Origin: a virus
DNA: 48,123 nucleotides
Strand: one strand, 5' to 3'
Virus record (IMG/VR): IMGVR_UViG_3300023244_000003
Coordinates: 1 to 48,123 of that record
Part shown: piece after piece, positions 1-48,123 of the stretch
Layout of the letters: the number at the start of each line of letters is the position of its first letter
Position numbering within the stretch: position 1 is the first letter of the stretch
Translations under genes and position numbers: made by a program
Notes under the pieces: model-generated
Databases searched by the model: none
What the model saw: the letters and a program-made list of their open reading frames with translations, nothing else
What the model was told of the DNA's origin: nothing

Positions 1-32
1 CTTAATTAATAGTACTAAATAAATAATACAAC

Positions 33-356
33 ATGAAAAAGATTAAACAAAGTATCAAAAGTTGGATTTACCGACAAGCAATAAAAGTTATTGCAAAACG
101 AATAGTAAAAGACAGTAATTTACTTACCCCACAATATTTATTAGAGCGTGGGTGGGTTGAGAAAGATGGTTACTATACTGAACCAAATATGAAAGACCGC
201 GATTTAATTACCATACAATTTGAGAGCCATTATTATAGGGTATGGCACAGTAGTAAATTAACTTTTATTGCACTTGAAAGTAGTGTAGAATGGTTTGAGT
301 TGTATTATTTATTGGCTCACGGTGACAACGGACGTTATGAACTTGCAGGGATTTAG
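33..356 (+). CDS. Hypothetical protein, 107 aa
   Basis: Unrecognised protein. The first ~30 residues are strongly basic (many Lys/Arg, no acidic residues until about residue 27) and could be an amphipathic or nucleic-acid-binding helix. The rest alternates aromatic and charged residues (GYYTEP, YYRVWH, WFELYYLL), a style common in small Bacteroidota accessory proteins. It is the first gene of an A/T-rich + strand set. No Shine-Dalgarno is visible; the start follows an A/T-rich leader, as at the other genes here. Function unknown. Confidence 0.7.
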   Translation: MKKIKQSIKSWIYRQAIKVIAKRIVKDSNLLTPQYLLERGWVEKDGYYTEPNMKDRDLITIQFESHYYRVWHSSKLTFIALESSVEWFELYYLLAHGDNGRYELAGI

Positions 357-448
357 CCTTGCATGTAACGTATTGGGCTATGAAAATGTAAAACCCTTTT
401 TTGTGCGGTGGGGTTGAATACTGCATACTAAATTAAATACTTATAAAA

Positions 449-646
449 ATGAGTGATTTTAAAGAACGCCTGTATGATGAACGGGCAGAATTAGTAGAAA
501 AGACTGAAAAATTAGAGGCATTTCTACAAAGTGACAAATCGAATGAAATTGACCAAATCCAGTTAGCATTACTTGGTATTCAATTACCGATAATGAAAAC
601 TTACGTAAGAGTGCTTGATGAGAGATTTGGAAGATTAGAGGATTAA
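449..646 (+). CDS. Small phage protein resembling the crAss001_48-related family, 65 aa
   Basis: Small, highly charged, all-helical protein: FKERLYDERAELVEKTEKLEAF at the N-terminus, then a second helix ending in VRVLDERFGRLED. From memory this pattern (N-terminal ER..L..K..KLEAFL, then a hydrophobic helix with a Met-Lys-x-Tyr step) matches short proteins annotated as crAss001_48-related in many Bacteroidota phages. Their function is unknown. The start follows the leader AAATACTTATAAAA, nearly the same as that of the next gene, so the two probably share translation signals. Confidence 0.7.
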   Translation: MSDFKERLYDERAELVEKTEKLEAFLQSDKSNEIDQIQLALLGIQLPIMKTYVRVLDERFGRLED

Positions 647-788
647 GTTAAAGCGGTGCGGTGGCAATTTAAAAACATTAACTGTAATGTATGGCAATAT
701 GCGCATACCTTTTCGGTTGCGTATGATTGCTTGTTAGGTGAGCGTAGCGGCTGTAATAAATTAATTAAACTAAAAATACTTTATAAAA

Positions 789-977
789 ATGAAAACACCA
801 ACTACATTAAAAGGATACCTTAAAATGCTTATACAAATATCAAATGATTCAGCCTATGATATAAAAAATGCAGATAAAAATGATATTGCATTTCTTAGCA
901 TTATAAGGGCAGGTATTCAAAACGAATTGGGAGAGGATGAATATGGTACTATGAAAAAATGCAATTTGAAATGGTAA
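789..977 (+). CDS. Hypothetical protein, 62 aa
   Basis: Unrecognised 62-residue protein with no membrane segment or clear motif. The leader AAATACTTTATAAAA before the ATG nearly duplicates that of the preceding small gene, which supports a real start. The 142-bp gap before it has a higher G+C stretch (about 650-760) with no ORF that I can support. Confidence 0.6.
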   Translation: MKTPTTLKGYLKMLIQISNDSAYDIKNADKNDIAFLSIIRAGIQNELGEDEYGTMKKCNLKW

Positions 978-1205
978 AAACTAAAACTTCTAAATTCTCC
1001 AATAATTAATTTTTATTACTTGTTAGGGGCTGTAATAATAAAAAATATAGGAAGGCAAAAGCGTTGGTAAATAAACACAAAGATATGAGCCATTGATGAA
1101 GAGAATTGCAACAGCAAGAGGGTTTAGTATAATCTACTAAATTACCCACTTAACGGGAGGATTACTTATCCTTGGCTTTTATAATAAACACTTAAAATTT
1201 ATAAT

Positions 1206-1385
1206 ATGTTATTTGGAATAGATTTACCAATTGATCAATATGCTCTACTTAGGCAGAACGCTACCAAGAAAGGGTTTAAATCAGTAGAGCTTTATATTAA
1301 ATCCCTTTTAGATAAGGATACGGCAGGCCTTCACATTAACCCAGAAGGTTCTCCCAAAAACAATACCTTAGAAATAAAAATATGA
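1206..1385 (+). CDS. Hypothetical protein, 59 aa, coupled to the next gene
   Basis: A 59-residue ORF starting MLFGIDLP and ending NTLEIKI. Its TGA overlaps the ATG of the next gene as ATGA, the classic arrangement for translational coupling, which is the main reason to accept it. Upstream, 978-1205 holds no supported ORF; a GGGAGG at about 1156-1161 is too far from this start to serve it. Function unknown. Confidence 0.65.
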   Translation: MLFGIDLPIDQYALLRQNATKKGFKSVELYIKSLLDKDTAGLHINPEGSPKNNTLEIKI

Positions 1386-1888
1386 TACAACCCATTAAAC
1401 GAAAGATCAGGTTCACACCTGCCGAGATTACTAAACCCATAAGTGAAGATTCTCCTGAGCCTTCTTTTAATTATGGAGATAATAAACCTCAAGTATTGGG
1501 TGAGCCTGAATCGGATATTCATAAAGATATAAATTTGGGGATTCCTATTATTAAGGTTGACCTTCCCCATAAACACTCTGAAAGACTAGGGATTTATTCT
1601 CATAAAAAAGCTGAAGAGGGATGTGTTCGGGAAATTGATAAGTGGGTTGGATGGATATACACAGAGGAAAGAATTTTGATCATGGACGGGTCCCAGTATC
1701 AATTTGGCACACTAAAGGATATTAACAAAGAGCCCGAAGAGGTATCAGTAGATGTGTTAATATCCGCATTACGGTCTAAGAATGTTTCCATCCACAAAGA
1801 CCAACTAATCCCCATTCTCAAAGTACTCAAGGCTCTAGAGAAGAACCCAGAAATTACATTCAAGGAACTATTAAACCTTAAGCTATGA
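1382..1888 (+). CDS. Hypothetical protein, 168 aa
   Basis: Unrecognised soluble protein. Residues 1-60 are Pro/Ser/Asp-rich and look disordered; the rest (about 65-168) looks folded, with a C-terminal helical part rich in Leu/Lys (IPILKVLKALEKNP). It overlaps the preceding 59-aa ORF (ATGA) and the following membrane protein by 4 nt, so three genes form one coupled unit. Function unknown. Confidence 0.75.
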   Translation: MIQPIKRKIRFTPAEITKPISEDSPEPSFNYGDNKPQVLGEPESDIHKDINLGIPIIKVDLPHKHSERLGIYSHKKAEEGCVREIDKWVGWIYTEERILIMDGSQYQFGTLKDINKEPEEVSVDVLISALRSKNVSIHKDQLIPILKVLKALEKNPEITFKELLNLKL

Positions 1889-2376
1889 CAGACATCCAAA
1901 AAGAATTAATAATGTGGGGAATTATCGTAGTCCTTATAATAGTATGGGCTAGCTCTAGAGCATTCCTTGGAGGTAGGATAATTTATAATTCTGTTTCTAC
2001 CAAACATTCAGAGCTTAGAGAACTGGATACTGTAGATATAATTATGTTGGTTTGCGATACCGTTGAAAAGTACTATGTTAATTCTTATTGTACCTTTGAT
2101 ACAGTAATAGATGAAAGATGGGTTGGCCGATGGATAAGCGATACTATTTATACGGGAATGGGAAAACATGAATTATGGTGGAGATTCGGAAAAGAAGTTT
2201 TAGAATTGTATAATACCACAGAAGGACAAATAGATCCATATTCAAGAATGTGTATAAATAATAAAGGAGAAATAGTTGATTGTTATAACGATTACTGGGT
2301 TCATAAAGAATACCTGGATGAATTAGGGTACCCACTACCAAAGGGTTGGGTAGTATGGCAATCTTTAAACAAATAA
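1885..2376 (+). CDS. Single-pass membrane protein, 163 aa
   Basis: Residues about 8-30 (LIMWGIIVVLIIVWASSRAF) form a clear membrane segment preceded by an acidic N-terminus. The remaining ~130 residues are soluble, rich in Tyr/Trp and contain four Cys, suggesting an exported or membrane-anchored domain. Start overlaps the preceding stop (ATGA). It is followed by a run of tiny membrane peptides. Not recognised as a known family. Confidence 0.7.
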   Translation: MTDIQKELIMWGIIVVLIIVWASSRAFLGGRIIYNSVSTKHSELRELDTVDIIMLVCDTVEKYYVNSYCTFDTVIDERWVGRWISDTIYTGMGKHELWWRFGKEVLELYNTTEGQIDPYSRMCINNKGEIVDCYNDYWVHKEYLDELGYPLPKGWVVWQSLNK

Positions 2377-2380
2377 AACC

Positions 2381-2473
2381 ATGACAGAAGCTATTAAATT
2401 AACCCTCGAACACCTTGAACACCTAAGGGATAGAGTTGAAGAGTTCCAGGTCCAATCCTTTGCATACCTATGA
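2381..2473 (+). CDS. Micro-ORF, 30 aa, related to an internal part of the 2861 gene
   Basis: Thirty codons starting MTEAIKLTLEHLEHL. The start region, including the few bases before the ATG and the words MTEAIKL.LEHL, is repeated inside the 216-aa protein at 2861-3511 (from about 3197, MTEAIKLSLEHLQDL). It is either a truncated paralogue or a gene-duplication remnant. Its TGA overlaps the next ATG (ATGA), which argues that it is translated. Confidence 0.45.
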   Translation: MTEAIKLTLEHLEHLRDRVEEFQVQSFAYL

Positions 2474-2604
2474 TAGATCCTAATCGTACACCTTCGCATA
2501 GAATTATGTGGAAATTTCTTTCCTTTTGTTCTATAGTGGGTTTCTTAAGTCTATTATCCCCTATAGTATATGCACTTTACTTACTTATAGTATGGACATC
2601 ATAA
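2470..2604 (+). CDS. Small membrane peptide, 44 aa
   Basis: Begins MIDPNRTPSHRIMWKF, then one long hydrophobic segment (about residues 14-44) that can cross the membrane. Start overlaps the preceding stop (ATGA) and its end overlaps the next small ORF by 13 nt. No homologue is recognised; superinfection or membrane-modifying roles are possible but not shown. Confidence 0.5.
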   Translation: MIDPNRTPSHRIMWKFLSFCSIVGFLSLLSPIVYALYLLIVWTS

Positions 2605-2669
2605 TCACTTTCCTTTTCTGTGCTGGGTTTATAGCAGGATTTTACGTATATAAGAAATTCTTTAAATAA
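2592..2669 (+). CDS. Small membrane peptide, 25 aa
   Basis: MDIIITFLFCAGFIAGF followed by a short basic tail (YKKFFK): a minimal single membrane helix with positive C-terminus. It starts inside the previous membrane peptide and ends just before the structured region at 2678. The coupled arrangement supports translation, but its size makes it uncertain. Confidence 0.4.
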   Translation: MDIIITFLFCAGFIAGFYVYKKFFK

Positions 2670-2677
2670 CGATATGA

Positions 2678-2822
2678 GATCGGCTACCTTGACAAGGATA
2701 CATCCGATCCGTAAAGGTGGGATATTTATTTAACTCCGTTGTACCCACCTGGAACAGGGAACACTCTGGGATATTACGTAGTGTCCTTGATGAAACCTTA
2801 CCGTCAACTAAGGTCCCTGTTC
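2678..2822 (+). ncRNA. Structured RNA candidate: two hairpins and a closed three-way junction
   Basis: Three consecutive base-paired units in a stretch without ORFs. (A) GATCGG 2678-2683 pairs with CCGATC 2704-2709 and encloses CCTT/AAGG at 2687-2690/2694-2697. (B) AGGTGGG 2715-2721 pairs with CCCACCT 2744-2750. (C) GAACAGGGA 2752-2760 pairs with TCCCTGTTC 2814-2822 and encloses two hairpins, ACACT/AGTGT (2761-2765/2780-2784) and CCTTGATG...CGTCAA (2785-2792/2802-2807), giving a three-way junction. It ends 38 nt before the ATG of the 216-aa gene. It could be a small RNA, a 5' regulatory leader or a processing element. It fits no riboswitch class I know. Confidence 0.5.
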
Positions 2823-2860
2823 TTGAATCGGGGTATTAATTTTAACCAAATAATTAAACT

Positions 2861-3511
2861 ATGAAAAATCAAATTGAAAAGTTAGCAGAATTTATTATGA
2901 ATGAAGTTGATGGAGAACCGTCACAAGATGAAGGTGCAGGAGATTGCGCAATAAGACTACTTAAAAGTTACAAAGAACAGATTACTGCGGCAAAATTGCT
3001 TGCTGAGAAACCCATTAGCAAAGTAACAACCAGTCAGCTAGACATGGCCCTTAGAATGGTTGAGATCGAGCTAGATATGGAGATAATAGATAAGATCATA
3101 GACCTTGTAGAACTAATCGAAGATAAGGGAGGGAAGACATCCTTAAAAGATGTTTGCAAACTCCAAGCAATATGGGATATGGATAAACAACAAACCATGA
3201 CAGAAGCAATCAAACTATCACTTGAACACCTTCAGGACTTAAGTGATAAGGCAGTGGACCAGCATAAGTGGGCCTTAACATATCTCCTAATCTCTTTAGG
3301 GGATAAAGCAGCCTCAGACAAGGTAATTAAGAGAGGTATCCCAACAATCCTGTACTGTTCCCTCCAGGACCACGATTCCCTTAGATTCATATTCAAGGAT
3401 TTCCCATCCCTACACATCATCACTCACCAACTCCTTAAAGATGGAGAAAGTATCCTAGTCTGGTCCGAAGGATTCCCCACACTTGAGTCGGTTCAATCTT
3501 TAACCAAATAA
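2861..3511 (+). CDS. Hypothetical protein, 216 aa
   Basis: N-terminal part (about 1-110) is helical and acidic, including EGAGDCAIRLL, a word I associate with small phage proteins of unknown function. The C-terminal part (about 113-216) starts at an internal Met with MTEAIKLSLEHL, duplicated in the 30-aa ORF at 2381, so this may be a fusion of two once-separate genes, or the second half may also start internally. The leader contains the structured region 2678-2822. Function unknown. Confidence 0.75.
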   Translation: MKNQIEKLAEFIMNEVDGEPSQDEGAGDCAIRLLKSYKEQITAAKLLAEKPISKVTTSQLDMALRMVEIELDMEIIDKIIDLVELIEDKGGKTSLKDVCKLQAIWDMDKQQTMTEAIKLSLEHLQDLSDKAVDQHKWALTYLLISLGDKAASDKVIKRGIPTILYCSLQDHDSLRFIFKDFPSLHIITHQLLKDGESILVWSEGFPTLESVQSLTK

Positions 3512-3521
3512 CTTTCTCCCA

Positions 3522-3617
3522 ATGAACACTATTGAATCAATAGTTATAATCGCTTGTATATTATCCTTAATAGTATTGGCTTATACTCTTGGGAGGTATG
3601 ATAATGATAAAGGCTAG
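3522..3617 (+). CDS. Small membrane peptide, 31 aa
   Basis: MNTIESIVIIACILSLIVLAY followed by TLGRYDNDKG: one membrane helix with a short polar tail. It starts 10 nt after the preceding stop and is the last + strand ORF before a terminator at 3653, consistent with the final gene of the operon. Unknown function. Confidence 0.5.
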   Translation: MNTIESIVIIACILSLIVLAYTLGRYDNDKG

Positions 3618-3652
3618 AGTCTGGAAGTCGTAACCAGGTCTTTGGCAAAGGT

Positions 3653-3680
3653 GCTCAGAGCTACAGTCTGGGCATTTTTT
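3653..3680 (+). terminator. Rho-independent terminator of the + strand operon
   Basis: GCTCAGA (3653-3659) pairs with TCTGGGC (3667-3673, one G-U pair) over a 7-nt loop, followed by ATTTTTT. It lies 35 nt after the last + strand ORF. Confidence 0.75.
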
Positions 3681-3783
3681 GTGTCGTGGGTCGGAACTCC
3701 TACACGAGGCCCTCTCTCCGATATCGGTTCTCATACGCGAACATTTTTCATATATATTATTTCGTGTGAGCTGTTCCTTGTTC

Positions 3784-3890
3784 AGGCTGGGGATTCGGTC
3801 CCTACGCTAGTAGGGTTGGGGACGTGGGACATATTCGGGATCTCCGATCGCGTATAAAGGCTAGGTATTCGGTCCCTACGCTAGTAGGGT
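3784..3890. repeat. Two 33-bp direct repeats, each with a perfect palindrome
   Basis: 3784-3816 and 3858-3890 differ at only two positions. Each contains CCCTAC-GCTA-GTAGGG, a perfect 6-bp hairpin. The surrounding gene-free stretch 3681-3930 is more G+C-rich than its neighbours and ends in the terminator at 3932-3960, so it could be transcribed as a non-coding RNA between two terminators. A 71-aa ORF across it is rejected because it runs through the first terminator. Confidence 0.6.
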
Positions 3891-3931
3891 CAAGGTAGCG
3901 GGACCGGAACTCGGTAGTATATATGTCGAAA

Positions 3932-3960
3932 AAAAAAGCACTTTTTTGGGGTGCTTTTTT
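3932..3960 (+). terminator. Rho-independent terminator
   Basis: A-rich arm ending GCAC (to 3941), loop TTTTTTGG, then GTGC and TTTTTT (3951-3960). The A/T arms make it symmetrical enough to work in both directions. It closes the repeat region 3784-3890. From here to 4090 the sequence is A/T-rich with no ORF. Confidence 0.7.
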
Positions 3961-4090
3961 ATATTAATTAATTAAAAATAAAATTAATTATAATTATTAA
4001 TATTAATATAGGCACAATAATAAAAAATGCCGTTTCTAAATAATCAAAAAATTTTTTTATAGTATGCATAGTATTAAATTTAAGTTAGTG

Positions 4091-4130
4091 AATAAAAGAA
4101 AAGTACTAATTAAAGTACTTTTCTTTTATT
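4091..4130 (-). terminator. Strong bidirectional terminator hairpin
   Basis: A perfect 17-bp stem: 4091-4107 (AATAAAAGAAAAGTACT) pairs with 4114-4130 around a 6-nt loop AATTAA. It is 14 nt past the stop of the - strand gene at 4144 and ends in a T-rich run on both strands, so it separates the + and - strand transcription units. Confidence 0.8.
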
Positions 4131-4143
4131 TTAAGCAACAAAT

Positions 4144-4413
4144 TTACTTTTTAGTTACTTGGCTTTGTTCTTTAAATGCAGGTAACAAATAAGCAAATTT
4201 TTCTTTTTGTTTATTTGCTTCAAAGAACTTACTTTCGATTAATACATTTATAAAGGTTTTATTCAAATGTGATAATTCTAAATTTTGTATTTTTTTACGT
4301 ATGTCTTTTTTTTCTTGCTTTGTGTTGGCTCCAACAAATTTATAAAGACTGTCATAATTAAGATTTTTACTTGTATTCGCACTTGCAAATAATTCTAGAT
4401 AATTAGTTTTCAT
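4144..4413 (-). CDS. Hypothetical protein, 89 aa
   Basis: Unrecognised, Lys/Asn-rich helical protein in very A/T-rich DNA, unlike the neighbouring - strand genes. It is a single-gene unit with its own promoter candidate (4540-4570) of the host type and its own strong terminator (4091-4130). A free-standing unit of different composition suggests a separately acquired cargo gene. No function can be given. Confidence 0.65.
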   Translation of the reverse strand: MKTNYLELFASANTSKNLNYDSLYKFVGANTKQEKKDIRKKIQNLELSHLNKTFINVLIESKFFEANKQKEKFAYLLPAFKEQSQVTKK

Positions 4414-4539
4414 TTTAGTATTTTTTAAAATTAAATTAAAAATATAAATTAAAATTTAGTTTTTTGGTAGTGCAGTAAATTACATCTAAATTATGTAATA
4501 TGCTTTTTCAAGATTTCAAAGAACGAATTAATTAAAGCA

Positions 4540-4570
4540 CAAAGATATAGTAAGAAAGTACATTTGTCAA
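4540..4570 (-). promoter_or_regulatory. Host-type promoter candidate for the 89-aa gene
   Basis: On the - strand, TTG (4570-4568), 20 nt, then TATCTTTG (4547-4540) matches the Bacteroidota consensus TTG-N19/20-TAnnTTTG. It lacks the CCTTTTTATTATATTTGCA context of the other phage promoters, suggesting host-sigma expression independent of the phage programme. Confidence 0.5.
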
Positions 4571-4600
4571 TAGATAAATAAAAAAGTTATTAACAATATT

Positions 4601-4654
4601 AAAAATAATAAAAATAATAAAAATAATAAAAATAATAAAAATAATAAAAATAAT
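4601..4654. repeat. Six perfect tandem copies of a 9-bp A/T repeat
   Basis: AAAAATAAT repeated six times without error, in an A/T-only setting that runs on to about 4684. Such runs act as DNA-unwinding or bending elements at origins, or as upstream elements of promoters. No gene overlaps it. Confidence 0.85.
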
Positions 4655-5071
4655 AATTTAAGTAATTAATTACTTATATAATAAAACAACCAATCGAAGT
4701 GAAGGAGAGGCGGAGGAAGGCTCTAGCTCGAGGAACGCCGGTGAAAAGGGACGGAAGTTGGGTAGATGGGTACCCCTGCGTAGCTCTACCAGTTGAAGTG
4801 AAGGAACGAGAGGTACCCACGTAGCTCTAGGGTTCAGCCAGGGTTGTGGTCCTTATCCATTTCTACTACTACGGGTATGCTACCAGACTGCACCTACGGG
4901 CTTACCACTGCCACCCCTGCACTGCTTAAGTATGCTAATGCATAGTATGCTACTTAATGCTATACTTATAGTATGCTGGTCTTCCTACCCTACACACAAC
5001 ACTAGGGCCGAGTATGCCTACCCCTTGCCCTAAGCGCTGCAGCTATGGAAACTTATATGTTCTTTATCATA
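4655..5071. other. Gene-free region with short repeats, possible origin or regulatory block
   Basis: No ORF is supported here. 4690-4870 is G+C-rich with internal repetition: GAAGTGAAGGA at about 4697 and 4797, and GTACCC...CGTAGCTCTA twice (about 4770-4790 and 4812-4830). 4925-4980 holds clustered copies of AGTATGCTA/TAGCATACT, including CTTAAGTATGCTA at 4925-4937, also found at 12178-12190 in another intergenic element. Next to the 9-bp tandem repeats, this could be a replication origin or a transcribed non-coding RNA; neither is shown. Confidence 0.4.
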
Positions 5072-5443
5072 TTAACTTAGTTTTAATCCTTGTCTAGCAT
5101 GTATTTCTCTGTGGTACTTCCCGTTCGGTAGTTCCCATAATTCGTATTGAAAATCTTTTGATCGCCATGCCCCAACTAGGATCTTTTCTGTTGATTCGGT
5201 TATCTTCTTCATTTTATTTATTGCGGTCGTGGCCCTTAACCTTTCTGCCTTAGCGGATTCCCTTTTATTCCTTTGAATAATCCTCCGCTTAACATATGCT
5301 GTAACAAAGGCCGAATCTTTTAGTTCCTCGGGTATTGCCTGGATGGCCTCCCTAAATTCATCGTCCTTGTCCTTTTGTGTTTCAGCCTTAACTGCCTTTT
5401 CCTTTTTAACTACCTTAAATAATTCTGTAAATTGTGCGTCCAT
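5072..5443 (-). CDS. Hypothetical protein, 123 aa
   Basis: Charged, mostly helical N-terminal 85 residues with many Lys/Glu/Arg (possible coiled coil or nucleic-acid-binding region), then a short beta-like C-terminus (ILVGAWRSKDFQYELWELPNG). First gene behind the promoter at 5534-5541, with a 90-nt leader. No family recognised. Confidence 0.75.
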   Translation of the reverse strand: MDAQFTELFKVVKKEKAVKAETQKDKDDEFREAIQAIPEELKDSAFVTAYVKRRIIQRNKRESAKAERLRATTAINKMKKITESTEKILVGAWRSKDFQYELWELPNGKYHREIHARQGLKLS

Positions 5444-5522
5444 AGCGATTTCGATTTATAACCTCCCAATTTGCAATATTGCATTTCTTCGGGCCCTTAA
5501 AATATTTATATTCCTTTTTAAA

Positions 5523-5565
5523 ATTTGCATATGCAAATATAATGCAAGGGAAATTAAGATGCAAA
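5523..5565 (-). promoter_or_regulatory. Phage promoter with operator-like palindrome
   Basis: On the - strand TATATTTG spans 5541-5534. A 16-bp perfect palindrome, ATTTGCATATGCAAAT (5523-5538), overlaps its downstream half. The same palindrome core overlaps the promoters at 8020 and 9228, and all three have unusually long leaders (75-91 nt). It drives the 123-aa gene. Confidence 0.6.
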
Positions 5566-5630
5566 TTATATGGGATATTTGTTTTAGGCCCCAAGCCCAA
5601 GGGCCTTAAGGGTTCGAGAGGGGTTCCCAA

Positions 5631-5655
5631 GGATCCTGAGAAATGAGTAGGATCC
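5631..5655. repeat. Inverted repeat GGATCCT/AGGATCC
   Basis: GGATCCT (5631-5637) and AGGATCC (5649-5655) form a 7-bp hairpin with an 11-nt loop just past the stop of the 242-aa gene. It could be a terminator, but no T-run follows on the - strand. The rest of 5566-5694 has no ORF that I support. Confidence 0.4.
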
Positions 5656-5694
5656 TACTTCCGCTACTTCCACTACCGTACTATAGCGATAGCT

Positions 5695-6423
5695 CTACTT
5701 GGGAAGGATCGTGATGTTCTCTGGAATCTTTATAGGTGTTACTTCTTCTGCCTTATTATATTCGTGGACCGCACAGATGTTGGATTCGGCCCTCTTCTTT
5801 ACACCCAAATTATGGGGTTCTAGGTTGGGGACACCTTCAAGGTAATGGTCTAGGTTCCCAGCCAGCTTTAATCCTTCGAGCTCAGCTAAGATTTGATCTC
5901 TTGATAAATGTTCTTCCTTCTCCTTGTCTCCGGTGCTCTGTAGTACGGTACTTAGGCTCTGGTTCAGGATGGTGATTGCCTTGAACGAGGTCTCGGTCAG
6001 TCTCACCTGATTAGAGATCGCTGAGTTCAGTTCCTTGATCAGATCCGGGGGAACACTGCGACTGTTCAGGATTCGGGATGCCAAGTAGGCCAGGAGTCGA
6101 TTCAGCTGGTGGTCAGAGTCGCCGATCCGGTGAAGGCTGGTACTGAGGATCTTTAACCTTTCCTCTTCCAAGGTCTTCTGTAAATCACCCCCTTGTAGCA
6201 GCCCTGATACTAGTCCATCTTTAATTCTGCTCTGGATCATATTATCGGGTATATTGTATAACAACCCGAATTCGTATGCTGATAAGGTCCTTGCATCAGG
6301 GATATTACCTTTTAAATAATGGCCAATCATCTTATCGTAGGTATCGTTACGGGTACTTAGCCTTGCGGTGTTGGTTATCCCTTTTGGGCGAGGGATTCTT
6401 CTGAGGGTTTCTGTACTATTCAT
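5695..6423 (-). CDS. Hypothetical protein, 242 aa
   Basis: Basic N-terminus (about 1-30), then an all-helical middle (about 45-170) including YEFGLLYNIPDNMIQSRIKDGLVSG cut short here as a possible helix-turn-helix, followed by a polar tail. Small terminase subunits and DNA-binding regulators have such a shape, but no motif proves either and no large terminase is in the window. Its own promoter (6510-6517) gives an 87-nt leader, so it is probably expressed alone. Confidence 0.7.
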   Translation of the reverse strand: MNSTETLRRIPRPKGITNTARLSTRNDTYDKMIGHYLKGNIPDARTLSAYEFGLLYNIPDNMIQSRIKDGLVSGLLQGGDLQKTLEEERLKILSTSLHRIGDSDHQLNRLLAYLASRILNSRSVPPDLIKELNSAISNQVRLTETSFKAITILNQSLSTVLQSTGDKEKEEHLSRDQILAELEGLKLAGNLDHYLEGVPNLEPHNLGVKKRAESNICAVHEYNKAEEVTPIKIPENITILPK

Positions 6424-6509
6424 TCGATTCGATTATTTATTGTTTATCGTTCCCCTTTGGCTACTACCTGGGTTACTACATCTCCCTTTATCCATAACTA
6501 ATGGAAGTA

Positions 6510-6541
6510 CAAATATATAACAAGGATATCAATAAAGCAAA
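6510..6541 (-). promoter_or_regulatory. Promoter TTTG-N20-TATATTTG
   Basis: On the - strand, TTTG (6541-6538), 20 nt, TATATTTG (6517-6510): a full match to the Bacteroidota vegetative consensus. It lacks the phage-specific CCTTTTTATTA upstream block seen in most other copies. Serves the 242-aa gene. Confidence 0.6.
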
Positions 6542-6591
6542 CTTTTACTTCACCAATGTTAAAATACTTATTCTTCCTATCAATATACAAC

Positions 6592-6622
6592 AAAAAAGCC
6601 CGAGATATTACTACCCCGAGCT
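6592..6622 (-). terminator. Rho-independent terminator
   Basis: On the - strand AGCTCGGG (6622-6615) pairs with CTCGGGCT (6604-6597, two G-U pairs) over a 10-nt loop and is followed by TTTTTTG. It ends the six-gene operon 6641-7945 just upstream of the next promoter. Confidence 0.7.
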
Positions 6623-6640
6623 CTAAATAAACAGGAAATG

Positions 6641-6991
6641 TTATTCTTTAAATTCTTCTACTATGCTTTGCAGGTATTCTATGTCCAAGTATAATACTAG
6701 ATAAGGGTCCTCCCCTCCCCCACTTAGGTCTTCTTTATCTGTTAATACTTCTTGTTTATTTGCTATCATGTCTACCCCTAGCTGAGTCATAAACGATGCG
6801 TCCTTAGCCATACTAGCAACCTCCATCGTTAAGGTATCTATGTCTCCCTCTATAAATAGGTCCATCATTACAAATACATCCGTACCATTATCAGACATTT
6901 CGCATTGTAAATCCACTCCATCTTGGTTCGTGATGGTGAATTGATCTTCTGGTTCTACAGTGGCCAGGTCCACGTTACATTTTATTAACAT
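6641..6991 (-). CDS. Hypothetical acidic protein, 116 aa
   Basis: Very acidic protein with beta-rich N-terminal half (MLIKCNVDLATVEPEDQF) and an acidic C-terminal region. Last gene of an operon running from 7945; it overlaps the previous stop by 7 nt (ATGTTAA) and is followed by a terminator. The acidic style recurs in the neighbouring small genes. Function unknown; DNA mimicry is possible but unsupported. Confidence 0.75.
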   Translation of the reverse strand: MLIKCNVDLATVEPEDQFTITNQDGVDLQCEMSDNGTDVFVMMDLFIEGDIDTLTMEVASMAKDASFMTQLGVDMIANKQEVLTDKEDLSGGGEDPYLVLYLDIEYLQSIVEEFKE

Positions 6992-7209
6992 CTTGGTTCC
7001 TCTTTAACTATTATTCTTATTAAGCCATGTACCCTTTTCTGAAAACTGCTAAACATTTCAGCCTTGCACATTGCATCGAAGGCCTTATCGATTTGTATTT
7101 CCAGTTCTGGTTTGTCCTCAGTTAATTCTGAGGCTGCCTCAGAAGGTTTATCGAATGCTGAATACATGAAGTTCTCCAGTAATTCTATTTTAATCTCTTC
7201 CTGTGTCAT
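6985..7209 (-). CDS. Hypothetical acidic protein, 74 aa
   Basis: All-helical, Glu-rich protein (MTQEEIKIELLENFM). Starts in an ATGA overlap with the upstream 34-aa ORF and overlaps the downstream gene by 7 nt. No family recognised. Confidence 0.75.
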   Translation of the reverse strand: MTQEEIKIELLENFMYSAFDKPSEAASELTEDKPELEIQIDKAFDAMCKAEMFSSFQKRVHGLIRIIVKEEPRC

Positions 7210-7310
7210 ATCTTATCCTTTAAAAATAATTTATCAGCTATTGCTATTAGATCATTCTTTGCCTCTTCAACATTCCCTGGAGGGTTCTTTCCCCAGTTCT
7301 CTATGGACAT
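7206..7310 (-). CDS. Small ORF, 34 aa
   Basis: MSIENWGKNPPGNVEEAKND then a helical tail ending KLFLKDKI. Accepted because its ATG overlaps the upstream stop by 8 nt and its TGA overlaps the next ATG (ATGA), filling what would otherwise be a hole in a tightly packed operon. Unknown function. Confidence 0.55.
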   Translation of the reverse strand: MSIENWGKNPPGNVEEAKNDLIAIADKLFLKDKI

Positions 7311-7402
7311 TTAAAGGTCTTCTTTAAATTCCCTACTTCCCATAGTATCCAAATTGCTGGCCAAGAACAGGCCAGCAATTCTATTAGTTCTTGGTTCTTC
7401 AT
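7301..7402 (-). CDS. Small ORF, 33 aa, containing a hairpin
   Basis: MKNQELIELLACSWPAIWIL..., possibly membrane-associated. Its start overlaps the previous stop as ATGA. The coding DNA includes a perfect 11-bp inverted repeat (7352-7362/7370-7380, GGCC at the loop side) that could form a stem-loop in the mRNA and attenuate downstream translation or transcription. It is either a real peptide gene or a leader for the next one. Confidence 0.45.
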   Translation of the reverse strand: MKNQELIELLACSWPAIWILWEVGNLKKTFKCP

Positions 7403-7698
7403 ATCTTAAACTTTAAATTGTTCATAGTGTGTGTATCTATTTCGATTAATGCAATAGCTGCTAACGGTATTACCAACTGTGGATCCAGCCCATCCTCTAA
7501 GGTTACCCTTACAGCTAAGTTCAAAGCATACATAATCGGATCATAATCAGCTAGTTTACTGTCTTCATCCTTTTTAGCCTGTTCGATTAAATCCTCTAGA
7601 ATATCGAGGTTAGCGGAATCCACTGCGTAATCTTGTTTCATAAGCCCTTGCAGTAATTCAATACTGCGTTGTTCTTTAGTTCTTTTAATCATTTCCAT
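7399..7698 (-). CDS. Hypothetical protein, 99 aa
   Basis: Helical, acidic protein (IELLQGLMKQDY, LEDLIEQAKKDEDS). Second gene behind the 8020 promoter, four bases after the 80-aa gene. A start at the second Met is equally possible. No family recognised. Confidence 0.75.
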   Translation of the reverse strand: MEMIKRTKEQRSIELLQGLMKQDYAVDSANLDILEDLIEQAKKDEDSKLADYDPIMYALNLAVRVTLEDGLDPQLVIPLAAIALIEIDTHTMNNLKFKI

Positions 7699-7702
7699 TT
7701 CC

Positions 7703-7945
7703 TTACTTTTTAACTTGGTTAACTACATATTGTAAATCCTCTTCCGAATATCCATGATAATCTGGGTCATCCCCTATATCATCTGAATACCTGTTAACTA
7801 TTTCTTCCCATGAAGCTATATCATTTTCATCTTCTGGGAATACTGTAGCTAGTATTAACTCCAGCCTAGCTAACTTCTGAGTTACTGTTAATAATACTGG
7901 GTCCAGTTCTATTAACTGAATCCTCTTAATTTTTAAATTTTCCAT
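7703..7945 (-). CDS. Hypothetical protein, 80 aa
   Basis: Small acidic protein. Its first codon lies inside a 103-bp sequence repeated exactly at 9148-9250, so it shares promoter, leader and start context with the 177-aa gene starting at 9153. The two are presumably co-regulated. Function unknown. Confidence 0.75.
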   Translation of the reverse strand: MENLKIKRIQLIELDPVLLTVTQKLARLELILATVFPEDENDIASWEEIVNRYSDDIGDDPDYHGYSEEDLQYVVNQVKK

Positions 7946-8042
7946 TTCCTATTATTTTAATTAATAATTCGAAGGCTACTAATGCAAATATTCTGCCCCC
8001 CTTATTTATTTTGCATATGCAAATATAATAAAAAGGAATTAA
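7940..8042 (-). repeat. 103-bp exact repeat (copy 1) carrying promoter and leader
   Basis: Identical over 103 bp to 9148-9250. On the - strand it holds CCTTTTTATTATATTTGCA (TATATTTG at 8027-8020), the palindrome TTTGCATATGCAAA at 8010-8023, a ~60-nt leader with six consecutive G, and the ATG of the 80-aa gene. Conservation of the whole leader suggests recent duplication or conserved function. Confidence 0.9.
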
Positions 8043-8063
8043 AGTATTGCATGTAATAGGATA

Positions 8064-8282
8064 TTAGGATTTAACTTCTATTGCTGGTATTCCTTCTAAC
8101 CACTGCTTCGGTACATTATACGGCCCAAAATATACTACCTTATCCTCTGTATGCGCTAGCTCTACCTGTAGGTATTTGATATTCCTTCCTGACCTGAATA
8201 CTACTTCACTCTTTTGAGTTATACCATATATAAATATACAATTGTCAGGTCCTGTCCATATCATCTTTATGAATGTGCTCAT
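8064..8282 (-). CDS. Hypothetical protein, 72 aa
   Basis: Beta-rich small protein (FIKMIWTGPDNCIFIYGIT, VVYFGPYNVPKQWLEG). Start overlaps the previous stop (ATGA); last gene of the operon driven by the 9228 promoter region. Unrecognised. Confidence 0.7.
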   Translation of the reverse strand: MSTFIKMIWTGPDNCIFIYGITQKSEVVFRSGRNIKYLQVELAHTEDKVVYFGPYNVPKQWLEGIPAIEVKS

Positions 8283-8608
8283 CCCTCATTATTTAAAGAT
8301 TTTATTAATGCTATCTCCCAGTCCATCCTAGTAGGATTATCCCCAGAGACTTTCATGTCTCGGCAATATCTCTGTGCCCCCCCTTGTCTCAAGAGCCCAC
8401 CAGAAATAACAGTGACCTCTATGGCATCTATCATCTCCTTGAACATGTTGGCTTCTGTAAGGATAGACTCCTCATCCCTATCCTTATTTTCATCGGGAAG
8501 GATTTGGTCCATAGCCTGTACTATATTACTCCCCACATAGGTCTTCATAAATAATTCTTCGATACCATAACCGGCATCACATAAAACTGTTACTATTACA
8601 TAATCCAT
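8279..8608 (-). CDS. Hypothetical protein, 109 aa
   Basis: Begins MDYVIVTVLCDAGYG, ends with a helix (DWEIALIKSLNNEG). Middle gene of a three-gene operon. No motif recognised. Confidence 0.75.
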   Translation of the reverse strand: MDYVIVTVLCDAGYGIEELFMKTYVGSNIVQAMDQILPDENKDRDEESILTEANMFKEMIDAIEVTVISGGLLRQGGAQRYCRDMKVSGDNPTRMDWEIALIKSLNNEG

Positions 8609-8619
8609 ATTGTTTCCTC

Positions 8620-9153
8620 CTAACCCCTATAATCATTAAGTTCAACTGTTAAAAATGTTACCATTTCATCTCCCAACCCAAAGTATTCCTCGACCGTAGT
8701 CTTAGGGCCCAACGTTGGCCACATATAAGCAAACATCTCGGTGGGGTTTCTGAGTGTACCCATCTGCATATTCCAGTTAAGTACACTAGTATTTGTGATC
8801 CAAGTTTCATCTTCGTTTTCCATTATAAACCTGAAAAGGTTCATCATTGGCATTTCCCCATACCCAAAATTATCTCCATGTAACAGTTTATCTGCCCAGT
8901 GAGTATTCATAAATACCTTTATCGTAGGTACCCTCAACCCCTTTGTATCTGATACTCGGTTAATTACTTGGATTAGGATTCCCTCCATTACCCTTAGTTT
9001 ACTGAACTGAGGCAATAGCATCGGAGCATTATTCTCCAGTTCTATAACCATTTCTCCTATGCAATTCAAGATCGTGGTCTCCAATGCATACTCTCCAGAG
9101 ACATCAATGGGGCCTCCGTGTTTCTTAATAAATTCCTTTAAGTTTTCTTCCAT
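8620..9153 (-). CDS. Hypothetical protein, 177 aa
   Basis: Mixed alpha/beta acidic protein with several Trp/Met-rich stretches (WITNTSVLNWNMQMG). Its first three codons (MEE) lie in or next to the 103-bp promoter repeat shared with the 80-aa gene. Heads a three-gene operon. No family recognised. Confidence 0.75.
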   Translation of the reverse strand: MEENLKEFIKKHGGPIDVSGEYALETTILNCIGEMVIELENNAPMLLPQFSKLRVMEGILIQVINRVSDTKGLRVPTIKVFMNTHWADKLLHGDNFGYGEMPMMNLFRFIMENEDETWITNTSVLNWNMQMGTLRNPTEMFAYMWPTLGPKTTVEEYFGLGDEMVTFLTVELNDYRG

Positions 9154-9250
9154 TTCCTATTATTTTAATTAATAATTCGAAGGCTACTAATGCAAATATT
9201 CTGCCCCCCTTATTTATTTTGCATATGCAAATATAATAAAAAGGAATTAA
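9148..9250 (-). repeat. 103-bp exact repeat (copy 2) carrying promoter and leader
   Basis: Copy of 7940-8042. TATATTTG at 9235-9228 on the - strand, palindrome TTTGCATATGCAAA at 9218-9231. Its upstream end overlaps the stop of the 71-aa gene, so the promoter sits directly on the end of the preceding gene. Confidence 0.9.
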
Positions 9251-9462
9251 GGGTTAATGGGTTTATTGGTTTTAGGGTCTACTTCAACCTCTTTCCAGCA
9301 CCCCTTGGATACCTCTATTAACCTGAATTTCTTACCTCTTCGGCCTTCCTTAGCCTTAGCCAAGGCTTTTAACGCCTTGTCATGTAGGTACTTACCAGTT
9401 TCAGATCCTCCTGCCCTTACGGGGTTATCAATTTGTACTCCCGCATTGTGTTTATTTGCCAT
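9247..9462 (-). CDS. Hypothetical basic protein, 71 aa
   Basis: Basic protein with a Gly/Lys/Arg-rich centre (AKAKEGRRGKKFRLIEVSKG), possibly nucleic-acid-binding. Ends inside the repeat that carries the next promoter. Unrecognised. Confidence 0.7.
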   Translation of the reverse strand: MANKHNAGVQIDNPVRAGGSETGKYLHDKALKALAKAKEGRRGKKFRLIEVSKGCWKEVEVDPKTNKPINP

Positions 9463-9466
9463 AGTT

Positions 9467-9907
9467 TTATTCTTTAAAATAAGTTAATAATTTATCTATT
9501 TGAGCAGCCCAAGTAGCATCCTCAGCAGCCCCAACAGCAGCCCCAACAGCAGCCCCAACAGCAGCCCCAGCAGCAGCCCCAGCAGCATCCTCTTCTTCTT
9601 GCGTAGCATCGCCATTAGCAAACTTTTCAGCTATATTACAGGCGTTAACACTTCTAGGGTCGGGGTTACTATCCAATTTTAAGGCTTCTCTAGCACACCA
9701 TACAGCAAACAGTCTTAAATCTCTGTCTGTCATATATTCTTTACGACATAATACCCACACTATATCTTCTTTGGATTGTACTTTATTCCTGTATTCTTTA
9801 ATAAATTTAGAGATGGTAGCTGAATAATCACTTTTAATGCCGATTTCTTGTGGCTTATAACAAGGTGACATAGCTTTCAAAGCTTTGTATGTTATTTTCT
9901 TTTTCAC
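9467..9907 (-). CDS. Protein resembling the Ala-rich 'putative immunity protein' family, 146 aa
   Basis: The C-terminal half (RDLRLFAVWCAREALKL, then D-R-S-x-N-A, then an Ala-rich helix and AAQIDKLLTYFKE) resembles bacterial and phage proteins annotated as putative immunity proteins, with an Ala/Trp-rich repeat. Here the repeat is a run of GAAV units encoded by five 12-bp tandem copies (9523-9582), likely prone to slippage. I place the start at GTG 9907, five bases after the upstream stop, because the ATG at 9976 would overlap the membrane-protein gene by 65 bp and family members start near KITYKALKAM. Function unproven. Confidence 0.65.
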   Translation of the reverse strand: MKKKITYKALKAMSPCYKPQEIGIKSDYSATISKFIKEYRNKVQSKEDIVWVLCRKEYMTDRDLRLFAVWCAREALKLDSNPDPRSVNACNIAEKFANGDATQEEEDAAGAAAGAAVGAAVGAAVGAAEDATWAAQIDKLLTYFKE

Positions 9908-9911
9908 CTTT

Positions 9912-10175
9912 TTAGTGTTTAAGTTTATATTTCCTGTGATATTTACTATACAAGGTACCTCTGTACCCAATTCCAATTGAATCCTTATCGAAGTAAGGTG
10001 TCCGTGCTATCCTCTTGGCCTGTGCTTCAACGATATCGTTTAATCGCGCTAGCTCCACGAATATCAGAGAATCCCTGACTCGGTCTTCCTGTGCATACCT
10101 GTTTGTTTCAGCTGATCTATCTAAAGCTATAACAACTATTAAAACAACCACCAGTATTACGAAAAGGTCTCTCAT
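9912..10175 (-). CDS. Small membrane protein with coiled coil, 87 aa
   Basis: Residues about 3-19 (DLFVILVVVLIVVIALD) form a membrane anchor; residues 20-60 are charged and helical (ARLNDIVEAQAKRIAR), and the tail is basic. This resembles an inner-membrane spanin or other anchored coiled-coil protein, but the gene is far from the lysis genes at 45 kb. Start overlaps the 51-aa gene (ATGA). Confidence 0.7.
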   Translation of the reverse strand: MRDLFVILVVVLIVVIALDRSAETNRYAQEDRVRDSLIFVELARLNDIVEAQAKRIARTPYFDKDSIGIGYRGTLYSKYHRKYKLKH

Positions 10176-10327
10176 TCCTTGTCCTCCCTTGCTTGGATAA
10201 TCTTAAGTCCTAAGTCCTCCAGGGTACCCTGTGTATACCCCTCAGCTACATCCGATTCCAAAGCATCCTGATATGCCTCATCGATAAAGTTTAATTCCCC
10301 CTTAGTTAGCTTTAATATATATTCCAT
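10172..10327 (-). CDS. Hypothetical acidic protein, 51 aa
   Basis: MEYILKLTKGELNFIDEAYQ then ESDVAEGYTQGTLEDLGLKI. Its TGA overlaps the next ATG and it fits exactly between two accepted genes, so it is probably real. Unknown function. Confidence 0.65.
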   Translation of the reverse strand: MEYILKLTKGELNFIDEAYQDALESDVAEGYTQGTLEDLGLKIIQAREDKE

Positions 10328-10331
10328 AGCC

Positions 10332-10922
10332 CTAGTCTAGAGTACTAATTCGAACCTTTAAGGAATCATCTATATTCCCGTTCTCTAAGAGGAACCCTGT
10401 ACATTCCAACCGTTCAGCCTCATTCAATTGGCAGGCCATCAAAGGGTTTTCATCACCCGGTAATTCTACCAACCCTGTAGGGTATAGGTTAACTGATCTC
10501 TCTGATCCTATTTCAAAGTCCTCATGCAATTCGGCTTCCACTATAACGAATTTCCCAATGGCCACCTGGTAGGTTCCTTCTGGGATCACTAGTGCACCCT
10601 TAGTTATAAACTTCATTTTTTCTAAAGTTTCTAACCATTTGTCAAAATCATGGTCCCTGTCATGGGCTTCCCATTTCTCTTTAATCTTTAGAACGTTTAT
10701 CCCCGGTCTAGGAGAAAGGGGTTTAGAACTTTTTTTTCCCTTATGAGTATTGTAGGATACAGTTTCCCATAATTCCCAAATCTCTTCCATTAACTCAATA
10801 GATACCAGAACCTCATCCATAGTAATCTCTATCTGATTATTATAGATATTACCTAAGAATGCGGATAGGTCATTTCCTGAGTCAGTTACTTTAACTAACT
10901 GTACTAATTCTACTCTTTTCAT
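10332..10922 (-). CDS. Hypothetical protein, 196 aa
   Basis: Start chosen at MKRVELVQL (10922), after the upstream stop at 10934, rather than a farther upstream ATG that would overlap. Helical N-terminal half, beta-rich C-terminal half (GALVIPEGTYQVAIGKFVIV). Fourth gene of the operon from promoter 12064. Unrecognised. Confidence 0.7.
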   Translation of the reverse strand: MKRVELVQLVKVTDSGNDLSAFLGNIYNNQIEITMDEVLVSIELMEEIWELWETVSYNTHKGKKSSKPLSPRPGINVLKIKEKWEAHDRDHDFDKWLETLEKMKFITKGALVIPEGTYQVAIGKFVIVEAELHEDFEIGSERSVNLYPTGLVELPGDENPLMACQLNEAERLECTGFLLENGNIDDSLKVRISTLD

Positions 10923-10933
10923 ACTTTTTAATT

Positions 10934-11272
10934 TTAACCATAAACCCACAATAAAAATGCCTTATGTAGGGTGGGTGTTCCTTCCATAAGTATCGATGTT
11001 ATCTTTTCTACTTCTTTGTATGATCCTTCGAACATGATAGAGGGCTTATCCGATGGCCCTGCTACATGGTTCATCATAAGGTTAAATGCAACTACTGCTT
11101 TATTCCTTAATACGGGTGGGGATTCATCCCTAAACTTCTTAATGTCTTCTTTTAAATCTATTAAGTGAAAGACAGGCATTTCATCCTCATCTTCAGTTAA
11201 TAGTGCAACCGTAATCCATTCCCACATTGTCAGGGAATAATCCTTTGGGTACTGTAAACTATCATGTTCCAT
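10934..11272 (-). CDS. Hypothetical protein, 112 aa
   Basis: Start chosen at MEHDSLQYP (11272), which overlaps the upstream stop by 11 nt and removes an unlikely extension. Helical protein rich in acidic residues. Unrecognised. Confidence 0.7.
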   Translation of the reverse strand: MEHDSLQYPKDYSLTMWEWITVALLTEDEDEMPVFHLIDLKEDIKKFRDESPPVLRNKAVVAFNLMMNHVAGPSDKPSIMFEGSYKEVEKITSILMEGTPTLHKAFLLWVYG

Positions 11273-11687
11273 TATCTTCGTCTTTAAGGGATTTCCAAAA
11301 TTCATAAACTTTGACCTTACTTATAGAGTTCAATTCAATGGTTAAGATATGATCTCTTTCTCTTGCATACAGTACATCATGGCAAGTCCCATCTAACCCC
11401 AGTTCTGCTAAGAAAGAAAATACAGGTTCTAAAATTAGCCCCAGATCATATACAGAATTCCTAGAAACTCTTAATACTTCTGCTAAGCCAGTCTTTACGG
11501 GCATTTCCTTATCCAAGAACTCTTCTAACTGGACTGCTATATCGATATGGATTACTTCTACCCGTTCCTCTACCGTATCCTCTTCTGGGTAAATATAGAT
11601 ATTGAACCCCCTAAATTCATTCCCCTTGTCGGATACAAGCTGCACTTGCAACCCCTCATCCCCTCTGGTAATTTTTAATTTTTTCAT
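11262..11687 (-). CDS. Hypothetical protein, 141 aa
   Basis: Start chosen at MKKLKITRGDEG (11687), 12 nt after the upstream stop; the longer frame would run far into the previous gene. Mixed alpha/beta, acidic. Same small-gene operon; unrecognised. Confidence 0.7.
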   Translation of the reverse strand: MKKLKITRGDEGLQVQLVSDKGNEFRGFNIYIYPEEDTVEERVEVIHIDIAVQLEEFLDKEMPVKTGLAEVLRVSRNSVYDLGLILEPVFSFLAELGLDGTCHDVLYARERDHILTIELNSISKVKVYEFWKSLKDEDNGT

Positions 11688-11698
11688 ATTTCCTATTT

Positions 11699-12037
11699 TT
11701 AATTTAAAGTTTCGAGCTCGCCTAAAGTTAGCCCATCTAATGAATATTCTTGTACACAATCATATTCTCCCCGTAAAGATAACTTAGGAAAAGCTTTAAG
11801 AACTTCAACAAAAGCCATTAACCCCAAAGCATATCTCCTTAATTCTTCTGCTATATAGGGGTTTGGAACCCATTTTTTGTCCTTATAAAAAATCGTAGTG
11901 TCCGGAGCTACCAAAAACAATGTCCCTGTTTCAGAGCCATCCCCAGAGGTTTCATTAAACCTAAGTAATCCCCCATTCTCAAAATAAATCTTGTAATTCC
12001 CTATTACGTGATCCCAAATTCTTCTTTGAATTTTCAT
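11699..12037 (-). CDS. Hypothetical protein, 112 aa
   Basis: First gene behind promoter 12064, with a short leader of about 20 nt. Beta-rich N-terminal half (NYKIYFENGGLLRFNET), helical C-terminal half. Unrecognised. Confidence 0.75.
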   Translation of the reverse strand: MKIQRRIWDHVIGNYKIYFENGGLLRFNETSGDGSETGTLFLVAPDTTIFYKDKKWVPNPYIAEELRRYALGLMAFVEVLKAFPKLSLRGEYDCVQEYSLDGLTLGELETLN

Positions 12038-12063
12038 ATTTTCCTATTTTTAATTTATATATG

Positions 12064-12095
12064 CAAATATAATAAAAAGGATTTAAAGGTAAGGG
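12064..12095 (-). promoter_or_regulatory. Phage promoter (CCTTTTTATTATATTTGCA type)
   Basis: On the - strand TATATTTG at 12071-12064, preceded by TTTAAATCCTTTTTAT. Same core as the copies at 8020, 9228, 16040, 18532, 20702, 35335 and 43182. Starts the operon 12037 to 9247. Confidence 0.75.
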
Positions 12096-12136
12096 AGATA
12101 TGCATTTTCTTTAATATGCATATATGCAAATGCTAT

Positions 12137-12227
12137 CCAGTTTAACTGCAGCGATATATAGGGATAACCCTAATGCACTTAAGTATGCTAGTCTATTAAT
12201 CATATGCAAATTATATGCTTAAGTATA
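12137..12227 (-). repeat. Intergenic repeat element, copy A (partial)
   Basis: Shares with the elements at 21.7 and 42.5 kb the words CCAGTTTAA, AGCGATA, a hairpin-capable AGGGATAACCCT, and CTAATGCACTTAAG. It shares CTTAAGTATGCTA (12178-12190) with 4925-4937, and has a second CTTAAGTATA at 12218-12227. It lies between the end of one transcription unit and the promoter of the next. Role unknown. Confidence 0.65.
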
Positions 12228-12240
12228 ATCTTAGTAAGGA

Positions 12241-12546
12241 TTAATACCATTTATCGATATAAATCCCTAAAAACTCCTCAATTACTGCTGGTAATCGAGA
12301 CTCGTCGCTTAGCTCGATAAATGGGATTTTGGTCATTCGATACTTAATTAGTTTCCTTTCCTTTTTGGGTCCCATGTAGATTGCAAGGAAAGGTTTCTTG
12401 TCCTTCCCCAATGCAACCACATCCAGGTTTATCCTCTGGTACCCTTTAACACTATTCGAGAGAGGCACCCGATAGTTTAATCGTACGGGTACCCCTCTCG
12501 CTGTTAATTTTGCAAAGACTATTGCCTTTAACTCAGTGATGTTCAC
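12241..12546 (-). CDS. Hypothetical protein, possible PD-(D/E)xK-like fold, 101 aa
   Basis: The order LDVVALGKDKKPFLAIY, then KLIKYRMTKIPFIEL resembles the core of small restriction-endonuclease-like domains (D in strand 2, E-x-K in strand 3, then a conserved Tyr helix and IP[VF]IEL). The E-x-K position reads I-Y-M-G, so the catalytic pair is missing; if the fold is right this would be an inactive binding version. Overlaps the coiled-coil gene (ATGA). Confidence 0.65.
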   Translation of the reverse strand: MNITELKAIVFAKLTARGVPVRLNYRVPLSNSVKGYQRINLDVVALGKDKKPFLAIYMGPKKERKLIKYRMTKIPFIELSDESRLPAVIEEFLGIYIDKWY

Positions 12547-12806
12547 TGATTCCCGTGTTTAATTTCTACCATTCGGTTTATAAAGTCATCGTCGGTACCT
12601 GCCTCGGTGGACAGTGCTTCTAGCAATTCGTGTAGCCCTGAGTATGCTTGCTGGGCTTGGTGTGTGGTTTGTGACATTCTGTCCAGTTTACTTTCTAATC
12701 CCCTTATTTGATTCTTAAGCGATTGTACTTCACTGCTTAGGGAATCTACTTTCCATTGGTCGGCTTTCTTAGCTAAATCATTCCTAATATTCTGTAGTTC
12801 AAACAT
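12543..12806 (-). CDS. Coiled-coil protein, 87 aa
   Basis: Residues about 5-65 show heptad spacing (WKVDSLSSEVQSLKNQIRGL...LDRM), a probable parallel coiled coil; the tail is acidic. Between the ligase and the 101-aa gene, overlapping the latter by 4 nt. Possibly a structural partner; no family recognised. Confidence 0.75.
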   Translation of the reverse strand: MFELQNIRNDLAKKADQWKVDSLSSEVQSLKNQIRGLESKLDRMSQTTHQAQQAYSGLHELLEALSTEAGTDDDFINRMVEIKHGNQ

Positions 12807-12817
12807 ATCTCTGAGTT

Positions 12818-13978
12818 TTAACGTTCATAAGTTCTAAAAACTATACCCCGAGCATGAGAGGGTTTACCTCCATCTGAATAGTGTTGGAATCGAACCGTTA
12901 AAGGTTTACCTTCATACTTTTCATAGAAGTTATCAAGGTACTCTGCTCTTACTTCCCGAGTACCCATTGGTCTTACATCAAACTCTACCCCTGCTATGGG
13001 GTCCTCGTCATCCGTAATGCATACGAAGAGGGCTGTGCCAGCATCTCTCCCAACGGCTTCATTTACATCAATTACTGTGAACTCTTTTTCTTTAAAATCC
13101 TTCACCTTAATCATACCCCAGCTCCGTTCTCCGGATTCATAGAGGCCTTTGGGATCTCTCCACATAGCACCTTCGTATCCTTCTTCCTTAAACCTTTTGA
13201 AGAAGGCATCTATTTCATCCCAAGTCCTAACAGTATAGGTTTTAACTCTGGTTACTGAAGGTCCAGCCTTACGCATATACCTTCTTAATACTTTTTTCCT
13301 AATCTCATAAGTTAACCCAGTTCCTATTAAATCATATACCCTATAACCTATCTTTAAGTTTTCGGGTGAAGCTGTTTTAACCATTGAAACTATCTGTTGG
13401 AGGGACCTACCGTGACAGTATAATTCTCCATCATAAAACCACCCATCAGGTAACTGTGGAAGGTCATCTATAATATGTTGTAGATTCATTAGAGGCCTAC
13501 CATACTTGGACCAGGTGTAACCTACGCCTAGCTCGGTATTCTCTTTGCAACGCATACCATCGAATTTCCTTTGTAGATATCCAGGTAACTTTATTTTCTT
13601 AATATCCTTCTGGGCTAGCTGTGGTCTAAGCCTTCCCGTGTAATCAGTACCTCGGGTTGCCAATAGAACTTGGTATAACCAAGTTATGGACATTTCTTCC
13701 CAGCCCAGAACTATCTTATAACTTTTATCTCTAAGGTCCAGTATCTTAGAATCAGCCATAATTTGACACTGTTGCCAAGGGGTTGTTTCATTAGCCCTAC
13801 CTACATTTACAGGGTACATGGGTTTAATGTCCTCCTGCATAGCACCACCCAGTTTACCCTTGCGGGTTACTAATGTGGCACCATCTTGAATCTTCTTTGA
13901 GATTACCTCAAAGTGTAGAATGGACCCTGTCTTACTGAGTTTGAATAAGGTTATTGTGTCTTCTCTAAACTCATCCAT
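12818..13978 (-). CDS. ATP-dependent DNA ligase with N-terminal WGR-like region, 386 aa
   Basis: Nucleotidyltransferase motifs are in order: motif I QRKFDGMR (adenylated Lys in KFDGMR), motif III FYDGELY, motif IV EGAMWR and motif V MIKVKDF, followed by an OB-fold-like C-terminus ending GIVFRTYER. The N-terminal ~110 residues (FKLSKTGSILHFEV..., VTRKGKLGG) look like a WGR-type nucleic-acid-binding module. It would seal nicks during replication and recombination. Start taken at MDEFRED (13978), overlapping the upstream stop (ATGGATGA), rather than seven codons farther up. Confident. Confidence 0.9.
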   Translation of the reverse strand: MDEFREDTITLFKLSKTGSILHFEVISKKIQDGATLVTRKGKLGGAMQEDIKPMYPVNVGRANETTPWQQCQIMADSKILDLRDKSYKIVLGWEEMSITWLYQVLLATRGTDYTGRLRPQLAQKDIKKIKLPGYLQRKFDGMRCKENTELGVGYTWSKYGRPLMNLQHIIDDLPQLPDGWFYDGELYCHGRSLQQIVSMVKTASPENLKIGYRVYDLIGTGLTYEIRKKVLRRYMRKAGPSVTRVKTYTVRTWDEIDAFFKRFKEEGYEGAMWRDPKGLYESGERSWGMIKVKDFKEKEFTVIDVNEAVGRDAGTALFVCITDDEDPIAGVEFDVRPMGTREVRAEYLDNFYEKYEGKPLTVRFQHYSDGGKPSHARGIVFRTYER

Positions 13979-14216
13979 CCTCAGGGTCCTCCTTATCAAT
14001 TAGTAAGGGTCTTTCATAGTCTTCCCAACCCCCATCAATGTATTGTACCTTTAAGGTATTGTTTATCCTACCCACTGCAATTAGTTCACAGCCTTCGCAT
14101 AGTCCTACTGACATGAAGGTATCATCGATCAGCCTTTCAAATATCTTTTGGACATCGATATCAGGTTCACCTTCGAACCCCATCCCTTTGTGGCATTTTG
14201 TACAGAACGATGCCAT
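13971..14216 (-). CDS. Small putative zinc protein, 81 aa
   Basis: Two Cys pairs, CTKC (residues 5-8) and CEGC (about 40-43), can bind one zinc ion; the C-terminus is acidic. Directly upstream of and overlapping the ligase, so co-translated with it. Specific role unknown. Confidence 0.7.
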   Translation of the reverse strand: MASFCTKCHKGMGFEGEPDIDVQKIFERLIDDTFMSVGLCEGCELIAVGRINNTLKVQYIDGGWEDYERPLLIDKEDPEDG

Positions 14217-14218
14217 AA

Positions 14219-14446
14219 CTAAGACTTACGGTTTTGAGTACGGAACCTTTTCTGTATGCGAGTTCTCTTTCTACGGAATTTTCCGGGTTCAGTAGTATTG
14301 CCCCCTTGTTTGCTACTGGGTTCCCTAAAGTGGAAAGCTTGGCTACCCCCTAAAAACCCAAAGCAAATATCTCTATGCTCTTTACGGGTTACGGGTTTGA
14401 TCCCACTCGACAGTTTGTGTTTGTTTACTTTTATTACTTTTTCCAT
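14219..14446 (-). CDS. Hypothetical very basic protein, 75 aa
   Basis: Arg/Lys-rich, especially the C-terminal 20 residues (KFRRKRTRIQKRFRTQNRKS), probably nucleic-acid-binding and mostly disordered. Sits 2 nt before the zinc-protein gene. Unrecognised. Confidence 0.6.
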   Translation of the reverse strand: MEKVIKVNKHKLSSGIKPVTRKEHRDICFGFLGGSQAFHFREPSSKQGGNTTEPGKFRRKRTRIQKRFRTQNRKS

Positions 14447-14510
14447 GTGTTTACTTTTTAATGTATCTATTATTACGTTTATTCAAATTCTGCTCTTTAG
14501 AAGTATCTCT

Positions 14511-14801
14511 TTAGTGGAACTCAGTCCAAATATCTTCTGCTTCTGGGTCCCATATATCGTACCCCCTGTTTTCCAGGGTTTCTAAGAAATCTACCCATTC
14601 TTCGGACTGTTCCTTTTTATGTGTATCCCAAGACCGCTTATGAGTCTTTAGGGATTTAGTGGCCTTCCTTACTACCCTCTTTTCGGTTTTACGTGGTAAC
14701 CAAGCTTTTTTAACTACTGGAGTATCCTCTAAAGAATTACCCCAAATTATAAATAAAGCCAAGACTACCATCCCCCATACCATTCCTTTCCCCGTATTCA
14801 T
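14511..14801 (-). CDS. Single-pass membrane protein, 96 aa
   Basis: Residues about 6-23 (GMVWGMVVLALFIIWGNS) form a membrane segment, followed by a basic stretch and an acidic C-terminus. Its start overlaps the upstream stop by one base. Not recognised. Confidence 0.65.
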   Translation of the reverse strand: MNTGKGMVWGMVVLALFIIWGNSLEDTPVVKKAWLPRKTEKRVVRKATKSLKTHKRSWDTHKKEQSEEWVDFLETLENRGYDIWDPEAEDIWTEFH

Positions 14802-15205
14802 TATTTACCGATAGGAATTAGTTTAGCCAAGGACTTACCCCCTAATATCTTACCATTCTTATCTCTACAGAAACCTGAGAGTATGTATAAATCATCCCTT
14901 GTACCAAAGGTAGCTTCTGCAACGATCTTAGATACTATGAATATAGTACCTTCTTCAGGAAGTGGTAAGCCCACTACATTAGTATACCTAGTGGAGGTTA
15001 CATCGATAACCGTGTTATCTACAATTAGCCTATCCACTAAACCAGTCTGATATGTAGCTCTTGCAACGTACTTACTGGTTGGAAATGATAACCTGACCTT
15101 AGGTTCTATCTGAGAAAACATATAGGAATCCTCGGTCAGGAGATTAATCACGTGTGGAGTACAGTTTACTACCTTTACTTTTTGTAAGCCGGATATCTGG
15201 CCCAT
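14801..15205 (-). CDS. Conserved phage protein of the 'TPHVINL' type, 134 aa
   Basis: Contains VVNCTPHVINLL, then VARATYQTG, VVGLPLPEEGTIFIVS and GFCRDKNGKILGGKSL. I know this order from a widespread small phage and plasmid protein of unknown function (N-terminal TPH-[VI]-[NV], central GLP.P..GT.YIVS, C-terminal RD..G.I.G). Compact beta-rich protein, 1 nt after the DUF932 gene. Function unknown. Confidence 0.7.
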   Translation of the reverse strand: MGQISGLQKVKVVNCTPHVINLLTEDSYMFSQIEPKVRLSFPTSKYVARATYQTGLVDRLIVDNTVIDVTSTRYTNVVGLPLPEEGTIFIVSKIVAEATFGTRDDLYILSGFCRDKNGKILGGKSLAKLIPIGK

Positions 15206-15206
15206 C

Positions 15207-15992
15207 CTAGTAGTCTAATAAATACTGAAGAACTTGCTTATCCAATCTAGCAGCTTTCCTACCCAGTAGGTTATCGGCATTGTGATTCAGCTGGTAGTTC
15301 AATGCATTATAAACTAGCCAATCTGTAGATTCTAATTGATAATCCTTGATTTCCTTTAAAGCCCTTTCAACAGCCAAATCCTTTAACCCAATGGGGAAGT
15401 CAGTAGCATCAATTACCTCTTCAATGCGATTAGGTATATCCTTTACTGGAAAATCCTGTAACTCTATAAAGGGTTCAACCGCATCACTGTAGATACCCAT
15501 AAAGTCATGGAGCAATTCCATAGATTTTTCAACTGCAACTCCGTCCTCTACCTGTGGGGTATGGAGCATATCAATTACTTGCTCATCTACTAAGGCAGTC
15601 ATACCATTTGAGCAAACTAACCTAAGTATGCGAATTGCAAACTTATACCGTAGATACCCATTATAAGAGTTCAGAACTCTAATCGATGGAAACAAGATAT
15701 CCCCCTTATTGTCCATCTTTGTAGGGTGGTCCAGCATAGCGAAATCCATTTGAAACCTACTGTCTCTGAATGCTGTACCCGAGGCTTCGAATTTCATCTT
15801 ATGTTTTTCAAAATAGTTAACGAAGGAATCATAGATCCCACGATTCGGTACTAAGCCATAGTCCTTGCTACAAAAATGTAATATTTTACCTTTTCCAACA
15901 ATGGCATGACTGATTCCCGAGGCTGGTTTATAATCTACTCCTAAGATACTCTTAGTTTCAACTTTTTCAACCTTAAATAATAAATCTTCCAT
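15207..15992 (-). CDS. DUF932 phage/plasmid-like protein, 261 aa
   Basis: The words FPSIRVLNSYNGYLRYKFAI and ILRLVCSNGMTA match the DUF932 signature (conserved N[ST]..G..[RK]....LVC.NG). The family is common in phages and plasmids and has no settled function. It lacks the usual N-terminal DUF932 length and is 50-100 residues shorter than many members. First gene behind the promoter at 16040-16047. Confidence 0.75.
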   Translation of the reverse strand: MEDLLFKVEKVETKSILGVDYKPASGISHAIVGKGKILHFCSKDYGLVPNRGIYDSFVNYFEKHKMKFEASGTAFRDSRFQMDFAMLDHPTKMDNKGDILFPSIRVLNSYNGYLRYKFAIRILRLVCSNGMTALVDEQVIDMLHTPQVEDGVAVEKSMELLHDFMGIYSDAVEPFIELQDFPVKDIPNRIEEVIDATDFPIGLKDLAVERALKEIKDYQLESTDWLVYNALNYQLNHNADNLLGRKAARLDKQVLQYLLDY

Positions 15993-16039
15993 AATATAAA
16001 CTTTAAATTGCTGGGGTTCCCCCCATTTAATTAATAATG

Positions 16040-16066
16040 CAAATATAATAAAAAGGATTTAAAGGA
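16040..16066 (-). promoter_or_regulatory. Phage promoter (CCTTTTTATTATATTTGCA type)
   Basis: TATATTTG at 16047-16040 on the - strand, preceded by TTTAAATCCTTTTTAT. Drives the 15992-start DUF932 gene with a leader of about 40 nt and probably the ligase operon behind it. Confidence 0.75.
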
Positions 16067-16073
16067 AATTAGG

Positions 16074-16286
16074 TTATAATTTAATATAGCTATATTTCCC
16101 TTTTACTAGATCATTTATTGCCTTACCTATGCTCTCAGCATGTAATAGGGCAATATAAACATCCTCTAGTACTCCATAATACATATACTTACCTCCTCGT
16201 GTAAATTCAATGGTTAACTCTGATCTCTCTTCGTCAAATGAAACTGAGTTTACACGGCTGCTTTTATCCGTAAAAAATGATTTCAT
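16074..16286 (-). CDS. KTSC domain protein, 70 aa
   Basis: SSRVNSVSFDEERSELTIEF, GGKYMYYGV, AESIGKAIN and the C-terminal KYSYIKL match the KTSC family (named for its C-terminal motif), a small beta-rich protein common in phages and often found beside nucleic-acid genes. Function unknown. One base after the 122-aa gene. Confidence 0.85.
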   Translation of the reverse strand: MKSFFTDKSSRVNSVSFDEERSELTIEFTRGGKYMYYGVLEDVYIALLHAESIGKAINDLVKGKYSYIKL

Positions 16287-16287
16287 G

Positions 16288-16656
16288 TTAGTTTAAGTTT
16301 ATCTTCTTATTTAACCCCAAGATAACTGCTCCCTTTTGTAGAACGTTCATTGCTACATCGTCTTCATGAGTTGATAATTCCTCGGGTAAATTACTCTCTA
16401 TGATCTGTAATATTGCATAAAACAAAGTAGGCGAAACTTCTCCTATCCTATCAGGGTCTTTTCTTAACCAATCCAGAGTCATCAAGGTTTCATATACTTC
16501 ATCATCTACTTCATCATCCCCTGGAACCTTATAACCCTTTTCTTTAAGGAAAGCCCGCATATTGGGTTTGTCATTGTAGGCTTCGGTTAGTCGTTTTCCA
16601 AAATGAGTAATGGTCTCCTTCAAAAGGAGGGTTTCTTCTTCTGTAAATTTAGGCAT
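16288..16656 (-). CDS. Hypothetical protein, 122 aa
   Basis: Helical, acidic protein (EEETLLLKETITHFGKRL; DDEVDDEVYETLMTLDWL). Start overlaps the preceding stop by 8 nt. Unrecognised. Confidence 0.7.
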   Translation of the reverse strand: MPKFTEEETLLLKETITHFGKRLTEAYNDKPNMRAFLKEKGYKVPGDDEVDDEVYETLMTLDWLRKDPDRIGEVSPTLFYAILQIIESNLPEELSTHEDDVAMNVLQKGAVILGLNKKINLN

Positions 16657-17500
16657 CCTTTTCTTTCTCTTCTTTTAATTCAATTTGAACTTGCTCAACG
16701 GTCTTGGATTTATCGTAAAGGTGTGGTGTAGCGCTAGCTCTAGGGAATCCAATTTCCTTAGGTGATGCCATCATTACTTCACTTAGCCACCTATTATATA
16801 ACCTAGTGGGTTTCATCTCAAGGTCATTTTTTAATTTTTCCATTTGTGCCCTGAATTGTGCCCTTTCGTCATGTTGCATATAAGGAGGAAACTTAACCTT
16901 AAACTTAACGGGAACTTTTATGTGGATCTCAATAGAGTTCGTTAATGTAGCCTTATGCAATATTTCTTCTCCCGAATATACCATTAGCTTCTCTCCCCTA
17001 AACCCAATCAGGATTGAAATATCGTAACGGTTGTTTAATGGGTTCTTAGCCTGCCTTATTAAACGGACTAACCATTTATAACGTTTACGGTGAGATTTAC
17101 TTACTGCGATGGGGTTACCTAAATCCTCTAAGTAATCCAATGTAGTAAATACAAAGCCCTCTGCTTTTAGGTATTCTACTAATTCAGTAGAACTTAGTAT
17201 CGTACTGATGTGGTCTATTAATTCATCCCTAAAATTGGGAGAACTTGCATTAAGTTTTTTCCTTCCCCGTTTCTGTTTAGGGGCATCAAGAGGTAAATCC
17301 CCTACCAATTGCCTTAAGTAAGTGATACACAGGTCTACATCTTGTGCTGTGAATAAGGAGAATTCTACCTTAATACCACCCCCCTTTACTTGCTCGATAT
17401 TCTTAGGCCCCTTATCAAATTCCGGGCCTTGCGTAACTAATCGGTCTGAGATCTGGTTGAACTCAGGGTCGAATAGTTGTATGCGCATCTTCTGTTCCAT
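16649..17500 (-). CDS. Hypothetical protein with AT-hook-like segment, 283 aa
   Basis: N-terminal ~75 residues are beta-rich; a KQKRGRKK segment (about 75-83) resembles an AT hook, then helical and beta parts and an acidic/basic tail. First gene after the terminator at 17524 and no phage promoter is visible directly upstream, so it may rely on read-through. Possibly DNA-binding; no family recognised. Confidence 0.7.
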   Translation of the reverse strand: MEQKMRIQLFDPEFNQISDRLVTQGPEFDKGPKNIEQVKGGGIKVEFSLFTAQDVDLCITYLRQLVGDLPLDAPKQKRGRKKLNASSPNFRDELIDHISTILSSTELVEYLKAEGFVFTTLDYLEDLGNPIAVSKSHRKRYKWLVRLIRQAKNPLNNRYDISILIGFRGEKLMVYSGEEILHKATLTNSIEIHIKVPVKFKVKFPPYMQHDERAQFRAQMEKLKNDLEMKPTRLYNRWLSEVMMASPKEIGFPRASATPHLYDKSKTVEQVQIELKEEKEKDA

Positions 17501-17523
17501 ACTAATTAATTTTCTTAGTTAAC

Positions 17524-17556
17524 AAAAAAGAGGGAGCCTATCTCTAAGCCCCCTCT
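17524..17556 (-). terminator. Rho-independent terminator
   Basis: On the - strand AGAGGGGGC (17556-17548) pairs with GCTCCCTCT (17537-17529, one G-U pair), followed by TTTTTT. It sits 32 nt after the stop of the basic Lys/Ala-rich protein gene. Confidence 0.85.
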
Positions 17557-17587
17557 AGTACGTTTCGACGTTTCGAGGGATGTATCC

Positions 17588-18121
17588 CTATTCTTCTTTC
17601 TTAGCCCTGCGTCTTTTTGGTTTTGCTTCAGCTTTTGGTTCAGCCTTTTCAGCTTTCTTTTTAGCTGGTTTAGGATCAAAATAAGTGGGGTCAAAAGGTA
17701 TTTCAGCAGCAATTGCTCCTTCTTCCTTTTTAGCCAATTTGCGAGCATGGGTTCTCCATCTCTTTTTCTCGGTTGATTCCAAGTCACGCATTGCACCGGA
17801 TTCAGTATCCTTAATTTGGCCATATGCATATGAACCACCACCGCCTCTTTTTTTGGCTGGTTTTAAAGCATCTGCTGCATCCTTTGCTTCTTCCCAAGCG
17901 GTTTGAGCAGTCGTAACTGCCAACTCTAAGGCAATAAACTCTGCCTTAATTTTTTCATCCGTAATTTTTTCTACGGTGCGAACCTTGTTAGCCTTTTTAA
18001 ATTTACGAAGAGCTGCTTTTGCTTCAGCGGCCGTAGACTTTAAAGTTTTAACATTTTCCAGTGCTTCTTGATACTGGTCAGCTGTGTTTTCAGCTGGTGT
18101 TTCAGTTTTCTGATCTGACAT
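17588..18121 (-). CDS. Lys/Ala-rich basic protein, histone-H1-like tail, 177 aa
   Basis: Residues 1-95 are Ala/Lys/Glu helices (possible coiled coil). Residues about 95-120 hold GGGG and a short polar stretch; the C-terminal ~45 residues repeat KPAKKK..EKAEPKAEAKPKRRR, resembling the tails of bacterial histone-H1-like DNA-binding proteins. Such a protein could compact or coat phage DNA. A strong terminator directly after it allows high expression without read-through. Could instead be a scaffold-like protein; inferred from composition only. Confidence 0.75.
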   Translation of the reverse strand: MSDQKTETPAENTADQYQEALENVKTLKSTAAEAKAALRKFKKANKVRTVEKITDEKIKAEFIALELAVTTAQTAWEEAKDAADALKPAKKRGGGGSYAYGQIKDTESGAMRDLESTEKKRWRTHARKLAKKEEGAIAAEIPFDPTYFDPKPAKKKAEKAEPKAEAKPKRRRAKKEE

Positions 18122-18183
18122 AATCTAATTATTTAATGTTATTTAATATTAATAAAAGCCCATTCTTAGGCATATTCTCTGCT

Positions 18184-18501
18184 TTAGTATAAAATAATTC
18201 CGGGTTTGATTGAAACAATGGATTTGTACCTTAACGATATCCTATCCAGCATTGATTTAGTTTCTATCACCGTTATCCCTGAATAATAAATTGTCCGGCA
18301 ATCATATAAAGTAACCCTAATAATGTTGTTCTCTTTACCCAGAGTGCATAACCTATTCTGGTATACTTTTAACTTTTTAAATAACCTATCAAAATCCCCC
18401 TTGTTCTGTTGGATTTCCTTTTGATCTGTTTTCTTCCTTAAAATATCAATTTTAGATAACGTATCATCTATTACTCCCTGTATTGTATTTAATTTGCCCA
18501 T
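18184..18501 (-). CDS. Hypothetical protein, 105 aa
   Basis: Helical, Lys-rich N-terminal half (coiled-coil-like) and beta-rich C-terminal half (NIIRVTLYDCRTIYYSGITV). First gene behind promoter 18532 with a leader of about 25 nt. Unrecognised. Confidence 0.75.
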   Translation of the reverse strand: MGKLNTIQGVIDDTLSKIDILRKKTDQKEIQQNKGDFDRLFKKLKVYQNRLCTLGKENNIIRVTLYDCRTIYYSGITVIETKSMLDRISLRYKSIVSIKPGIILY

Positions 18502-18531
18502 AACGTGTTTCCTTATATTTATTTAATAATG

Positions 18532-18558
18532 CAAATATAATAAAAAGGTTTTAAAGGA
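18532..18558 (-). promoter_or_regulatory. Phage promoter (CCTTTTTATTATATTTGCA type)
   Basis: TATATTTG at 18539-18532 on the - strand with TTTAAAACCTTTTTAT upstream. Drives the 105-aa gene and the Lys/Ala-rich protein gene. Confidence 0.75.
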
Positions 18559-18624
18559 AATAGTGAATTGCAAAATTTATGCATATATATAATAAGGGGT
18601 ATTTCCCCCAATCCCTGCAGACAA

Positions 18625-18656
18625 ATAAGGGCTTTAATGTGAGTTAAAGCCCTTAT
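18625..18656 (-). terminator. Terminator-like hairpin
   Basis: ATAAGGGCTTTAA (18625-18637) and TTAAAGCCCTTAT (18644-18656) form a perfect 13-bp stem over a 6-nt loop, 18 nt after the stop of the 138-aa acidic gene. The following T-run on the - strand is weak. Confidence 0.7.
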
Positions 18657-18674
18657 CCTAAACAGGTTACGGTA

Positions 18675-19091
18675 TTAATCTTCGTCTACCAACTCATCAA
18701 TCAGTTTCTTACGAAGGTCTTTGGTTTTAGGGAAGTCATCTGGGGCTATATCCAGCTCCTCATCATCAATGGTTTCGAGAAGTTCTTCACGATCCATATC
18801 GTCCAGCTCTTCCTTAGTCCAAGGCTGATCCTCTAAAGTATCAGGCTCTTTCGCTTTGTCAGGAGCAGGCTCAACTACTTCCTTTTCCTTTACTACTTCC
18901 TTTTCCTTTACAGGAGCAGGCTCTTCCGCTTTGTTAGGAGCATCTTCACTTATAGCTACTGTTTCTAGTTTATCTGATGTACAGGATAGATCCTTATGGA
19001 CCAAGATCCATGTTCCATCAGTAAACAAGATTTGTGTTGTGTCTGCCCATACCTCTTTTACAGTGGCAATGGTTTTTCCTTCTAGTTTCAT
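18675..19091 (-). CDS. Acidic protein with tandem repeat and SAP/HeH-like C-terminus, 138 aa
   Basis: N-terminal ~45 residues are beta-rich; the middle (50-85) is a Pro/Glu/Lys linker with an 18-bp tandem duplication (18875-18910) giving two KEKEVV units; the C-terminus (WTKEELDDMDREELLETI...KTKDLRKKLIDEL) has the helix-extension-helix spacing of SAP/HeH DNA-binding motifs, though acidic. Probably a linker protein that joins a small domain to DNA or another partner. Function unknown. Confidence 0.7.
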   Translation of the reverse strand: MKLEGKTIATVKEVWADTTQILFTDGTWILVHKDLSCTSDKLETVAISEDAPNKAEEPAPVKEKEVVKEKEVVEPAPDKAKEPDTLEDQPWTKEELDDMDREELLETIDDEELDIAPDDFPKTKDLRKKLIDELVDED

Positions 19092-19114
19092 GTTACATTT
19101 GTGTTAATTAATAA

Positions 19115-19375
19115 TTATTGAACTTTATATACGATCACTTTCGTTATCTTCTTAGCTTTTGTTCTTATTGCCTTTAATTCAGCACTCCGGTTTTGGTTAT
19201 AAACCTTCCTTCCTATACTCCGGATAAACTCTTGGCGAAATTCATTTATATCTCCAACGTTCATTGTAGATGTTGTTTCTGTATACTGGGATTCAGTACG
19301 TTGATTGCTTTCTATAATCTTATCACTAATAATGGTTATATCAGCTGTGTATCGACGTAAATAAATTGTTATCAT
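19115..19375 (-). CDS. Hypothetical protein, 86 aa
   Basis: Small protein with basic C-terminal third (RTKAKKITKVIVYKVQ). Between two genes with no strong promoter. Unrecognised. Confidence 0.65.
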   Translation of the reverse strand: MITIYLRRYTADITIISDKIIESNQRTESQYTETTSTMNVGDINEFRQEFIRSIGRKVYNQNRSAELKAIRTKAKKITKVIVYKVQ

Positions 19376-19415
19376 TTTATATTTATTTTAAAAAGCCCAA
19401 AGTGAGGCTAATTCT

Positions 19416-19820
19416 CTACTTTAGAATGAAGTTCCTAATTTTATCCCTATCTTTTAATAGGAAAGATGTCCTAGCCTTAGCATCGGTAGGCATAGGCTCC
19501 CATACCCTTTTGAATAGGTGGGTATTAATCCCTGTACCATTAATCCTTTGCCGTTTATTATAATTGTTAATTCGGTCCTTAACATTACCTCTTCTAAGAA
19601 CCCAAGGTTTATGGATTCGGAACCCCGCTCTTTTCAGGGGAATCTTATGTAATTCTACCTCTGAACCTGTCATTATGCCTAGCTCTAAGTCCCGGCTTAG
19701 GTAAGCATCCATTGCTTCCTTAGCTAACTCTTTGGTCATAAAACTCTTCCTATATGCAAAGACGTTGTTTATGTCCGTTGCATCTACTATATAGAATTTG
19801 TACCTAGCTAATCTCCTCAT
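19416..19820 (-). CDS. Hypothetical basic protein, 134 aa
   Basis: Basic, Arg/Lys-rich protein (RRLARYKFYIVDATD...KDRINNYNKRQR). Start taken at MRRLARYK (19820), overlapping the upstream stop by 17 nt; an ATG four codons earlier is also possible. A short stem with a T-run just past its stop (about 19385-19410) may terminate transcription. Unrecognised. Confidence 0.65.
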   Translation of the reverse strand: MRRLARYKFYIVDATDINNVFAYRKSFMTKELAKEAMDAYLSRDLELGIMTGSEVELHKIPLKRAGFRIHKPWVLRRGNVKDRINNYNKRQRINGTGINTHLFKRVWEPMPTDAKARTSFLLKDRDKIRNFILK

Positions 19821-20364
19821 CGAATTTATCAATCAATTTCTGTCTTTTGCGGAACTGGGTTCCCCACACCTTAATACTCCCCTCGGATACATCTGGGAAG
19901 GCCTCAGTAACCTTTTCTATTACCTCCCAGGTTGCTAACCCCTTACCAAATAGCGAAAAGGCTAATTCCTTTTTACTCCCTTTCTTAGGTCTGAAGGTGG
20001 CCTTCTCCTTGTCGGATTTTCTGGGGCCAACTATTAAAGTGTTCCTTTTCTTATCCTTACGGTTACCGTCATCATCATAGGAGTAATATCCAAATTTTAA
20101 ATCAACATGTAATTCCTTGTCTATTATTCCTTCATCCAATAGCTCTTGACTATACCAGATATCAAAGCTCTCTAGTAAAGTAGCATCGGTTACATTATTA
20201 TAATTCTTAAATAACCAAGACTGTAACTGTAAGAAATCTGATATCAGGACATCCCTAAAAGGTATTTCCCTTACAATACAGGCTCGCTTTAAATTTTTTA
20301 AATTCAGAGAAGCTAACAATTGTTCTCTGGGGTCCTTGTAATCTTCTTTCTTTTTCCTAGCCAT
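19804..20364 (-). CDS. Hypothetical HTH-like protein, 186 aa
   Basis: The C-terminal ~60 residues (KGSKKELAFSLFGKGLATWEVIEKVTEAF...GSIKVWGTQFRKRQKL) have the helix-turn-helix rhythm of small DNA-binding regulators; the middle is basic and linker-like. Overlaps its neighbours on both sides, so it belongs to the operon from promoter 20702. Possibly a transcription regulator. Confidence 0.7.
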   Translation of the reverse strand: MARKKKEDYKDPREQLLASLNLKNLKRACIVREIPFRDVLISDFLQLQSWLFKNYNNVTDATLLESFDIWYSQELLDEGIIDKELHVDLKFGYYSYDDDGNRKDKKRNTLIVGPRKSDKEKATFRPKKGSKKELAFSLFGKGLATWEVIEKVTEAFPDVSEGSIKVWGTQFRKRQKLIDKFDEEIS

Positions 20365-20677
20365 GATCTTTCCATATTACTTTAGCAACAGGTTCCAACT
20401 CCTTTTGCTTCTTAACATACTTTTCAAAATCATCCAATGAGAAGAATGTGCAATCTTCGGAGTGCAGGATACCTACTACCTTTCTCCAAGTATTATCTAC
20501 TCTTTTAAAGTTAGCGACTAACTGGTTACTAGTTACTTTCCTGTCCCCGTTAATCCTTAAATCTAAATTCTTCATACAAGCATTAATCATCTCTACCTGT
20601 ATCTTCTCTAGCCGGCTTTGGTTTTTGTAATCCTTACCATGTCGACCGAGTAATAATAATTCATCATCTAAAAACAT
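20357..20677 (-). CDS. Hypothetical protein, 106 aa
   Basis: Helical, basic protein; first gene behind the promoter at 20702-20709 with a leader of about 20 nt. Overlaps the next gene by 8 nt. Unrecognised. Confidence 0.75.
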   Translation of the reverse strand: MFLDDELLLLGRHGKDYKNQSRLEKIQVEMINACMKNLDLRINGDRKVTSNQLVANFKRVDNTWRKVVGILHSEDCTFFSLDDFEKYVKKQKELEPVAKVIWKDHG

Positions 20678-20701
20678 ATCCGTATATTTTAATTAATAAT
20701 G

Positions 20702-20728
20702 CAAATATAATAAAAAGGATTTTAATAG
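20702..20728 (-). promoter_or_regulatory. Phage promoter (CCTTTTTATTATATTTGCA type)
   Basis: TATATTTG at 20709-20702 on the - strand, with AAAATCCTTTTTAT upstream. It overlaps the 3' end of the HTH gene at 20722, so the promoter and the end of the upstream gene share sequence. Confidence 0.75.
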
Positions 20729-21681
20729 AATTGGGATTTAGGTGTTTGGCCTTTAGGTAAATTTTTATGGAAAGTCACATCCTCTGCAGCTCTCCTTAGG
20801 AATAATCTATCCTTACTAGAAAAGTCCCTAAAATCTCCGGGCCTTATGTTTAATAACTCATCATGGTTAATAGCAGATTGTAACCTTACTCTGAAATTGG
20901 CCCAGAACTTTTGAGCACTATAGGTAGAGACCCTATTCAGGTTGAAAAAGTCATAGGACAATTCACTAAATTCCTCTGCTTGGTTTTCCCTAGAGAATAC
21001 TGGAATTTTGTTCCTAGTAAAATAAACTAGTGAGTCCTTCGTAAGCCGAACCATAATGGGTTCAAAATTTAGAGAAACAGCAGGAACAAAGGCTAAAGGG
21101 GGAACCCCAGTCCCAAACTGTTTTCTTATCATACCCCAGCCTAATTCACTAATGGTGTTTAACTGGCAGTGTATCTTTTTAAATTCCCTATTCCTACGTC
21201 TTGGGAATGGGCTTGGATCCCTGTACTCTACGGGTAAGATTCTGAAATTATTCCATTGGTCGAATAATCGGATTAGTTTATAAAAATCTTGGGAATGTTG
21301 GGTTGGGTCCATTTGTACCTTTAATAGGATATGGTTCCAAAATTCTGGTATAGCTCCAGGCCTTGCTAAGTCTAAGAATTCAGGAACAAAACTCACTAGC
21401 TCGGATGGCTTCCGTCTGTTCCTTAATACCATTTCTATAAAGGGCCAAGAGGATTCATCCTTTAGGGTAGAAGGTAATAGTGTATCGAATACATCATAAT
21501 AATCTGTAAATACAGTAAAGAACTTCCTAGCCCGATTATATATTTCAGTAACCTTATAAGGATAAATATTTAATACTATGGATGCCTCTTGTTTAGTCTT
21601 CTCAGATACTATAATTAGTGATAATACTGATTTCTCTACATCCGTTAAATGCTCCCAGGCTTCGGCTTGTGCTTTATTCAT
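20722..21681 (-). CDS. Large HTH protein, possible sigma-region-4-like, 319 aa
   Basis: Residues about 10-50 (LTDVEKSVLSLIIVSEKTKQ...NIYPYKVTEIYNRARKFF) resemble sigma region 4: a 'T..E...L.L' helix, then a helix-turn-helix ending in a basic recognition helix. The remaining ~260 residues match no family I recognise, and sigma regions 2/3 are absent. It is preceded by the repeated element at 21705-21791 rather than the common phage promoter. A phage transcription regulator is likely; a sigma factor is only one option. Confidence 0.65.
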   Translation of the reverse strand: MNKAQAEAWEHLTDVEKSVLSLIIVSEKTKQEASIVLNIYPYKVTEIYNRARKFFTVFTDYYDVFDTLLPSTLKDESSWPFIEMVLRNRRKPSELVSFVPEFLDLARPGAIPEFWNHILLKVQMDPTQHSQDFYKLIRLFDQWNNFRILPVEYRDPSPFPRRRNREFKKIHCQLNTISELGWGMIRKQFGTGVPPLAFVPAVSLNFEPIMVRLTKDSLVYFTRNKIPVFSRENQAEEFSELSYDFFNLNRVSTYSAQKFWANFRVRLQSAINHDELLNIRPGDFRDFSSKDRLFLRRAAEDVTFHKNLPKGQTPKSQFY

Positions 21682-21704
21682 ATTTATATGTTATATATAG
21701 TTGA

Positions 21705-21791
21705 CCAGTTTAATTATAGCGATACATAGGGATAATCCTAATGCACTTAAGTTGTTAAGTATATAGCATACTACTATAATATATACTTAAG
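21705..21791 (-). repeat. Intergenic repeat element, copy B
   Basis: 21738-21791 matches 42537-42590 at 52 of 54 positions. It includes CTAATGCACTTAAG and an 11-bp inverted repeat (TTAAGTATATA 21755-21765 / TATATACTTAA 21780-21790, 14-nt spacer). The adjoining 21705-21737 (CCAGTTTAA, AGCGATA, AGGGATAA) is shared with copy A. It occupies the gap between the NusG-like gene and the HTH gene: a promoter, operator or processing site. Confidence 0.75.
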
Positions 21792-22415
21792 TTAAAATTG
21801 GTAAGAATCCTGCTCAGTATAAGGGGTATATAATATACTTCCTACATCTAACCAGATGTGTAACTTAGAATCCAGTAACTCTACCTGTACTTTCCCATTA
21901 GTTTTCTTCCTAAGTACCTTTGCGGATAGGCCACTGAATGGGTATTTTTCTAGGACTACGTAACTCCCAATCTGAAGATGGTCAGACCCATCATAAACGT
22001 CCAATTTACCAGCTTCCTCATAAAGTATATCCAACTGATCCTTAACTATCGTTTTAACTAAAATAGGAATAAACTCGGTTAGACCATCTGCTTCTTGTTG
22101 GAGTTTCTCTTCCTCTAATTCCCCAGGCTTCCTATAGAACCAACCCGATATCACTTCAGATATTTGTCTTATCTCGTTTAGTGTTACTGGGTTTCTTAGG
22201 TACTGAATAGGGATTTCCATAAACCCATAATTAAATAATAGGGGCTTATGTTCAAAGAGGTCTTGGTTATGTACTGATCTCTTTAATACTCTTACCTTGG
22301 GAATGTGGAACCTTAAACCCCTGAATCCCTCGTTAGTCAGCCTTTCAAGGTCAGTTTCCATATGTTCTAAGGCTCCAGGCTGAATCCGAATAATTGCTAT
22401 CATAGTTATATACAT
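21792..22415 (-). CDS. Phage NusG/RfaH-like transcription factor, 207 aa
   Basis: N-terminal MIAIIRIQPGALEHMETDLE, then LFNYGFMEIPI, mirrors the NusG NGN domain (beta strand, acidic helix, then the 'P.F.GY.FV' strand). The C-terminal ~50 residues (DHLQIGSYVVLEKYPFSGLSAKVLRKK...VQVELLD) match a KOW motif (V..G..[VI]....FxGx.g.V). NusG proteins bind RNA polymerase and alter pausing and termination; RfaH-type paralogues allow read-through of specific operons. Start may be MIAII (22403). Two bases after the resolvase-like gene. Confidence 0.65.
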   Translation of the reverse strand: MYITMIAIIRIQPGALEHMETDLERLTNEGFRGLRFHIPKVRVLKRSVHNQDLFEHKPLLFNYGFMEIPIQYLRNPVTLNEIRQISEVISGWFYRKPGELEEEKLQQEADGLTEFIPILVKTIVKDQLDILYEEAGKLDVYDGSDHLQIGSYVVLEKYPFSGLSAKVLRKKTNGKVQVELLDSKLHIWLDVGSILYTPYTEQDSYQF

Positions 22416-22418
22416 TTA

Positions 22419-22928
22419 CTATTCATACATTATATCTAAAACGTCATCATAATCAGTTTTAAAAAATTCTTCTGAATACGAAATTACTACTTGGTTTCCG
22501 TAATTAATATAATTATGCAAATTTAATAAATTGGATAATAGGGAGAACACAGAATAAGGGATTATAACATAAAAGGATTCTTTGGGCATCCCATTCCTAC
22601 GCATTAATACCATAGGGGTTTTATCAACCCTTTTGGCATCTGCAACAGACTGCTCCCAAAATTTCATTATCTCGGATTTATGGGGTAATAAGAGGTCTTC
22701 GAAATCAATTTCTTTACGAGCCTTAACCTCTATAGAGAAAGGGAAATCCTCTAACTGATACATATCCTCAGGGATTATGTCTCCAGTAATATTTTGTCCA
22801 CCTTGCCATCTAAGGCCTCCCGATTGGGGAACTCTAGTAAAAGGGAAGTCGGTCCATCTTTCTAAAGTTTTGGTAGCAGACCTTTCATTCTTAGATCCTT
22901 TAGCTTTACTATTTATCCTATCGCTCAT
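22419..22928 (-). CDS. Holliday-junction-resolvase-like PD-(D/E)xK nuclease, 169 aa
   Basis: KGSKNERSATKTLERW, VPQSGGLRWQGG, GDIIPED and FSIEVKARKE follow the archaeal Hjc resolvase order: N-terminal Lys-Gly..Glu-Arg, the 'R.P.SGG' loop, then the catalytic D and E-x-K of the PD-(D/E)xK core. Location beside gp46/gp47, exonuclease and RecA genes supports branch resolution during recombination-dependent replication. Overlaps the SbcC-like start by 11 nt. Confidence 0.75.
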   Translation of the reverse strand: MSDRINSKAKGSKNERSATKTLERWTDFPFTRVPQSGGLRWQGGQNITGDIIPEDMYQLEDFPFSIEVKARKEIDFEDLLLPHKSEIMKFWEQSVADAKRVDKTPMVLMRRNGMPKESFYVIIPYSVFSLLSNLLNLHNYINYGNQVVISYSEEFFKTDYDDVLDIMYE

Positions 22929-24747
22929 CTTTAGATAGTATTAATCGGTTACAGTTTTGTGGATTGAAGGTAGATTGGTGAGTAATTACGAATAGGGAGG
23001 TGTCAGATTTAATTTGTGAAAGAAGGTTAGCAACTACCTCTACATTTTCAATATCTAGCCCCTCAAAGCTTTCGTCGAAGATACGGATGTTAACTGGCTG
23101 CTCTATAGTTACTACCTCGCCTATTGCTAAGGATATCATAACGTTTACTAAATTACTTTCTCCCCCACTTAGGTCTGCATAGGATACGGGGTATCCTTCT
23201 CGGGTTACTATAGCTTCTATATTCTTTCTTACCCCATCACCTTCAACGGATAAGGTTACCCCGAACCCAGTGTGTTCTTCTAAGATTGCTAGTTGATAGT
23301 TCACTAGCTCTACTAACTTGGAAAACATATAAGCCTTAATCCCATTGCTTCCTAAGGGTACATCGATAATCCAGTTATGTAGGGCTATTTGTCGTTCTAC
23401 CTTAACTATCTTCTTAGTGATCTTATTTAGAGAACTGGTATTTTCAAATATTTTCCTTTTAACGGGAGCTGATAGGTCACTGAACTTGGAAGCTTCTACT
23501 TCCTTAACCTGTTTTTCCATTTCTTCTAACCTACCTTTAGCTCCTTCAATGGTTAAATTTATTTCTCTAGCTTCAACCAGATTGGTCCCCAAATCCCGTA
23601 GGTCTTGGCTAACATCTTTAAGGTTCTTGGCTGCTGCATTGGCTAAAAGAACTTGTTCTTCCAGTTTCCGGATTTCAGCCTTTAACCTAGTTAATTTCTT
23701 CTGTAAGGTAACCTTTAAATCTTCTAGGTTACTTATGTATTGCTCAGAATCAACCTTGGGTAATACTTGGTGACACTGAGGGCATTTAGTATCTTTATCT
23801 ACCCTAGTCTTGTTAAGCTCAGATTCATTATCCCTTAAAGCTTTCTTTGTCCTAACTCTCTCAGGTAACTTAAGGCTTAATTCTACTGTTAATTCATTAC
23901 GTTTTTCTAATAGAGGATCCTGTTCATATTTAAGCTTATCTTGTAATAAGTCCCGTTCAGCATTAAGGATAGGGGTAATGGTTTGTAATTGGTTACTACT
24001 AGTTTCCTTGAGCGTTTCTATATTACCTTGTAAGGTTTCTAACTTCTTAATCTTATCTTCGTTAAAGTCAGATGCAGCCTTCGTCATGGTATTTAACATA
24101 TCCTGTAGGGATTCCAAATTAGCTATAATCCCAGCTGCTGTTGCTTTAAAGGTAAGCAATTTGTTTTTAAAGACTTGAGCCTTCTCCCTGGCTAATTTTG
24201 CTGCCCTATTAATCCATAACATTTTAAAGGACTCCTCTAAAATAGCTTTTCTTTCGGGGCCTGAGCTTTCTATGAATCGGGTTACCTTTTGGGGAAAAAC
24301 GATGGAGTTTATAAATAGGTTATAGGAAAACCCCAACAACTCAGTTAAAGCCTTTTGTATATCCCGTTTATCTTTTAACTTAGGCCATAAAGTTTCCCCA
24401 TCTTTTTCTACGATTAAGCGGTTCGCTCCCTTAGCTCCGCCAATCACTCCTTTATAATCCTTACAACGTATTACTCTGTATTTCTTACCCAACCTATATA
24501 ACGATACCTGGACCATTGTACCTTGGTATTCAGGTAATCTTTTATGTTCCCAGGTTTGAATCGTTGACTTAGGTTTTAATGGGGTCCCATATAAGCACCA
24601 AACTAAGGCAGAGAACCTAGTAGTCTTACCAGCTCCATTTGGGCCAGTAACTACGGTTAACCCTGGATCGTCCAGCTTAATTATGGTAAGAGGTTGAATA
24701 CCTGCGAAACCCTCTATCTTTAGTGTTTGAAAATCTATTTTTACCAT
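22918..24747 (-). CDS. SbcC/Rad50 (T4 gp46)-like recombination ATPase, 609 aa
   Basis: Walker A GPNGAGKTT (residues 35-43), a long coiled coil (about 190-470) with a zinc-hook CPQC near 320, ABC signature LSGGE near 527 and Walker B RIFDESFEGLD near 550. This is the standard Rad50/SbcC layout in a compact phage size. With the SbcD-like nuclease it processes DNA ends for recombination-dependent replication. Overlaps the SbcD gene by 7 nt. Confidence 0.95.
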   Translation of the reverse strand: MVKIDFQTLKIEGFAGIQPLTIIKLDDPGLTVVTGPNGAGKTTRFSALVWCLYGTPLKPKSTIQTWEHKRLPEYQGTMVQVSLYRLGKKYRVIRCKDYKGVIGGAKGANRLIVEKDGETLWPKLKDKRDIQKALTELLGFSYNLFINSIVFPQKVTRFIESSGPERKAILEESFKMLWINRAAKLAREKAQVFKNKLLTFKATAAGIIANLESLQDMLNTMTKAASDFNEDKIKKLETLQGNIETLKETSSNQLQTITPILNAERDLLQDKLKYEQDPLLEKRNELTVELSLKLPERVRTKKALRDNESELNKTRVDKDTKCPQCHQVLPKVDSEQYISNLEDLKVTLQKKLTRLKAEIRKLEEQVLLANAAAKNLKDVSQDLRDLGTNLVEAREINLTIEGAKGRLEEMEKQVKEVEASKFSDLSAPVKRKIFENTSSLNKITKKIVKVERQIALHNWIIDVPLGSNGIKAYMFSKLVELVNYQLAILEEHTGFGVTLSVEGDGVRKNIEAIVTREGYPVSYADLSGGESNLVNVMISLAIGEVVTIEQPVNIRIFDESFEGLDIENVEVVANLLSQIKSDTSLFVITHQSTFNPQNCNRLILSKDER

Positions 24748-25703
24748 TCGCTATCGGCTATTTCAGTTAATATCTCGTTTAATAGAAGACGTTTACCTCT
24801 AGACTTAACCCCCATTGCTTCTAGGTACTGGGTACCAATTGTGGGGGGGTCCTGGAAATCAATTTCATCTTCTAACATATCATTTATCTCAGAGTCAGCT
24901 TTAGGGGTCTTAACCCAGAAATCAAAGTCATTATCTTTATCACCTTCTGAATCAAAGATCCTAAATTCAGGGGTGTTGGTAATAGGCTTAAAATCTAATA
25001 GAAACCTATTCTTTAAGGACCAATATCCAAAAGTTCCCCCTTTGTCAGATAACCTATGTTGCATAGGGGCTCCAATAGAATACAAATTATTACGTAAATG
25101 CCCTCCCTTATGAATATGGCCAGACATCACTAAATCGAACTTTTCTAAGTCCTTTTCATTAACATTTTCTCCTTTACCTATTATAATTCCGTTAGTATCC
25201 TTCTGACCTTTATAATCCCCGTGATTTAATAGGATATTAAATTTGGTAGTATCTACCTCTATGTTTTTGATGGCTTCCTCAAACCCTATGTTATGGGTTA
25301 GGTAAGGAACACCGAATACCTTAAAATCTTCGAATTCGACGGATTCAAAATCTAAATTATGAAATCTAGGGATTGAATTAGCAAGAGTATTAATATAACT
25401 GGCACTACGGCGATCTTTGGTGTTTATCCCCTCAATATCGTGGTTTCCTGATATACCATAAAAGTCTATGGGGTACCTATTGAATAATTCTAAAATATGG
25501 GGTAAAACAACAGAAAGCAAAGAATTGGAAACGCCAATTGGGCTATGCAATAAATCTCCCCCAAAGAATAGGGGTACCTTGTATTTAAAGGCTTGTTGGA
25601 ATAAGAACTCTAATACTCCCATTTGGCCCCTAAGCCGTTTCCCGGCTTTGTTATATTTGGACCAATCGTATAAGTGGATGTCTGAAAAAAGTATGGCTTT
25701 CAT
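24741..25703 (-). CDS. SbcD/Mre11 (T4 gp47)-like nuclease, 320 aa
   Basis: Calcineurin-type metallophosphoesterase motifs in order: FSDIHLYD (residues 6-13), FGGDLLHS (~47), GNHDIEG (~107), LNHGDYKG (~165) and MSGHIHKGG (~195). Each supplies metal ligands. Partner of the adjacent Rad50-like ATPase; the genes overlap. Overlaps the exonuclease gene by 4 nt (ATGA). Confidence 0.95.
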   Translation of the reverse strand: MKAILFSDIHLYDWSKYNKAGKRLRGQMGVLEFLFQQAFKYKVPLFFGGDLLHSPIGVSNSLLSVVLPHILELFNRYPIDFYGISGNHDIEGINTKDRRSASYINTLANSIPRFHNLDFESVEFEDFKVFGVPYLTHNIGFEEAIKNIEVDTTKFNILLNHGDYKGQKDTNGIIIGKGENVNEKDLEKFDLVMSGHIHKGGHLRNNLYSIGAPMQHRLSDKGGTFGYWSLKNRFLLDFKPITNTPEFRIFDSEGDKDNDFDFWVKTPKADSEINDMLEDEIDFQDPPTIGTQYLEAMGVKSRGKRLLLNEILTEIADSEW

Positions 25704-26572
25704 TGGAGTTTTGTAAAGTTAGAGATTAGGCCTGGTCGGTTTAATAAGTTGACTTCGTACTTCCTAAGTAGCATTAGAACAACCTCTCGGGAAAACCCAA
25801 CGCGAAGGAATTTTGGTGTAGTTTTTTTTCGCCAATGTCGTCTATAAGCGTAATGCAAGTTGATTAGGCGATTATTTAGGGCATAGGTTTTTTGGAAGAC
25901 TTTTTTGGATAAGGTCCCAAAGTTTTGGTCCTCAGAGTCTAGAAACTCCTCAATGGACCCATATTTATCAAGGAACTGGCGTATCCTTACTTTACCCATT
26001 CCTTTAATGCCAGGTATCTTATCGGACTTATCACCATCAAGGCATAGCCAATCTACGCATTCATGAGGTTCATAGCCTACTACTTCAAAGGTATTAGCTG
26101 TGGTTAAGAGGGTAGTAATACTGGGTTTCCAAAGAGTAACTAAGGGAGAGATTAACTGGTGAAAATCTTTATCTGAGGATACTATGCATAGGTACCCCTC
26201 TAAACGTTTAGTTAGAACTGCTATAATATCATCTGCTTCCTCTTCATGTTCCCTAATTACTCTAACACCCATGTTAGATAATAGCTCGATCAGATCCTCT
26301 TTCTGTTCTAGGAAAGCTTCGTAGTCTACATCTATCCTATGTTCTCTGACTTTATAATTAGGCAATAACTTTTTACGCCAAGCGGCCTTACCTCCATCGA
26401 ACACTGCATATATAGTGGTGGGGTAAAACCTAGATATTAAAGAATTAATCATAAAAGGAACCCCAAAGATTACTCCTGAGGGGTTCCCGGCCTTGGTTGT
26501 GAAAGTACCAAAACGATGCAGGGCACGATGCGCCATGTTATCTCCATCGATCACTAATATTTTTTGCTTCAT
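25700..26572 (-). CDS. 5'-3' flap exonuclease (T5/T7 type), 290 aa
   Basis: PIN/FEN motifs: VIDGDNMAHRAL at the N-terminus, FDGGKAAWRKKLLPNYKVR, HEEEADDI, SSDKDFHQL, then the helix-hairpin-helix region LDGDKSDKIPGIKGMGK. It would remove RNA primers and 5' flaps, a job done in bacteria by the Pol I N-terminal domain, which this phage's polymerase lacks. Overlaps the HNH gene (ATGA). Confidence 0.95.
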   Translation of the reverse strand: MKQKILVIDGDNMAHRALHRFGTFTTKAGNPSGVIFGVPFMINSLISRFYPTTIYAVFDGGKAAWRKKLLPNYKVREHRIDVDYEAFLEQKEDLIELLSNMGVRVIREHEEEADDIIAVLTKRLEGYLCIVSSDKDFHQLISPLVTLWKPSITTLLTTANTFEVVGYEPHECVDWLCLDGDKSDKIPGIKGMGKVRIRQFLDKYGSIEEFLDSEDQNFGTLSKKVFQKTYALNNRLINLHYAYRRHWRKKTTPKFLRVGFSREVVLMLLRKYEVNLLNRPGLISNFTKLQ

Positions 26573-27111
26573 ATCTGGCGATTATTGATCTGTTCTGTGG
26601 GAGTAGCGAATCGTATATTACTGGGTTCATAATCCCCATCGTTATCTTTTCGGTCTAAAGAATACTGAGTAGAGCTTTGTCCCCAATCTTCTAATGTTAA
26701 ACCTTGAACCTGGAGTTGTTTTGATATATCTTCAAAGTGAGCTTGGGGATTCCCTAACCAAGAACTACAAACTGTAACCCCCCGTCCCCCATAGTGAGAG
26801 TATCTAGGGTTCTTAGGATTATAACATCGACTTATAATATGGTGACGATGTTTACTAAACTTAGTGTTAGATAACCCATGAATTAGTTTAGCTTCACTCT
26901 GTAATTTAGAGGTTATACAACCACAAGATTGGGTGTGCCCTCTAGCAATATTCCTAATACTATTTTCAAACCATTCCCCACAAAAAGAACATATAAATAA
27001 ACCCATGTATCTGGGATACCCAGTACCAGAAGTGAGTTCAAACCTTTCAATAAGCTCGTGCCTGTGGGGGCCTAGGAAAGAACCTACTTCATGTCGGGTT
27101 TTACTCTTCAT
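26569..27111 (-). CDS. Free-standing HNH homing endonuclease, 180 aa
   Basis: Cysteine cluster ICSFCGEWF...HTQSCGC, then the family word HHIISRCYNPKNPRYSHYGGRGVTVC, then YSLDRKDNDGDYEPSNIRFAT, the HNH active region. This is the phage HNH type also found fused to the dCMP deaminase at 33465-34568, suggesting common origin. It is wedged between recA and the exonuclease with small overlaps on both sides (11 and 4 nt). Start chosen at MKSKTRHEV (27111), which removes most of the overlap with recA. Confidence 0.85.
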   Translation of the reverse strand: MKSKTRHEVGSFLGPHRHELIERFELTSGTGYPRYMGLFICSFCGEWFENSIRNIARGHTQSCGCITSKLQSEAKLIHGLSNTKFSKHRHHIISRCYNPKNPRYSHYGGRGVTVCSSWLGNPQAHFEDISKQLQVQGLTLEDWGQSSTQYSLDRKDNDGDYEPSNIRFATPTEQINNRQI

Positions 27112-28243
27112 CGGGAGCATCAGCATAAGTAAGAAACGCAAGGCTATCTATGGGATATCGATCTTCTATCTCATCATCTAGTCGGACCTGCATTTGGTCT
27201 ATTGTTAGAATTTCAGATGTAAATAATAGGTCTTCCCTAAGTTCTTTATCATCCTCAATAGCATCCTGTAAGGCTCCTATACTGGCTGCTATTTGCTCAC
27301 CATCATAGGAATAACTGTTACCATTCTTAACTATGGTCCCATTCTTAACTAAAATATCCGATAAGCCTTCAAACTTATCAAATCCTAGATCACCTTCATC
27401 AGGGTCAAATATTACTCCCATTCTTCGGGGAGATCTTGGGATAGCTAATTTGTTTTTCTTCATGGAAAATTCTACTTCGATACCTGTCCTTCTCTTGTTA
27501 GTCTTGGACCCAGTGGTTACCTGTTTCTTAGCCTCCAAAAATATTCGTTGGCTTGCATAGAACTTCATAGAATTACCACCAACTGTAGTAACTTTTTCCT
27601 GGTACTGGGAACCAAACCCTGTATTAATCTTATCCCTTAGTTGGTTGATAAAGATTACGGTTATGCCCAATTTATGCCAGAGTCGGTTCCTTAGCCTTAG
27701 CATCTTGTAAACTGCCTTAGCTCGGTTACCCATCTCGGCTTTAGAATCTGCTTCAGAGGTTTCCATTGCCGCCTTGGTATCTAGGGCTGCAATACTATCA
27801 ACCACTAATACTATGGGTTCATTGTTTGTTAATGTAGACCTATAATATATAGCAACCTCTGCTACGAAATCAGCAATGATTTCGATTATGTTCTCCTCGA
27901 AGATATGCAATAAGGACATGTCTAAACCATTAAGCACAGCCCATGATTTTGAAAAGGCTAACTCTGCATCAACGAATATCCCCACTCCTCCAAGTTCTTG
28001 GGCACTCTTGATAAAATCCATTGCTAACAAACTCTTACCGGAACTTTCCTTCCCAGCTATCTCTACTATCCTACCATAAGCTGCTCCCCCACCTATTTGG
28101 TAGTTTATTATGGGGGAACTACTTGGTACCCAAAGCATGTCCTCTGAGTCCAGCAAGTAATCTTCACCTAAGCCTGAGCCAGGGTACTTACTTCCTAAAT
28201 CCTCAAGGGACAGGTTGGTTTTTATTTTTCTCTTCTTTGCCAT
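27101..28243 (-). CDS. RecA/UvsX-like recombinase, 380 aa
   Basis: RecA core: Walker A GKESSGKS (residues 64-71), Walker B LVVDSIAAL (~147-155) and NQLRDK after it. The N-terminus is short, as in phage UvsX proteins, and the C-terminus is acidic. Drives strand exchange with the ssDNA-binding protein encoded just upstream. Its stop overlaps the HNH start. Confidence 0.93.
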   Translation of the reverse strand: MAKKRKIKTNLSLEDLGSKYPGSGLGEDYLLDSEDMLWVPSSSPIINYQIGGGAAYGRIVEIAGKESSGKSLLAMDFIKSAQELGGVGIFVDAELAFSKSWAVLNGLDMSLLHIFEENIIEIIADFVAEVAIYYRSTLTNNEPIVLVVDSIAALDTKAAMETSEADSKAEMGNRAKAVYKMLRLRNRLWHKLGITVIFINQLRDKINTGFGSQYQEKVTTVGGNSMKFYASQRIFLEAKKQVTTGSKTNKRRTGIEVEFSMKKNKLAIPRSPRRMGVIFDPDEGDLGFDKFEGLSDILVKNGTIVKNGNSYSYDGEQIAASIGALQDAIEDDKELREDLLFTSEILTIDQMQVRLDDEIEDRYPIDSLAFLTYADAPDEE

Positions 28244-28246
28244 GTC

Positions 28247-28957
28247 TTATTTTCTACGGCGTTTCTTTTTACGAGGAGCAGGATCGTCATCTTCGTCTGC
28301 ACTATCAGTAACACCCACTAAGAATTGGGCAAGTTTCTCTTCGGCTTCTTCGTAGGTTAGTACTACGTTCTCTGTGAATACATCCAAAGGATCTACCTCT
28401 TCACTGTAGTCCTTAGGTATGGGTGAGGACTTCTGAACAGGGATCAAAGTATATTCAGTATCCTGTTTGCCTTTGCCAGTTCTCTTGATCTTTAAATCAT
28501 AACCTTCTTCAGCATCAGTAAAGTCTCCCATATCTGGGTCAAGGAAGAAGTCAAGCATTGCATTGTAAACCCCTGTAGGTACCTGTACCATTTTCTCGGA
28601 GTTCTTTACATCAATGTCCTTACCATTCTCCTCATAGATTACGGCTGCTACCAGATACTTAGTTCTGGGAGTCATAAGCTTAGCAATATCTTTATCACCA
28701 GACTTTTTAGAGTCTCTTAGTTTTTCATACTTCTCCATTACTGGGCAATCATCTCCCAAAGTTACGGCAGAAAATACTCCTTTAACTTCCTGTCCTAAGT
28801 AAAAACTGGTACATTCTACTGCCCAATCTACCTGGTCAGGTGCAGGTCTAATCCTAATTCTAGTGGTACCTTCTTTAGGAAAAAAGACAGCCCCAGCAGA
28901 ACTACGATCCTTAATTTGTTGTCGCCTTTTGGCAAGCTTTTCGTTTAATGTTGACAT
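28247..28957 (-). CDS. Phage single-stranded DNA-binding protein, 236 aa
   Basis: Matches the gp32-like phage SSB pattern: N-terminal basic 'LNEKLAKRRQQIKDR', FFPKEGTTRIRIRPAP, DCPVMEKYEKLRDSKKSGD and MTPRTKYLVAAVIYEENG (OB-fold core), then a polar tail. The tail is unusual: an acidic stretch (ADEDDDPAP) is followed by KKKRRRK, so the extreme C-terminus is basic rather than acidic. Three bases before recA. Confidence 0.8.
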   Translation of the reverse strand: MSTLNEKLAKRRQQIKDRSSAGAVFFPKEGTTRIRIRPAPDQVDWAVECTSFYLGQEVKGVFSAVTLGDDCPVMEKYEKLRDSKKSGDKDIAKLMTPRTKYLVAAVIYEENGKDIDVKNSEKMVQVPTGVYNAMLDFFLDPDMGDFTDAEEGYDLKIKRTGKGKQDTEYTLIPVQKSSPIPKDYSEEVDPLDVFTENVVLTYEEAEEKLAQFLVGVTDSADEDDDPAPRKKKRRRK

Positions 28958-28959
28958 AG

Positions 28960-29373
28960 TTAATTATCCTTTAAATGATGTTGTTTATCAAGGCGTTCGT
29001 TCGCCATGAGTGTTCTTAATGAATCCAATTTATATTCCAAGGCCCTAACCAAGGACTGCATCCTTTCACCCAATAACTTATTGGTATGGTATTCCTCTTG
29101 GGCAGTTAACCAATCCTCATCTTGGGTAAATTCCATTTCAATATACTTATCTGAAGGTTGTCTACCATTCTCTAAGACATCCTCCTTAGATATAAAATAA
29201 AGGGAACCAGCAATGCCCTCCCTTACCTGCCTAGCTCTACGGGATTTACCCCAAGCCTTAGCTGCCTGTTCTCCATAGTACCCATACTGTAACAGGGTTT
29301 CAGCTAAGTCACTAGCCAAGTCACTGAAGTCTATAGATAAAAGTTTCTTTATATCAATGGGTGCCTTACGCAT
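28960..29373 (-). CDS. Hypothetical protein, possible recombination accessory, 137 aa
   Basis: Helical, charged protein (LAETLLQYGYYGEQAAKAWGK; MQSLVRALEYKLDSLRTL). Position directly before SSB and RecA genes recalls UvsY-type mediators, but nothing in the sequence proves it. Overlaps the kinase gene by 8 nt. Confidence 0.7.
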   Translation of the reverse strand: MRKAPIDIKKLLSIDFSDLASDLAETLLQYGYYGEQAAKAWGKSRRARQVREGIAGSLYFISKEDVLENGRQPSDKYIEMEFTQDEDWLTAQEEYHTNKLLGERMQSLVRALEYKLDSLRTLMANERLDKQHHLKDN

Positions 29374-30037
29374 CGTTTAACCTTTCTTTAAATTCTATAT
29401 CTAATTGTGGATCACCTCCCAAGAAAGATCTTAGGGTTGATTTTCTTTCATCCAAGTTCCAGAAGTCTAAGATAATAACCTGAGGTCCCATTATATTTGC
29501 AAAGTACCTAGTATATACTCCCATAAATACATCCGAGATATACTGCTGGAAAAACCTATTAGGTACCCTACTGTTATTATCCTCGATAGAAGGAATATCA
29601 TTGGAATACTTTATCAGTATCACATGGGATAGGGACTGGTATATTTCCATAGCCTCTGCTATAAATTTCTTTACCTGATCCTCCCGTAAATTATGCCCCA
29701 CTTGGCTTAGCAAGTAAGCAACGTTATCAATAGGACACCTATCAAGTACAAACTGATCGGCATTACGAATCTGGCTAGCTCTAGCACCCAGAACTGCATT
29801 CTGAAAAAAGAAACCAAAGCTGGGATCTTTAGATGAAAGATTTATTACTTCTTTATGGCCTGTTCCCTTGTATCTGAAGGAATTCTTCAAAGTACGCTTA
29901 TCGTAATCTGATAAGATATCCATAGCTGATGTCGATAGGTGAGGGATATTTACGTTCTCCTCTACATACTTACATAACGTTGTTTTCCCTAAACCACTGG
30001 GTCCAGAGAAAGCTATTTTTAATTTTGTATTATTCAT
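29366..30037 (-). CDS. P-loop nucleoside-monophosphate-kinase-like protein, 223 aa
   Basis: Walker A FSGPSGLGKTTL (residues 11-22), then an Asp/Arg-rich lid-like region (LDRCPIDNVAYL) and a Pro/Asn segment before the C-terminus. Size and order fit phage dNMP kinases such as T4 gp1 (phosphorylates dNMPs, including hydroxymethyl-dCMP); 5-hydroxymethyl-dU DNA kinases share the fold. It is near the TS-fold and deaminase genes, so a role in making modified dNTPs is plausible. Substrate unknown. Confidence 0.75.
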   Translation of the reverse strand: MNNTKLKIAFSGPSGLGKTTLCKYVEENVNIPHLSTSAMDILSDYDKRTLKNSFRYKGTGHKEVINLSSKDPSFGFFFQNAVLGARASQIRNADQFVLDRCPIDNVAYLLSQVGHNLREDQVKKFIAEAMEIYQSLSHVILIKYSNDIPSIEDNNSRVPNRFFQQYISDVFMGVYTRYFANIMGPQVIILDFWNLDERKSTLRSFLGGDPQLDIEFKERLNDA

Positions 30038-30081
30038 ATTGCATTGTTTTAATTAAAAGCCAAAGGTTTAATATAATCCTC

Positions 30082-33000
30082 TTAAGTATATAATCTTTTA
30101 TATTCCTCTTCATAAAGGTTACTAAAGTCCTTGTCCTTGTCCTTGTCAGGGTTATAACTATACATGGTACCCCAATTCAAACCATATTCTGCTGATGCTT
30201 TCATGGGTACTCTATGTAAACATGCCCCTAAGCCATCCTCTAATCCCGGTAATATCCTAGCAATATTTAACATGATAGGTAGTACCTTGTTCATATCATC
30301 CTTGTGTACATAGAACTCTACACTATCGTGAACCGTAGATACTAACCTTAGATAACTGGGTAACTTACCCTCTAAGATGGCTTGGTAAATTTTTAAATTA
30401 ATCCACTGGGTTATATCAGAGGAACCACTTTGAATCTGGGCGTTAACACTTTGTCTTAGTGCTTCATTCCATTTACCCATTTCCCTAAGTCTGTTGGCTG
30501 GGTTAGCTAGGATAGGTAGTCTTCTCTTCCTACCGAATAGGTTAGTTACATAGCCATCCCTAACTGCCTTCTTCCTCTCCTTCTTAATCCAAGCAGAGGC
30601 CTTAGGGAATGCTTCAAACCATTTATCTATAAAGCCTTGAGCCTCTTCATTAGAATGGTAGTCCCCAGTTTTTTCTGTTAAAAATTCTGCAACCTTCTTA
30701 GCCCCAGCTCCATAGAATATAGTAAAGTTCAAAACCTTAGCGGATTTATGTTTCTTAATCATGTCCTCATGTTGGGCATGTTTTTCATCCTTCCTAGCTG
30801 AGTTACATAATCCGTAGTCTACATCAAACATAAGGGCAGCAGTAGCAACGTGCATATTCTTACCATCCTTAAAGATATCTAGCATTGCCTTGTCCTTAGA
30901 TACCTCAGCTGCATACCTTAACTCTGCCTGAGAGTTATGTACAGTGAAACCATTGGCTACGAATTGGGAAACAGAGGGAACTGATAAATCAAATACTTCC
31001 TTAATACCCGTGGGGATGGCCTCTTCAAAAGTCTCGTATCGGTGAGCTAGTATCTCCCGCCATTCTCCCACAAGGAGGGGGTCTGATAAGTGGGGGATAA
31101 TGTTATATCGTATAGCTTCGCGGGTTAACCTATGCCTACGGGTAGCGTTCCTTAAGGTAACTCCCACGGGTTTGTAAGGGCCTGCTTGCTTAGTGCCATC
31201 GACTAAGTAATCATATACATCTTCGGGGACCATCTCAGTCCTACATTGGCTAAAGGATTTTTGTTCAGCCATCTGGGTTATTTGCTTAGCCTTACGGGCT
31301 AATCGGCTGTACCCAACTAGGACTTCTATAGAGCTCCTAGCGTATACAATGTAGTGGAAAGCGGTACCCCCCGTATTAGCAATAATAGAGTCTTCCTTTA
31401 CTCCAAAGATCCCACAACTATTAGCTAGAACCATTAGATCATCTATAAATAGCTCGCATACAGAAGTGTACCTAATACGGTCAGCGTTTACAGAACCATC
31501 ACTATCTATTAAACCCCCATAAAAATGTAACTTGCTCTCTAGGGAGGCTTCAAAGAGGTATTGGGGGATACGCATATCATGAGAACCCCCCTTAGGATTA
31601 CGGGCAGACCAAGCTCCATGTAATCCTTTATGTGTAATCTTTACAGCCTCGGGTATGGGTCGGGCTTCACTTATATAGTAACCAGAAAAGTAATCTTCTA
31701 AAAGGGGTAATAGTTCAACTCTATCCAAGCCCGTTGAAAAGCTTAAGCTATAAGAATTCCCACTACGGTTTGGGTTACTATTTTGAGAGTAAAACCCATC
31801 CCCATAAAAATAACCCACTACCCAAGCTTCTAGGGAGGGTACCTGTACATGGCCATCAATAACCGAAGAGTCTATGATTAGAGTGTCCCCCAGGTCTAGG
31901 TCCTTTACAGCTATAAACCCGTATGGGGTCTTAAAAGGGTGGTTGTCAGTCGTACCTAGTTTCCGACCCGTATTAGAGTAAGTATCAAAGGTTTCTCTGA
32001 AACCCGTGCTATAAGAGTGGGTTACTAACTCGTCCCTGTGCCCTACTCTTATGGGTTTCCCCACGGGTATCCGTTCTATGGGGATCAACCCATAGGGAGT
32101 TTTTACCATGGAACCCGCTATGAGGCATAGGTCTACCTCCACAAAGTAGTGGTCCTTAGGAGCAATAAACATTTGCTTAATAAATGCAGAGGTCGTACTT
32201 CTAGGTATATTCTGGAAGTTAGGTCCCCGTGATGAAAGACGGCCAGTGATTGTGCCGTGGAGCAGGTAGCCTGGGTGTACATTATCCTCGGGGGTTAAGT
32301 GTTGTTCATATATACCCTTAATATAAGTACTATATAATTTCTGTAGTCCTCTGTATTCCAGTAGCTTTTCAATGAAGCCGGATTCATCTCGGGCTTGTAA
32401 TTTTAATAGAACATCCTCTGCTGTACTTGGATTACCTGTGTCCGACCTAGATAAGATAGGGAATTCGAACCCCTCTTCAGATTCAAATAATAAACCTATC
32501 ATCTGTAAGGTAGAAGCGAAGTTAATAGATTCAAACAGTTTCCTTTCAGCTTTAATACTTGGGTCTCCTGCTTCAACTCGGGATATCTTTTCTTCTCGAA
32601 GGTCTATCTGCCGTTCAGATAAATCCCCATTATCTACCTCATATTCTAATTGCTTAATGTATTCCTCTTTCTTGTTTTCAATGAACTCCTCATTGTAATC
32701 ATGGATTTCTGGTATGCTAAAGATATCTATAAGAACTTGGTCGATCTTTTCTTGGAAGGATATTACCTGACCTTTAAGATACTTCCTGTCTACCATTACC
32801 CCCTTTAGCACAGTGTTAGCTAACACCCTGACTAAGGGCATATAGAAATTCCTAAACAATTCATACAAACCGTTGATGATTAGCTGGCTCTCCATATGTA
32901 TCCCTATTCTAAGGGTAAAGTCGCAGTCCCCTGCACAGTACTGAGACAGTTCTTTTAAAGGTACATTTTCCCAGAACTCTTTGATGACTTCAGGTTTAGC

Positions 33001-33468
33001 TTTCTTCCCAGGCTTATTATCTAGGTCATACCCAGAGAAAGCAGGTAACATCATATCTACCAAGCTCTTTAAATCATTGGGCCTTTCTTCATGCAATAGG
33101 TATTTCATTAACATAACATCAAAGAACCTACCCCTAGGTCTGTACCCATACTTAAGGAATATCCTGTACTCGAACAAGGCATTGAAAACGTACTTGGTAA
33201 TGGAAGGATTCTCTACTACAGCTCTACAGAATTCCCCGAATACATCCTGCCAGTTATCTTTAAAGGGGGATTCCTTATGGGCTAACGGAATAATCCAACC
33301 ACTACCAGGTCTAAAGCTTACCCCCATTTCAGTAGGGAAAAACCAGTCAGCGTGGACTGCAGTACCGTTGGTCTCAAAGTCTATACTTGCTACCCGTTCT
33401 TCCTGGCAGTACTGAATCAGTTGCCTTAGTTCTTTGTAGGTTTTTACTATCTTCCAGTTAGTCCTCAT
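30082..33468 (-). CDS. polA: Family A DNA polymerase with intein, 1128 aa precursor
   Basis: Replicative polymerase with 3'-5' exonuclease: exo motif SIDFETNG (D30, E32), VFNALFEYR and LKSLVDMMLP. Polymerase motif B KSAKVLNFTIFYGAGAKK, motif C STVHDSVEF. Motif A is split by an intein: VEVDL before Cys448 and SQAELRYAAEV after Asn845; joined they read VEVDLSQAELR, the family A signature. Mature polymerase would be 730 aa. No 5'-3' exonuclease domain (supplied by the separate exonuclease at 25700). The C-terminus repeats DKDKDKD. Start overlaps the deaminase stop (ATGA). Confidence 0.95.
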   Translation of the reverse strand: MRTNWKIVKTYKELRQLIQYCQEERVASIDFETNGTAVHADWFFPTEMGVSFRPGSGWIIPLAHKESPFKDNWQDVFGEFCRAVVENPSITKYVFNALFEYRIFLKYGYRPRGRFFDVMLMKYLLHEERPNDLKSLVDMMLPAFSGYDLDNKPGKKAKPEVIKEFWENVPLKELSQYCAGDCDFTLRIGIHMESQLIINGLYELFRNFYMPLVRVLANTVLKGVMVDRKYLKGQVISFQEKIDQVLIDIFSIPEIHDYNEEFIENKKEEYIKQLEYEVDNGDLSERQIDLREEKISRVEAGDPSIKAERKLFESINFASTLQMIGLLFESEEGFEFPILSRSDTGNPSTAEDVLLKLQARDESGFIEKLLEYRGLQKLYSTYIKGIYEQHLTPEDNVHPGYLLHGTITGRLSSRGPNFQNIPRSTTSAFIKQMFIAPKDHYFVEVDLCLIAGSMVKTPYGLIPIERIPVGKPIRVGHRDELVTHSYSTGFRETFDTYSNTGRKLGTTDNHPFKTPYGFIAVKDLDLGDTLIIDSSVIDGHVQVPSLEAWVVGYFYGDGFYSQNSNPNRSGNSYSLSFSTGLDRVELLPLLEDYFSGYYISEARPIPEAVKITHKGLHGAWSARNPKGGSHDMRIPQYLFEASLESKLHFYGGLIDSDGSVNADRIRYTSVCELFIDDLMVLANSCGIFGVKEDSIIANTGGTAFHYIVYARSSIEVLVGYSRLARKAKQITQMAEQKSFSQCRTEMVPEDVYDYLVDGTKQAGPYKPVGVTLRNATRRHRLTREAIRYNIIPHLSDPLLVGEWREILAHRYETFEEAIPTGIKEVFDLSVPSVSQFVANGFTVHNSQAELRYAAEVSKDKAMLDIFKDGKNMHVATAALMFDVDYGLCNSARKDEKHAQHEDMIKKHKSAKVLNFTIFYGAGAKKVAEFLTEKTGDYHSNEEAQGFIDKWFEAFPKASAWIKKERKKAVRDGYVTNLFGRKRRLPILANPANRLREMGKWNEALRQSVNAQIQSGSSDITQWINLKIYQAILEGKLPSYLRLVSTVHDSVEFYVHKDDMNKVLPIMLNIARILPGLEDGLGACLHRVPMKASAEYGLNWGTMYSYNPDKDKDKDFSNLYEEEYKRLYT
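30934..32127 (-). other. Intein with LAGLIDADG endonuclease in polymerase motif A, 398 aa
   Basis: Starts at Cys448 of the polymerase precursor (CLIAGSMVKTPYG, block A) and ends TVHN before Ser846 (block G, His-Asn then Ser+1). Block B TTDNHPFKTPYG is present, as are DOD-type endonuclease motifs GYFYGDGF and FYGGLIDSDGS, each with the catalytic Asp. All splicing residues (Cys1, block B Thr/His, His-Asn, +1 Ser) are present, so both splicing and homing look intact. The DNA uses more G/C codons than the polymerase exteins. Confidence 0.92.
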
Positions 33469-34568
33469 AATTGGCGTACTTTAACCCCGTTATTTTTTAA
33501 TAGTTCTAAGCCCTCGGTATTTCGGTAGGAGTTTATGTACCCCAGCTCTACAATACCCGCCTGGATTATGCCTTCAGCACATTTTTTACAGGGAACTGTA
33601 CTGCAATACATAGAAGCTCCCCCTATAGCTATCCCCTTTTTAGCAGCGAAAACGATAGCTCCCATCTCAGCATGTATAGCTCTAGTGCAAGGCTTAGTGG
33701 TATCGCAATGAGCTATGGAACAGTGAGGGGCCCCAGGAAGAGGGCCATTGTACTGAGAGACTATGATTCGTCTATCATAAACTATAATTGCTCCTTGTTT
33801 TGCTCGGCCACAAGTACCCCTGCTAGCTGTGTCCTCTACGATTTTTTTATAATAGGCATCTCGACTGGGCCTAGTTAGAACAGTTTCAGGAAAGCTTAAC
33901 CCGTACCCTAAATCCTTAATACCCATGGCCAGTACTAATAAGTCTCGGTCCTTAGCAGCAGCTTCTGCAGAGGTAAATTTTTTCTTCCTATACCGTTTAT
34001 TAGCGTACTTAAAGTCATACTTATATAAAGTTCCTCTCCCCTTAGTTTCATAAGATTGTACATTCCTATACCCCGTAGGGGTTTTAGCTGCCCAGCCTTC
34101 TGAATTCGCAGACTGTTGCGAAGCTGAAGCTAGGGTGCAGTTCGCTGGGCAATAACCTAAGGTAGAGTTCTTCCTTTCCAGGGAAAGGGTACTCCCTAGA
34201 TCTTCTTCTGTATACCCTAGCTGGTCTAGGAGTTGGTTAATAAACTCCCAAAATCCCCAGATGTTATCTCGCCAGGATTGGAATACAGTTATACCCTTTC
34301 CCCCGTAAGCAGAGAAAGAAGCGTTATCCCTATTGTAACACCGCCCCATCATCCTTTTATACATCTTACCAATAGGAGTAACAGATAAACCCCGACTACC
34401 CAAGTGGTATGAGGAGCACCCCTTGGGTTTAAGAGAAGAAGTTATGTGTAGTTGAGAAGCCCGGAAAAACTGGTTACAGAAAGGGCATATAGCAATTACA
34501 TAGTTCGTATCGGGACCCCCCTGATACCGGGCAGGCCCCACTATTACTGCTCTACTGGGCCTACTCAT
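33465..34568 (-). CDS. dCMP deaminase with an inserted HNH-AP2 endonuclease, 367 aa
   Basis: The C-terminal ~130 residues are a dCMP/deoxycytidylate deaminase: GTCGRAKQGAIIVYD, TRAIHAEMGAI (catalytic His/Glu) and STVPCKKCAEGI (zinc Cys). The N-terminal ~230 residues are an HNH homing endonuclease (ICPFCNQFF, MYKRMMGRCYNRDNA.F, LSLERKNSTLGYCPANC) plus an AP2-like region (GYRNVQSY...YDFKYANKRYRKKKF). The start MSRPSR is repeated as TRPSR right before the deaminase. Removing 690 nt would leave a normal 137-aa deaminase. An internal ATG at 33926 could also start a deaminase alone. Start taken at 34568, overlapping the TS-like stop by 8 nt. Confidence 0.9.
   Translation of the reverse strand: MSRPSRAVIVGPARYQGGPDTNYVIAICPFCNQFFRASQLHITSSLKPKGCSSYHLGSRGLSVTPIGKMYKRMMGRCYNRDNASFSAYGGKGITVFQSWRDNIWGFWEFINQLLDQLGYTEEDLGSTLSLERKNSTLGYCPANCTLASASQQSANSEGWAAKTPTGYRNVQSYETKGRGTLYKYDFKYANKRYRKKKFTSAEAAAKDRDLLVLAMGIKDLGYGLSFPETVLTRPSRDAYYKKIVEDTASRGTCGRAKQGAIIVYDRRIIVSQYNGPLPGAPHCSIAHCDTTKPCTRAIHAEMGAIVFAAKKGIAIGGASMYCSTVPCKKCAEGIIQAGIVELGYINSYRNTEGLELLKNNGVKVRQL
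33860..34565 (-). repeat. 16-bp flanks of the 690-nt HNH insert
   Basis: 34550-34565 and 33860-33875 match at 14 of 16 positions and lie exactly 690 nt (230 codons) apart, encoding RPSR at both edges. The repeat surrounds the endonuclease part of the deaminase ORF. This is what an in-frame insertion with duplicated target or exon sequence would leave. Confidence 0.8.
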
Positions 34569-35310
34569 CAGTGACAAGTTTAGATATTCCGGCTTCTAAC
34601 TTATCCCAGTCTTTCTTATACGTATGTAATGAAAAGATGTGGTGGGTTAGATACCCTACATTGATATTCATGTGATTCTTTTTAGATAATTGCTCCCATA
34701 CATATTCCATCATCAGCCAAGCCAGCATTACATCGTTACCGAAGTGCTGAACTAAATCTGCTGATCTCTGTATATAGGTCATATTTAGTTGCCCATTCCT
34801 TATCATAAAATAATACCCTAAGGAACACGGTATACGGGCTTGCCCACCAACTCGACTTAAATCTTGGGGCCAAAATATGGGTAACCAAGCTTGTCTTGTA
34901 TCTGGGTTCCTATCCAATTCAACTATAACCCTATCAAGGTTTTCTTCATAGTTTAACCTTTCACTGTAAGTATAATCAAAGGCCCCATCATCTGGGTTGA
35001 GAAATTGATCCCATACATCCTTCCTAATTCTCCAGGCATGGCCTGGGTTATCAGCATTGGGATCTACCCTTTCCTGGAACTCAGCTGCACACCATTTCCT
35101 AGCTACATCATCCTCAAATAGAAATAGATTTGCTGGATCGGGTAATGCAGTCAACGTGTAAATGTAATGCTGGATCTCCTTCGTAATGTAAAGATCATTA
35201 CCCTCTATAATCTTATTCTGATACGACTTAGGCTTTACGATCAAAGCCATTTCATGGAGATCTCGGAACGATTCAGAGAATAATTCGTAAGCATTCTTGT
35301 AAATTCTCAT
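34561..35310 (-). CDS. Thymidylate-synthase-fold enzyme, probable pyrimidine hydroxymethylase, 249 aa
   Basis: RIPCSLGYYFMIRNG holds the catalytic Cys, and NMTYIQRSADL the phosphate-binding Gln-Arg-Ser of the ThyA family at the normal spacing (Cys to Arg 20 residues). THHIFSLHTY matches the folate/nucleotide His-Tyr loop. 31 residues after the Cys, where ThyA has Asn177 (selects dUMP), this protein has Asp (GND), as in T4 dCMP hydroxymethylase. A dCMP or dUMP hydroxymethylase is therefore more likely than plain thymidylate synthase. First gene after promoter 35335. Confidence 0.8.
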   Translation of the reverse strand: MRIYKNAYELFSESFRDLHEMALIVKPKSYQNKIIEGNDLYITKEIQHYIYTLTALPDPANLFLFEDDVARKWCAAEFQERVDPNADNPGHAWRIRKDVWDQFLNPDDGAFDYTYSERLNYEENLDRVIVELDRNPDTRQAWLPIFWPQDLSRVGGQARIPCSLGYYFMIRNGQLNMTYIQRSADLVQHFGNDVMLAWLMMEYVWEQLSKKNHMNINVGYLTHHIFSLHTYKKDWDKLEAGISKLVTDE

Positions 35311-35334
35311 GTCTCTATAGTTTAATTAATAATG

Positions 35335-35361
35335 CAAATATAATAAAAAGGAATTAAAGGA
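35335..35361 (-). promoter_or_regulatory. Phage promoter (CCTTTTTATTATATTTGCA type)
   Basis: TATATTTG at 35342-35335 on the - strand, with TTTAATTCCTTTTTAT upstream, overlapping the 3' end of the upstream TS-like gene. Leader about 20 nt. Starts the TS/deaminase/polymerase operon. Confidence 0.75.
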
Positions 35362-36112
35362 GGCAGTGTTTTGCTAGAACTCTCTTTTCCTTAACCGATC
35401 CTTGGATAACATGCGCAGCACGTTTATGGGCATGATAACTTAACCCATCGATATCCTTTAACTCCTTAAATCTTTTGTAATTTTCATATACCTTAGCGTG
35501 GAAGGAGTTGGGCTTTATCCTTCTAAATAATTTCTCGGGAGGGATCACAGAGGAGAGTAAGGAAAGCCAGTCGGAACCACCCCATAACTGGTGAGCCCAT
35601 ATGTCTACCCCAAATCCTGCTTCTTCACCCCAAGCTGCTTGCCCTAGTCTATGTAGTAATAGAAGGTCAAACATACCCCTCTTGTAAAACTCAGAAGCTC
35701 TAAAGGTTGCATGAATAATGGGGTCTGCTACCCCGTACCTCCTTGAAAAAGTGGCGGTTAGTAAGCAACCCTTTCCTCCCCCATGTTGGTTAGAAAAGTG
35801 GAAGGTAATATTATAGTTCTTATCTTTCTTTAGTTCTCTGTGGTGCACCGATGCAAGTATCTCTTCAAGGTGGTTCTTATCTACATAATTATTAATCAGT
35901 GATGTCCACTTACCCATAGTATAATTAGCAGTCTCAGTGAAGTCCCAGTCGGGGTCTACCCAAGACCTTTGGATGTTTATTAATACATCATATATAATAA
36001 CCTGGTTCGACTGTATATATGTATTGGGATATTTGTCGGGAGTGGTCTTGATTAAGGCTTTGTTTAAACCTATCCAAGCCTCCTGAGAGGTGGGGTATAT
36101 AAATTCTACCAT
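35354..36112 (-). CDS. Second, divergent thymidylate-synthase-fold protein, 252 aa
   Basis: GGGKGCLLTATFSRR could hold the catalytic Cys, and TFRASEFYKRGMFDLLLLHRL aligns, 20-22 residues later, with the ThyA stretch YQRSCD..G.PFNIASYAL. At the ThyA Asn177 position it also has Asp (M-F-D). The rest is diverged and the C-terminal nucleotide loop is not clear, so assignment to the TS superfamily is by this core only. It sits directly upstream of the first TS-fold gene; a paralogue pair could act as a heteromer or on different substrates. Confidence 0.5.
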   Translation of the reverse strand: MVEFIYPTSQEAWIGLNKALIKTTPDKYPNTYIQSNQVIIYDVLINIQRSWVDPDWDFTETANYTMGKWTSLINNYVDKNHLEEILASVHHRELKKDKNYNITFHFSNQHGGGKGCLLTATFSRRYGVADPIIHATFRASEFYKRGMFDLLLLHRLGQAAWGEEAGFGVDIWAHQLWGGSDWLSLLSSVIPPEKLFRRIKPNSFHAKVYENYKRFKELKDIDGLSYHAHKRAAHVIQGSVKEKRVLAKHCLL

Positions 36113-36144
36113 ATCTTAATATCTTGGGGTATCCCTCAAGGGTT

Positions 36145-36807
36145 TTATAGAGCGCCCCATAAGCCCCCCACAATCATTAAAAAACTGATCACGTAGTTAG
36201 ATCGGATGCGAAACCAGTTGATTTTGTTTTTCTTGTAATAGATTTCGAAGATCTCCTGCTCAGTCATTGCCCATAACTGGAAGCCGCTTATCAGAGAGTG
36301 TAAAGCCTTAACCATGTTCTCCATGAATAAGGTTTTCTGGGCTAAGACCTGAGTCTTTTTCCATTTTTTGTTACGTAGGTTATTCCTAGCAATGTTCAGG
36401 TAATAGGTAGTTCTCCAGAACCAGTTCACTACATCAACATGGTATACCCCATCTAACATCTCAGCAAATAAAGTAGTGGTCGAAGACGCGCAGAATACAA
36501 AAGGGATAGCTTCCTGGTGAGTGCTAAAGATCAGGCATTCCATAAGGAAGTGTAAGGCATCAGCCATTTCTTCCTTAGCATTGGGCATATCCCCAGCTAT
36601 GTAAGCCTCATAAGACTCTGCCAGTTCTTCTGTAACCCTGGCTATCAGATCCTTCATCAGCTCTTGGCTATCCTTTGTGTCTAAGTTCAAGGGCCATAGA
36701 GGTAACCCCTCTATCTTCTGGTACTCAACTAAGAGTGCCTCTTGCAAGGTCCAGATTGCTGGGAAAGCCCCTGTCTTATCCAGGTCAGGGATTGTTAAGT
36801 TATTCAT
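36145..36807 (-). CDS. All-alpha dUTPase/dCTPase-like pyrophosphatase, 220 aa
   Basis: ARVTEELAESYEAY and KEEMADALHFLMECL provide the E..E and E...D metal ligands of the all-alpha NTP pyrophosphatase superfamily (MazG/dimeric dUTPase, also T4 gp56 dCTPase/dUTPase). KNKINWFRIRSNY near the end matches the dimeric dUTPase N/R-Y motif. It would hydrolyse dUTP (and maybe dCTP) to the monophosphate that feeds the TS-fold enzymes. Length is at the upper end for the family. Confidence 0.8.
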   Translation of the reverse strand: MNNLTIPDLDKTGAFPAIWTLQEALLVEYQKIEGLPLWPLNLDTKDSQELMKDLIARVTEELAESYEAYIAGDMPNAKEEMADALHFLMECLIFSTHQEAIPFVFCASSTTTLFAEMLDGVYHVDVVNWFWRTTYYLNIARNNLRNKKWKKTQVLAQKTLFMENMVKALHSLISGFQLWAMTEQEIFEIYYKKNKINWFRIRSNYVISFLMIVGGLWGAL

Positions 36808-36839
36808 GTCACGTGTATCGATAATATACTCCTTTCTTT

Positions 36840-37316
36840 TTAATTATTTAAAGTGTTTAATTTATTTATGTAAGCTTGATAAGCTGTCTCTTCATCCTCG
36901 AAAAACCCAAGGTGGTGTAGTTTACCGTCTACCCTAATTCTTACCCGCCATTTACCATTTAACCACCCAACGCCCGGATACAATGAGCGAGGGTTCTTAC
37001 GCCAAGCATCCTTAGAACTATTCTCTCTAACAGTTATTAGTTGTAGGTTATCTAGGTTGTTGTTAGTATTATCATTATCCTTATGGTCTACTATAATAGA
37101 ACGATTTCTATCTGGAATGTGCCCGAGAAAAGCCATTGCTACTACCTGGGATATTCGAAAAGTTTTTTTACCTAAGCCCCCATATAGAGTAACTTTCATA
37201 CGCCCCCCTGCTAACATAGCCCCCTTAAGCATTTGGCCAGTTAAACCATTTTGTACTCTACCTGTATTACTTACTAAATATCTACTAAACCCAGGTACTC
37301 TACACCATTGTTCCAT
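36840..37316 (-). CDS. Free-standing HNH homing endonuclease (NUMOD4-HNH-AP2), 158 aa
   Basis: N-terminal NUMOD4-like WCRVPGFSRYLVSNTGRV, HNH core RSIIVDHKDNDNTNNNLDNLQL, and C-terminal AP2-type YPGVGWLNGKWRVRIRVDG...LGFFEDEETAYQAY. A complete mobile endonuclease of a type different from the two others here. Its start lies inside the previous gene (overlap 17 nt). Confidence 0.93.
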   Translation of the reverse strand: MEQWCRVPGFSRYLVSNTGRVQNGLTGQMLKGAMLAGGRMKVTLYGGLGKKTFRISQVVAMAFLGHIPDRNRSIIVDHKDNDNTNNNLDNLQLITVRENSSKDAWRKNPRSLYPGVGWLNGKWRVRIRVDGKLHHLGFFEDEETAYQAYINKLNTLNN

Positions 37317-37695
37317 TTATAATTGTTTTAATCCTGGGCCTAGTAGTCTGGTATCTTTTTGCAGTCCTAAACAGGGCCTTCAGGGGTTTCATTTTCTTAA
37401 TTCTTTCATTGTAGTAAGCTCGGATATCCCTTTCGAATTCTAAGGAATCAATCTTTAGATCGTAGTTACTCCCATTCTTTTCCTCCTCTAATCTGGTCTT
37501 CATTAACCTTTGGTTGAAAATGGTTGCGCACCATTCTATATCTCCACAACCCAAACAAGTGTCATCCATTAGATCATAAAGCTTACCAAAGCAAGGGTCT
37601 TTTTCTGGGTCCCCGAAGTCTAGAACATCAAAGGGTACCAATAAACTCTGGGTACTAAAATGGGAATTACGAGCAGTTCTTTTCTTTCTGGGCAT
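37300..37695 (-). CDS. Conserved phage Cys-rich protein, 131 aa
   Basis: DPCFGKLYDLMDDTCLGCGDIEWCATIF is a pattern (DPCFGK.YD......C..CGD...CA) seen in many phage proteins of unknown function; four Cys could bind zinc. Basic N- and C-termini. Between terminator 37714 and the HNH gene, with the helicase upstream. Role unknown. Confidence 0.75.
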   Translation of the reverse strand: MPRKKRTARNSHFSTQSLLVPFDVLDFGDPEKDPCFGKLYDLMDDTCLGCGDIEWCATIFNQRLMKTRLEEEKNGSNYDLKIDSLEFERDIRAYYNERIKKMKPLKALFRTAKRYQTTRPRIKTIINGTMV

Positions 37696-37713
37696 AATTT
37701 ATTATTTGTTATT

Positions 37714-37747
37714 AAAAGCCAAGGATTAACGTAAATCCCTGAGCTTT
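37714..37747 (-). terminator. Terminator at the end of the helicase gene
   Basis: On the - strand AAAGCTCAGGGATT (37747-37734) pairs with AATCCTTGGCTTTT (37727-37714) with one mismatch over a 6-nt loop, followed by AATA. The upstream arm overlaps the last codons of the helicase gene. Confidence 0.6.
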
Positions 37748-39147
37748 AAGTTTTGAGCTTTATAATATTGTATTCGCTGTCTGCTATGCTTGGATAAGTA
37801 CTTCCCGTTATCCAAAATGTCTTCCAAGTATACCTTACTTTTACTCTTATGTTTTCTAACCCCTCTACCTGCTATTTGTAAAGGTGCACTATAATATTCT
37901 CCCCCTGCAGCATTAATAATGGTAGTTATAAGTGGGAGGTTTAGCCCCCGCTTTAAGAATAGGGAACAGACTAAGACATTTACTGTACCAACCTTAAACC
38001 CCTCAACAGCAGTAGAGTAGTCGGATTTATGGTGGGCATAGGCTATACTATACCCCTTAGGTAACCGTTCGGATAAGTAATTGTATGTTTCCTCTACTTG
38101 AGCTATGAATCTGCAGAAAACCATTATATGTTTCCTATGAGAGTTCAGGTTAAACTTAATCCGCTTCAGTATAACTTCGTGCCTGTTAGTGTTGTAAGTT
38201 ATACGTTCATCCCATTCCTCCTTGAAGTTAAGGTCTTGGGATATTGCCCTGTTACCTTGAATTAGCTTAACAATTATAGGAGTGGATACCCCTAAGTCTT
38301 CAAGGTCTTTCATAGTAATATTGTATAGGACACTACCAAAGATTTCTAACATCTTGTTATTACGGAGAGCATCCTTCTTTAAGAACCTTAGGAATGCAGT
38401 ACCAGTAAACCCAGCCCTCAAAGGGATATGCTGCAAGGCACGGTATACAGTTTCGAATGTTTTGTTTGCAGCTAAATCGCACTCATCAGTTAATAATATA
38501 TTATATGTTTGAAGCCTCTCCTCATATTCTTTTAACCTATTGGAAAGGGTTTGAACCATGACTACCATTATATCTCCCCACTTAATATTCTTACCTTGCA
38601 TATACCCATAAGTAGTAGGGAATGTTTCCTTTAAATCCTTTTTCATTTGTTTGTAAAGGACAGTGTTGTTCAGTAGAATTATAGTCTTGGCATTCTTAAT
38701 GGCCATGTGCACCCCGAACATAATAGGGGTCTTACCTGCGTTCATTGATGCCAATACAATCCCTCTACCATGAGGTTGCTCAAGGAAACTATTATAAACT
38801 ATGGATTCTATAACCCTCTTCTGGTATGAAAACTTACCTGTTAATGATAAAGGGCCTACCTCTGTGGGTATAGTTTGTACCTCCAACTGTTTTCGGTAGT
38901 CTATTATTTCGTAGTCCTCTATTTCTAATACATCTACTAGGTAATCCAAGGCTGTCTGTATTAAACCAGTCTTCATTACCCCCGTCTTGGATAGGGGGTC
39001 AACATAACCATCCCACCCATACTTAACCTTCTTCATAATGTAGAAGGCTTGGGGATGCTTAAACCTCAAGTGTTGGTACAAAGCATTCAAGGGTTTTTGA
39101 TCACCTGATACCTTAGTGGTGTTATTATTTATAATGAACCTAATCAT
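37726..39147 (-). CDS. SF2 (UvsW-like) DNA helicase, 473 aa
   Basis: Motif I ASMNAGKTP (Walker A-like), motif II LTDECDL (DExD box), motif III GFTGTA, motif V-VI PLQIAGRGVRKH. The N-terminal ~110 residues (basic, with a WDGY word) resemble the UvsW-type DNA-binding region. T4 UvsW remodels forks and controls the switch between replication initiation modes. Overlaps the 247-aa gene by 8 nt. Confidence 0.9.
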   Translation of the reverse strand: MIRFIINNNTTKVSGDQKPLNALYQHLRFKHPQAFYIMKKVKYGWDGYVDPLSKTGVMKTGLIQTALDYLVDVLEIEDYEIIDYRKQLEVQTIPTEVGPLSLTGKFSYQKRVIESIVYNSFLEQPHGRGIVLASMNAGKTPIMFGVHMAIKNAKTIILLNNTVLYKQMKKDLKETFPTTYGYMQGKNIKWGDIMVVMVQTLSNRLKEYEERLQTYNILLTDECDLAANKTFETVYRALQHIPLRAGFTGTAFLRFLKKDALRNNKMLEIFGSVLYNITMKDLEDLGVSTPIIVKLIQGNRAISQDLNFKEEWDERITYNTNRHEVILKRIKFNLNSHRKHIMVFCRFIAQVEETYNYLSERLPKGYSIAYAHHKSDYSTAVEGFKVGTVNVLVCSLFLKRGLNLPLITTIINAAGGEYYSAPLQIAGRGVRKHKSKSKVYLEDILDNGKYLSKHSRQRIQYYKAQNLKLRDLR

Positions 39148-39883
39148 TGTACCTATCAGCTCCTTTCTTTAGTGTAACCTTCTTAACATTCACGGGTATA
39201 CCTTCTGGGTGTAGTCCCAGGTCTCTTAGGTATTCTTCAGCCTTAACTCCATGTAATTGGTTAGGTTTCAAAGCTCCTGCCCATTCCCATTTCTCGGCTA
39301 GGTAAGATATGTAATGAACTGGGCTTACCCTATATTTATGACATAACTTAGCTGCTTCCATAAAAGGAATATAATCCTTAGCATTCTTAACTCCAGGAGC
39401 ATACCCAGTCCTCTTCAACGTTTCTTGTACAAAGGCCTCTACAAGAAGATCTGTTATGGTTTGGTTAGGGTCATTGTCCACTGCCCTTTCTGCTTCATAA
39501 ATTTCCATGAGCTTCTTAGCCTTGTACCTTAAATCCTTTAAAGAATCCCAGCCCTGTTCTCCTGCTAGGTTAAGGAAGTATACAAAGCCTTCTCTCATTT
39601 CAACAGCATCCCCCATAGCCCCTATAAATTCAAGGGCCTCATCTGTTACCCTGGATAGTAGGGTCCACTGAGAACTCTGTTCCGTGATAAGGGTTATGCC
39701 TTTGTGGTGTTTAGATCTTCTATGGGCTAGGAATATCTGAGCAAATACTATGGGTTCGTAGTTATCTCCAACTGATACCTCTTTAATGTAACCCAGCCTA
39801 TCTAATCGTTCTTCCCAATCGGGAAAATTTAACTGAGCTTTAACTACTTCTACTTCTTCTACTCTAAATTGTATTATTTTCAT
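39140..39883 (-). CDS. Hypothetical protein, 247 aa
   Basis: Mixed alpha/beta protein between helicase and primase, overlapping both. It contains LLVEAFVQETLKRTG and AKLCHKYRVSPVHYISYL, the latter HTH-like. A replication accessory role is likely from position only. Confidence 0.7.
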   Translation of the reverse strand: MKIIQFRVEEVEVVKAQLNFPDWEERLDRLGYIKEVSVGDNYEPIVFAQIFLAHRRSKHHKGITLITEQSSQWTLLSRVTDEALEFIGAMGDAVEMREGFVYFLNLAGEQGWDSLKDLRYKAKKLMEIYEAERAVDNDPNQTITDLLVEAFVQETLKRTGYAPGVKNAKDYIPFMEAAKLCHKYRVSPVHYISYLAEKWEWAGALKPNQLHGVKAEEYLRDLGLHPEGIPVNVKKVTLKKGADRYND

Positions 39884-40817
39884 ACTTCACTTTTATTAGT
39901 TCTTTGAAACTAGTTAATATGGGGGTAGCATCGATCATGCCCAGTACTATTTTACTACCTAAATCATTAACATCTCGATCATCCTTGAACTGTACTAAGC
40001 GGACATTTTTATACTGGATTATATCCGAGGCTAATTTAAGAGCATACTCCCAAGCATCCCTGTCTAGGAGAATGTTCACTAGCTTACAGGGAGATTTAAG
40101 TAAATAAGATAACTGCTTGGAGGATAGGGTCTTACCATTTAGGCTGATTGCATTCTGTCCTAGGACCCAAGCATTGGTCCAGGATTCTACTACATTTATT
40201 TCTTTAAACCTATTCAAGGCATCTACATTATATATAATTTGGTTCTTTCCTATACCAAAATCCTCATATAAAGGGTTGTTAAACTTGGGTCCTGTACCAA
40301 AAAACCTCCGTGTTTGGAAGTAAATAACTGTACGATCCTTATGGAAAGGGACAATTAGGTACCCATAATACTTAGATTCTGGGTCATCTGTGTAGCCTAC
40401 CCCCTTTCTGGATAGCGCTTTAACATCAAAGCCTCTGCCCTTTACATAGGACCTGGCCATCATGGCTAAGGTGCTGTCTCCTCTACGTAGGGTCTTAAAC
40501 CCCTCAGGTAATATAACTTCTCTCTCCTCAACCTTTTCATATTTAGGTTCAACATATACTGAATCCTGGAAGTTCTGAAGGAGGGCTAGAGCCTGTTTTA
40601 TAGTTTTAAAATTCTCTATGTCTACTACACATTGCAATAACTTCTCATCATAATCACACCTAAAACAGTGAGCTCGGTTCTTACCTAAGTGTAACCCAAA
40701 CTTCTCTTCTCTACCACAGAATGGGCATACTGGTATACGAAACCACCCGTTCCTGTATTCATATGCCCCATGTTGTGAGGTAAAGTACCCATGTAAATAA
40801 CCCTTAAGGTCTCTCAT
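39864..40817 (-). CDS. DnaG-type primase, 317 aa
   Basis: Zinc finger CPFC...HCFRC (Cys31, 34, 51, 54) for template recognition; TOPRIM-like core with INVVESWTNAW (conserved Glu) and ILLDRDAWEYAL (DxD). No C-terminal helicase-binding domain is visible; the protein is about half the length of bacterial DnaG. With DnaB (41015) it starts lagging-strand synthesis. Confidence 0.85.
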   Translation of the reverse strand: MRDLKGYLHGYFTSQHGAYEYRNGWFRIPVCPFCGREEKFGLHLGKNRAHCFRCDYDEKLLQCVVDIENFKTIKQALALLQNFQDSVYVEPKYEKVEEREVILPEGFKTLRRGDSTLAMMARSYVKGRGFDVKALSRKGVGYTDDPESKYYGYLIVPFHKDRTVIYFQTRRFFGTGPKFNNPLYEDFGIGKNQIIYNVDALNRFKEINVVESWTNAWVLGQNAISLNGKTLSSKQLSYLLKSPCKLVNILLDRDAWEYALKLASDIIQYKNVRLVQFKDDRDVNDLGSKIVLGMIDATPILTSFKELIKVKYENNTI

Positions 40818-41013
40818 ATTGTTTTAACTCTGAGTTATATTTCCATACAACCACTTGTTCAACCACTTGTTCAGCCCCAAGTGCTGGGTCTACCCCTACT
40901 ATATATCGCCCTACTATATATCGTTTAACATCCTCAATATCATTATCCCACCAAAAGGGGAACCCATATATGGGGTTTACTTCTAACAATAATCTATCTG
41001 TCCTTGTTATCAT
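40804..41013 (-). CDS. Hypothetical protein with in-frame micro-duplications, 69 aa
   Basis: Start chosen at MITRTDRLLLEV (41013), which nearly follows the helicase stop; the longer frame would overlap it. It contains two in-frame tandem duplications (a 15-bp unit giving RYIVG twice and a 12-bp unit giving EQVV twice, 40848-40923). Unrecognised. Confidence 0.6.
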   Translation of the reverse strand: MITRTDRLLLEVNPIYGFPFWWDNDIEDVKRYIVGRYIVGVDPALGAEQVVEQVVVWKYNSELKQYERP

Positions 41014-41014
41014 A

Positions 41015-42424
41015 TTACATATCTCCTTTTCTTTCTTCATCTTTTGCAACGAATTGTCTATGAGGGTCATACAGAATACCCGACTCGGTTAACTCTTCTA
41101 CTTCCCTTTTAGTTAGTTCATCTATACGCTGGTGATTAGCCTCTACCCTGAAGTAAGCTCTACCTTCTGGGACTCCATCCCTCTGGTCTACTATTTCAAA
41201 CCTTACTAACCCATTCTCATATTCTTCTGGTGTTCTGTTTAATCCATAGACTGCCTGAACATGTCGAATGATATCGATTGCCTTAGCAATGTCTTCTCCT
41301 TGGTATCTGGTACCCTGTCTCTTCATAGCCCCTCTAACTATATGGTGAGCTGTCCAACAGTGGTCATATTTATTAAAGTCTATCAGGTTAGCCATGTCTA
41401 GGTAAGCATCCCCTATCCTAGCGTGGTCATCTATCTTTCCAGATAAGCAACCCATTAACCCAACGTAATCTACAATAATATCGTTAAAGATTATCCCTGT
41501 TTCCCTATATACCTTATCTATATAGCTTTGCATAACAGCCGTAGTACTAAATGCTGGTATCCTTTTTATAAAAACTTCTCCACCTAGTCGATTGTATCTT
41601 CTTAATATTTTCTGTACATCAGAGTCCCGGCTCCCCTTTGTAATATCCTTCTTAGATACTCGGCCTACTGATTGCTCTAACCTAGTTACTAATGATTGCT
41701 CTCCATTCTCTAGGTCAAAGAATATAACCTTCTTCTTCTGTCTTAGGTAACCTCTTGCAATGTTAACTAATGCTGCAGTCTTTAACCTCTTAGGCCTATC
41801 TAACAATACTATAATAGAACCTGGTTCATAGCCTCCAGCATTGGTCAATCGGTTTATACCGGGGAATGGGGTAGGGATTACGATATCTCTTGCTTGCCTA
41901 CTTAATTGTCTTTCCCTGATATCCCTTATAAAATATATACCTTCTTCCTCTTTACGTTTGGTATTGGATATTGAAATAGCATCCTGTACTCCCGATGCAA
42001 ATTTAGTATAGGAATTAAAATCCTCTAGGTCTAAGGTTTCTACCTTAGTTTTTAACTCTACAAAGGATGCGAACTTAGCTATCTCTTCTAATAATATATC
42101 ACCATCTTTGGCAGGACTTATATACAAATCCTTTACTAAAATTACTATGTCATCCTGGTCCTCTTGGGTTAGACCTTCTACAAATTGTCGTTCAGTAAAA
42201 ACGTTCCGTAAAGTTTGAAGTAAGATTACCCTAGAGGGTATCCTACTATGGGACTGCCAAACCTTTTCTATAGCATAACAGATGACAGTATGGTGCAACA
42301 ATGAGAAGTAAGAGTTATGAACATAGTCCATAGCCTTATAACCATCATCATTATTTGCTATGAATCTCAAGATTGCCTCCTGAAACTCTAGGTTGAATTG
42401 GAATTTTTGTTTATTTTCCTCCAT
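41015..42424 (-). CDS. dnaB: DnaB-like replicative helicase, 469 aa
   Basis: DnaB N-terminal helical domain (about 1-110) and RecA-type core: GGYEPGSIIVLL, FFDLENGEQSLVTRL, IIVDYVGLM, and FEIVDQRDGVPEG. The Walker A reads DRPKRLKTAAL: the Lys-Thr is kept but the two normal glycines (GxxxxGKT) are Asp and Leu. Preceded by repeat element C rather than the common promoter. Replicative helicase. Confidence 0.88.
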   Translation of the reverse strand: MEENKQKFQFNLEFQEAILRFIANNDDGYKAMDYVHNSYFSLLHHTVICYAIEKVWQSHSRIPSRVILLQTLRNVFTERQFVEGLTQEDQDDIVILVKDLYISPAKDGDILLEEIAKFASFVELKTKVETLDLEDFNSYTKFASGVQDAISISNTKRKEEEGIYFIRDIRERQLSRQARDIVIPTPFPGINRLTNAGGYEPGSIIVLLDRPKRLKTAALVNIARGYLRQKKKVIFFDLENGEQSLVTRLEQSVGRVSKKDITKGSRDSDVQKILRRYNRLGGEVFIKRIPAFSTTAVMQSYIDKVYRETGIIFNDIIVDYVGLMGCLSGKIDDHARIGDAYLDMANLIDFNKYDHCWTAHHIVRGAMKRQGTRYQGEDIAKAIDIIRHVQAVYGLNRTPEEYENGLVRFEIVDQRDGVPEGRAYFRVEANHQRIDELTKREVEELTESGILYDPHRQFVAKDEERKGDM

Positions 42425-42536
42425 TATTAATAAAAGACGAGGAATTATAGTTATCCCTCTTAGTTAAGCATATATTATAATATTGCATAGCATATAAGCA
42501 TAGCCAGAATGCTAGCAGCGATAATTGGGGTTATTT

Positions 42537-42590
42537 CTAATGCACTTAAGTTATTAAGTATATAGCATACTACTTTAATATATACTTAAG
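42537..42590 (-). repeat. Intergenic repeat element, copy C
   Basis: 52 of 54 bases identical to 21738-21791, including the 11-bp inverted repeat TTAAGTATATA (42554-42564) / TATATACTTAA (42579-42589). It overlaps the stop codon of the 190-aa gene. 42463-42536 holds weaker shared words (AGCGATAA). It lies before the DnaB gene. Confidence 0.8.
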
Positions 42591-43158
42591 ATATATTAGG
42601 TAGATATTCCAGAGTATCGGAATTAAAATTAGCCCTTATAAAGAGTATCAATCTCTTACGGAATTTATTAAACTTCTTAACTTCCTGCTTACCACTAGGT
42701 AATCCCAGAAAATCTAAGTATAAATGGGAGGGAATTCGTTTATCTTGGTTCTGTACCCTAGATAATACATACATTGGGGGCATGAACAATACCTTAGTCA
42801 ACATATATTGTTCCTTTGATAGGTGATGCTTAAGGTTATCTATGAGGTCCTGTAACTGGGCCAGATAATCAACCTCATCGGGAGCGGGTACCCAAGAGGG
42901 TTCTTCCATATTAACCTCCTTACCATACTGGCGGTAAATACGGGATCGTAGCGTATGCATAGAAGTAATCGTCAATGCTTTAACCTCTTCATAAGGTAGG
43001 TGGGGATACTTCATAAATACATGTAAAATCTTTTCATCAAAAAAGCCGATGATATCTTGGTAGGTAAACCTTAAACTTCGATAATCGACTGTTGCTGCTA
43101 ACTTATTCTTCAGAGGTAACAACTCTTGGAATAATTCTAAAAATACCTGTTGATCCAT
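42586..43158 (-). CDS. Possible sigma-like or transcription protein, 190 aa
   Basis: Start at MDQQVFLEL (43158), 24 nt below the promoter's TATATTTG. FTYQDIIGFFDEKILHVFMKY recalls sigma region 2 (helical, with D-I and an aromatic cluster), and the C-terminal half has sigma-4-like helices (LSKEQYMLTKVLF). The match is weak. It is one of the first genes on the replication side and is followed by element C. Confidence 0.55.
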   Translation of the reverse strand: MDQQVFLELFQELLPLKNKLAATVDYRSLRFTYQDIIGFFDEKILHVFMKYPHLPYEEVKALTITSMHTLRSRIYRQYGKEVNMEEPSWVPAPDEVDYLAQLQDLIDNLKHHLSKEQYMLTKVLFMPPMYVLSRVQNQDKRIPSHLYLDFLGLPSGKQEVKKFNKFRKRLILFIRANFNSDTLEYLPNIS

Positions 43159-43181
43159 TTTCTGTATTGATTTTATATATG

Positions 43182-43208
43182 CAAATATAATAAAAAAGTA
43201 TACAGGGA
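43182..43208 (-). promoter_or_regulatory. Phage promoter (CTTTTTTATTATATTTGCA variant)
   Basis: TATATTTG at 43189-43182 on the - strand, with CTGTATACTTTTTTAT upstream (CCT replaced by ACT). Start of the replication-module transcription, leader about 15 nt. Confidence 0.7.
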
Positions 43209-43232
43209 AATACAGTTGCAATAACTAAATTT

Positions 43233-43265
43233 CACAAAAGAACCCCGATAAACAAATACCGGGGT
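43233..43265 (-). terminator. Terminator after the fibre-like gene
   Basis: ACCCCG (43242-43247) pairs with CGGGGT (43260-43265) over a 12-nt loop; on the - strand TCTTTTG follows. It lies just past the stop of the 454-aa gene and separates the structural/lysis operon from the replication module. Confidence 0.7.
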
Positions 43266-43310
43266 CCTTGGCCCGAAGGCCCCCACAGAAACGCAACAAG
43301 GTCGTTAATG

Positions 43311-44675
43311 TTAGGATAAAATACAGGGAGGTAAGACATAAGTGTAAACAGTGGGGACCAGATCAGCATGTTTAATCTTAACAGTACCGTCTCCATTATC
43401 TATTACAAGGGCAGCAACGGAGGATACTGTCGTAACCCCGGTAGTTCCCAGAAGTTGAGTTAAACAGAACTGGAGGTATGTAGAACCTATAACTAAGGAA
43501 AGTATTTCTGTAAGCCCAGCAGAGGCCCCTGCAGAGATTGAAAAACTGCCCTTAATATAAGTGAAATCTCCCCTTACAGATGTCTGAAGATAATCGATGG
43601 TCCAATTGTTACTACCTGAAGTACCCAAAGGTACTAGGTTTACCCAAGCACCACTACTTTCTAAGGCACCTAATCTTTGACCGTGGCTAGCTATCTCGGT
43701 TTCGTTTGTAGTAACCCTACTAGCTAAAGATGTGATTTCAGAAAATACATTAGTGATCATAGAAAAGAACTCCCACTTACCGTTAGTCCTAACTAATTTG
43801 TATAACCCTCCGTAAGAAGAAAGGGACAAAACGTTATAGGGTGGGTGGGGTCTAAAGTTTCCGGCAGTTTCCCAGGTTAAGGTAGCAGCACAAGAGTCAA
43901 ACTTAAGGTATAATACATCCCCATCTACAACTACCCTACCTTCTGTAAATACAATGTTTACTATGGTATAATCCCCAGGATCCAAAGCGGCTACACGAAA
44001 TACGTTAGCATCCTCTGTTAGGTTTAAATCATAATAAGGGGCTCCTCCCACTCCAACGTTTGCAGTTAAAGCTGTTTTAGCAATATCTACTTCACTCCAG
44101 GAATTAAACCCTGTAAATTTATTAGGCCCAGCTAATAAGGCACAGATAGATAAATCTATATCGGCCTTACCTGCTAAGTTAGGGATAGGATAAGGAGTCC
44201 AAGTAAGATCTGAATAAGCAGTCCCCCCTGCAGCTATGGTTACATAACCTATTGGGGTTTGTACATCGGTCAACCCCGTGGGTGTAGTGGGTATAGTAGT
44301 AAGTACAGAATCTATTCCATAACTTACACTACCATGTGAAGCACTGTCCGCCCAGGTGTACTCAGCATATACAATCTGGTATACATCATCAGCAGTAGCG
44401 TTTGCTAAAGGGGTTAGAGTGGGAATAGTATCAGCTATGGCTACAGTTATTACTACCCCATGTCCCGTTACAAATACCCCAACATCAACGGGAGTATTAG
44501 TGTTGTCGATGTATGATAGGTAAGTAGTATGGCCAATCTCTACGCCTAAGCCTGAGACTGAAGACATAAGGTCAAAGCCATGATATCTACCTAAATGCAA
44601 GAAAGCTCGACGAGTAGTGTTCCTATCCATTGAGCCAAGTATATCTAAATATTCTGTGTGTTTCTTAGTTGCCAT
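43311..44675 (-). CDS. Fibre- or appendage-like structural protein, 454 aa
   Basis: Gly/Thr/Ser-rich with many short beta-like segments, a central NLAGKADIDLSI collar-like motif, and EITSLASRVTTNETEIASHGQRLGAL, a short coiled coil (about 320-345) typical of trimeric fibres, followed by a C-terminal beta domain. Probably a receptor-binding or appendage protein. It precedes the lysis genes in the same direction. Confidence 0.7.
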   Translation of the reverse strand: MATKKHTEYLDILGSMDRNTTRRAFLHLGRYHGFDLMSSVSGLGVEIGHTTYLSYIDNTNTPVDVGVFVTGHGVVITVAIADTIPTLTPLANATADDVYQIVYAEYTWADSASHGSVSYGIDSVLTTIPTTPTGLTDVQTPIGYVTIAAGGTAYSDLTWTPYPIPNLAGKADIDLSICALLAGPNKFTGFNSWSEVDIAKTALTANVGVGGAPYYDLNLTEDANVFRVAALDPGDYTIVNIVFTEGRVVVDGDVLYLKFDSCAATLTWETAGNFRPHPPYNVLSLSSYGGLYKLVRTNGKWEFFSMITNVFSEITSLASRVTTNETEIASHGQRLGALESSGAWVNLVPLGTSGSNNWTIDYLQTSVRGDFTYIKGSFSISAGASAGLTEILSLVIGSTYLQFCLTQLLGTTGVTTVSSVAALVIDNGDGTVKIKHADLVPTVYTYVLPPCILS

Positions 44676-44694
44676 AATGTTTTATTTTATTGTA

Positions 44695-45033
44695 TTAAAC
44701 GTTCCTTTCGAAGTGAGGTGAATCATAGAAGCTTTGAAAGTTTCCTCCCCACCTATTCTTAGGATCTAAGCTTTCCCAGAACACCCCCAATTCTTCGAGC
44801 TGAGGGTGGTCATAGGATAGTTTACCTTCAATGAAAAAATTGAAGTCGATGGCTAGTCTCCTTAAGTGGTTACTATTCCTTGTGTGGGATTTACCTGTAT
44901 TAAAGTAAATCTCCTGCTGTTCTTTAGTTCGGTAAGCTTCCCCAAAGGTTAGCTCAATCCCTATTGAAGTAGCATAAACCATAAGCAAGGAAACATGCTT
45001 AGTGAACTCTTGTTGCTCGTAACTTAAACTCAA
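44695..45033 (-). CDS. M15 peptidase endolysin, 112 aa
   Basis: GEAYRTKEQQEIYFNTGKSHTRNSNHLRRLAIDFNFF is the M15 signature split here into known ligands: His and Asp of H..x6..D, and the later His in SPHFE. It cuts peptidoglycan peptides (L-Ala-D-Glu type). I place the start at TTG 45033, 17 nt after the upstream stop, because family proteins begin near SLSYEQQEF and the ATG at 45159 would overlap the previous gene by 110 bp. No signal peptide, so a holin is needed. Confidence 0.8.
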   Translation of the reverse strand: MSLSYEQQEFTKHVSLLMVYATSIGIELTFGEAYRTKEQQEIYFNTGKSHTRNSNHLRRLAIDFNFFIEGKLSYDHPQLEELGVFWESLDPKNRWGGNFQSFYDSPHFERNV

Positions 45034-45049
45034 AGGTTTTCCCTTTCGT

Positions 45050-45271
45050 TTACTCGGATTTCGAACCAAGTATGACAAATAACTTGTCAACCATATCGTA
45101 AAGCATTGGCCAGTATTTTTCTGGTATTTGTTCTTTTGCTTTTTGTAATCCAATATCATCCCCGGCTTTAATAATCCAGCCGTCTGCTAGTTCCATAACT
45201 CCCGTATTATCCCACATTAGATCAGCAAATTTCTGTTGATTTGGGGTCATTAATCCTTGACGTTTTTCCAT
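45050..45271 (-). CDS. Hypothetical protein in the lysis cassette, 73 aa
   Basis: MEKRQGLMTPNQQKFADLMW, then DGWIIKAGDDIGLQKAKEQI and a helical tail. No membrane segment. A second start (45250) is possible. Conserved in style with phage proteins near endolysins, but no function known. Confidence 0.65.
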   Translation of the reverse strand: MEKRQGLMTPNQQKFADLMWDNTGVMELADGWIIKAGDDIGLQKAKEQIPEKYWPMLYDMVDKLFVILGSKSE

Positions 45272-45450
45272 GATTTTAATTTTAATGGTTTATAAATAGT
45301 GTTACTTTTTAAATGTTTCTTTAACTCAAAGAAACCTATAATGGATCGTTTAGTAGCCCTCTTTCCTTGGCTTTCATTAAGGTATTGGTTATTTATAGTT
45401 ACTTTCAAATACCTCTTTAGTTTCTTCAACAACTGTTTTATCGCTTTCAT
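45250..45450 (-). CDS. Basic 66-aa ORF of doubtful status
   Basis: Basic protein (KKLKRYLK, GKRATKRS) overlapping its neighbours by 62 and 22 bp. It includes a GTTTCTTT/AAAGAAAC hairpin (45315-45335) that would be a good stem-loop in mRNA. It could be a real small gene or merely an open frame across a regulatory gap. The gap 45272-45388 has nothing else. Confidence 0.3.
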   Translation of the reverse strand: MKAIKQLLKKLKRYLKVTINNQYLNESQGKRATKRSIIGFFELKKHLKSNTIYKPLKLKSWKNVKD

Positions 45451-45661
45451 CTTTAATTTGTTGATATGACACAGAAGTTGCAGCCACTACCCCAACTGCT
45501 ATAGAAACCCATAAGGGTAGTCCTAGTGAAGGTATTGACAATACTATCAAAGCAGCCGTTCCTGCACCACTAATTATATATTGTTTAATTCTAGCACCTT
45601 TAGGAGTTTTAGATTTCCACCTCTCTAATAGCATTGCAAAAAATCTACCTGCATCCTTCAT
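45389..45661 (-). CDS. Holin candidate, 90 aa
   Basis: Two adjacent hydrophobic segments, about residues 29-47 (GTAALIVLSIPSLGLPLWV) and 48-60 (SIAVGVVAATSV), between a basic N-terminal part and a charged C-terminus. Start at MKDAGRFF (45661) is preceded by GGAGG 5 nt upstream, an unusually good Shine-Dalgarno here. With the soluble endolysin downstream, a holin is likely. Confidence 0.65.
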   Translation of the reverse strand: MKDAGRFFAMLLERWKSKTPKGARIKQYIISGAGTAALIVLSIPSLGLPLWVSIAVGVVAATSVSYQQIKDESDKTVVEETKEVFESNYK

Positions 45662-45663
45662 AC

Positions 45664-46203
45664 TTACCTCCATTTTACTGTTGTTTTCCAATCGTGAGTG
45701 ATTGTATATCTTCCCCCAATATAGAGGTTACCTAAAGTTTTTACCCCAGAAGGTTTATCTACTTTTATAGAATGGTGTTTATCATTCATTGTATTAAAGT
45801 AAAACCCATTTTCGTAGCCTATCCTACCTTGGTAAGTATTACCTATTACAATGGTATCGAGTATACCTTTTTGCAAGGGGTTCTCTTGTGGAGAAACACC
45901 CTCTATATAATAGTAATAACCTAGTAATCCGATATCCCCAGATCGCATATAAACTATCCTGTTGCTGTTTTCATGGTTACTATTCCAAGCTATTCCAGTA
46001 ACCTTACTCCAACCGTTTAATACTGGCTCCACCCATACCCAGCTACTGTCTGTAGTAAAACTGTATTTTATTTCATCACTGTTTAAAAGAGTAGGAACGT
46101 GTGTTGAATAGTTGTCCCCTGCCTTTACTACATAGTGGTGAGTATTACAGGACAAGGATAAGATAACTATTAATAAGGGAATTGATTTAATTATTCGTTT
46201 CAT
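45664..46203 (-). CDS. Putative lipoprotein, 179 aa
   Basis: Lipobox IVILSLSC at residues 12-19 after a basic N-terminus marks a signal peptide II cleavage, making a lipoprotein with a beta-rich body (VVKAGDNYSTHVP onward). Position before the holin suggests an outer-membrane spanin or an outer-membrane surface-modifying protein. Overlaps its neighbours. Confidence 0.7.
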   Translation of the reverse strand: MKRIIKSIPLLIVILSLSCNTHHYVVKAGDNYSTHVPTLLNSDEIKYSFTTDSSWVWVEPVLNGWSKVTGIAWNSNHENSNRIVYMRSGDIGLLGYYYYIEGVSPQENPLQKGILDTIVIGNTYQGRIGYENGFYFNTMNDKHHSIKVDKPSGVKTLGNLYIGGRYTITHDWKTTVKWR

Positions 46204-46466
46204 TTATGGTGCATTAAATCTATCTCTAGAGTTTTCTCGATGATGGTTGTATTGTGATTGTTGTAAATTTTAATTTGGTCAATATCATCTCTAACGGTAA
46301 TTGCGTTAGCTTCAGTCGTTCTCCAGAAAGTAAACATACCTAGTATGAATGCTGCAAGTAAAACTGTAATGACACCCATAAATATGTGGTTATCGTTTTT
46401 CTTTACTAATAAGGCTACACTATCATTGAGTGTACTAACAGCTTTAAAAATTGCTTCTTCATCCAT
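46200..46466 (-). CDS. Single-pass membrane protein, 88 aa
   Basis: Start chosen at MDEEAIFKAVSTL (46466), after the PAS-protein stop. One membrane segment (about 28-48: IFMGVITVLLAAFILGMFTF) followed by a helical periplasmic region. It could be the inner-membrane partner of the lipoprotein (i-spanin-like). Confidence 0.65.
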   Translation of the reverse strand: MDEEAIFKAVSTLNDSVALLVKKNDNHIFMGVITVLLAAFILGMFTFWRTTEANAITVRDDIDQIKIYNNHNTTIIEKTLEIDLMHHK

Positions 46467-46467
46467 G

Positions 46468-46935
46468 TTATACGAGATTGTGTTTTTGAAACATTGCAAC
46501 TATTTCTGCTGCTTCTCCATTTAAGTTAATGGCTCTTTCAAATCTTAACATCCTTCCGTTCACTTCTTTGGCAACATCGATTATGTAGTATAATTTTTTA
46601 TTCTTCTCATGGTAGAATACCCACCTGTAAGGTTTACCAACACATTCTAATATCTTATCGTTTGTGCAAAAGAAACAAGGAGCATCTAAGCCATGAAAGG
46701 CTTCGTAACAAATTTGCCCAACAACATCCCCAAACAGTTTTTTAGTTTCTTCATTAATAAAGAGGATTTCGTTAGTTTCTATGTCTGTTACATAAACGCA
46801 ATCATCACTACTTTCGACGAGGGTTGTACTATAAAGACTAGTTTGTTTCAGATACTTATTCTCCCTTATTGTGTCAGCAATTAGTTGTCCTAGAATCCAG
46901 GAATCTTCCTGTATCTTATCGGTTAGTTTACACAT
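46468..46935 (-). CDS. Phage-encoded PAS-domain protein, 155 aa
   Basis: Residues 44-140 form a PAS core: DDCVYVTDIETNEILFINEETKKLFG (strands and the N-terminal PAS motif), GQICYEAFHGLDAPCFFCTN (the 'CYE...PC.FC' sensor-kinase motif, Cys76, 87, 90), KLYYIIDVAKEVNGRMLRFERAINLN. N-terminal ~40 residues form a helical linker. No kinase or output domain is present. Normal members sit in bacterial sensor kinases, so the phage protein could bind a host partner or act with the adjacent receiver. Overlaps the membrane protein gene slightly. Confidence 0.85.
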   Translation of the reverse strand: MCKLTDKIQEDSWILGQLIADTIRENKYLKQTSLYSTTLVESSDDCVYVTDIETNEILFINEETKKLFGDVVGQICYEAFHGLDAPCFFCTNDKILECVGKPYRWVFYHEKNKKLYYIIDVAKEVNGRMLRFERAINLNGEAAEIVAMFQKHNLV

Positions 46936-46939
46936 AGAC

Positions 46940-47272
46940 TTATATATAATTAATTATACTATCTCGTAGTTTATTGGTGAGTATTGGTTTAGAGATCACT
47001 AGAGCCCCCTGTATTTCATCTACTTTGGGGTCAGCAACGTAAGCAGTTACCACTACCACTGGGACTTTATTACCTACCCCCCTTAAAAATTCTAATACTT
47101 CGTACCCTGTTTTAACGGGCATCATTAGGTCTAATATAAAAACGTCGTAGTCATCTGAGTAGGCCATTATAAAATCTTCCCCATTAAGGCAGAACTTTAC
47201 ATCATCCTTTTTAAAACCTATTTTGTAAAGCTCGACTGTAAAGCAATCGTCTTCCGCTATTAATATCTTCAT
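46940..47272 (-). CDS. Stand-alone response-regulator receiver (CheY-like), 110 aa
   Basis: Full receiver domain: acidic pocket EDD (7-9), phospho-acceptor LDLMMP (Asp48), VVTAY (Thr75) and SKP (Lys94). All key residues are intact, so it can likely be phosphorylated. It has no DNA-binding output domain. Adjacent PAS protein and GH16 gene in the same operon. It could intercept host phosphorelays or pair with the PAS protein. Confidence 0.9.
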   Translation of the reverse strand: MKILIAEDDCFTVELYKIGFKKDDVKFCLNGEDFIMAYSDDYDVFILDLMMPVKTGYEVLEFLRGVGNKVPVVVVTAYVADPKVDEIQGALVISKPILTNKLRDSIINYI

Positions 47273-47959
47273 CTATTCTCTAATTAGTAATCTTTGTAAT
47301 TCAAATACTCCAACCTCACCTTCCTTAATAAAACCCCCTCTAATATCTCCCATCCCATTTATCAGTACCCACATAGGCTCTTGGGGGATATGCTTAGTCA
47401 ACCTATAGATAGCAATATCATCTATATACCACTTAAGTGCTTTAGGGGTCCACTCTAGCTTATACTTATGGAATCCTTTTGATAAATCTTGGCCTCTTAA
47501 ACTTCTACCCTTTTGTTTATGATGTTCAACGTCCCCATAATGCAGAGTAGTTGAAAAGACTTTTGAATCTTTTCCCATAAATTCGAATATATCTACTTCA
47601 GGTAACCAATCTTTACTGAACATCCAAAAGGCAGACCAGTACTTCTTACCGTCTTTAGGTACTTTACAGGTTAATTCAAATGAACCAAAGGTTTGGGCAT
47701 AATTTCCCTTTGTGCATAAATACCCAGTTTTGAAAGGATATTGTTCGCTGTCGTTTGTTGTAGAAATTAAACTCCTGTTCTTTATGCAAGATAACATAGG
47801 CAAAACTCCGCTCCCGTATTCGTTCCGAGTTGCATAATATTTATTCCAAATACTCCAATCTATTGTTCTAAAATCCATATCAATTATAAAATCCCCCTCC
47901 GATTTTTTCGGAGTTGATTTAGTAAAAAACCACCGTATTTTATAAAATAGATTTAGCAT
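47273..47959 (-). CDS. GH16-family glycan hydrolase, 228 aa
   Basis: GSFELTCKVPKDGKKYWSAFWMF then LPEVDIFEFMG with catalytic E-x-D-x-x-E (Glu121, Asp123, Glu126), and LEWTPKALKWYIDD, the usual GH16 order (laminarinase, agarase, carrageenase clan). No signal peptide; the N-terminus (FYKIRWFFTKS) is short. It may be released at lysis or carried on the virion to degrade host or environmental polysaccharide. Substrate unknown. Confidence 0.9.
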   Translation of the reverse strand: MLNLFYKIRWFFTKSTPKKSEGDFIIDMDFRTIDWSIWNKYYATRNEYGSGVLPMLSCIKNRSLISTTNDSEQYPFKTGYLCTKGNYAQTFGSFELTCKVPKDGKKYWSAFWMFSKDWLPEVDIFEFMGKDSKVFSTTLHYGDVEHHKQKGRSLRGQDLSKGFHKYKLEWTPKALKWYIDDIAIYRLTKHIPQEPMWVLINGMGDIRGGFIKEGEVGVFELQRLLIRE

Positions 47960-48000
47960 ATCGCTAATATTAATTTGTTCTCTTGAGTACTCATTTATTT

Positions 48001-48123
48001 TTATTTTAATAAATCTTTATATTCCTGTGTCAACTCGAACCCATTATCACTAACAATCACTAAAATATCAGGTTCATCCAAATCAAACCAAAACTCTTTA
48101 TATTCGTACATGATGGTTTCGTC
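48001..48123 (-). CDS. Hypothetical protein, 5' end at or beyond the window edge
   Basis: Open to the end of the window; an ATG at 48111 gives 36 aa (MYEYKEFWFDLDEPDILVIV...). The frame continues upstream out of view, so the gene may be longer. Unrecognised. Confidence 0.4.
   Translation of the reverse strand, partial: DETIMYEYKEFWFDLDEPDILVIVSDNGFELTQEYKDLLK

Follow-up and report, generated by a model that had tools for sequence, protein, structure and literature searches.

A receiver gene and a PAS gene in a late operon

The window, meaning the whole stretch of DNA analysed here, is a linear IMG/VR fragment of 48,123 bases, and the locus of interest lies about 850 bases from the record end. 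In order along the minus strand, the region encodes a GH16 glycoside hydrolase of 228 aa (47273..47959; PF00722, E=1e-22), a stand-alone CheY-like receiver of 110 aa (46940..47272), a stand-alone PAS protein of 155 aa carrying a cysteine motif (46468..46935), an 88-aa protein with one transmembrane (TM) helix, a putative lipoprotein of 179 aa (45664..46203), a holin-like small membrane protein of about 94 aa (45389..45673), two small ORFs, and an M15 peptidase endolysin (44695..45159; PF13539, E=3.3e-9; phrog_465 endolysin, E=2.5e-18). GH16 is the first identifiable gene of the operon, and the first base of the receiver gene directly follows its stop. The 88-aa protein (46200..46466) starts 1 nt after the PAS stop, and its gene is overlapped by 4 nt by that of the lipoprotein, which was recognized from its sequence by a signal ending LSLSC. 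Gaps at the first five junctions, from GH16 through the holin-like gene, range from -10 to +4 nt; the minus strand from 47959 to 44695 has no terminator-like site. GH16 through the M15 endolysin is one compact late operon, and the location that the preliminary description gave for the two genes, between the GH16 gene and the lysis cassette, is upheld.

Hydropathy analysis placed the TM helix of the 88-aa protein at about residues 28-46, followed by a charged/coiled C-terminal segment. Considered as a possible holin or spanin, the protein offers this single-TM topology; it had no match in a Pfam search and none by tblastn in phages. The holin-like protein, also recognized by hydropathy, matched no holin family in Pfam or PHROG. 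The start codon of the endolysin is uncertain, and its ORF overlaps an upstream 73-aa ORF. A tail-fibre-like gene with a weak phrog tail match lies at 43311-44675. Most genes of the operon have A/T-rich leaders with no clear Shine-Dalgarno sequence; these leaders, the presence of GH16, and the ties of phages with similar genes to Bacteroidota suggest a Bacteroidota host. A Bacteroidota-type promoter-like pattern, TTTG-N19..21-TANNTTTG, occurred twice in the window (5534-5565 and 6510-6541, minus strand), which is not above chance (expected 0.85). Elsewhere in the window, one ORF (33465-34577) combines an HNH endonuclease part (about residues 25-211) with a dCMP deaminase part (residues 236-370), and a DUF932 protein is encoded at 15207-15992.

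The receiver matched PF00072 over residues 3-106 with E=5.8e-11 and 43 bits, above the Pfam cut-off of 30.2 bits, and many solved receiver structures matched it as well (best E=3.9e-10). Direct reading gave E7-D8-D9, D48, T76-A77, and K95, so that the profile score and the residues D8, D9, D48, T76, and K95 together place it among the response regulator receivers and bear out the earlier claim of an intact CheY-like domain with Asp48 as phospho-acceptor. By its residues, the receiver is apparently phosphorylation-ready. When aligned to a hand-written generic receiver consensus, the N-terminal two thirds agreed well and the alpha4/beta5 part was short; T76 and K95 are 19 residues apart, compared with an equivalent Thr-Lys spacing of 22 residues in CheY. 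An AF2 model of the receiver alone had a pLDDT of 43 and was set aside. The receiver also matched phrog_731 (E=1.1e-11), and other phage receivers therefore exist; a tblastn search of 50,697 phage records at E 1e-3 returned no matches.

The Pfam PAS match of the neighboring protein was weak (E=0.003, below the cut-off), and its assignment as a PAS domain comes from tblastn matches, with E down to 2e-9, in the PAS parts of GGDEF/EAL proteins and from structure comparison. Three sequences went into the AF2 model, which had a mean pLDDT of 61, with about 70-87 (moderate confidence) in the core, and predicted an N-terminal helix at about residues 1-41 (low confidence) followed by a PAS core at about residues 43-142. 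Foldseek matched this model to the PAS domains of PpsR, LOV-kinase, FixL, and DosP at E 3e-6 to 1e-3. As had been described, kinase and output parts are missing from both the receiver and the PAS chain.

No HATPase_c domain was found across the whole 48 kb record, which is possibly a fragment, by a search that matched in 14 of 14 control genomes. The record thus holds no cognate histidine kinase and no complete two-component system, and any kinase donor would be host-side, as far as the record shows. The codon usage of the receiver and PAS genes resembles that of the window's replication genes and of the rest of the phage. Given the intact frames, the profile matches, and this phage-like codon usage, chance was ruled out as a source of the two genes.

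The cysteine motif and viral relatives of the PAS protein

The PAS protein carries the motif CYEAFHGLDAPCFFC (C76-x10-C87-x2-C90; 46666..46710, minus strand), which has a single exact match in the window and none in 100 shuffles. C76, C87, and C90 were invariant in alignments with four PAS-GGDEF/EAL proteins and with two viral proteins, and the three cysteines of the form CYEx7PCxxC are common to cellular PAS-GGDEF proteins. The motif differs from those of two known sensor types. LOV photoreceptors have GXNCRFLQ with a photoactive Cys, and the window protein reads GQICYEAF, with a Cys at a similar place and no N-C-R-F-L-Q. NreB-type Fe-S PAS sensors use four Cys ligands arranged as two CxxC pairs, and the window protein has three conserved cysteines as C-x10-C-x2-C. 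Four PAS matches in the phage collection (MT835688, MT837964, MT838049, and MT836567) were PAS-GGDEF/EAL proteins on apparently bacterial contigs labelled as phage, and were rejected. In the phage collection, fecal scaffolds named 'UNVERIFIED: Bacteriophage sp.' (L002, L003, L008, and L009) look bacterial and carry PAS-GGDEF/EAL proteins.

A motif scan of IMG/VR with TGYTAYGAR-N21-CCNTGYNNNTTYTGY, a pattern with F before the last Cys, returned seven places, five of which were out-of-frame chance matches. The other two were real proteins, in records referred to here as L017 (IMGVR_UViG_3300013137_002971) and L016 (IMGVR_UViG_3300031227_000051). L017 encodes a stand-alone PAS protein of 169 aa that is 35% identical to the window PAS over 113 aa (E=7e-26 in a single comparison). 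This record is crAss-like by its PHROG terminase, portal, and capsid, and its portal is 38% identical to that of Steigviridae phage cr111_1. The PAS gene is overlapped by the next gene, whose 115-aa product has a single TM helix and a C-terminal part rich in charge (L017:12874-13720), so that the order PAS then single-TM gene is common to the window and L017. In contrast to the window, L017 has no GH16 and no receiver on record, and its PAS gene follows head-completion genes and precedes tail-like genes; no lysis genes were found beside it in the available contig sequence. The window TM protein was not demonstrably homologous to the L017 TM protein (BLASTP E=0.23; 5-7 of 200 shuffles reached the score, z about 2.3) or to crAss lysis regulatory proteins. 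The best phage-collection match of the L017 TM protein, a TolQ/ExbB-type protein, lies on a contig that looks bacterial and was discarded. In L016, a 56-kb viral contig with no receiver on record, the Cys-PAS is fused to HisKA_2 and HATPase parts in a histidine kinase of 344 aa (L016:6670-7704).

Recurrence of the PAS-receiver pair in other phages, a check that the preliminary description had called for, was not observed. PF00072 was absent from L016, from L017 (which has the PAS), from seven phages distantly related to the window phage through its helicase, and from six Cellulophaga phages; because all but a few of the records searched are incomplete, a missing match does not prove that the gene is missing. 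The PAS, receiver, DnaB, and polymerase, each used as a single query sequence against viral and genome contigs, returned no relatives. Among the phages examined, the receiver and PAS genes do not form a conserved unit. Since L017 and the seven relatives have no receiver, what recurs is a PAS gene with a small TM gene directly after it, and the receiver is an addition to this unit. PAS plus small membrane protein, with two examples, may be a conserved unit.

A Foldseek search of BFVD with the PAS model returned viral PAS kinases and two uncharacterised Cellulophaga phage proteins (prob 0.98-0.99), which were assigned by length and phage to phi19:1 gp108 (240 aa) and phi18:3 gp090 (172 aa). The two are related to each other via PHROGs 31932 and 10199, and their family was found in 24 and in 11 Cellulophaga phage records, with some records in common. 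Genes of these PAS-like proteins (among them L025:39102-39620 and L027:5703-6425) lie in tail-to-endolysin cassettes of Pachyviridae, Assiduviridae, and phiSM. gp090 is two genes ahead of the endolysin in phi18:3; in phi19:1, gp108 comes after a holin-like gene, itself a weak phrog holin match, and is a few genes ahead of the lysozyme; and the phiSM homologue is directly ahead of the endolysin. The same cassette recurs in phages phi10:1 and Nekkels_1, and the Duneviridae phage Ingeline_1 has a PAS-like gene at the matching position, where no endolysin is annotated as such. In several Cellulophaga phages, pectate lyase or hydrolase genes precede the PAS-like gene, as GH16 does in the window. 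A Pfam search of these proteins gave no PAS matches, and hhalign against the Cys-PAS detected no homology (prob 0.1%). Resting on position and on a fold model of low-to-moderate confidence, the Cellulophaga parallel is a lead and not an established family relationship.

Possible roles in lysis and host signalling

The timing of lysis by Gram-negative phages has been described via holins, antiholins, and spanins, and a cytoplasmic sensor domain in a lysis cassette would, if true, be a new input to it. Our preferred reading, held tentatively and at less than even confidence, is that the PAS sensor works with the membrane/lysis proteins of the operon and that the receiver was added in this lineage and is charged by kinases of the host. 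The PAS protein would be a cytoplasmic sensor or scaffold made late within the lysis operon, and would partner physically with the next-encoded single-TM protein, the two together making a split version of a membrane-anchored PAS protein. A cue (redox, metal, or small ligand) could be read by the PAS pocket or the three-cysteine site, and its reading would alter the membrane/lysis proteins and thereby lysis timing. A host histidine kinase or acetyl phosphate might phosphorylate the receiver, which would then pass the host's state on to the PAS/TM unit or drain phosphate from host two-component circuits. In favor of this reading are the compact operon, the order of PAS and TM genes shared with L017, the lack of a HATPase in the window, and, by fold, the membrane-anchored Cellulophaga phage proteins in their cassettes. 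Against it, sequence-related stand-alone PAS proteins were found in just two phages, the window phage and L017; the TM proteins of these two are not demonstrably homologous; the Cellulophaga proteins show no profile-level homology to the Cys-PAS; L017 has no lysis genes beside its PAS in the available sequence; and no other phage record tested had a receiver. A broader form, in which phages of Bacteroidota from several unrelated families couple burst timing to host redox/metabolic state through PAS sensors in the lysis cassette, with the window phage adding a receiver that feeds host two-component signalling into the decision, strikes us as improbable.

The main alternative, held only slightly less likely than the preferred reading, is that the two proteins intercept host signalling: the receiver would bind host histidine kinases and drain their phosphate, the PAS protein would possibly act as a heterodimerisation decoy that blocks PAS input, and envelope-stress or defence responses would be blunted late in infection. 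Stand-alone receivers without output parts are typically phosphate shuttles or sinks, and the window receiver has all the phosphorylation residues on a record with no phage histidine kinase. A precedent is PIT4 of phage LSL4, an early protein not described as a receiver, which binds the histidine kinases FleS, PilS, and PA2882 (PMC10714779). However, the homologous PAS of L017 is without a receiver, and an operon expressed late with lysis genes would be late for host takeover. The place of the PAS-like (by fold) Cellulophaga phage proteins in lysis cassettes leans towards lysis rather than interception for the PAS protein, and the receiver could still intercept. The receiver would also provide a path, open to direct test, through which kinases of the host inform the phage or the phage drains them. 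In 2023 the authors of the PIT4 study stated that there was no earlier report of a phage protein directly interacting with a two-component protein (PMC10714779), so a phage-made receiver is of clear interest.

We consider it doubtful that the PAS and receiver genes are independent captured cargo, split from a host REC-PAS kinase or cyclase gene and retained as morons whose role in the phage goes little or not at all beyond being carried neutrally. The order REC then PAS is known from cellular REC-PAS proteins, the Cys-PAS type occurs in cellular GGDEF/EAL proteins, and the receiver was absent elsewhere among the phage records tested. However, useless DNA is usually purged from phage genomes, and here both frames are intact with tight junctions and phage-like codon usage, while a related stand-alone PAS has been retained in a different phage order (L017). 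Least convincing is a role in late transcription or virion assembly, with the proteins binding RNA polymerase or tail/hydrolase factors instead of lysis proteins, which would suit the nearby GH16 and tail-fibre-like genes and the place of the L017 PAS between head-completion and tail-like genes, but not the absence of a DNA-binding part or the membrane protein gene directly next to it.

Comparison with known systems

Phage PAS kinases and phage receivers are already known to exist. In agreement with the preliminary description, which knew of no phage system of this composition, we found no kinase-less receiver plus PAS within a lysis operon described in the open-access literature. The window receiver resembles single-domain response regulators of the CheY, Spo0F, and DivK type in consisting of the receiver alone, with the DD/D/T/K residues and no output domain; it differs from them in having no cognate kinase on record, in its shortened alpha4/beta5 part and length of 110 aa, and in being phage-encoded. 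Cellular Cys-motif PAS domains of GGDEF/EAL proteins (e.g., those on the fecal scaffolds above) share G-x-x-CYE...PCxxC and the PAS pattern with the window protein at 25-30% identity, whereas the window PAS is without a catalytic part, stands alone, and is encoded in a phage lysis operon. A phage-carried PAS sensing domain is likewise found in viral PAS histidine kinases (L016, and the multi-sensor kinase of Agrobacterium phage Atu_ph07 in BFVD), which unlike the window PAS have kinase domains. The Cellulophaga proteins differ from the window PAS in having their own N-terminal hydrophobic/coiled segment, no Cys motif, and no detectable sequence homology. Yet they are PAS-like by Foldseek, come after membrane-protein and polysaccharidase/tail genes, and lie in a cassette leading to the endolysin, and the isolated Cellulophaga phages provide a culturable test bed for the idea of a PAS sensor in the lysis cassette.
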